In this document: positions 1 to 36,856 of the stretch, in pieces
Layout: each line of letters opens with the position of its first letter
Position numbering within the stretch: position 1 is the stretch's first letter
From: Candidatus Aerophobota bacterium
Lineage (GTDB): Bacteria > Aerophobota > Aerophobia > Aerophobales > AE-B3A
DNA: 36,856 nt
Direction of reading: 5' to 3'
NCBI GenBank assembly: GCA_030616535.1
Contig: JAUWXE010000003.1
Span: 1 to 36,856, forward strand
The notes under the pieces: generated by a model
Seen by the model: the letters and a program-made list of their open reading frames with translations, nothing else
The model's database searches: none
Told to the model about the DNA's origin: nothing
Program-made: the position numbers and the translations under genes

Positions 1-2
1 CT

Positions 3-386
3 GACAAAGAACTTACCCTGATGAATTCTCTTTATGAGAATGAACTCAGGCTCTATAAAAACTTCTTTTCTCCGGTAATGAAACTCATCAAGAAAGAAAG
101 AGTTGGAAGCAAGGTCAAAAGAAAGTACGATATTCCCAAAACTCCTTATCAAAGACTCATTGAGTCAGGACAAATCTCCGAAGAGGCAAAGAGAAAATTA
201 CAAATCCTTTACCAGAGTCTTAATCCCGCAGAGTTAAAGAGAAAGATCGAGGAGAAAACACATAAACTCTACCAAGCTTATGAAGAGAAAAGGAGAGGAC
301 AAGAAGCCATTCCCTTCAAAAGACAATTACCTCGTACGGTTAGAAATTATATGATTCAACAACCTCCAATTGGGTTAGGGGGTTAA
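3..386 (+). CDS. Integrase-core (IS481/ISNCY-like) transposase, C-terminal part; 5' end outside window
   Basis: Frame is open to the left edge (DKELTLMNSLYENELRLYKNFF...); 'NELRLYKNFFSPVMKL...RKYDIPKTPYQRLIESGQIS...LKRKIEEK' resembles the C-terminal region of integrase-type transposases. Confidence 0.6.
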   Translation, partial: DKELTLMNSLYENELRLYKNFFSPVMKLIKKERVGSKVKRKYDIPKTPYQRLIESGQISEEAKRKLQILYQSLNPAELKRKIEEKTHKLYQAYEEKRRGQEAIPFKRQLPRTVRNYMIQQPPIGLGG

Positions 387-855
387 ATGATTTGACACGT
401 TCCCCTTTTTTTTCTGATATGTAACCTTCAAAGTTAGACTCGGGAACATTAAAATAAGACTCTTTCTGGAGGGAATAAAAGGGAGTTTCTGGAGAAAAAA
501 TCTTAAGGATTTGGAGAAAGATATTTTTCCAAGTTGAGTCCAGAATTTTTTGTGAACCCCGTGCAAGAGTAGGAAGTTATTCCTAAGAGTGGCTTTCAAG
601 AATCATGAAGGCAAAGATAAGAATTCTCTTTTTGAGGCCTCAATGATTTCCCTCGAGGGAGTCAAAATCCTGAGATGCCTTATCATTCTACATTATAAGA
701 AACTCATAGAGGCTCATTTTAGCCCTTAAAAATTTTTAGATGGGGAAAACATCATCTAGAGAAAGAAATTAGCCTCCCTGAGTCTCTAGGTGAGCCCCTT
801 TTTACTTGGAAAGTTAGGTAAATCCAGGAGAGAAAGTGCTCTTTGAAATTAAAAT

Positions 856-888
856 GGTAAACTTCCCTATAAAATAGGGAGGCTTACC
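856..888 (+). promoter_or_regulatory. Hairpin occluding the Shine-Dalgarno of the transposase ORF
   Basis: GGTAA-a-CTTCCCTAT-AAA-ATAGGGAGG-c-TTACC: 9-bp upper stem (one G.T), one mismatch, 5-bp lower stem, ending just before ATG at 890; AGGGAGG is in the 3' arm. Confidence 0.65.
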
Positions 889-889
889 C

Positions 890-2095
890 ATGGGAAAACA
901 GATTCACAAAAGGCTGCCCAAAGATTTTGTAAAGGATCTCATCGAGACATTTTATGCCGAGGAAATTGGCAGGGAAAAAGCTTGTGAGCTTCTGGGACTA
1001 TCCAAGAGTGGACTTTATTGGTGGAGAGAAAAATCCCTTGCCTCGAGAAATAAAGGAGAAGAATTCAAACTCTACAGTAAAGATGCTAAGCCTACTCGAT
1101 CCTTTCCTCCAGAAGTAGAAAAGTTCCTTCACGAGGAGCTTTACTACATAACCCGCTGTGAGGGTAGATTTAAGAATAAGTTTAACTTCTCCTTTTTAGC
1201 CGAAGAAGCTAAAGAAAAAGTTTGGCAGGCCCTTCAATAGAAACAGTATTCGACGATTTGCCCTCAGACATAAGTATTATGAGGCAAAACCTGATGAAAA
1301 GAAAAAGGTTTACATTCGGTTTGAAACCCCAGGGCCAGGATTCTTGTTTCAACACGATACTTCTCACCATATGTGGCTACCTCTAACCAACTCTTTTAGT
1401 GATCTAATCTTAACCAAGGATGATTATAGCCGAAAGGTTGTGGGAAGAAAGCTAGTGGAAAAAAGATTTGCTTTGATCATCTCTCAGTTGCCAGGAAAAC
1501 AATCGAGGATTATGGCCTACCCTTAGCCTATTATGTAGATCAACATAGCATCTTCCGCTTTGTTAAGCACCGGGGAATCCATGTTAGCTATACGGTGGGT
1601 GAGGATGAGGGAAAGATTCAGTTCAAAAGAGCTTTGGAGAGCTTAGGGACAGGGGTAATCTATGCTCACTCACCAGAAGCCAAGGGAAAGATAGAAAAGA
1701 GGTTCGATTATTTTCAAAGAAGACTTCCCTTCCTTTGCGAAAGATACAAGGTGGTAAAGATAGCTGAGGCAGAAAAGGTCCTTGATGAGCTAATCGAGTT
1801 CTACAATGAAAAGCGAGTTCATCAGGAGACTGGCCAGACCCCTAATGATCGCTGGGAAAAGGGAGAAAGAGAAGGGAAAACTAGAATAAGAGCTTTACCG
1901 GAAGACATTGATCTAGACTATGTCTTTTCCCTTCATTATGAAAGAAAGGTAAAAACAGACGGAACTATAAGTTTTAACGCCAGAAGATGGAAGGTAGGCA
2001 AATTCCCCAAAGATAAAGTCACTGTTTGCTTTATTCCAGAAAAGAAGATTATGATCTTTAAGGATAAACAAAAGCTGTGGGAATACCATCTATAG
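890..2095 (+). pseudogene. Transposase, integrase catalytic core (IS481/ISNCY-like), disrupted by two frameshifts
   Basis: Consecutive ORF pieces in different frames (890-1240, ~1240-1526, ~1530-2095) read as one protein: N-terminal HTH-like region, 'FQHDTSHHMWLPLT...LILTKDDYSRKVVGRKLVEK', 'YYVDQHSIFR...SPEAKGKIEKRFDYFQRRLP...VHQETGQTPNDRW'. Confidence 0.8.
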
Positions 2096-2161
2096 ATTCC
2101 AACTTTAGGGTTACAAAATTCCGACTTTGAGTGTTACAGGATTCCAACTTTGGTGGTTACG
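2096..2161 (+). repeat. Three iterated ~21-bp direct repeats, probable transposase-binding IS end
   Basis: ATTCCAACTTTAGGGTTACA (2096), ATTCCGACTTTGAGTGTTACA (2118), ATTCCAACTTTGGTGGTTACG (2141); period 22-23 bp. Confidence 0.7.
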
Positions 2162-2274
2162 TATCAACCAGTTAACCGTCCTCGACAAAAAATAAAAATA
2201 TGTTAACATATAAAATAGATTATGATATTATTCTTTCGTGGCGCAAGGATGTATATGAGAAAAAGGAGAGATCG

Positions 2275-3006
2275 GTGCCAAGGAAAGTCCTTAAAGACTC
2301 CAAGATTCCTTTATATCATCAGATAAGGGAGGATTTACGAGCCCGCATAGAGGAAGGAGAATGGCTTTCAGGGGAGCTTATTCCTGCAGAAAAGGAACTA
2401 TGTGCCGAATATAAGGTGAGCAAAATAACGGTCTTAGAGGCAATAAAGGGCCTTGTAAGAGAGGGACTGCTTTACCGAAAACAGGGCAAAGGAACATTTA
2501 TGGCTAAACCTAAGCTAGAGCAAAGTCTTAATAGGTTTTATAGTTTCACTGAAAGTATGCGGCAAAAAGGACTCGAACCAGAACAGAGGATATTAAAAGT
2601 AAAGTTTACTGAGGCTGACAAGCATTCTGCAAAACATCTTAGGATTAGAAAGGGAGAGAAGATCACTGAAATAGAAAGATTAAGATTAGTGAATGGCGAA
2701 CCCTTCTACCTAGAAACAATTATGATTCCAGTTAAGTTATGCCCTAATTTACACCTAAAAGACATTAGCTCCAAACCCCTGAATGATATATTAAGGAATG
2801 AATATAAGATACCTTTAATTAGAGCAAAAGAGTGCTTCGAGCCAATTATTGTCGACAGTTACGAAGCTCAAATGCTCGGCGTAAAGGATGGCGCACCTGC
2901 CCTGCTGCTAGAACACACTACTTATACCACGAAAAACCAGACAGTACTTTTCAGCAAGGGAATAATTAGAGGAGATCGGTGTAGGTATTATACCGAGCTT
3001 GAATAA
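2275..3006 (+). CDS. GntR-family (HutC subfamily, UTRA domain) transcriptional regulator
   Basis: 'IPLYHQIREDLRARIEEGEW..GELIPAEKELCAEYKVSKITVLEAIKGLVREGLLYRKQGKGTFM' wHTH plus UTRA-like C-terminus; GTG start at 2275 preceded by AAGGAGAG. Confidence 0.85.
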   Translation: MPRKVLKDSKIPLYHQIREDLRARIEEGEWLSGELIPAEKELCAEYKVSKITVLEAIKGLVREGLLYRKQGKGTFMAKPKLEQSLNRFYSFTESMRQKGLEPEQRILKVKFTEADKHSAKHLRIRKGEKITEIERLRLVNGEPFYLETIMIPVKLCPNLHLKDISSKPLNDILRNEYKIPLIRAKECFEPIIVDSYEAQMLGVKDGAPALLLEHTTYTTKNQTVLFSKGIIRGDRCRYYTELE

Positions 3007-3277
3007 ATACAGATGTAAATACTAAGTAAACCCCGTTAGAATTCCACTAATGTGGAGAAAATACCTTGAAAATTGGGTATTATAAGAAGTGAGGTCCCTA
3101 TTTTATCCTTTATTTTTCCCGAGGTGGGGGGGATGTTGCCTTTGGGACGTGGTTCACTGAATATTTACATACAGATGTTCTCTCCAAGATCCTGATAATC
3201 TTCCGAGGAGGTAATATGTCTATTGGTCGACAACTCAGAGGGGAATTGGTCCCCCGGAGTATGTACAATCGGTTAAC

Positions 3278-3532
3278 ATGATGCATTTAGAGAGAAAAGA
3301 TAAGGTGGATATCTCTGACCAAATCGGAGCATGTACGGATTTTATGCCTAGGACCCGCAATGAAAGTATCTATGATGCTATTACCGCTGCGTATAGGGCA
3401 GAATTTGCAGGACTTGAGTTATTTCCTACAAAGGATCAGGCTGTCATGTTACATGAAAGTCTGTTGAGGAGATTAATTCTCCAAGCTAGGAGGTGCACAC
3501 AATGGGCTTCCAAATTCATGCAGGTGAGGTAA
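3278..3532 (+). pseudogene. Possible N-terminal remnant of a sugar phosphate isomerase/epimerase-like TIM barrel
   Basis: 'IGACTDFMPRTRNESIYDAITAAYRAEFAGLELFPT' resembles the first beta-alpha unit of xylose-isomerase-like proteins; only 84 aa and overlaps the start of the next gene. Confidence 0.35.
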
Positions 3533-5517
3533 GTATATTTTTCGATAGGCAGGCTAAGCCCGCTAAAATTAAGTTATTTGGTCAATCCTTTAATCAGCCA
3601 GCACATATAGTGTCCTATGGTCTATGGGGGAAAAAGGCCAAAGTAAGGAGAATTGCCTCAAAGAAAGAAGGAAAACTTACTGCTTATTTAGAAGTGGAAG
3701 AGAAAGAAGCTGTTTTTCGCGCAGAAACATCAAGGAATGGAATTAAATTAGCCCTTAGGAGCCTTACAGATGATAGAAGCTGTTATGCCCACCTCACTCT
3801 TTTCTTTCCAGAAGAATTAAAAATTTACTTTCCTGGGACTCCGGTGGGTTTCACCTCTGGAATGAGTGCTCGATTGTTTGATAGGAGAATGCCTGTTGGT
3901 TCTACCTTTGCAACTCCCGAAACCGAACATGGCTCTAAAGGGCTTTCCCATCAGTTAATTTTGGTAGAATCTGATCGAGGCTGTCTTTGTTTAACGAATC
4001 GATCTGATTTAAGGGAAGTCTTCTCCTTGGATGTGAGAGGTTTAGCTTATCCTAGGATTAAAATTAGCCGATCTGTAGAAGGTTTCTCTTTTACCTACTA
4101 TTGGCCGTCTGCGGTTCCTCTTTTCCTACGGTCTTTTCCCTCCTTACAAGAAGCTGTCAGGGACTACAAGCAGTGGATGGAAAATACGTTCAATCTCATT
4201 CCACTCGAGCAAAACTCTGGCCTGCCAGATTGGTTTTTCAACACCAAGCTGATTATAACCTTGGATATGTGGCGGTCAAATGGGCAAATAGCCCACAACT
4301 ATCAACATCTAATAGATCTTTGCAAGGACATGCGAAAAGCAAGGGCTCCTAAAGATACCTTATTCTACCTTCCTGGATGGAATTATAAGTACGATGCACA
4401 TTATCCAGAGTATTCCCCCACTCCAGAGCTTGGTGGTCCTAAAAAATTCAAGCAGATGGTGGATACGGCTCATGAGTGTGGATATCGAATTATGGTTCAT
4501 ACCATGCCATGTGGAGTGGATCCTTACCTACCTCAATTTGAAATTACGAAAAAGTGGGTTAAAAAAGGGCACATTTTTGCCAATTACGCTGGCTGGCCAG
4601 GAGGCTCTAAAGTCTTAAAATATGACTGGGAAGGTAAAAAAGAACAAATTTCCGGTACAATGGTCGATAATTCCATTCTTTTTCCGACGATTACTATCCC
4701 TGAAAAGTGTGAGGCTAAGTTGGTTATAGGGGGTTTAAGTGGTTTTGGAGGACAAATCAAGATTACAGTTGGTGAGCGAAGGCTAGAATCACCTCCTCAA
4801 TGGTTCATGAAAAATGACTCTTACACCTTTCCTTTTCCCTTCTTCTTCAAAGCCGGGACTAACCAAGTTCACCTGAAATTTACAGAAGCGGAGTTAACCA
4901 AAGATATGAATATCTGGTATCAGATTGTAGATTGTTTCCATTTTGCTCCTATCTGGACCTATCCCTTTGTAGGTACTGAGCTGAGTAACCCAGAATGGGC
5001 AAGTTACTTTACTGGAAGAGTATCTTCTTTGGTTCAGCAATTTGACATAGACGCCGTTCACCTTGATGCTCACATTTTAGGAGGAACCTCTTGGGAAGGA
5101 ACGGAACTTTTTAACCAGTTGCGGAAACAGATTCCAAAAACGGTATTTAGTTGCGAGGTCTTTGATGAGCCCGCTATGAGTTTTTTCTCTCTCATACAAA
5201 ATGGAGAAATTCTAACCAACAAAGAATTAAATGAATGGCGCAATCAATATACCCCTATTTTTTCCAACTTGATTTTAGACTATGTAAAGCTGTATCCGCA
5301 TTTATGTGTTCCGGAAGGATTAGTCCCAGTAGCAAAAGTATGCAATATAGAGAAGCCACCAACTGAGGTAAGTGAAGAACAACGAAAGCGAATCAGAGAA
5401 GTTGTAATGAATGCCGGAAAATACGGTGTTATCCCCAATCTAAGGTTGAATTACAAAGATTATGGTTTGGATCAGGAAACTAAACAAGTTATAGCGCAAT
5501 TGGTCGCCTCATTCTAA
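3502..5517 (+). CDS. Putative glycoside hydrolase (TIM barrel, DUF6259-like) with an internal beta-rich insertion
   Basis: 671 aa; 'DTLFYLPGWNYKYDAHYPEYSPTPELGGPKKFKQMVDTAHECGYRIMVHTMP', 'DIDAVHLDAH', 'VFSCEVFDEPA'; ATG at 3502 with AGGAGGTG just upstream. Confidence 0.6.
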   Translation: MGFQIHAGEVSIFFDRQAKPAKIKLFGQSFNQPAHIVSYGLWGKKAKVRRIASKKEGKLTAYLEVEEKEAVFRAETSRNGIKLALRSLTDDRSCYAHLTLFFPEELKIYFPGTPVGFTSGMSARLFDRRMPVGSTFATPETEHGSKGLSHQLILVESDRGCLCLTNRSDLREVFSLDVRGLAYPRIKISRSVEGFSFTYYWPSAVPLFLRSFPSLQEAVRDYKQWMENTFNLIPLEQNSGLPDWFFNTKLIITLDMWRSNGQIAHNYQHLIDLCKDMRKARAPKDTLFYLPGWNYKYDAHYPEYSPTPELGGPKKFKQMVDTAHECGYRIMVHTMPCGVDPYLPQFEITKKWVKKGHIFANYAGWPGGSKVLKYDWEGKKEQISGTMVDNSILFPTITIPEKCEAKLVIGGLSGFGGQIKITVGERRLESPPQWFMKNDSYTFPFPFFFKAGTNQVHLKFTEAELTKDMNIWYQIVDCFHFAPIWTYPFVGTELSNPEWASYFTGRVSSLVQQFDIDAVHLDAHILGGTSWEGTELFNQLRKQIPKTVFSCEVFDEPAMSFFSLIQNGEILTNKELNEWRNQYTPIFSNLILDYVKLYPHLCVPEGLVPVAKVCNIEKPPTEVSEEQRKRIREVVMNAGKYGVIPNLRLNYKDYGLDQETKQVIAQLVASF

Positions 5518-5708
5518 GACACGTTCAGCTATAGCCAACGAGTTTCGTCTTTAGTTATGGCAGAGTTTTGCATTGTGTAACGTTAATGGCGTTTAGTTGA
5601 AATATAAGAAGGGACAAAAGGGGTCTTTGTCCTCTATTAATAATTTTTTATCCGAGGTGGTTCCCTTTTACTTTGTTACAGTGAGCCCTTTTGGGATTGA
5701 TATTCACA

Positions 5709-5850
5709 GGCCGGAGGGAGGTGAGAGAGCAAATATGGCCATTAGCTGAGAAATAAAAGAAGGTTTTCCAAAAAGAGAAGTGTCGAAAAATTAATTTCTC
5801 TTTTTGGGAGCTTTCCACAAAAAATGAACGATGTCTGCTGAACAGGGAGG
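5709..5850 (+). promoter_or_regulatory. Conserved leader element, copy A (upstream of GH36 gene)
   Basis: About three quarters identical by eye over ~142 nt to 8093-8235; perfect 12-bp inverted repeat CCAAAAAGAGAA (5768-5779) / TTCTCTTTTTGG (5796-5807). Confidence 0.7.
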
Positions 5851-5897
5851 AAAAAAGAATTTTCGAGTGAACTAATAATGTGACTGAGGAGGTGATG

Positions 5898-7931
5898 ATG
5901 GTTAACAATGTACTAACTAATAGGAATGCAGGAAAGAGGATAGGGGATTTTTTCCGAGAGATGAACGTCGATAACCCGTTTTGCGAAGGACTGGCTGAAA
6001 CATTCGGTTTCGGGTTGGGATACGACAGGGTTAAACACGAAGAATGTTTCCAGGATCTCAAACTTCATGCTGTTTCAAACCGGGGATCTAAGCAGATTAC
6101 AGAACAGGTTTGGAGAAATAGTACAGAATGTCTGGAAATCAGAGTTGAATACGAGCTCTTTCCAGAGCACAATGCGTTGAAATATCAGGGACGCATTCAC
6201 AATATCGGTGATAAACCCATACCACGAGTAAAAGATCTACACACGGTGCAATGGGGCTTTCCTGTTTCTACTATTGGACCACCCACAATCCACGGAGCGG
6301 GCGGAGGGATGAAGGATAACTTTTACCCACCCCCCTCATATCGTAGGTTTGATACCACCTTAGTTGAGTCGCGTTATGGTGATGGATTGATCGTTGGCTC
6401 AAGGTTGGGGCGATCCTCCAATGCATACCTTCCTTTCTTCGTTGTGAGCAATGGTGCTGATTCGCACGGGATCTTTTTTGCCCTTGGTTGGTCAGGAAAC
6501 TGGAAGGCAAAATTCCAATTGCATGAGACCAACCAGAACTCGCAACAGTTTCTTATTAAGGCATGGTTACCCGCGGTTGATCTGATGCTCATGTCTGGGG
6601 AGGAAATACCAATCCCGGAGGTTTTAATAGGCTTATATGATGGATCTGCTCTTAATGGAATGAATGCACTGCGTCGAACCATTTACGAGAGGTATGTTCC
6701 CTTACTGGCGGGCAAGAAAGTTGTTCCTTTAACTGGATTTGGTAGCTGGTTCGCTTACAATGGTATAGTTGGTGCTCCCAGAATTAATGAGCACAGCCTA
6801 AAAAAACAGGTAGATACGGCCGCAGAGATAGGCTGCGAGTACTTTGAGGTTGACGACGGTTGGGAGGTTGGCTGGCAGGAGGGTCTAGGATTCAATGAGC
6901 GAAGAATGGATTGGGTAGCCGATGAGGCGAAATTCCCTTTCGGTCTTGATAAATTTGCAAAGTATGTTGAAGACAAAGGGATGAAGTTTGGTCTCTGGCT
7001 TGATCTTGCTCGAACCACTCGACGATCCAATTTGCTCCAGGAACATCCTGAATGGGTGATCTGGTCAGAAAAGGATCCAGATAGAGGCCTTGTTAACTTC
7101 GGTCTGTCACAGGTTCGTGAGTGGGCAAAAGGTATTTTTAGTGAACTGGTTGAAAAGTACCATATGCAGTGGGTAAGAAACGATTACAACGTGGATCCCG
7201 AGTTCCAATGGACCAAATATGATCCTCCAGAGCGTAAGGGCATAACAGAGATCAGACACATAGAAGGTCTCTATGAGGTTATGGAGTGGGTTCTGAAGAA
7301 TTATCCCTCGTTGTGCGTTGAGCAGTGTGCAAGCGGAGGACGGATGATAGATTTGGGGACTCTCCGCCGAGCACATATGGTTTTTGTCAGTGATCACACA
7401 ATCAGCGCGGATATCTGTCGGTATCATCTCTCAGGGGCTAGCTGTTTCTTGCCATCCATACTGCTCCATACTGATCTTTCTCACCATACTGAGGCGTACC
7501 CCGATGTGTTCTACCTGAGCCGCTTCGGTGGTGCTTTAGGCATTGGTGATGACATTGCAAGATGGTCTCCGGTTTTGCAAGAGAAGGCTAAAAAGATGAT
7601 AGGTATATATAAATTGATCCGACATTTTCTTGCAGGTGATTTCTATCCGGTGTTCTCCCAACCTGTTTCGATAAGGGAATGGGATGGTTGGCAGTTCCAC
7701 GATCCCTCTTCTGATTCAGGCATAGTAGTAGTGTTTAGGGTGCAGAGCACACAGGCACAGAAACTGGTTAAGCTATCTGCACTCGATCGTCACAAGAGCT
7801 ATTCGTTGACTAACCTACTTATCAGTCAAGAAACGGTAGTTTCCGGCCAGACACTTCAGGACGAAGGTTTTGCAATTAGTCTTGAATGTGGTGAAGCGGA
7901 AATTTGGCGCTATCAGCCGTCCACGGGATGA
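5898..7931 (+). CDS. GH36-type alpha-galactosidase (melibiase family)
   Basis: 'YFEVDDGWEVGWQEG', 'GMKFGLWLDLARTTRRSNLLQEHPEWV', candidate nucleophile region 'WVRNDYNVD', 'CASGGRMIDLGTLRRAHMVFVSDHTISADICRYH'; GAGGAGGTG SD. Confidence 0.85.
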   Translation: MVNNVLTNRNAGKRIGDFFREMNVDNPFCEGLAETFGFGLGYDRVKHEECFQDLKLHAVSNRGSKQITEQVWRNSTECLEIRVEYELFPEHNALKYQGRIHNIGDKPIPRVKDLHTVQWGFPVSTIGPPTIHGAGGGMKDNFYPPPSYRRFDTTLVESRYGDGLIVGSRLGRSSNAYLPFFVVSNGADSHGIFFALGWSGNWKAKFQLHETNQNSQQFLIKAWLPAVDLMLMSGEEIPIPEVLIGLYDGSALNGMNALRRTIYERYVPLLAGKKVVPLTGFGSWFAYNGIVGAPRINEHSLKKQVDTAAEIGCEYFEVDDGWEVGWQEGLGFNERRMDWVADEAKFPFGLDKFAKYVEDKGMKFGLWLDLARTTRRSNLLQEHPEWVIWSEKDPDRGLVNFGLSQVREWAKGIFSELVEKYHMQWVRNDYNVDPEFQWTKYDPPERKGITEIRHIEGLYEVMEWVLKNYPSLCVEQCASGGRMIDLGTLRRAHMVFVSDHTISADICRYHLSGASCFLPSILLHTDLSHHTEAYPDVFYLSRFGGALGIGDDIARWSPVLQEKAKKMIGIYKLIRHFLAGDFYPVFSQPVSIREWDGWQFHDPSSDSGIVVVFRVQSTQAQKLVKLSALDRHKSYSLTNLLISQETVVSGQTLQDEGFAISLECGEAEIWRYQPSTG

Positions 7932-8092
7932 GTCATATCTATTAACGATCAGATTAGATGAACCTCAAGTGAATTGGTGTGAGGCTTTCGTGCATAATCT
8001 AGTGAAAGGCGATGAAGGTGAAACTAAATCCCAGAGAAAAAATAGGCAAAAATATTGCTTTCCCACTGTCTAGTTTGAAGGAATAAAAATAA

Positions 8093-8235
8093 GGCCGGGG
8101 AGGAGGTGTGAAGTGGGTTAGGCCTTTAGCTGAGGCAAAGAAAAGCTTTCCAAAAAGAGGAGTGTCGAAAGATTAATTTCTCTTTTTGAGGGCTTTCAGG
8201 GAAAAATGAACCAGGTCTGCAAAAAATAAAGGAGG
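8093..8235 (+). promoter_or_regulatory. Conserved leader element, copy B (upstream of ABC binding-protein gene)
   Basis: Counterpart of 5709-5850; hairpin CAAAAAGAGGA (8151-8161) / TTCTCTTTTTG (8178-8188) with one G.U, plus outer AAAGC/GCTTT; ends at the SD of the gene at 8243. Confidence 0.7.
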
Positions 8236-8242
8236 TAACAAA

Positions 8243-9520
8243 ATGTTGCATAAGTCTATTGGTGTCCAAGCAATAGGGATATTCATAATATCTCTGCTTA
8301 TTTGCTCCAGCGCAAGTGCTGTGAAAATTACCGTTTGGGATCAATACACCGCACCTGATATGTCACCTGCTGTGGACAAGTTGAATGCTCTTTTCGAAAA
8401 AGCAAATCCTGATATTCAAATTGAGAGAGTGGCGATGAGCGGAGAAGATATGAGGAAAGTTCTTAAGACCGCTTTGTTGGCAGGAGAAAAGCTGGATGTT
8501 GTTTACACTGAGGTTGGTCCGGGTCATATGGGTTTGCTTGCGCGAGCTGGTCTGTTGATTGATTTGACAGAGGTGTATGAGCGATATGGATGGACTGAAC
8601 GGGTGTATGAATTTCCAAGAACCATAGCGACATTTGATGGAAAAATTTGGGGAATTGGAAATGAATTAGAGTATTTAACAACCTACTACAACAAAGATGT
8701 ATTCCAGGAACTAGGACTTGAGATACCCAATAGTTATGAAGAATTGATCTGGATTTGTGAAAAGCTCAAATCTAAGGGATATATTCCATTTGGTTTCGCA
8801 AGTAAAGACTATTGGACTTCTGTGCATCCCTTTGCCGTTTTTGTAAACCTTCTGATTCCTAAAGATGAGTTGGATGAAATTCTCCTCGAAAAGGACAAAT
8901 GGGATCATCCTGGTTTGGCTCGAGCACTCGAGATATGGTCTATCGAGTTTCCGCAAAAGGGATACTTTTCAAAAGACTTTCAAGCCTTAGGTTACAACGA
9001 CGGAAATATGCTTTTTTATACTGAAAAAGCACCTATGCGTCTTACTGGAACATGGCTACTTGGAGATATCATGGAAAATGTGAAAACTTTCGAACCCAGT
9101 AGTTTCTTATTCCCCCAAATCAAAAAAGATATACCGGTTCGAGTCCCTATGGTGTGTGGTTCTGGCTACTGTGTTCCAAAAGCAACTCTGTATCCTGAAG
9201 AATGTTTCAAATATCTAGATTTCTTACTGTCCGACGAAGCTGGTAAAATATGGATAGAAGAAGCCAAACTTGTTCCACCTTTTCCTGTGAGCCTTGAAGG
9301 TCTTGAATTAGCTCCTTTACAAAAGGACGTAATACGGTCACTTTTCGAAATTGATGGTGGTCACTTTATTGATATTTACAGTACAGCAAGATGGTGGAAC
9401 GAACTCTGTTCCTTGATGCAGGGAATTTATGCTGGCAAAGAAACAGTAGACGGAACTATTAACAAGCTGAATAGGATATGGAAAGAAGAACGAGAAAAAG
9501 GACTTTTGAGATCTAGATAA
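8243..9520 (+). CDS. ABC transporter extracellular solute-binding protein, family 1 (CUT1 sugar type)
   Basis: N-terminal signal peptide; 'VKITVWDQYTAPDMSPAVDKLNALFEKANPDIQIERV', 'YNKDVFQELGLEIPNSYEELIWICEKLKSKGYIPFGFAS'; followed by MalF/MalG-like permeases. Confidence 0.9.
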   Translation: MLHKSIGVQAIGIFIISLLICSSASAVKITVWDQYTAPDMSPAVDKLNALFEKANPDIQIERVAMSGEDMRKVLKTALLAGEKLDVVYTEVGPGHMGLLARAGLLIDLTEVYERYGWTERVYEFPRTIATFDGKIWGIGNELEYLTTYYNKDVFQELGLEIPNSYEELIWICEKLKSKGYIPFGFASKDYWTSVHPFAVFVNLLIPKDELDEILLEKDKWDHPGLARALEIWSIEFPQKGYFSKDFQALGYNDGNMLFYTEKAPMRLTGTWLLGDIMENVKTFEPSSFLFPQIKKDIPVRVPMVCGSGYCVPKATLYPEECFKYLDFLLSDEAGKIWIEEAKLVPPFPVSLEGLELAPLQKDVIRSLFEIDGGHFIDIYSTARWWNELCSLMQGIYAGKETVDGTINKLNRIWKEEREKGLLRSR

Positions 9521-9545
9521 AGTAAAGCGGTGTGATTTGACTGAC

Positions 9546-9598
9546 CCCATTAAGCTTCTCCTGCTATGCCTAAATCGAAAGAGGAGGAGCTTAATGGG
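9546..9598 (+). other. Intercistronic stem-loop between binding-protein and permease genes
   Basis: CCCATTAAGCTTCTCCT (9546-9562) pairs with AGGAGGAGCTTAATGGG (9582-9598): 17 bp with a single G.U; 19-nt loop. Confidence 0.85.
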
Positions 9599-9653
9599 CA
9601 GAAAATGAAAGACTTATAAGTAACTTCTATGAGAAGCAGGAGGAGAAGGTGAA

Positions 9654-10532
9654 ATGAGGAGATTAAAATTACTGGCAAGGCAAAGTGGGATTTACTGTTT
9701 TATAATACCTGCCTTGGCTCTGTATGTAGTGTTTATTTTTTATCCTATGATTCATACATTATTGCTAAGTTTTCACGAGTGGAATGGTGCCACAATAACA
9801 AAGAAATACGTGGGTTTTGCTAACTACGTAAAGCTTATCTACGATGATATATTTTTAATTTCCTTAATGCACAACGTAATTTGGTTAATGTTAAGTCTTG
9901 CTCTACCAGTTAGCCTTGGTTTGCTATTAGCATTGTTGTTGAGCGAGAAAACAAAAGGGAGGGAGCTTTTGACAATTATTTACTATCTTCCCGCTATGAT
10001 TTCTCTTGTTGCTGTAGGGATAATATGGAGCCTAATTTATCACCCACAGTGTGGCATTTTGAATGGAGTACTTAGATTGATTGGACTAGATTTTCTTACT
10101 CGTCCGTGGCTCGGTCAAACCCCTTGGGTTTTGCTAGCCCTGATAGCTGCTGGAGCATGGACCTACTTTGGATTCTGTACTCTACTTTTCCTTGCTGGAT
10201 TACAAAATATTGATCCTCAGTTGTACGATGCGGCTAAAGTCGATGGAGCTGGTAGATTACAGCAATTCTTGCACATTACAGTCCCTCTACTGAGGAACGT
10301 AACTACATTAGTTGTTATATGGACTACTATAGGTTCATTTAAAGTCTTTGACATTGTGTGGGCGATGACTCGGGGAGGTCCGCATCACTCCACAGAAGTC
10401 GTTACCAGTTGGTTATATAAGCAAGCATTTGAAGCATCACGAGTAGGCTATGGAGCTGCTATATCAATATGCTTACTTGCCATTATTCTCATTTTAACAC
10501 TTGCATATTTATCTTATGCTGAGAGGGAGTAA
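9654..10532 (+). CDS. ABC sugar transporter permease (MalF/UgpA-like)
   Basis: Multi-TM; EAA-like loop 'DAAKVDGAGRLQQFLHITVPLLRN'. Confidence 0.9.
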   Translation: MRRLKLLARQSGIYCFIIPALALYVVFIFYPMIHTLLLSFHEWNGATITKKYVGFANYVKLIYDDIFLISLMHNVIWLMLSLALPVSLGLLLALLLSEKTKGRELLTIIYYLPAMISLVAVGIIWSLIYHPQCGILNGVLRLIGLDFLTRPWLGQTPWVLLALIAAGAWTYFGFCTLLFLAGLQNIDPQLYDAAKVDGAGRLQQFLHITVPLLRNVTTLVVIWTTIGSFKVFDIVWAMTRGGPHHSTEVVTSWLYKQAFEASRVGYGAAISICLLAIILILTLAYLSYAERE

Positions 10533-10533
10533 A

Positions 10534-11382
10534 TTGAAAAATAAGCTATCTTACAAGTCATCAGAAAAGCTAGTAGCTGTGGCTAAATACGGTTTTTTAG
10601 CGTTCGTCACCTTGTTGGCACTGGCTCCCGTCGTTTGGGTTTGGATCGGTGCATTCAAGAGTCATCTTCAAATATATTTAAACCCATTTGGATTTCCAGA
10701 GACTTTTAATTATAGGAACCTCATAAACGCTTGGACAATAGGAAGATTTTCAGTGTATTTTAAAAATAGTGTAATCATGACACTAGCAACGGTGGTTATA
10801 GTCGTATTATTATCTTCCTTGGCAGGATTTGCTTTTGGCATGTTTAATTTTCGGGGAAATAAACCAATCTTTTATTTTATGCTAATTGGCCTCCTGATGC
10901 CTCCACAAGCATTTATTATCGGTCTTTATTACCTACTGAAAGATATTGGTCTTCTTAATACATACTGGGCCTTTATTCTTCCTAGTGCTGGTGCAAATGT
11001 GTGTTTTGGAACATTTATGATGCGAGCTTATTTTAAGAGTTTACCTAGAGAGCTACTAGATTCAGCATATCTGGACGGATGTTCAAAGCTTCAATCATTT
11101 ATTTACATAATGGCTCCGTTAGCGAAACCAGCAATGATAGCTCTTTTTATCTTCCAAACTGTATGGAATTGGAAAGATTTTTTTCTTGCCTTTATGCTTA
11201 TCCACAAGGAGTCGTTGAGGCCAATTACTGTGGGCCTGATCTTCTTTAAAGGGCGATATACATCAGACTTTGGTTTGATATTATCAGGAGTCACCATCGC
11301 TACTTTTCCTTTAATAGTTGTCTATTTGGTCATGCATAAACGCTTTGTTAAAGGGGTAATCGAAGGAGCTCTTAAAGGCTAA
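10534..11382 (+). CDS. ABC sugar transporter permease (MalG/UgpE-like)
   Basis: Multi-TM; EAA-like loop 'LLDSAYLDGCSKLQSFIYIMAPLAKPA'; TTG start overlaps or abuts the TAA of the preceding gene (alternative ATG 10516). Confidence 0.88.
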   Translation: MKNKLSYKSSEKLVAVAKYGFLAFVTLLALAPVVWVWIGAFKSHLQIYLNPFGFPETFNYRNLINAWTIGRFSVYFKNSVIMTLATVVIVVLLSSLAGFAFGMFNFRGNKPIFYFMLIGLLMPPQAFIIGLYYLLKDIGLLNTYWAFILPSAGANVCFGTFMMRAYFKSLPRELLDSAYLDGCSKLQSFIYIMAPLAKPAMIALFIFQTVWNWKDFFLAFMLIHKESLRPITVGLIFFKGRYTSDFGLILSGVTIATFPLIVVYLVMHKRFVKGVIEGALKG

Positions 11383-11596
11383 AAACTAATAACGGAATGG
11401 CGGATAGCTTTCGATGAATCTTCTACAATATCTATGTAAGTATTTTATAAGATAAGAGTCCTAACGAGATTTAATGTGAAAAAGAGACAAGGTTCTATGA
11501 CAAAAAGTGGGGTTCCACAGAGGTATTTTTTCGCTTCTATGTTAGTAAATTTCATTTTTTATATTTTACAAAATTTGGAATAGGAGGACTGTAGTT

Positions 11597-13150
11597 GTGT
11601 ACTTTCTGGGATTAGATGTGGGAACTTCTGTGGTCAAAGGTGCAATTTTTACCGAGAAAGGTCAGCCGGTAGCGTTAAACCGATTAGAATACCAATTAAA
11701 TTACCCTCATCCAGGATGGATTGAAATTGATCCCGATCTTGTTTGGGATAAAGTTAAAAAGCTGATTTCAGAGTTAGTCGGGAGCAGCAATGTTAAACCT
11801 GCGGAAATTGTAAGTATTTGTCCTTCTGTTCTGGGAGAAGCTATTGTTCCCATAAACAAGAAGGGAAAACCTCTCTATAACTTCATAGAAGGATGGGATG
11901 GAAGGGGAAACTACTACGAAGAAGAAATATCGTTTCTGGAAGAAAAGATTGGGAGATATAAAATCTACGACATATCTGGCGTTACTTTATCTTCACTGGC
12001 TTCTATCCATAAAATACTCTGGTTAATAAAGCATAAACCAGAAATCTACGAGAAAACTTTCAAATTTCTTTTTATGGAAGACTTCATTATTGCTAAACTG
12101 ATCGGTGAATATTTTGTAAACTATTCTTTGGCTTGCCGTTCTATGCTTTTTGACAGGGTAGAGAAAAAATGGTCGGAAGAAATTCTTGGGGAAGCCGCTC
12201 TTAGTCCAGACCTTTTTTCATTACCTGTACCCTCAGGAACAATAGTTGGATCAGTGGCGGAGTTTGTTGCCAGCGAGCTTGGATTGAGCGAGAAAACCAA
12301 AGTGGTCACAGGAGGCCATGATCAATGTTGTGCTGCTTTAGGAGTAGGGATAATTTCAGAAGGTCCGGCTTTTAACGGGATGGGGACGGTGGAGGTAATA
12401 GCTGGAGTTACCGAAAGGCCGAGATTAGAGCATCACCTTTCAGATAGTAATATCGCCAATTATTGTCATGTATTAAAAGATAAGTATCTTCTTTTGGGCG
12501 TCAACCCGACTTTTGGCATGGCGTTGAAATGGTTTAAGGATGTATTTGTAAAAGGAAGAAATTCTATTGAGAACAGAGAGGGTAGAGGCATTTACGAGAT
12601 TATCATCGAGGAAGCCGAACAATCTTCACCGGGAGCTAAGGGTTTATTCTTTCTTCCTCATCTTCAGGGAACTTTTTCTGGAAGTTTTCAAGCTCTCAAC
12701 CCAAACTCTAGAGCTGCCTTCATAGGTCTTAGGTCCTTTCATAAGATTGGTGATATGGTGAGGGCTATCCTGGAAGGTGTATGTTTTGAAACTAGAAATC
12801 TCATAATTGAGATGGAGAAAGTCTTAGAAATTACCGATTTGAGAGTGTCTGGTGGACCTACTAATTCAGATTTATGGATGAAGATTAAGGCCGATATTTC
12901 TCAAAAGAAGCTGTTGGTTCCCGAAAAAAGTGAGGCTGGATTGATAGGAACACTAATTTTATCCACTATAGCTACCGGTGTTTATAAGGATACCGAAGAG
13001 GCTATATTGAGTATTTTTAAAGTGAAAAGATCTATAACACCAGAAGAAAAAATTGGGGTATTTTACACTTCTCGGTTTAATATCTTCAAAAAAATATATC
13101 CAACTTTATTTGAAATCTACGAACAGATGGGTTCTCTGAATAATCGATAA
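11597..13150 (+). CDS. FGGY-family carbohydrate kinase (xylulokinase-like)
   Basis: 'YFLGLDVGTSVVKGAIF', 'VTGGHDQCCAALGVGI', 'RVSGGPTNSDLWMKIKADIS'; GTG start with TAGGAGGA SD. Confidence 0.9.
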   Translation: MYFLGLDVGTSVVKGAIFTEKGQPVALNRLEYQLNYPHPGWIEIDPDLVWDKVKKLISELVGSSNVKPAEIVSICPSVLGEAIVPINKKGKPLYNFIEGWDGRGNYYEEEISFLEEKIGRYKIYDISGVTLSSLASIHKILWLIKHKPEIYEKTFKFLFMEDFIIAKLIGEYFVNYSLACRSMLFDRVEKKWSEEILGEAALSPDLFSLPVPSGTIVGSVAEFVASELGLSEKTKVVTGGHDQCCAALGVGIISEGPAFNGMGTVEVIAGVTERPRLEHHLSDSNIANYCHVLKDKYLLLGVNPTFGMALKWFKDVFVKGRNSIENREGRGIYEIIIEEAEQSSPGAKGLFFLPHLQGTFSGSFQALNPNSRAAFIGLRSFHKIGDMVRAILEGVCFETRNLIIEMEKVLEITDLRVSGGPTNSDLWMKIKADISQKKLLVPEKSEAGLIGTLILSTIATGVYKDTEEAILSIFKVKRSITPEEKIGVFYTSRFNIFKKIYPTLFEIYEQMGSLNNR

Positions 13151-13156
13151 GGAGAA

Positions 13157-13174
13157 AATGAGATATATCTCATT
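13157..13174. repeat. 18-bp perfect palindrome in kinase/RLP intergenic spacer
   Basis: AATGAGATATATCTCATT is its own reverse complement. Confidence 0.7.
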
Positions 13175-13228
13175 ATTAACCAAAAATACATGTTCCCATT
13201 GGGGACATTGCAAAGGATGGAGAAAAAA

Positions 13229-14587
13229 ATGGAAGCAACATATGATCCTTTAGTTTTCAACAGTGAGTATGAAAGTGTCCATAAAGAAAAGTTTATTATC
13301 GCTACATATTATGTGGAACACAAAGCGGAAGGTGAGATTTTGGACCATTTGAATGTTATCCAGCCTATGCTGCTACAGGGTTCTACCGGGACCTGGCAAA
13401 AAATTCCTGAAGATACTGCAAAAATAAGAGAACTTTTTACCCCTAAGGTCATCGGATATTATCCTGTTCCCACCGAAAGCGAAAACCATAAGAAGGCGAT
13501 TGTAAATATGGCCTTACATACAGAATCTTTCTCTCACAATTTTCCCATGTTGTTGATAGCTATAGCCGGAAATATTCTTTTCTTTCCTGGAGTAATTAAA
13601 TTGGTGGGTATTCATTTTCCTAAAAGCTTTTGCCAGGAGTTCACCGGACCCAAATTTGGTATCTCTGGCATCCGAAAACTCTTAGGAGTTCCTGAAAGAC
13701 CCTTCGTATTAACCATCATTAAACCCAAAATGGGCATGACACCGCAAGAAACTGCAGAACAGGCATACAAAGCTGCAATCGGGGGATCGGATATGGTTAA
13801 AGATGATGAGATGTGTAGCGAGACCTTTAACTGTTCCTTTAAAGATCGAGTCAGGATGGTTAGCCAGGCATTGAAAAGAGCTTATGAGGAGAACGGGCAA
13901 AAGACTCTCTACTTTGTGAGTATCACTGACAGACCCAGTAAGATGAAGCACAAAGCCAAACTAGCTATAGAAATGGGGGCTGGCGGCCTTCTGGTGGGCT
14001 TTACCGCTGGTTACTCTGTCATTCGAGATCTAGCTAAGGATTCGGATATTAACGTACCCATACTTATGCATCCTACCAGTGTAGCTTCCCAGACTTCAGT
14101 CTTTAGATTCCCTGTTATCTGTAAGCTAGCACGATTGGCCGGTGCTGACTTAGTGCTCAATGCTACCCGCTGGGCTACTTTGCCCTTTGTATCTTTAGAG
14201 GATGGCGTAAGAGCTAATCAAATCCTGCAGGCTCCTATGTATCATATTAATCCATCTCTTTCTGCTCCCAGTGGAGGAATGCACCCTGGTCTGGTTCCTG
14301 AATTAGTGAAAGAATGTGGTCCCGATATTTTTATTCCTGCAGGAGGAGGTATTCACGGTCATCCTAAAGGTACAACCGCTGGAGCAAAAGCTATGCGACA
14401 GGCTATTGAGGCTACTATGAGAGAAATATCACTGGAAGAAGCCTCTAAGGCTCCGGATAACCGAGAGCTGAAAGATGCAGTGGAGAAATTTGGAATCTTT
14501 CATCGTCCCACCACTAGATGGTTTAGAACAGTTTCAGAGTGGGAGAATAAAACTTCTATATTGACAGGTTACGATTACAGTAAGTAA
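13229..14587 (+). CDS. RuBisCO-like protein (form IV type, RuBisCO large-subunit superfamily)
   Basis: 'FVLTIIKPKMGM', 'GGSDMVKDDEMCSETF', 'ILMHPTSVASQ', 'SAPSGGMHPGLVPELV', 'IPAGGGIHGHPKGTTAGAKAMRQAIEA'. Start uncertain: ATG 13229 has GGAG upstream; the ORF runs from 13190. Confidence 0.93.
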   Translation: MEATYDPLVFNSEYESVHKEKFIIATYYVEHKAEGEILDHLNVIQPMLLQGSTGTWQKIPEDTAKIRELFTPKVIGYYPVPTESENHKKAIVNMALHTESFSHNFPMLLIAIAGNILFFPGVIKLVGIHFPKSFCQEFTGPKFGISGIRKLLGVPERPFVLTIIKPKMGMTPQETAEQAYKAAIGGSDMVKDDEMCSETFNCSFKDRVRMVSQALKRAYEENGQKTLYFVSITDRPSKMKHKAKLAIEMGAGGLLVGFTAGYSVIRDLAKDSDINVPILMHPTSVASQTSVFRFPVICKLARLAGADLVLNATRWATLPFVSLEDGVRANQILQAPMYHINPSLSAPSGGMHPGLVPELVKECGPDIFIPAGGGIHGHPKGTTAGAKAMRQAIEATMREISLEEASKAPDNRELKDAVEKFGIFHRPTTRWFRTVSEWENKTSILTGYDYSK

Positions 14588-14619
14588 AAACATAATTTAT
14601 TGCACAAGGAGGGACGAAA

Positions 14620-15603
14620 ATGAGAAAAATTAAGTTCTCGGCTGGTTTAGCAGCATTTGGAAATGGAATCGACCGCTATGTAAACTTGGGATACAAAGAA
14701 AGTGTAACTGTTGAAAAAATGATTGAATTGGCTGGTGCTGTAGAAGACCTGGAGGGTGTTGAACTTGTAGAAAACTGGCATGTTAATAAAAATAATTTAA
14801 ATGCGATCAAAGAATGTTTAGAAAAATATAGGTTTAAAGTATCAATGGTCATTCCAGATCTTTGGGCAACTAAGAAATGGGCTATGGGAAGTCTAAGTGC
14901 AAAGGATGCAAAAACAAGGGAGGAGGCTAAGGAAACTATTATTAATGCTATAGAAATGGCTAAGAGGATTGATTGTGATTTAATCGATGTTTGGTTTGGC
15001 CAGGACGGATGGGATTACTCCTTTGAGGTTGACTATCTCCAATCCTGGCAATTTTTAGTAGAGGGATTGAGGGAAGTTGCTGATTATGACGCCGGTATAA
15101 GAATTGGGATAGAGCATAAAATTAAAGAGCCGCGATGCTTTGCTCATGTAGGCTCCATTGGGAAACTTATGCTCCTTATCAAAGAAGTAGAAAGACCCAA
15201 TATAGGAGTAGTATGTGATTTTGGCCACTGTTTTGAGGGTTATGAGAATCTGGGACAGGTACTGGCTCTAATGAAACATTATGGGGTAAAACTGTTTCAT
15301 ACTCACTTCAATGATAACTATCGTCTATGGGATGACGATCTGATTTCTTGTTCTGTACATACCATTGAATACATTGAAGCTTTCTATTGGTTACAAAAGG
15401 TAGATTACCAGGGTTGGTACTCCCTTGATATTTTCCCCTTCCGTATTGATAGCATCAAAGCTGCTACGGAAAGCATAAAATGGATAAAAGCTCTGGCAGG
15501 AGTGGTAGATAAAGTTGGAGTTGATAAGATTGATGAGGTCATCAAAGATGGCGATGCCTGTGATGCTCAGAAGCTCATTCGAGAGGCAATATTTGGCTTT
15601 TAG
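14620..15603 (+). CDS. Xylose isomerase-like TIM-barrel protein (sugar phosphate isomerase/epimerase superfamily)
   Basis: 'GIRIGIEHKIKEPR', 'IGVVCDFGHCFEGYEN', 'KLFHTHFNDNY', 'GWYSLDIFPFR'; AGGAGGG SD. Confidence 0.85.
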   Translation: MRKIKFSAGLAAFGNGIDRYVNLGYKESVTVEKMIELAGAVEDLEGVELVENWHVNKNNLNAIKECLEKYRFKVSMVIPDLWATKKWAMGSLSAKDAKTREEAKETIINAIEMAKRIDCDLIDVWFGQDGWDYSFEVDYLQSWQFLVEGLREVADYDAGIRIGIEHKIKEPRCFAHVGSIGKLMLLIKEVERPNIGVVCDFGHCFEGYENLGQVLALMKHYGVKLFHTHFNDNYRLWDDDLISCSVHTIEYIEAFYWLQKVDYQGWYSLDIFPFRIDSIKAATESIKWIKALAGVVDKVGVDKIDEVIKDGDACDAQKLIREAIFGF

Positions 15604-15674
15604 ATAAGGTTTTCTACGATATCCTTTACAAAAATGAATTTGAAAGGTTTGCACTACATTTCATAGGAGGCTAC

Positions 15675-16640
15675 ATGGAAAAAAGGCTACCAAGAGAGAA
15701 ATTGATTGAAATGTATAGGAAAATGTTAAGGATTAGACACTTTGAAGATAGAATTTACCGACTCTTCTTAAGCGGGACTATGCCAGGGACTATTCATCTT
15801 TCCCAGGGACAGGAGGCAATAGCAGTAGGAGTATGTGCCAATCTCAGTAAGGATGACATAATTACCGGCACCCATCGATCTCATGGTGAAGCTCTGGCTA
15901 AAGGTGTTTCTATGAAATCATTGATGGCCGAACTCTTTGCTCGGTCTAACGGTTGTTGCAAGGGGAAAGGCGGCTCGATGCATGTGGGTGATATTGATGT
16001 AGGAATGCTTCCGGCTATAGCTATAGTGGGAGGAGGAATTCCTGTGGCTACCGGTATAGCACTGGCCTTTAAGATGAAAAGATTAGATCGGGTAGCCGTT
16101 TCCTTCTTCGGAGACGGAGCTTCCAATGAAGGTGCTTTCCATGAGGCGATCAATATGGGAGCTATTTGGGATCTACCCGTCATCTATGTTTGTGAGAACA
16201 ACCTCTATGGAGCCTCTACTCATGTTAGCAAGGTAATGAAGTTAAAAGATATCGCTAATCGAGCTTTCTCTTACGGGATACCGGGGGTGGTGGTGGACGG
16301 CAATGATGTAGTGGCGGTATATGAGGTAGCAAGGAAGGCTATAGATAGAGCAAGGAAAGGTGAGGGTCCAACGTTAATTGAGTGCAAGACCTACCACATA
16401 GGAGGTCATTCTCGTTCTGATCCCAGGCAATATAGAGATAAGGAAGAAGAAAAGAGGTGGCTGGCCAAGGATCCCATCCCCAGAATGAAAAAGAAATTGA
16501 TTGCGACGAATATTTTGAGCTCAGAAAAATCAGAGAATATAGAGGCCGCAATTGAAAAAGAAATAGACGAGGCTATAAAATTTGCCCAGAGTAGTCCCTC
16601 GCCGAAACCAGAAGATGCTCTAAGGGATGTATTTGCTTAA
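15675..16640 (+). CDS. ThDP-dependent 2-oxoacid/acetoin dehydrogenase E1 component, alpha subunit
   Basis: 'HLSQGQEAIAVGV', 'THRSHGEALAKGV', ThDP motif 'GDGASNEGAFHEAINMGAIWDLPVIYVCENNLYG'. Confidence 0.93.
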   Translation: MEKRLPREKLIEMYRKMLRIRHFEDRIYRLFLSGTMPGTIHLSQGQEAIAVGVCANLSKDDIITGTHRSHGEALAKGVSMKSLMAELFARSNGCCKGKGGSMHVGDIDVGMLPAIAIVGGGIPVATGIALAFKMKRLDRVAVSFFGDGASNEGAFHEAINMGAIWDLPVIYVCENNLYGASTHVSKVMKLKDIANRAFSYGIPGVVVDGNDVVAVYEVARKAIDRARKGEGPTLIECKTYHIGGHSRSDPRQYRDKEEEKRWLAKDPIPRMKKKLIATNILSSEKSENIEAAIEKEIDEAIKFAQSSPSPKPEDALRDVFA

Positions 16641-16656
16641 AGTTAAGGAGAATAAA

Positions 16657-17670
16657 TTGAGAAATTTAACTGTAGCGGAAGCTTTAAGAGAAGCGATAAG
16701 AGAAGAGATGAGGAGGGACGAGTCAGTCTTTTGTATTGGAGAGGATATAGGTATCAAAGGAGGCTGGGGAGGGGCTTTTACCGTTACTCTTGGGTTGTCG
16801 GAAGAATTTGGACACGAAAGGATTCTAGATACCCCCATCTCGGAGCTTGGTATAGCTGGTATAGCTGTAGGGGCAGCTCTTGCTGGAATGAGACCCATAG
16901 CCGATGTAGAATACGGAGATTTTATCTTCTTGGCCATGGATCAGCTCATAAATAATGCAGCTAAACTCCGATATATGTCAGCCGGCAAGTTAAAGGTTCC
17001 TATGGTTATGCGAATTCCCGTAGGAGCTTCAGGCAGAGGAGCCCAACATGCTCAATCCCTAGAGTCTTATTTTGTTCATGTTCCTGGACTCAAAGTTGTC
17101 TGTCCTTCTAATGCCTATGATGCCAAAGGACTTCTAAAAACAGCTATAAGGGACGATAATCCCGTAATGTTCTTTGAACACAAGCTTCTATACGGCGCTA
17201 AAGGAAGAAGGGAAGGTATAGATGCTCGAGGAGAAGTACCGGAAGAAGAGTATTTACTTCCTTTCGGAGTAGCTGAGATAAAAAGAGAGGGAGAGGATGT
17301 AACAGTAGTGGCCACCTTAAGAATGGTTTACGCAGCGTTATCGGCCGCTGAGGAACTGGAAAAAAGGGGGATAAGCGTGGAAGTGATAGATCCTCGAACT
17401 CTCACTCCTTTGGATTTAGAAACGATTTTAAAATCTGTTCATAAAACAAATAGGTTGATTATTGTTCATGAGGATAATTTAACTGGGGGATGGGGAGCAG
17501 AGTTAGCCACTCGGGTAACTAGTGAAGCTTTTGACTGGCTAGATGTTCCTGTAACGCGGATTGCTGCCCCAGATACCCCTGTTCCCTTTGCTCCCATAAT
17601 GGAAAATTATTTTGTCCCGAACAGTGAAGATATAGTTAGAACTGCAGCGAGTGTATTGGGTAAAAGTTAA
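16657..17670 (+). CDS. ThDP-dependent 2-oxoacid/acetoin dehydrogenase E1 component, beta subunit
   Basis: 'VFCIGEDIGIKGGWGGAF', 'DTPISELGIAGIAVGAALAGMRPIADVEYGDFIF', 'GRGAQHAQSLESYFVHVPGLKVVCPS'; TTG start at 16657 after AAGGAG. Confidence 0.92.
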   Translation: MRNLTVAEALREAIREEMRRDESVFCIGEDIGIKGGWGGAFTVTLGLSEEFGHERILDTPISELGIAGIAVGAALAGMRPIADVEYGDFIFLAMDQLINNAAKLRYMSAGKLKVPMVMRIPVGASGRGAQHAQSLESYFVHVPGLKVVCPSNAYDAKGLLKTAIRDDNPVMFFEHKLLYGAKGRREGIDARGEVPEEEYLLPFGVAEIKREGEDVTVVATLRMVYAALSAAEELEKRGISVEVIDPRTLTPLDLETILKSVHKTNRLIIVHEDNLTGGWGAELATRVTSEAFDWLDVPVTRIAAPDTPVPFAPIMENYFVPNSEDIVRTAASVLGKS

Positions 17671-17701
17671 AGATCACAATATAAAATTAAGGAATTGCAA
17701 A

Positions 17702-18610
17702 ATGGCACTTATCCCAATGAAAAAAATGTTAGTGAAGGCCCAAAAGGAAAGATACGCAGTAGGGTACTTTGAGTCTTGGAATTTGGAGTCTCTGCAGGCA
17801 ATTATTAATGCAGCAGAAGAGGTGTGCTCATCAGTAATCGTTGGATTCAGCGGTAGATTCTTAGCCGAGCCGGGCAGGTTAATGCCCGAAAAAATCGAAT
17901 ATTACGCTTCCATGGGAAAGGTGTTCGGTGAAAACACCTCGGTCCCAACAGCCTTAATTTTGAATGAAGCGTCTGATTTTGCATGGATCGAAAAGGCCAT
18001 AGAACTTGGCTTTACCGCTGTAATGTTTGAGGATGAATCATTGTCTGCCGTAAAAGAGGTGAATTTTATTAAAAAGGCAGTTAAAATAGCTCATTCAAAA
18101 GGTGTTTCTGTAGAAGCTCAATTGGGAATTTTGCCAGTAGCAGAAAAAAGAGGAGTCACCGAGGAGATAGCAAAAGATATTTCTTTAACCGATCCCGAAA
18201 AAGCTGCTCAATTTGTAAAAGAAACTGGTATTGATGCCCTGTCGATTTCTGTCGGCAATATTCACTCTTTAACCAAAGGTAAGGCGGAAATTGATTTTGA
18301 TAGGCTTAAACACATTAGAGAAGTGGTAGATATACCCTTAGTTTTACATGGAGGAACAGGACTTGCAGATGATACCGCGAGAAGAGCAATCAAATTAGGA
18401 ATATGTAAAATCAATATTGGAGCTTTACTTAAACAGACTTTCATTAAGGGGATAAAAAAGAAGCTTGGTACTTACTTTAACGGCTATTCAGACCCCCATG
18501 AATTTTTAGGATCAGGCAAAGAAAGGGATATATTAATGGCTGGTGCGCTAGAGATGAGGGATGTAATTAAAGAAAAAATGAAAGTTTACGGCTCATCTGG
18601 CAGAGCATAA
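17702..18610 (+). CDS. Class II fructose-bisphosphate aldolase-family protein with atypical active site
   Basis: 'YAVGYFESWNLESLQAIINAAEE', 'VSVEAQLG', 'PLVLHGGTGLADDTARRAIKLGICKINIG'; ATG at 17702. Confidence 0.85.
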   Translation: MALIPMKKMLVKAQKERYAVGYFESWNLESLQAIINAAEEVCSSVIVGFSGRFLAEPGRLMPEKIEYYASMGKVFGENTSVPTALILNEASDFAWIEKAIELGFTAVMFEDESLSAVKEVNFIKKAVKIAHSKGVSVEAQLGILPVAEKRGVTEEIAKDISLTDPEKAAQFVKETGIDALSISVGNIHSLTKGKAEIDFDRLKHIREVVDIPLVLHGGTGLADDTARRAIKLGICKINIGALLKQTFIKGIKKKLGTYFNGYSDPHEFLGSGKERDILMAGALEMRDVIKEKMKVYGSSGRA

Positions 18611-18636
18611 TAAACATAGATATAAAATGAGGATAG

Positions 18637-19263
18637 ATGAAAATGAAGATGAGAGCAGCTATTTATCACGGGATTCAGGATGTGAGATTGGAAGAAGTAG
18701 AAATTCCTCAGATTAACTCTGATGAAGTATTAGTGAAAATAAAGGTGGCTTTAACTTGTGGTACGGATCGGAAGATGTACCTCAGAGGTTATCATCTAGT
18801 TAATCCTCCCTTTGTTTTTGGCCATGAATTTGCTGGAGATATCGTAAAGGTGGGAGCTAATGTAAGAAATTTCGAAGAAGGTATGAGAGTAGTAGCAGCA
18901 AATTCTGCACCCTGCAATAAATGTTTTTACTGTAAGATAGGTAGGGAAAGTTTATGTAAAGATCTAACCTTCAGACTTAACGGTGCCTTTGCTGAATATG
19001 TAAAAATCCCTAGAGATATCGTAGAACAGAATTTACTGGAAATTCCGTGCAACATCTTTTACAAAGAGGCAGCTCTGGTAGAACCCTTGGCCTGCGTTGT
19101 ACACGGGATACAAGAGTCAAACATAAGGCTAGCCCAACTTCCACATTTTCAAAAAAAATGTGGTGTTTATGGTGGTTTGCGAGTTCATTCAGTCACTATA
19201 TTTGAAGAGTGCCATGTTTTTATGGGTTTCATAACCTCGGAGGGAATACCAAGATTCTTATAG
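18637..19263 (+). pseudogene. Truncated zinc-dependent alcohol dehydrogenase (MDR), N-terminal catalytic domain only
   Basis: 'ALTCGTDRKMYLRG', 'FGHEFAGDIVKVG', 'CNKCFYCKIGRESLC', 'ALVEPLACVVHGIQESNI', then loss of homology with no Rossmann GxGxxG domain. Confidence 0.8.
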
Positions 19264-19457
19264 ATTTCAAGATGCTCTGGTTCTGCATTGACCCCTCCCC
19301 GGACTGGACTCGAACTAAGAGGATATTACATCAAAATGTAGATAAACAAATTGGTGGGGTGTATTTCTTGGTTGAAGAACCGAAAAAGATGGATTATGCC
19401 AGATAGATCGAGAGTGTTTAAGGAATAGAGTAGATTGTTATTGATTTTGCCAATTTT

Positions 19458-20534
19458 TTACGGAACTACTAGACCTTTAATAGCATTGTCCTTGCGCTCT
19501 TTAATGGTTTTCAATGCTGTCAGAACATCATCTAGAGAAAATCTGTGGGTAATCAAAGAGCTAACATCAACAAGTTTCTTATCGATAGCCTGAAGAGCGG
19601 TGGGCCAGGTAAAAGGTGCCAGCCAGGAGAATCGGATGGTCTTATCCCATAAAAGTGAGTCAAGAGCGGGAACTTTGAGAGTATCATTCGGGCCGGGAAG
19701 GCCAAAGTAAACTACGACAGCCTTTCTTCCAGAAATAGTGAGGGCATCCTGCATTGGCTTTAAAGCCCCGGTGGCACAGATAACTCTATCAGCCATCCTT
19801 CCTTCAGTTAGCTCCTTAATTCTTTCTTTTAAATCATCAATGCAATAGGGGGATTTTTTTTCTTTGGTATTTAAAATGAAATCTGCTCCCAGCTTCTTTC
19901 CCAGTTTGAGTCGATAGTCCCTCGTGCCAACCAGCACTACAGTTCCAGCTCCTCTTGATTTGGCCATTTGAGTCATCATCAGCCCTATGGGGCCGGGACC
20001 AAAGATAACGCAGAAATCACCCAGAGAAATGTCGAGATTCTCAATCCCATAGGTGGCGCAGGATAAAGGCTCGGTAAAGGCTGCCTGCTCAAAGCTAACC
20101 CTTGAGGGAAGTTTATGGACCCCGGTATATTTAGATTTAACATATTCGGCAAAGGCACCATGGGTGGAGACCCCAATCACACTTTTATTTTCACAGAGAT
20201 TAACCATTCCTCTGGCACAAACTCCGCAGGCGCTGCAGTACTGAACCGGGTCCACCGTAACTCGATCCCCAGCCTCGAATAATCCTTTCTCCTTAGGAAT
20301 TCTCCCCACCTCGACCACCTCTCCAGAAAATTCGTGGCCTAAAATTAACGGACCCTTACCGGTGAGTGTTTCCAGAGGACTTAACCCCCAATAGTAAGCA
20401 ATATCCGATCCACAGATACCACAGGCTTTGACCTTGACCAGAACTTCATCTTCTAAAGGAGAGGGAATAGGAACCTCTTCCAATCTCATCTTTTCTGGCT
20501 CATAAAAAACCTGCGCTTTCATCATTTTAGCCAT
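19458..20534 (-). CDS. Zinc-dependent MDR dehydrogenase (sorbitol/threonine dehydrogenase-like)
   Basis: 'ACGICGSDIAYYWG', 'LGHEFSGEVVEVG', 'CSACGVCARGMVNLC', 'FGPGPIGLMMTQMAKSRGAGTVVLVG'. Confidence 0.92.
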   Translation of the reverse strand: MAKMMKAQVFYEPEKMRLEEVPIPSPLEDEVLVKVKACGICGSDIAYYWGLSPLETLTGKGPLILGHEFSGEVVEVGRIPKEKGLFEAGDRVTVDPVQYCSACGVCARGMVNLCENKSVIGVSTHGAFAEYVKSKYTGVHKLPSRVSFEQAAFTEPLSCATYGIENLDISLGDFCVIFGPGPIGLMMTQMAKSRGAGTVVLVGTRDYRLKLGKKLGADFILNTKEKKSPYCIDDLKERIKELTEGRMADRVICATGALKPMQDALTISGRKAVVVYFGLPGPNDTLKVPALDSLLWDKTIRFSWLAPFTWPTALQAIDKKLVDVSSLITHRFSLDDVLTALKTIKERKDNAIKGLVVP

Positions 20535-20555
20535 GAGTATTACCTCTTAAAGGAT

Positions 20556-21470
20556 TTATTTCCATTTAAGTTTTGTAAAAAGGTTATCCAGGTGTCTTTT
20601 GCAGTCAGCAGTAATCTCCCAGGCGTTTGGCCAAAAGCAAAGATCAATAGACCACCACCCGGAATTATAGCCAGCCTCAACCAGAGTTGGCAGAAGGGCC
20701 TCAAAGTTCAGCACTCCTTTACCAAAAGGTACATGGGCACTGGTCTCATTGTCGTGAAGGGTATTGTCTGAGTCAATTAAGTGGACATGCCCGATTTTAC
20801 CCTTTAATAGACGGGCAAACTCAATTTCACCACCGGGAAGCTTGTCTAATGGAGGTGTCTGTTTAGCTGCAACTGCCGAGCACATATGAGCATGACAGCT
20901 ATCAAAGAGAAACTTAAAATTTGGCCGATCAACTTCATTGAGCAGTCTCATGACCTCATGGGGTTTATTGAAGATAAACCCCGGTTCAAATTCCCAGACC
21001 ACCAGTGTATCTACCTCGGCAGCCTTATCGGCACAGCTTCTGAACATGTTGACTACTCTATCCCAGGTAGTCTGGTAGTCAAGATGTTCCGGGAAAGGAG
21101 TGTGGGTGACGGTATCTACCCGAATAGCTTTGATCCCACAATCCACACAAAACTCCAGGCTTCGATCAAACATTTCCTGGTACTGTTTGACCACCTTGGG
21201 ATCGCCCTCGGCAAAGGGAAGCGACCAAAGATCAGCGGCGTAGGCAGAAACTTCCAGTCCCTTTGATTCTAACATCTCCATTAGTTGGCCTCTGCTCTTT
21301 TTGTTGGGATATAGATCAGGATGAGCATGGGGTTTGAATCCGCCTAATTCAACTCCATCAAATTTAAGAGCCTCCAGCCGCTTAGCCACCTCTTCCAGTT
21401 CTACTGGATGATCAGCATAGGGACCGATAGCATAAGCCCAGCTACCAATGGAGATTTTTGGAAAGATCAT
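20556..21470 (-). CDS. Sugar phosphate isomerase/epimerase-family TIM-barrel protein
   Basis: 'LEALKFDGVELGGFKPHAHPD', 'VVWEFEPGFIFN', 'FKFLFDSCHAHM', 'HVHLIDSDNTLHDNETSAHVPFGKG'. Confidence 0.88.
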   Translation of the reverse strand: MIFPKISIGSWAYAIGPYADHPVELEEVAKRLEALKFDGVELGGFKPHAHPDLYPNKKSRGQLMEMLESKGLEVSAYAADLWSLPFAEGDPKVVKQYQEMFDRSLEFCVDCGIKAIRVDTVTHTPFPEHLDYQTTWDRVVNMFRSCADKAAEVDTLVVWEFEPGFIFNKPHEVMRLLNEVDRPNFKFLFDSCHAHMCSAVAAKQTPPLDKLPGGEIEFARLLKGKIGHVHLIDSDNTLHDNETSAHVPFGKGVLNFEALLPTLVEAGYNSGWWSIDLCFWPNAWEITADCKRHLDNLFTKLKWK

Positions 21471-21813
21471 CTTATTTACCTCCTTGAGCTAATTAAACTA
21501 CTGCAACTAATCCCGAAACTGCTCTCGAAGAATCTTAGCATATCCTCCACACTCCGTCAATTTTCGTATTTCGTATAAGGAAGTCAAACTTTATCCACAA
21601 TTACTGAACAAATTATGATTAAAGGATGAATTTATTTGTTTTGCAGAAGATGACCAAAAAAGCATGTATCCGCCACCCAAAGTTGTCTTTGATCTAGTTA
21701 GCTTCTGGCCCAAAAGTATTAAAAAAATGGGAAAAAAGGGTGGGCGGAGAATTGACTTTCCTCCTTCTATACGCTATGATTTTGATTGTAAAGGTTATGC
21801 ACTGGAGCTTCTT

Positions 21814-22866
21814 GTGAATAAGCAGAGAGAAATTTATCGAATAATGGATGTCAATCTTGATCGAGCAAGTGAAGGCTTGAGAGTAATAGAAGACGCAGTT
21901 CGATTTGGCTTGAACGATTATCATCTTACCCAAAAGGTGCGGCAGCTGCGTCACTTTTTAATAAAAATAGCGGAGGAGATTCCTCACTTTAGATGGAGGC
22001 AGCGCATGAGCTGCCGGGATGTGGAAAAAGACGTAGGAGCAGGACTGGGGACAGAAGAAAAAAGAGAAGGGTTTGAGAATCTAGTGAAAGCTAACTTTGG
22101 AAGAGTCCAAGAGGCTGAAAGGAGTCTAGAGGAGTTTGTTAAGCTGCTTTCTTCAGAATTAGGGCAAAGATTTAAGAAGCTTCGTTTCCAAACCTATGCC
22201 CTAGAAAAAAAAGTAGCTATGAGACTAGAAAAAAGATATGATTTCAGCCTCTATGTGATCACTGACTCTAGCCTGATCAAAGAGGAACAGTTCAAAGAAA
22301 AATTAAAAGATGTGGTATCAAACGGAGCCACTGTCATTCAGTTAAGAGAAAAGACCCTATCTTTATCGGCCTTTTTCAAAAAAGCCCTTTTAGTCCGAAA
22401 AATAATTCCGGAGGATGTCCTTTTTATGGTAAACGATAGGGTAGATATCGCTATGGCCTCAGGGGCAGATGGAGTGCATCTAGGACAGGAGGATCTGCCC
22501 ATCTCGGCTGCCCGCAAGGTCTTAGGAGAGAGTAAAATCATTGGTGCATCTACCCACTCCGTGGAGCAAGCCCAGCAGGCAGAAAGAGAAGGTGCCGATT
22601 ACATAGCTATAGGACCGGTTTTTTCCACCGCTACTAAACCCCATGTCGGATCTGCTAAGGGGATAGGAATAATAGGTAAAACGAAAGAAAAAGTGCATAT
22701 TCCCGTAATAGCAATAGGGGGGATAAACTTGGACAATGTGGAGAAAACTTTAAAGGCAGGAGCAGACGGGGTGGCCGTTATAAGTGCTGTATTTAAGGAG
22801 GCTAACACTGGTCTAGCTACCAGAAGACTTTCCGAAAAGATCAGGGCCATAAAAAAGGAAAAATAA
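21814..22866 (+). CDS. thiE: ThiD2 (HMP-P kinase-type)-ThiE (thiamine-phosphate synthase) fusion
   Basis: N-terminal 'YRIMDVNLDRASEGLRVIEDAVRFGLNDYHLTQKVRQLRHFL' (ThiD2-like) and ThiE 'YVITDSSL', 'QLREKTLS', 'VNDRVDIAMASGADGVHLGQEDLP', 'IGPVFSTATKP'. Start uncertain (ORF opens at 21664; GTG 21814 or ATG 21844 plausible). Confidence 0.88.
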   Translation: MNKQREIYRIMDVNLDRASEGLRVIEDAVRFGLNDYHLTQKVRQLRHFLIKIAEEIPHFRWRQRMSCRDVEKDVGAGLGTEEKREGFENLVKANFGRVQEAERSLEEFVKLLSSELGQRFKKLRFQTYALEKKVAMRLEKRYDFSLYVITDSSLIKEEQFKEKLKDVVSNGATVIQLREKTLSLSAFFKKALLVRKIIPEDVLFMVNDRVDIAMASGADGVHLGQEDLPISAARKVLGESKIIGASTHSVEQAQQAEREGADYIAIGPVFSTATKPHVGSAKGIGIIGKTKEKVHIPVIAIGGINLDNVEKTLKAGADGVAVISAVFKEANTGLATRRLSEKIRAIKKEK

Positions 22867-22867
22867 A

Positions 22868-23362
22868 TTGGCCACAGCCTTATCCATAGTGACCCAAAAT
22901 TATGAAGAAACCCAAAAATTGGGTGAAGAACTGGGCCGCAGGCTCCCTCCCGGTTCAGTTGTAGCTTTAACCGGACAGTTAGGGAGCGGAAAGACTACCT
23001 TAGTTCAAGGAATAGGCAAAGGCCTAGGGATTCGGCCTTTGATTAAAAGCCCTTCCTTTGTTATCATCCACGAGTACTCGGGTTCCGTGCCCTTATATCA
23101 TTTTGATCTTTACCGAATAGCTCACCAGGAAGAAATTGTTTTCTTGGGCTACGAGGACTATTTTTACCAGAAAAAGGGCATTGTCGTAATAGAGTGGGCC
23201 GAAAAGATAAAGGATCTTTTGCCTGCAGAATATCTTAGGATTGAGCTAGAAATAGTGGATTTATCCAAAAGGAAAATTGGCTTAAGAGCCTATGGTTCTT
23301 TCTATGGGAAAGTGATAGAGGAGATGAGAAAAAGGGGGTTATTTTGCTCCTTCTTGGTATAG
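22868..23362 (+). CDS. tsaE: tRNA t6A biosynthesis ATPase TsaE
   Basis: Walker A 'LTGQLGSGKTTLVQGIGKGLG', 'KSPSFVIIHEYSG..PLYHFDLYRI'; followed by tsaB. Confidence 0.93.
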   Translation: MATALSIVTQNYEETQKLGEELGRRLPPGSVVALTGQLGSGKTTLVQGIGKGLGIRPLIKSPSFVIIHEYSGSVPLYHFDLYRIAHQEEIVFLGYEDYFYQKKGIVVIEWAEKIKDLLPAEYLRIELEIVDLSKRKIGLRAYGSFYGKVIEEMRKRGLFCSFLV

Positions 23363-24066
23363 ATACCTCGGCAAAAAAGGGGATTTTGTGCTTGGGAAAC
23401 AGAGAAAAAATCCTGGCTAGAAAAACGATTTCCGCTGGTTTGTCCTCTGGAGAGCTTATTCCTGCTCTGGATACCTTAATGAAGAAGAAAAAAATAAGAA
23501 AAGAGGATCTTGAAGCTGTGGTGGTTAGTTTAGGTCCAGGCTCTTTCACGGGTCTGCGAGTTGGATTGAGTCTAGCTAAGTCTTTGGCTTTTGTTCTGAA
23601 GATTCCTTTGGTAGGGGTTGCTACCCTGGACAGCTGGGTTTTCTTTCTCCCCCGTGAAGGAATTTTTTGTGCGCTTCGCAGAGCCTATGGGGGTAAGTTC
23701 TATGCAGGATTTTATGAAAAAGACCAAGGTAAAACAGCAAAGATAGATGAATCTCGATTTCTTTCCTTCAACGGGATTAAAGGGTCTTTGGAGAGATTTT
23801 TTCCTCAGAAGGTAACTTTTCTTATCCCCACTGAAGAAAGAGAGCTCACCACAGAGCTAAAGAAAATAAAGAACACATCATTTTTACTTCTGGACAAAAT
23901 ATTCCTCATTAAGGCATTGCTTAGACTAGGAGCGGAAAGACTTAAGACCGGAAAAATTGACAATGTCTCTAGTTTAAGTCCTCTTTATGTCTCACCACTG
24001 GAGGTGAGGATTGGACGAGGAAATAAAGATTCGCTTAATGAAGAAAGAGGATATCCCGGAGGTTAG
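23344..24066 (+). CDS. tsaB: tRNA t6A biosynthesis protein TsaB
   Basis: 'LGIDTSAKKGILCLG', 'VSLGPGSFTGLRVGLSLAKSLA'. Confidence 0.92.
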   Translation: MLLLGIDTSAKKGILCLGNREKILARKTISAGLSSGELIPALDTLMKKKKIRKEDLEAVVVSLGPGSFTGLRVGLSLAKSLAFVLKIPLVGVATLDSWVFFLPREGIFCALRRAYGGKFYAGFYEKDQGKTAKIDESRFLSFNGIKGSLERFFPQKVTFLIPTEERELTTELKKIKNTSFLLLDKIFLIKALLRLGAERLKTGKIDNVSSLSPLYVSPLEVRIGRGNKDSLNEERGYPGG

Positions 24067-24460
24067 CGAGATCGAGAAACTCTCCTTCCCCAGCCCTTGG
24101 TCTTCCAATATCTTTTCCTCAGAACTCGAGAAAGAGAGCTTTGCTTTTTATTGGGTTATGGAATACCGGAGTCGACTGGTAGGATACGGAGGATATTGGA
24201 AAATAAAGAATGAGGCTCACTTGGTTACTTTTGCTATTCATCCAACTTTTAGAAGGATGGGTCTGGGAGTAAAATTATTAGAGCATCTTCTAAAAGATGC
24301 TCAAGATCAATCACTGAATACAATTACCTTGGAAGTCCGTCATTCTAATCTGGCTGCTCAAAGATTCTATGAAAGATTTGGCTTTAAGAAGATAGCCATC
24401 CGTCCCCACTATTATTCCGATACCGAGGAAGACGCTATTGTTTATTGGAAGAAGTTATAA
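24011..24460 (+). CDS. rimI: Ribosomal protein alanine N-acetyltransferase RimI (GNAT)
   Basis: 'FPSPWSSNIFSSELEKESFAFYWV', 'VTFAIHPTFRRMGLGVKLLEHLL', 'LEVRHSNLAAQRFYERFGFKKIAIRPHYY'. Confidence 0.9.
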   Translation: MDEEIKIRLMKKEDIPEVSEIEKLSFPSPWSSNIFSSELEKESFAFYWVMEYRSRLVGYGGYWKIKNEAHLVTFAIHPTFRRMGLGVKLLEHLLKDAQDQSLNTITLEVRHSNLAAQRFYERFGFKKIAIRPHYYSDTEEDAIVYWKKL

Positions 24461-25028
24461 ATTTTGATTGGATGCCATAACATATTGAAGCTGCCCCCAC
24501 AAGTTTAAGCGCATCTCCCGGCAAAAAAGGAATTAATCCTAGATAAAGACTCTGCCCTATTCCAATTCTTAGCAAACAAGCTAACCATAAGGTTCCTAAA
24601 AAGAGGATAACTCCTTCTCCTACTCCCATAATTAACATCAGGGACAAGAGATTGCTTTTTTTCTTTTCGGCCATTCTTCCCACCAGATAAGCAGCTAAAA
24701 CAAAACCAATGAGATAACCGCCTGTGGGTCCAACCAGACGAGATACTCCCCCGCTAACCCCAGCAAAAATAGGCAGACCCAGCCCTCCTAATCCCAGGTA
24801 GAACAATTGGGATAAAGCTCCTAACTTTCTTCCCAAAATGGCTCCCCCCAGGAGAACAAAGAAGGTCTGTAGAGTTATGGGAACAGGAGTAAAGGGGAGA
24901 GGGATCCATACGAAGGCACCCAGAGCCGTAAGAGTGGTAAACGTAGCTACTCCTATCAAGTTATAACTTGTCCGGGAAAGAGGAATTTCTCGAGTTAATG
25001 TATGTTTTAAACTTTGTGTTATGAGCAT
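24435..25028 (-). CDS. bioY: Biotin transporter S-component BioY
   Basis: 'PFTPVPITLQTFFVLLGGAILGRKLGALSQLFYLGLGGLGLPIFAG..GVSRLVGPTGGYLIGFVLAAYLVG'. Confidence 0.93.
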   Translation of the reverse strand: MLITQSLKHTLTREIPLSRTSYNLIGVATFTTLTALGAFVWIPLPFTPVPITLQTFFVLLGGAILGRKLGALSQLFYLGLGGLGLPIFAGVSGGVSRLVGPTGGYLIGFVLAAYLVGRMAEKKKSNLLSLMLIMGVGEGVILFLGTLWLACLLRIGIGQSLYLGLIPFLPGDALKLVGAASICYGIQSKFITSSNKQ

Positions 25029-25051
25029 CGGTTAGTTCCCACCAAACTTAT

Positions 25052-27070
25052 CTAATGTGATTTCTTGGCTTGAGCAATTATTCTTTGAGCTATCTCATCA
25101 GGAACTCTCTCGTAATGAGAAAACTTCTTGGCAAAAGCTCCTCTCCCTTGAGTTATGCTGCGAAGCGAGGTTGAATAATTATGGAGCTCCGCCAGAGGGA
25201 CAGTTGCCCTTATCCTCTGTCTTCCTTGAGACGGCTCTACTTCTAGAATTTTTCCTCTCCGCGAGTTTAGGTCTCCGTTAGCATCCCCGAGGAACTCATC
25301 GGGGACCTCAACTTCCAGCTCTCCAATAGGCTCTAAAAGGATAGGCTTAGCCTGCTCCACTGCCTTTTTTAGCCCCATAGAGGCAGCAATATGAAAGGCT
25401 ATGTCAGAGGAATCCACGGGGTGATAGGTGCCGTCAAATAGGATGACCTCCAGGTCTACCAAGGGATAGGAGGCTAAAATTCCTTTTTTTAGGGCCTCTT
25501 TAGCTCCCTTCTCTACTGCAAGAATATAGCGAGAAGGAACCACTCCCCCTTTGATTTTGTCTATAAATCTAACCCCTTCCCCCCGAGGTAGAGGCCGAAC
25601 TCGTAGCCAAACATCCCCATATTGCCCGTGACCCCCCGTCTGGCGTTTATACTTTCCCTGTGCTTCTGCAGATACTGCAATGGTTTCTCGGTAAGGAACC
25701 CTTGGCTCCTCGGTCTGGACCTCAACATTAAATTCGGTCTTTAAGCGGTCAATCATAATCTCCAGGTGTACTTCTCCCGTTCCAGAGAGAATAGTTTGTC
25801 CCGATTCCTTGTCCGTCTCTATTTTAAGGAGGGGGTCTACTTTGACTAATTTGGCCAGGGCCATGCTCATCTTTTTCTCGTCCTTTTCTCCTTTTGGTTT
25901 AAGAGCTATGGAAGTGGTGGGTTCAGGAAACTGCAAAGGAGGAAAGGTGACCGGATTGTCTCTGGCACACAAAACATCCCCTGTATCAGTTTTTTTTAGC
26001 TTAGCTACCGCTCCTGTGTCACCAGCCACTACGTGGGGAGTTTCTTCTCTTGAGCTACCCTGCATTAGATAAATCTGGCCTATTTTTTCCTCTGTCCTTT
26101 TGGTAGAGTTATAAATAGTGGTACCCGAGGAAAAAACACCTGAAAGAACCTTAAAAAGGTTTATCTCCCCCAGATGTGCTTCAAGAAGAGTCTGAAAGAC
26201 AAAGGCAGAAGGAGGTTCCTTCTCCGCTGATTCTTTAAGTTTGGGAGAAGGTAAAAAATCTACTATGGTGTCTAAAAGAAGATCAATTCCTACATTTTTG
26301 GTGGCCGAACCAAAAAGAAGAGGAGTAAATGTATGGTTAGCAATGCCGTCTCTTAGACCCTTTTTAATTTCAGCTTCCGTTAATTCTTCTGTCTCCAGAT
26401 ATTTTTCAATGAGAGTATCATCTGTTTCGGCAACTGCTTCCAGCAATTTTTTTCTAAACTTTTCTACCTCTTTTTCTAAATCCTTAGGAATCTTTACCTC
26501 TTTAGCTTTTCCTTCCTCATACATCCTTCCCCTCATCAAGATCAGGTCAACAACTCCCAAGGAAACTTTATCGGAAGTTATGGGAATCTGTAAAGGAAGA
26601 CAAAGGCTAGAGAATTCTTTTTCTATTCTGGAGGTTAGTTCAGAAAAATCTACGGTTTCTTCGTCTATTTTGTTCAAGAATATCAAAGGGAAGACTTTTT
26701 CCTCCTCTGCATATTGCCAAGCCTTTCTGGTTTCACTACCTGTGAGGGTCGAGGGAGTGATAACCATCAGGGCTATCTCTGCCACTCTGAGCAGTGCCCG
26801 AATCTTGGGCACAAAGTCTGTAAAACCGGGTCCGTCCAAAAGATTAATCTTATGGTCCCGCCAGGGTAGATGAAAAAGGGAAGGATTTATACTGAATCCT
26901 CGTTTTTTCTCTATCTGATCATAGTCAGAGAGAGTATTTCCCTGTGCTATACTTCCCATTTTATTTATGAGCTTAGCTTGATAAAGAAAAGCTTCAACCA
27001 GGGATGTCTTTCCTGTTCCCTGACCCCCAATTATGGCTACATTTCTCAGTTTTTCAGCGAAAGTTGGCAT
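25052..27070 (-). CDS. Elongation factor G-like GTPase (FusA paralogue type)
   Basis: 'GGQGTGKTSLVEAFL', 'LDGPGFTDF', 'FLNKID', EF-G domains 'GTGEVHLEIMIDRLKTEFNVEVQTEEPRVPYRETI', 'GHGQYGDVWLRVRPL'. Confidence 0.9.
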   Translation of the reverse strand: MPTFAEKLRNVAIIGGQGTGKTSLVEAFLYQAKLINKMGSIAQGNTLSDYDQIEKKRGFSINPSLFHLPWRDHKINLLDGPGFTDFVPKIRALLRVAEIALMVITPSTLTGSETRKAWQYAEEEKVFPLIFLNKIDEETVDFSELTSRIEKEFSSLCLPLQIPITSDKVSLGVVDLILMRGRMYEEGKAKEVKIPKDLEKEVEKFRKKLLEAVAETDDTLIEKYLETEELTEAEIKKGLRDGIANHTFTPLLFGSATKNVGIDLLLDTIVDFLPSPKLKESAEKEPPSAFVFQTLLEAHLGEINLFKVLSGVFSSGTTIYNSTKRTEEKIGQIYLMQGSSREETPHVVAGDTGAVAKLKKTDTGDVLCARDNPVTFPPLQFPEPTTSIALKPKGEKDEKKMSMALAKLVKVDPLLKIETDKESGQTILSGTGEVHLEIMIDRLKTEFNVEVQTEEPRVPYRETIAVSAEAQGKYKRQTGGHGQYGDVWLRVRPLPRGEGVRFIDKIKGGVVPSRYILAVEKGAKEALKKGILASYPLVDLEVILFDGTYHPVDSSDIAFHIAASMGLKKAVEQAKPILLEPIGELEVEVPDEFLGDANGDLNSRRGKILEVEPSQGRQRIRATVPLAELHNYSTSLRSITQGRGAFAKKFSHYERVPDEIAQRIIAQAKKSH

Positions 27071-27091
27071 ACTGGGCCTCCAGTATTTGGG

Positions 27092-28219
27092 CTATTTGGT
27101 GGTTGCCTTATATTGAATTTCTTTTTTTTGTCCCCCAGGAACTTCAACCTCATACACAACAAGATTTTCTTCTTTTATATAATTTTCAGGTCTACTTTCT
27201 AAAATAGTCCATTCTCCATAAAAATGTTCCACGACTTGCACCGTCATAGATAGGTTGGCTGAGTTATAAAGAATTATCTTATAGCTAAATTCCTTCTCAG
27301 AGGTTGGTAGTTGCTGATAAGAAGTCTGAACTCTCTCCCCTTTCAAGTCCTTCGCTTCTCCTAAAAAAATTCTCACCTCTCTCTCGGGAGGAGTCTCGGG
27401 AAGAATATCCTGACCAATAAAGTTTATCTTGTCTCCCAGGCCCATCTTATAAACATAGACCGGACCCTGGGGAAGAGGCGTACCTAATCCGAGATCGGGT
27501 GAATTTTTTAATAAAAGTTCCTCTCTCACCTCCTCCCCATATTTTGCTCCATCAAAAAGATAGACCTTTTTTATGGGGATGCCTCTAGCGGTGAAAAGTA
27601 GGATTCTTTTCTTTTCACCTAATCTAAGAGTGATGGGATAGGTAACAGAATAAGAAAAATTTTGTGAGTCAGAAAGATAAGATTCTAATGGATTTCCTCT
27701 TGAGGCTGGTTTCTCGGCCTCCTGCTCGATCTGCCAAGGCAATTGCGTGGTTAAAGTTAGATAAACCTGAGAGAAGTTCACTCCACTTTTGTTTTCTACA
27801 GTTGCCCAGGCTGATAGATCCATAAATCTATCCTCTTTGTCTACCGCAACCTGATAACTCACTTTCCAATCCAGTCCAGTAGTTAGGTAAACAACTCTTA
27901 GAGTGGTTTCTTCTTCCTTTTCCGACCTTACTTTCCACGAAAGTAACGAATTAGAGCTATATTCTTGTTCTAGAAATTGACATCCCTCTGCCTGAGGGTA
28001 AACTGAATCCAGAATCATTCCTTTTTCCACCGGGCCAATAGTTATTTCATTAATCCCGACTTTTAACTTTATTATGCTTATCTTTTCAACTAAATTAAGA
28101 TTGTTAGGGAAAATGGTTATTCTGGTTATCGGCTCCTGGGCCCTTACCAGAAGCGGTAAGTAGAGACAAAGGACAGCAACCTCTGCTAACAGAAAAATAA
28201 TTCCTATTTTTTTACTCAC
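27092..28219 (-). CDS. DUF4139 domain-containing protein, probable exported
   Basis: N-terminal hydrophobic signal; 'VYLTTGLDWKVSYQVAVD...DLSAWATVENKSGVNFSQVYLTL'. Confidence 0.75.
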   Translation of the reverse strand: MSKKIGIIFLLAEVAVLCLYLPLLVRAQEPITRITIFPNNLNLVEKISIIKLKVGINEITIGPVEKGMILDSVYPQAEGCQFLEQEYSSNSLLSWKVRSEKEEETTLRVVYLTTGLDWKVSYQVAVDKEDRFMDLSAWATVENKSGVNFSQVYLTLTTQLPWQIEQEAEKPASRGNPLESYLSDSQNFSYSVTYPITLRLGEKKRILLFTARGIPIKKVYLFDGAKYGEEVREELLLKNSPDLGLGTPLPQGPVYVYKMGLGDKINFIGQDILPETPPEREVRIFLGEAKDLKGERVQTSYQQLPTSEKEFSYKIILYNSANLSMTVQVVEHFYGEWTILESRPENYIKEENLVVYEVEVPGGQKKEIQYKATTK

Positions 28220-28235
28220 TAGGATTCTCTTTTCT

Positions 28236-29222
28236 TTACCATTCTATGGCTAAGGAGGCCCAGGTGAGCCCGCCTCCGAATGAGGTGAGGACTACCTTGT
28301 CTCCTTTTTTTATCTTTTTCTGGCGCACTGCCTGATCCAAGGCTACAGCACAAGAAGCGGCCGACATATTCCCACATTGATCCAGATTTACATATACTCT
28401 ATCCATACTCAGGCCTATCCTTTTGGCTACTGCTTTAATGATACGAAGATTAGCCTGGTGTGGGATAAAAAAATCTACGTCTTCATAGGTAAGGTCTCCC
28501 TTCTGTAAAGAGACATCTACTGCTCGAACCATTATCTTCACGGCTCTTTTGAATAGCTCATTTCCCCGCATTTTCATATAATGTTGTCTATTCTTTACTG
28601 TCTCAAAGGTGGCCGGTAGCCTCGAACCACCTGCCGGGACCCCTACCAAATTCGCCCCTTCTCCATCTGCTCCCAAATAGCTAGAGATTATTCCACTACC
28701 GTCATCAGATGGTCTCAAGATAGCCGCTCCAGCTCCGTCGGCAAAGATAACACAGGTGTTTCGGTCTTCCCAGTCGATGATCTTGGAAAGAGTTTCTGCG
28801 GCTACAACCAGGATGGTATTATAAGTTCGGGTGGCAATAAACTGACTTCCTATGCTAAGCCCATAAAGAAAACCGGAACAGGCAGCCTCCAGATCAAAGG
28901 AAGCGACCTTGCCCATCCCTAATCTTTCCTGAAGAATGCAGGCAGTAGCAGGGAAGATCATATCTGGGGTAATGGTGGCTACTATGATCATATCCAGGTC
29001 CTGAGGTTCAATTTTAGCGGCCTCTATTGCCATCCTAGAAGCCTTGTAAGCTAAATCTGATGCTGCCTCATCTTTATCAGCGATTCGCCTTTCTTTAATT
29101 CCAGTTCTGGTAGATATCCATTCATCGGAGGTATTCACCATCTTCTCCAAATCGGCATTGGTCAAAACTTTATCGGGAATGTAGGATCCCGTTCCGACTA
29201 TCTTCGTTTTCCTCATTTTCAT
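28236..29222 (-). CDS. fabH: 3-oxoacyl-[ACP] synthase III
   Basis: 'KIVGTGSYIPDKVLTNADLEKMVNTSDEWISTRTGIKERRIA', Cys motif 'DLEAACSGFLYGL', 'FIPHQANLRII', 'GNMSAASCAVAL'. Confidence 0.95.
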   Translation of the reverse strand: MKMRKTKIVGTGSYIPDKVLTNADLEKMVNTSDEWISTRTGIKERRIADKDEAASDLAYKASRMAIEAAKIEPQDLDMIIVATITPDMIFPATACILQERLGMGKVASFDLEAACSGFLYGLSIGSQFIATRTYNTILVVAAETLSKIIDWEDRNTCVIFADGAGAAILRPSDDGSGIISSYLGADGEGANLVGVPAGGSRLPATFETVKNRQHYMKMRGNELFKRAVKIMVRAVDVSLQKGDLTYEDVDFFIPHQANLRIIKAVAKRIGLSMDRVYVNLDQCGNMSAASCAVALDQAVRQKKIKKGDKVVLTSFGGGLTWASLAIEW

Positions 29223-30225
29223 TCTCCATCTCTCTATTTCTCGCCAAAACTTTCTCTATATGGTAATTCATCTTTTCCTTGGCAAATTGGAAACTTTCAA
29301 GAACAGCGTTTTTGATGGCTTTGCTTGAAGAAGCACCATGGGCAATTACGCAGACTCCATTCACCCCTAAAAGAGGAACCCCACCATACTCGGCATAATC
29401 GAGGTTTTTGTTTACCTGTATCAGCCACCCACGAGAAAGAATCCCCCCTAAGCCAGCCAAGCTACTCCTTGCCAATTCATTTATTATGGAAAGCGCAGTT
29501 TTTGCAAATCCCTCGGCAAACTTTAAGATGATGTTTCCTATAAATCCATCACATACAACTACCTCCACCTTCCCGCTGGTAATATCCCTGCCTTCTATGT
29601 TCCCCACAAAATTCAAAGAAGATTCTTTCATAAGCTTAAAGGCTTGAAGAACCAGATCGTTTCCTTTGTTCTCCTCCTCCCCAATGCTGAGCAGTCCCAC
29701 TCGAGGAGTTCTTATACGGAGTATCTTATACGCATATATACTTCCCATCATAGCAAATTGAAGTAGGTGATAAGGCCGACAATCAACATTGGCCCCTACA
29801 TCCAAAAGAACCACTTTTTTTCCATTTAAAGTAGGGAAAACCGCAGCCAAACAAGGGCGCTTCACTCCCTTCAATTTCCCCAGCTTAAATAGACTCGCTG
29901 TCATCACTGCGCCGGTATTGCCTGCGCTGACCAATGCTTCTGCTTTTTTCTGGTTGAGTAAGTTCACAGCTACCGCTATGGAAGAATTCTTCTTCTCTTT
30001 TAAGGAGGCAGTGGCCGAATCAGTCATCTTAACTACCTGAGGGGCATGAACTATAGAAAAGGGGACCTCTTTAAAATGAGAGAGCCTGATCTCCTCCTCA
30101 ATCTTGTCCTTGTCTCCTACCAGAATTATTTCTATCTGAGGCGCCTCTTGTACTGCTCTAATAGCCCCCTCTACTACAATACCGATGCCTCTCTCGGCAC
30201 CCATAGCGTCAACGGCTATACGCAC
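29170..30225 (-). CDS. plsX: Phosphate acyltransferase PlsX
   Basis: 'MRIAVDAMGAERGIGIVVEGA', 'VSAGNTGAVMTASLFKLG', 'VEVVVCDGFIGNIILKFAEG'. Confidence 0.95.
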   Translation of the reverse strand: MRIAVDAMGAERGIGIVVEGAIRAVQEAPQIEIILVGDKDKIEEEIRLSHFKEVPFSIVHAPQVVKMTDSATASLKEKKNSSIAVAVNLLNQKKAEALVSAGNTGAVMTASLFKLGKLKGVKRPCLAAVFPTLNGKKVVLLDVGANVDCRPYHLLQFAMMGSIYAYKILRIRTPRVGLLSIGEEENKGNDLVLQAFKLMKESSLNFVGNIEGRDITSGKVEVVVCDGFIGNIILKFAEGFAKTALSIINELARSSLAGLGGILSRGWLIQVNKNLDYAEYGGVPLLGVNGVCVIAHGASSSKAIKNAVLESFQFAKEKMNYHIEKVLARNREMENENEENEDSRNGILHSR

Positions 30226-30227
30226 GA

Positions 30228-30434
30228 CTAGCCGGCCTCCTCTGCTTTTTTTTTCTTTTCTTTCACGATGAATGCCTGTCTACCTTTATAATAACCACAT
30301 TTTGGGCAAGCAAAGTGAGGCAGTGTGGGAGCCTTACACTGAGGACAAGCTGCAAGACGTGGGGATACGAGCTTGTCTTGCGAGACTCTACTTCTTTTTC
30401 GTGATTTTGAACGTTTTTTTTTAGGAACACCCAT
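30228..30434 (-). CDS. rpmF: 50S ribosomal protein L32
   Basis: 'MGVPKKKRSKSRKRSRVSQDKL', 'CPQCKAPTLPHFACPKCGYYKGRQ'; adjacent to plsX-fabH. Confidence 0.95.
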   Translation of the reverse strand: MGVPKKKRSKSRKRSRVSQDKLVSPRLAACPQCKAPTLPHFACPKCGYYKGRQAFIVKEKKKKAEEAG

Positions 30435-32526
30435 TTCTCAACCTCAATCGGGCATCAACAACCACTCCTCCTTTTTCCCAAACTACTAGAGGATTGGCCT
30501 CTATTTCTAAAATCCGAGGGAAATCACATACCAGTTGAGAAAGTCTTAACAGCGCTTCTTCGACTTCCATTGCATCGGAGGGGGGTTCTTCCCTTACCCC
30601 TTTTAGTAATTTGGAGATTACCTTGGTCTCCTCAATCATCTCCTTAGTCCAGGAAGGGGTAAGAGGAACGAGTTTGGTGGAAACATCTCTATAAATCTCT
30701 ACGTATTTTCCTCCCAGCCCAAATTTAATGAGATGCCCAAAAACATCATCCCAGGAAACTCCTATAAGAACTTCTTTTCCTTCTTTAACCATGGGCTGAA
30801 TAGAAATCCCTCTTATTCTGTTATCTTCCACTATTTTTTTGGCCATTTCCCTTAGCTTGCAAAATGATGTTTCCACATCGGTGGGTTTTAGGTTTAGCAG
30901 AACCCCTCCGGTATCAGATTTATGCGATATAACGGGGGATTCGATCTTCATAGCCAGGGATGAATTTAGTCTTTCTGCTACCTCAAGGGCCTCATCTAGC
31001 TCCTTTACCAGATAATTCTCCACGGTGGGAATGCCGTAAGCTTTCATTATCTGGAGCGCTCTTTCTCCTCCAATTTCGAGATATCCCTCTTTTATCGATT
31101 CATTCAGAATGTGGTCAACTCGGGATTTGCTCACCGGGAAGGTCTTTACTACCTCCACTGGTCTTTTTAACCACTCACCATATCTAAACATCGCTTCAAA
31201 GACTCTGATAGCGTCTTCTGGATCTCCATAATTGGGAATTCCATTATTTCGTAAAATCTCTACGGCGCGTTTTATCTTCTTCTGACCCATAAAGCAGGTA
31301 AGGATAGTTTTTTTAGTTTCTGGGCAAATTTTTATTATTATGCTGGCTGTTTCATCCTCATCAGAACCACTTTGAGGTGTCAATAAAACTATGACTCCAT
31401 CCACATTTGGGTCAGTGAGAATTGCCTCCAGAGCAATCTCATACCTATCAGATTTAGCATCTCCCAAAATATCCACGGGATTAGCCAAGGAACTATCCTG
31501 GGGTAGTTTTTCCTTAAGTCTTTCCTTGGTCTGGTCCTCCAGGTTAGCCAACTCCAGAGAAAACTGCTCACAAGCATCGGCAGCCATAATGCCTGCCCCA
31601 CCCCCATTGGTTAGTAGAAGAACTCTCCTTCCTTGAGGAATTGGCTGAGAGGAAAACCCCCGAGCAAGATCAATTGCTTCCCGCAGAGAATTAGCTCTAA
31701 TTATTCCCGAGGCTTCGAAAGCTACGTCATAAGCCTCATCCTGTCCGGCTAAGGATCCTGTGTGGGAGGAAGCTGCTCTTTTTCCACCCTCTGATCGACC
31801 GGCCTTTATCATTATCACAGGCTTTCGGGACGTAACCTCCTTGGCCACTGAGATAAAATCTCTTCCTCTTCCAATACCTTCCAGGTACCCCAAGATAACA
31901 TCTGTCTCAGCATCATCCTTAAGCATGGCTAAAAAATCTACCTCATCTAAATCGGCCTTGTTGCCAAGACTGATAAACTTGGAAAGACCTATTCCTTCCC
32001 CTTCAGCCTTATCGAGAATAGCACAGCCTAGGGCACCTGATTGAGAGAGGAAGGCAATATTTCCCGGTGGAGGATTGGCAGGAGCAAAGGAAGCATTAAG
32101 ATGATGATGAGCATCGATTATGCCTAAAACATTGGGCCCAAGGATACGAATTCCCAGGTTCCTCGAGAGCTTGAACAGTTGTGATTCAAGCTCAGCTCCT
32201 TGCTCGCCCACTTCCTTAAAGCCGGCACTGATGATAACTACCGAATCGATCCCCTTGGCTCCACAATCCTGAATCACCGAGGGGACCCATCGGCTCGGGA
32301 CAACTACGATAGCCAAATCGATAGAGTGGGGGACCTCAACTAGATTGGGGTAAGCTTTGATTCCCATTATCCGGGTAGTGGAATCAGCCTTAGCATTTAT
32401 AGGGAAAATTCTCCCCGGGAATCCACCTTTCAATAGATTTTCCAGGATCTGATTTCCCAATTTCATTTCCTTGATAGATGCGCCTACCACCGCTACCGAA
32501 TCGGGCTTAAAAAATTTTTCTAGCAA
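30421..32526 (-). CDS. Acyl/acetyl-CoA synthetase (ADP-forming), fused alpha and beta (ATP-grasp) parts
   Basis: 'VAVVGASIKEMKLGNQILENLLKGGFPGRIFPINAKA', 'GPNVLGIID', 'SHTGSLAGQDEAYDVAFEASGIIRA', ATP-grasp 'LAMKIESPVISHKSDTGGVLLNL'. Confidence 0.9.
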   Translation of the reverse strand: MLEKFFKPDSVAVVGASIKEMKLGNQILENLLKGGFPGRIFPINAKADSTTRIMGIKAYPNLVEVPHSIDLAIVVVPSRWVPSVIQDCGAKGIDSVVIISAGFKEVGEQGAELESQLFKLSRNLGIRILGPNVLGIIDAHHHLNASFAPANPPPGNIAFLSQSGALGCAILDKAEGEGIGLSKFISLGNKADLDEVDFLAMLKDDAETDVILGYLEGIGRGRDFISVAKEVTSRKPVIMIKAGRSEGGKRAASSHTGSLAGQDEAYDVAFEASGIIRANSLREAIDLARGFSSQPIPQGRRVLLLTNGGGAGIMAADACEQFSLELANLEDQTKERLKEKLPQDSSLANPVDILGDAKSDRYEIALEAILTDPNVDGVIVLLTPQSGSDEDETASIIIKICPETKKTILTCFMGQKKIKRAVEILRNNGIPNYGDPEDAIRVFEAMFRYGEWLKRPVEVVKTFPVSKSRVDHILNESIKEGYLEIGGERALQIMKAYGIPTVENYLVKELDEALEVAERLNSSLAMKIESPVISHKSDTGGVLLNLKPTDVETSFCKLREMAKKIVEDNRIRGISIQPMVKEGKEVLIGVSWDDVFGHLIKFGLGGKYVEIYRDVSTKLVPLTPSWTKEMIEETKVISKLLKGVREEPPSDAMEVEEALLRLSQLVCDFPRILEIEANPLVVWEKGGVVVDARLRLRNGCS

Positions 32527-32606
32527 TTTTTCCCTTTTTTAAAATCTACCATACCTTCTTTCTTTGGTCAAGAGAATCTCGTGATTCTATCCGAAGTGAG
32601 GTTCTT

Positions 32607-33107
32607 TTAAACTTTAAGTTTTTCCAAAAGCTTTTCTCTTACCAAATCGGGGATTAAATCCCGGGTACTACCACCTAATTTGACGATCTCCTTGATTATG
32701 CTGGAGGAAAGGTAGGAGTAATGCTGGTTGGTCATAAGGTAGACAGTTTCAATCTTAGAGTTTAGTTTTCTATTCATCAGGTCCATTTGGAACTCATGCT
32801 CAAAATCAGAAAGAGCCCGCAGGCCCCTGATGATGAAACGAGCTTCTTTTTTCTCAGCGTAATGAACAAGTAAGCCTTGAAAACTCTCAACCTCTATTTC
32901 AGGACAACCTTTAAGAACCTCCCGGATCAACTTAACCCTCTCTTTTGCCGTAAATAAAAATTCCTTTAAAGGATTATCGTTAACGGCTATAATTATCTTA
33001 TCAAATAAAGATTTACTCCTTTTCAGGATATCCAGGTGCCCATTGGTAATGGGATCAAAACTTCCCGGATAAACGGCAATCCTGCGTGTAGTAGAAGATT
33101 GGTCCAT
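32607..33107 (-). CDS. coaD: Phosphopantetheine adenylyltransferase
   Basis: 'AVYPGSFDPITNGHLDILKRSKSLFDKIIIAVNDNP', 'YLSSSIIKEIVKLGGS'. Confidence 0.96.
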   Translation of the reverse strand: MDQSSTTRRIAVYPGSFDPITNGHLDILKRSKSLFDKIIIAVNDNPLKEFLFTAKERVKLIREVLKGCPEIEVESFQGLLVHYAEKKEARFIIRGLRALSDFEHEFQMDLMNRKLNSKIETVYLMTNQHYSYLSSSIIKEIVKLGGSTRDLIPDLVREKLLEKLKV

Positions 33108-33110
33108 CTC

Positions 33111-33983
33111 TTACTCTTTTGAGGCAAAATAGTCTTCTAAAATCTGTCGGTGATCGAAGGCTAGATCTTGAGGAAGTTCTTCCCTTCCGAAAACTTTTAT
33201 TTTTTTGGCATCATCTCTAGCTTTCAGTTTTCCTTGCCCTCTGGCAGTAAAAACAGTGGTGATGGTGTGACAGCGTGGATCTCTTTTGGGATTGGAATAG
33301 ACACGAAACTGCCGCAGCTCCTTTATCTCTAGATTGGTCTCTTCCTTGGTTTCTCGCCGAGCAGCCTCTTCTAAAGATTCTCCATAATTTACAAATCCTC
33401 CCGGTAAAGCCCACCCGGAGGGTGGATTCTTTCTGTTTATCAAAACAATTCCTTTGTCCTTCTCCACTATGGTATCCACCGTAGGAACAGGGTTACGGAA
33501 GGTTCGAAAGGAATCACTTATAATTTCCCTATGAGAAGAAAATGCAAGGGGAGGAAGGTGATTCTTAGGAAAAGACTTAACCTCGTTTACTTCCTTTCCC
33601 GGAGAGTAAATCCGTGATTGAAAAGTTATCTTGTATCCAATGATAACTACTGGTCTATAGAGTTCTGATTTACTTCGGTATACCCCTATCAATCCGGCTA
33701 GTTCTCCTTTTATCCCTATCTCTTCCTCTATTTCCCTTAGGACAGCTTCTCCCGGTGATTCATCTTCTTCCATGAATCCTCCCGGTAAGGCCCATTTTCC
33801 TTTGCCAGGATCAATACCCCTCCGTATCAACAGTATCTGTTCATCATCTCTGGATAAGACTCCCACAACTACAGGAAGAGGATTTCGATAGTGAACGCTG
33901 CCACACTGCCGGCAAACCAGCCTACTGCGACTGTCGATTTCTTTAGCCTCAAGCACTCCTCCACACTCAATACAATATTGCAT
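33111..33983 (-). CDS. Tandem-NUDIX hydrolase with N-terminal zinc ribbon
   Basis: 'CIECGG...[12 protein letters not shown]'; Nudix boxes '[23 protein letters not shown]' and '[23 protein letters not shown]'. Confidence 0.88.
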
Positions 33984-34125
33984 AATTTAGCTCATGATCA
34001 GATTTTCTTTTAGCTGAAGGAAGGCCTCTTCATTATTTATGCAGCCTGGATCAGGCGCCTTGTAGTCGATCGAGATTCACCCGGCTTTTTAGAAAGAATT
34101 CTATTAAGTAGCTTAGATCCATAGT

Positions 34126-35472
34126 CTATCCCTTAGCTGGATCTTTTGCCCTTTTTGCTCTCTTAAATATGCGTCTGTAGGCTAAATTCACGGTAAGCAG
34201 AGGACCGAGAAATCTCCATTTTCTCCCGGAGATCTTACCGGACAGTCTCCTGAAAATACCAGGAAAGCTATAGATATGTTGGTAGGCCCAGGTGAATCCC
34301 TCCTTTAATTCCTGGGGAGTCATCAGCTTAGGTTTGAAGACCACATTGGCTATGTCATAGTTGGACCAGTCATGGTCGATGATCCTTCCCTCCTTGGACA
34401 GTTTGCTGAACAGCCGGGTACCTGGAAAAGGTGTAAGAATTCCAAATTGCACGACATCTAGCTTCACTTTTTTTATAAAATTGACTGTTTTTTTAAAGAT
34501 ACTTTTGTCATCATTATCAAACCCGAAGATAAAGGCCCCCTCCAGAAAGATGCCAACCTGATGAAATCTCTCAATGGCTTTCTTATAAAAACTTATCTTA
34601 TTTTGTGGTTTATCCGCTTCTCTCAAGGAGGAAGGAGAAATAGACTCGAAGCCAACAAAAAGGGCCTTACAGCCGGATTGTGCGGCAAGTCCTAAGAGTT
34701 CCAGGTCCTGAGCAACGTTGATGGAAGCCTGGCCCACCCAAGCTAACCTATACGGAATTAAGGCTCGAAATAGTTCCTTGGCATATTTCACATTTCCCAT
34801 GATATTATCATCTAAAAAGCCAATAAAACGACTATAAAGAGACCTACCTACTAAACTTTTAATCTCGGCAACTACGTCTTTTACGGGACGAAAACGGTAT
34901 TTTTTACCGAAGAACTTACTTACTGAACAAAAAGAGCAATCAAAGGGACAACCTCGACTTACCTGCAGTACCCGGGTGATGATGTATTTATTTTTCTTAA
35001 GGAGAGATCTTCGGGGAAGGCAAATTTGAGAAAGATCGACTCGCCGCCCATCTTGATAGAACGGCTTAAGCGTTTCTTTTCCTCCTCTTTTAAAATCCTC
35101 GATTAGCCTGGGCCAGGTGAGCTCCGCCTCCCCAATTACCACTGCATCAGTGTGCTGAATGGCCTCCTCAGGTAAAGCACTAGGATGCATCCCTCCTAAT
35201 ACCACCGGGACCCCCTTTTCTCTGAACCTATCTGCTATCTCATAGGCCCGGGGGGCAGTAGCAGTCATAGAAGTTATTCCTACCAGATCCGCTTCTTTGT
35301 TAAAATTAATCTCTTCCACATTTTCATCAATTAGCTCTATCTCTACTTCAGGAGGAGTTACCGCTGCTACCGCCAAAAGAGATAGTTGAGGAAACTTAAA
35401 GACCTTTCCTCTCTTCATTCTCTTTTCCTTGACCTGGATTTTCCAGGTAGGAGAGATTAAAATTATTTTCAT
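34126..35472 (-). CDS. B12-binding-domain radical SAM protein
   Basis: N-terminal cobalamin-binding-like region ('VVLGGMHPSALPEEAIQHTDAVVIGEAE'); 'VSRGCPFDCSFCSV' CxxxCxxC; 'FIGFLDDNIMGN'. Confidence 0.88.
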   Translation of the reverse strand: MKIILISPTWKIQVKEKRMKRGKVFKFPQLSLLAVAAVTPPEVEIELIDENVEEINFNKEADLVGITSMTATAPRAYEIADRFREKGVPVVLGGMHPSALPEEAIQHTDAVVIGEAELTWPRLIEDFKRGGKETLKPFYQDGRRVDLSQICLPRRSLLKKNKYIITRVLQVSRGCPFDCSFCSVSKFFGKKYRFRPVKDVVAEIKSLVGRSLYSRFIGFLDDNIMGNVKYAKELFRALIPYRLAWVGQASINVAQDLELLGLAAQSGCKALFVGFESISPSSLREADKPQNKISFYKKAIERFHQVGIFLEGAFIFGFDNDDKSIFKKTVNFIKKVKLDVVQFGILTPFPGTRLFSKLSKEGRIIDHDWSNYDIANVVFKPKLMTPQELKEGFTWAYQHIYSFPGIFRRLSGKISGRKWRFLGPLLTVNLAYRRIFKRAKRAKDPAKG

Positions 35473-35495
35473 CTTCCTTCCTTATATCTTCTAGT

Positions 35496-36856
35496 TCAAG
35501 GTAGATTTTTTCCTTTAGTCTGAATTTCTAATTCTTTTTTATTTTTCTTTTGCTGATTCTTTATGACCTGGCTTAACTTTACCACGGGAGAGTCGTATTC
35601 TCCGACGAGCATCTTTTCAAACTCTGGTCTGGTAATTTCATCCAGATGTCTGGCATAATTATCAAGGAATTCTGCAGTCTTACCATTGATAATGGTCTCT
35701 GCTCCTTTATGAGTTGGGTAGGCGCCAAGTTCTTTAACTGCCTCTCTCAGGATCTCGGGTTTGTCTATAATGGCGCAGGGAGTTAGCCAATTATGGTTCT
35801 GTTCCAGTTGTTTCTTTCTTATGGAGAGAAAAAAGGGAGAAACAATCGCCTCCTGCAGCCCCTTACCGCGTTTCCATAAATCAAAGATATTGTCCACAGC
35901 AAAGTGAACAAAGACGCAGGGCTCAATATCTCCTTTAGAATTGATATGAAAATATTTTCTTCCCCCAGCTATACATCCGCCAGTCCAGGGTCCGTCATTC
36001 CAGAAGTCTCCCACGAAGATAGACTTCTTTGATCTCCACTCCCACACCTTCTGACGAAGTCTAGCTCTCTGCTCAGGAGTAGGCATGAGTTCGGTGGCCG
36101 GTTTTTTCCCTATGGGAATATAAATAAAATACCAACCAAAGGAGACATGCCGCTCAATAAGATCATCTATAAATTCATCACTGCTAACTATTTGGGCATT
36201 TTCTCTGGTTACAGTTACGGAAAATCCCTGCAGGACCCCCGCCCGGTAGAGATTCTCCCTTACCTTATTTATTTTCTCCCAGACTCCCTTGCCTCTTCTC
36301 TCATCAGTCTCCTTTTTAAATCCCTCCAGGCTAATAGCGGGTGCTACATTGCCTAACCTGGCTAATCTTTCTATCCTGTCTTCATCTAACAATGTCCCAT
36401 TAGTATAAACTTGGAAATACATATCATTGTGCTCTTTAGCCAAGTCAAACAGATCCTTCCCTGTCTCTTTATCCTTATAATAGAAGGGTTCTCCACCCGA
36501 GATGGTCAAAAAACGAATGCCCAGGCTTTCGGCTTCTCGTAAAATCCTATCCAGAGTTGCGTAAGATAGGCCCTGGCCTCGTGGATATTCATGGGCATAA
36601 CAGCCGTAGCAATTAAGATTACAGGTGTTGGTGGGAGAAATGACAAAAAACCAGGGAGCTTTAAAGCCCTCTTCCTTCAGCTTTTCCCTTTTCTTAGCTT
36701 CCATGACCCAGTCACAGAAAAAGTTTTTGGCTAGTCTTTCCCTGCACACCTTAGACAACCTATCCTGAAGAATCAATCTGCTGAGCTCTGTCAAGGGATG
36801 TCGCCTCTGAAAAGCCTTGCGCACATTTTCCATGGCTGCTTCATTAGGACCGGCAA
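35496..36856 (-). CDS. Radical SAM/SPASM-type protein, 5' end probably outside window
   Basis: 'SPTNTCNLNCYGCYAHEY', 'LTISGGEPFYY', C-terminal 'GGCIAGGRKYFHINSKGDIEPCVF'; frame remains open upstream of ATG 36833 (AGPNEAAMENVRK). Confidence 0.88.
   Translation of the reverse strand, partial: AGPNEAAMENVRKAFQRRHPLTELSRLILQDRLSKVCRERLAKNFFCDWVMEAKKREKLKEEGFKAPWFFVISPTNTCNLNCYGCYAHEYPRGQGLSYATLDRILREAESLGIRFLTISGGEPFYYKDKETGKDLFDLAKEHNDMYFQVYTNGTLLDEDRIERLARLGNVAPAISLEGFKKETDERRGKGVWEKINKVRENLYRAGVLQGFSVTVTRENAQIVSSDEFIDDLIERHVSFGWYFIYIPIGKKPATELMPTPEQRARLRQKVWEWRSKKSIFVGDFWNDGPWTGGCIAGGRKYFHINSKGDIEPCVFVHFAVDNIFDLWKRGKGLQEAIVSPFFLSIRKKQLEQNHNWLTPCAIIDKPEILREAVKELGAYPTHKGAETIINGKTAEFLDNYARHLDEITRPEFEKMLVGEYDSPVVKLSQVIKNQQKKNKKELEIQTKGKNLP

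Follow-up and report, generated by a model that had tools for sequence, protein, structure and literature searches.

Leaders bound by CsrA carry GGA in hairpin loops and lie in the 5′ UTRs of metabolic genes. The motif named Dictyoglomi-1 is said to be a covarying RNA that was recovered by comparative genomics from a limited taxonomic group. Cis-regulatory candidate RNAs, this motif among them, were reported by Weinberg et al. 2010 (PMC2864571). Two further systems act at the ribosome: the STAB-SD in the 5′ mRNA of Bacillus thuringiensis cry3A, where 30S binding stabilises the mRNA by blocking RNase J1 and which is associated with an abundantly made protein (PMC4113751), and the standby site of tisB, a structured region some 100 nt 5′ of the ribosome-binding site that is proposed to load 30S and S1 (PMC7708055).

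The leaders described here, copies A and B, lie in a window of 36,856 nt (the whole stretch of DNA that was analysed) from a genome bin of 1.08 Mb that is 81 % complete. That the two copies represent an undescribed 5′-UTR RNA that acts in cis and is confined to one small bacterial phylum is well supported as regards both the RNA family and its position in cis. They share with STAB-SD (PMC4113751) an SD-like 5′-UTR sequence that pairs with 16S rRNA and has no translation start, although STAB-SD is short, lies near the 5′ end and blocks RNase J1, whereas the leader SD is set within a covarying two-hairpin RNA found before dozens of genes. A structured 5′ region proposed for 30S/S1 loading is the point of likeness to tisB (PMC7708055); tisB, however, has a pseudoknot and a single-stranded region with its ribosome-binding site sequestered, whereas the leader has an extended SD, and neither a conserved anti-SD nor conserved sequestration of the gene's own ribosome-binding site was seen in the family alignment. 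From candidates of the Dictyoglomi-1 type the leader differs in matching no Rfam model and in its clear cis position and gene association. GGA motifs within a 5′-UTR hairpin loop recall the CsrA-bound leaders, but a CsrA target was rejected because PF02599 was found in none of 17 genomes of the phylum, with positive controls.

Two leader copies in a sugar-gene region

Copy A was located on the forward strand at 5690–5838 (covariance model R1, 132.6 bits, E 2.3e-24; copy A is itself in the seed alignment of the covariance model, and homologues from other genomes are not), 5′ of a GH36/melibiase-like gene at 5880–7931 (+; Pfam Melibiase, 6.5e-34) for which the ATG at 5895 is the likelier start. 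Copy B, at 8077–8220 (+; R1, 138.7 bits, E 1.4e-25), lies 5′ of a gene for an ABC sugar substrate-binding protein (8243–9520, +; SBP_bac_1, Pfam 4.9e-24), which has the SD AGGAGG and an ATG 22 nt past the element. An earlier note, made from the sequence by eye, had described a closely repeated leader and placed copy A at 5709–5850; the repeat is borne out by a direct-repeat scan, which returned one 97-nt family of two copies (5755–5851 and 8137–8233, 79 % identity, 2382 nt spacing), and the element stands, with a boundary that the covariance model sets slightly more 5′.

The family consensus consists of two hairpins and a tail. P1 is formed by AGCUAA/UUAGCU and GGCC/GGCC and encloses a loop of about 23 nt with the extended Shine–Dalgarno sequence GGAGGUGA; the long hairpin P2 has two parts, approximately GGAAAGCUUUC/GGGAGCUUUCC and AAAAGAGAA/UUCUCUUUU, and the loop GYGUURAAWRAUUA; and the tail that follows reads UGAACnAnGUC. 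In most copies the outer P1 stem reads AGCUAA/UUAGCU; A and B have it in degenerate form, with the inner stem intact in both. In copy A the inner helix pairs GGCC at 5709–5712 with GGCC at 5737–5740 (+; helix 2, double changes in 4 of 4 pairs, 88 % of cells paired) around the extended, apparently non-initiating SD GGAGGTGA at 5717–5724 (+), which 129 of the 143 aligned copies match with at most one mismatch and 87 exactly. The P2 hairpin of copy A (5759–5815, +; helices 3–5) has the outer strands GAAGGTTTTCC/GGGAGCTTTC and the inner strands AAAAAGAGAA/TTCTCTTTTT, and its conserved 16-nt apical loop GTGTCGAAAAATTAAT (5780–5795, +) is flanked by the perfect 12-bp stem that had been noted, CCAAAAAGAGAA (5768–5779) with TTCTCTTTTTGG (5796–5807); in copy B this stem is imperfect, one pair being G-U. 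The conserved tail of copy A, TGAACGATGTC, lies at 5825–5835 (+). The corresponding parts of copy B are the P1 inner helix at 8093–8124 (+; GGCC 8093–8096 with GGCC 8121–8124, the SD-like GGAGGTGT at 8102–8109 in its loop), the P2 hairpin at 8140–8197 (+; loop GTGTCGAAAGATTAAT at 8162–8177) and the tail TGAACCAGGTC at 8207–8217 (+). Both conserved blocks described in the earlier note, GGCC...TTAGCTGAG upstream and AAAATGAAC.A.GTCTGC downstream, are present in A and B. Unconstrained folding of the single window sequences recovered P2 and missed P1.

The surrounding region contains an ISNCY-type transposase fragment near its beginning (1595–2095) and, between a GntR-UTRA regulator (2200–3006) and copy A, a gene for a DUF6259 protein of 674 aa that is a putative glycoside hydrolase-like protein (3493–5517); no leader copy was found before the latter. 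Farther downstream, the operon at 11597–19263 encodes an FGGY sugar kinase, a RuBisCO-like protein, a TIM-barrel isomerase, E1 dehydrogenase alpha and beta subunits, a class II aldolase and an ADH fragment. The RuBisCO-like protein falls under the cut-offs of DK-MTP enolase and OiaX, and the operon as a whole is probably an unusual catabolic pathway for a sugar or sugar acid.

Covariation, distribution and gene context

In an alignment of 101 sequences, 26 of the 27 proposed pairs are changed on both sides and 89.5 % of cells are paired. Cells with double changes number 240, as against 82±7 after shuffling and no more than 69 with the partners slid; since the structure guided this alignment, the counts are biased in its favour, but the seven seed sequences are a small minority in it. 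Many of the proposed helix pairs also stand near the top when all column pairs of this alignment are ranked by mutual information. Helices 3–5 of P2 show 89–92 % of cells paired in the family alignment, with double changes in 16 of 17 pairs, and one pair within the P2 loop (columns 92–99) is A-U in one loop type and U-A in the other. Several copies (L085, L082, L077 and L129) have P2 reduced to a stub, and most of these still precede typical genes. A long-range pairing of GGCC with GGUC of the tail, which appears in some single-sequence folds, finds no support among the top covarying columns. The covariation in homologues agrees with the view in the earlier note that the stretch looks like a structured RNA or a regulator target and not a simple terminator; no terminator-like site was seen in the sense strand of A or B. 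On its compensatory changes and on its position and orientation alike, the element is a structured cis-regulatory leader RNA.

When copy A was used as a DNA query, blast found about 18 related copies (E<0.01) in two genomes of the genus. A first covariance model built from seven copies found 2–28 copies per genome in all nine genomes of the family that were searched, and matches were obtained in 16 of 17 genomes of the phylum (a sample of a single order, 7 families and 12 genera), giving 143 aligned copies with a maximum of 28 per genome. G011 is the sole phylum genome examined that has no match. A second model, from 101 copies, was run on 385 genomes and was again positive in the same 16 of the phylum and in none of the 368 outside it, a scan that scored the eight best candidate places per genome and that weak distant relatives could escape. 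The entire window gave no match to Rfam 15 at the gathering threshold, and in E-value mode the leader region and eight homologous loci gave only chance-level miRNA or sRNA matches below threshold. The suggestion of a candidate new cis-regulatory RNA is upheld by a structured, covarying leader with no Rfam match.

An ORF on the same strand begins within 250 nt downstream in 133 of the 143 copies, at a median gap of 22 nt, and in 118 of these 133 the gap is at most 70 nt. Exact TTGACA boxes are in excess in the 160 nt upstream (34, with 6.3 expected), and the 27 that lie 41–80 nt from the element place it in the 5′ UTR, soon after the start of transcription; many copies lie a few tens of nt past a sigma-A-like promoter. 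For A and B themselves no TTGACA-type promoter was recognised. Upstream of many copies, L111, L129 and L042 among them, a conserved block runs from promoter to element (TTGACA-N15-17-TAAYAAT...GUUAGAUCUUU), and a 5′ hairpin (P0) may form there and compete with P1.

The genes that follow the leader have a common function in the cell and diverse substrates. About 88 of the 121 distinct downstream proteins scanned (73 %, counted over non-overlapping families) are substrate-binding proteins, and these fall into six or more Pfam families (SBP_bac_1/8, SBP_bac_5, Peripla_BP_4, Peripla_BP_6, DctP and TctC), whose substrates are sugars, peptides, branched-chain amino acids, C4-dicarboxylates (TRAP) and tricarboxylates. 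Of the downstream proteins, 106 of 133 have a signal-like N-terminus, as against 5 of 60 upstream-gene controls, and a comparison of two lists for one genome (G001) indicates that about 20 of its 41 SBP_bac_1 genes have the leader. The remaining downstream proteins include GroES, short-chain dehydrogenases, AFOR, a carbamoyltransferase and a sulfatase. The clearest non-transport target is groES of one genome, with the leader at L096:1501–1650 and the gene at 1703. Elsewhere, two complete tandem leaders (L095:1285–1436 and L095:1501–1647, minus strand) precede one binding-protein gene, and in L035/L027 a second P2-like hairpin follows a full leader copy. The link to galactosides and to sugars of the neighbouring pathway, which had been proposed in the earlier note, does not hold, since leaders precede unrelated families of binding proteins, GroES and a few enzymes; the leaders go with exported binding proteins as a group, and a single sugar ligand is for the same reason unlikely.

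The loop Shine–Dalgarno sequence and its possible roles

The most conserved part of the leader is the extended SD GGAGGUGA in the P1 loop. It is complementary to the 3′ end of 16S rRNA, whose sequence GGATCACCTCCTTT was confirmed in the window genome (G000) at the end of the Rfam SSU match. The duplex predicted between the anti-SD and the 5′ 60 nt of the leader has a median of −17.7 kcal/mol, compared with −9.5 for shuffled sequences; the value for the genes' own ribosome-binding sites is −11.1 kcal/mol, computed over a shorter stretch of 20 nt. Predicted accessibility is moderately greater for the loop SD (0.63) than for the rest of the leader (0.51). Start codons at an initiating distance after it are depleted (17, with 58.9±6.3 expected), and a leader peptide translated from this site was rejected on that ground; from these sequence features the loop SD appears to be conserved for a purpose other than initiation. 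An upstream ORF from the AUGAAC of the tail was likewise rejected as non-coding, since its third codon is often CAT, AAT or GAT but also TAG, and the frames vary.

The reading that we prefer, with a probability of roughly 0.4, is that the leader is a cis-acting 5′-UTR module that docks the 30S subunit where no initiation takes place, so as to stabilise the message or hold the ribosome on standby. A 30S subunit would dock on GGAGGUGA in the loop with no initiation there, and in the manner of STAB-SD or a standby site it might then protect the message, pass ribosomes to the gene's own, weaker ribosome-binding site, or both; P2 and the tail could provide structural insulation or be bound by S1 or some other factor. 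The conserved P2 loop and tail are, however, more elaborate than simple docking needs. The leader has an extended SD without a start, as STAB-SD does, and departs from the exact mechanism of STAB-SD in the matter of the RNase J block: full-length RNase J (TIGR00649) was above the cut-off in none of the 17 phylum genomes, two partial weak matches being found, so that stabilisation would need to act against a different nuclease. The leader may shield the message from another nuclease or supply 30S subunits from standby, and it probably tunes the retention or the translation strength of the downstream messages. A more tentative proposal, to which we give less credence, is that throughout the phylum the folded leader captures ribosomes by offering them a non-initiating SD, an inherited 30S-docking module that would raise the expression of exported nutrient-binding proteins generally, whatever their substrate.

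There are two main rivals to 30S docking. The first, which we think unlikely but deserving of attention, is a riboswitch-like sensor: all the uptake genes would be switched together by one shared signal, such as a metabolite that reports starvation or energy status. The complex conserved loop and tail are aptamer-like and tandem copies exist (L095), although no expression platform in the form of a conserved terminator or anti-SD was seen and the unrelated substrates handled by the targets suggest no ligand. Perhaps, in a variant of this sensor, AGCUAA is exchanged between P1 and an upstream UUAGAUCUUU hairpin (P0): a 5′ block GUUAGAUC (at most two mismatches) that can pair with the 5′ strand of P1 is present in 48 copies, with a mean folding z of −1.6, but P0 is found in only about one-third of copies and changes in P1 are not always followed by P0 (L058).

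The second main rival is a dedicated global RNA-binding protein, a translational regulator or stabiliser, that would read the P2 loop GYGUURAAWRAUUA and the tail UGAACnAnGUC. Strong conservation of loops and tail in sequence, besides the stems, is what such a protein would lead one to expect, as is the A-U/U-A swap between the two loop types; however, the copies in which P2 is a stub mostly precede typical genes, and the classical candidates are missing, with CsrA absent as described above and Hfq present in 1 of the 17 phylum genomes. We consider this reading a rather poor prospect. Hfq-based regulation was rejected on this lack of Hfq in 16 of 17 genomes, which also tells against a trans-acting small RNA that pairs with the leader loops, which are conserved and predicted to be partly open; compensatory changes in long helices would not be required for such a target, and we regard it as highly improbable. 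Equally improbable is a DNA operator for a transcription factor, for although the helices are inverted repeats in DNA too, the element lies downstream of TTGACA promoters in one fixed orientation, extends over about 145 nt, and shows asymmetric loops as well as G-U pairs among its substitutions. That the element is a dispersed repeat of the mobile or REP/MITE-like kind and regulates nothing, as the occurrence of as many as 28 copies per genome and the transposase fragment at 1595–2095 might suggest, is rejected on its fixed orientation and distance from the start codon, on compensatory changes across seven families of the phylum, and on its placement before unrelated genes that share one functional class, barring the case that gene duplication has produced the position, orientation and covariation as artefacts.

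Implications for nutrient-binding protein expression

The leader represents an unlisted RNA family with more than 140 examples in a single poorly studied phylum, and its association is with a functional class, the substrate-binding proteins, and not with one ligand or pathway. Its setting is one of genomes in which CsrA and Hfq, the usual global RNA regulators, are mostly or wholly undetected; with full-length RNase J likewise not found, post-transcriptional control in the phylum must use other factors. The loop SD offers a testable idea, a non-initiating ribosome site inside a conserved fold. In many bacteria the binding protein is made in large excess over the permease, and a dedicated 5′-UTR module would, if this is true, explain in a new way how the binding protein comes to outnumber its permease.
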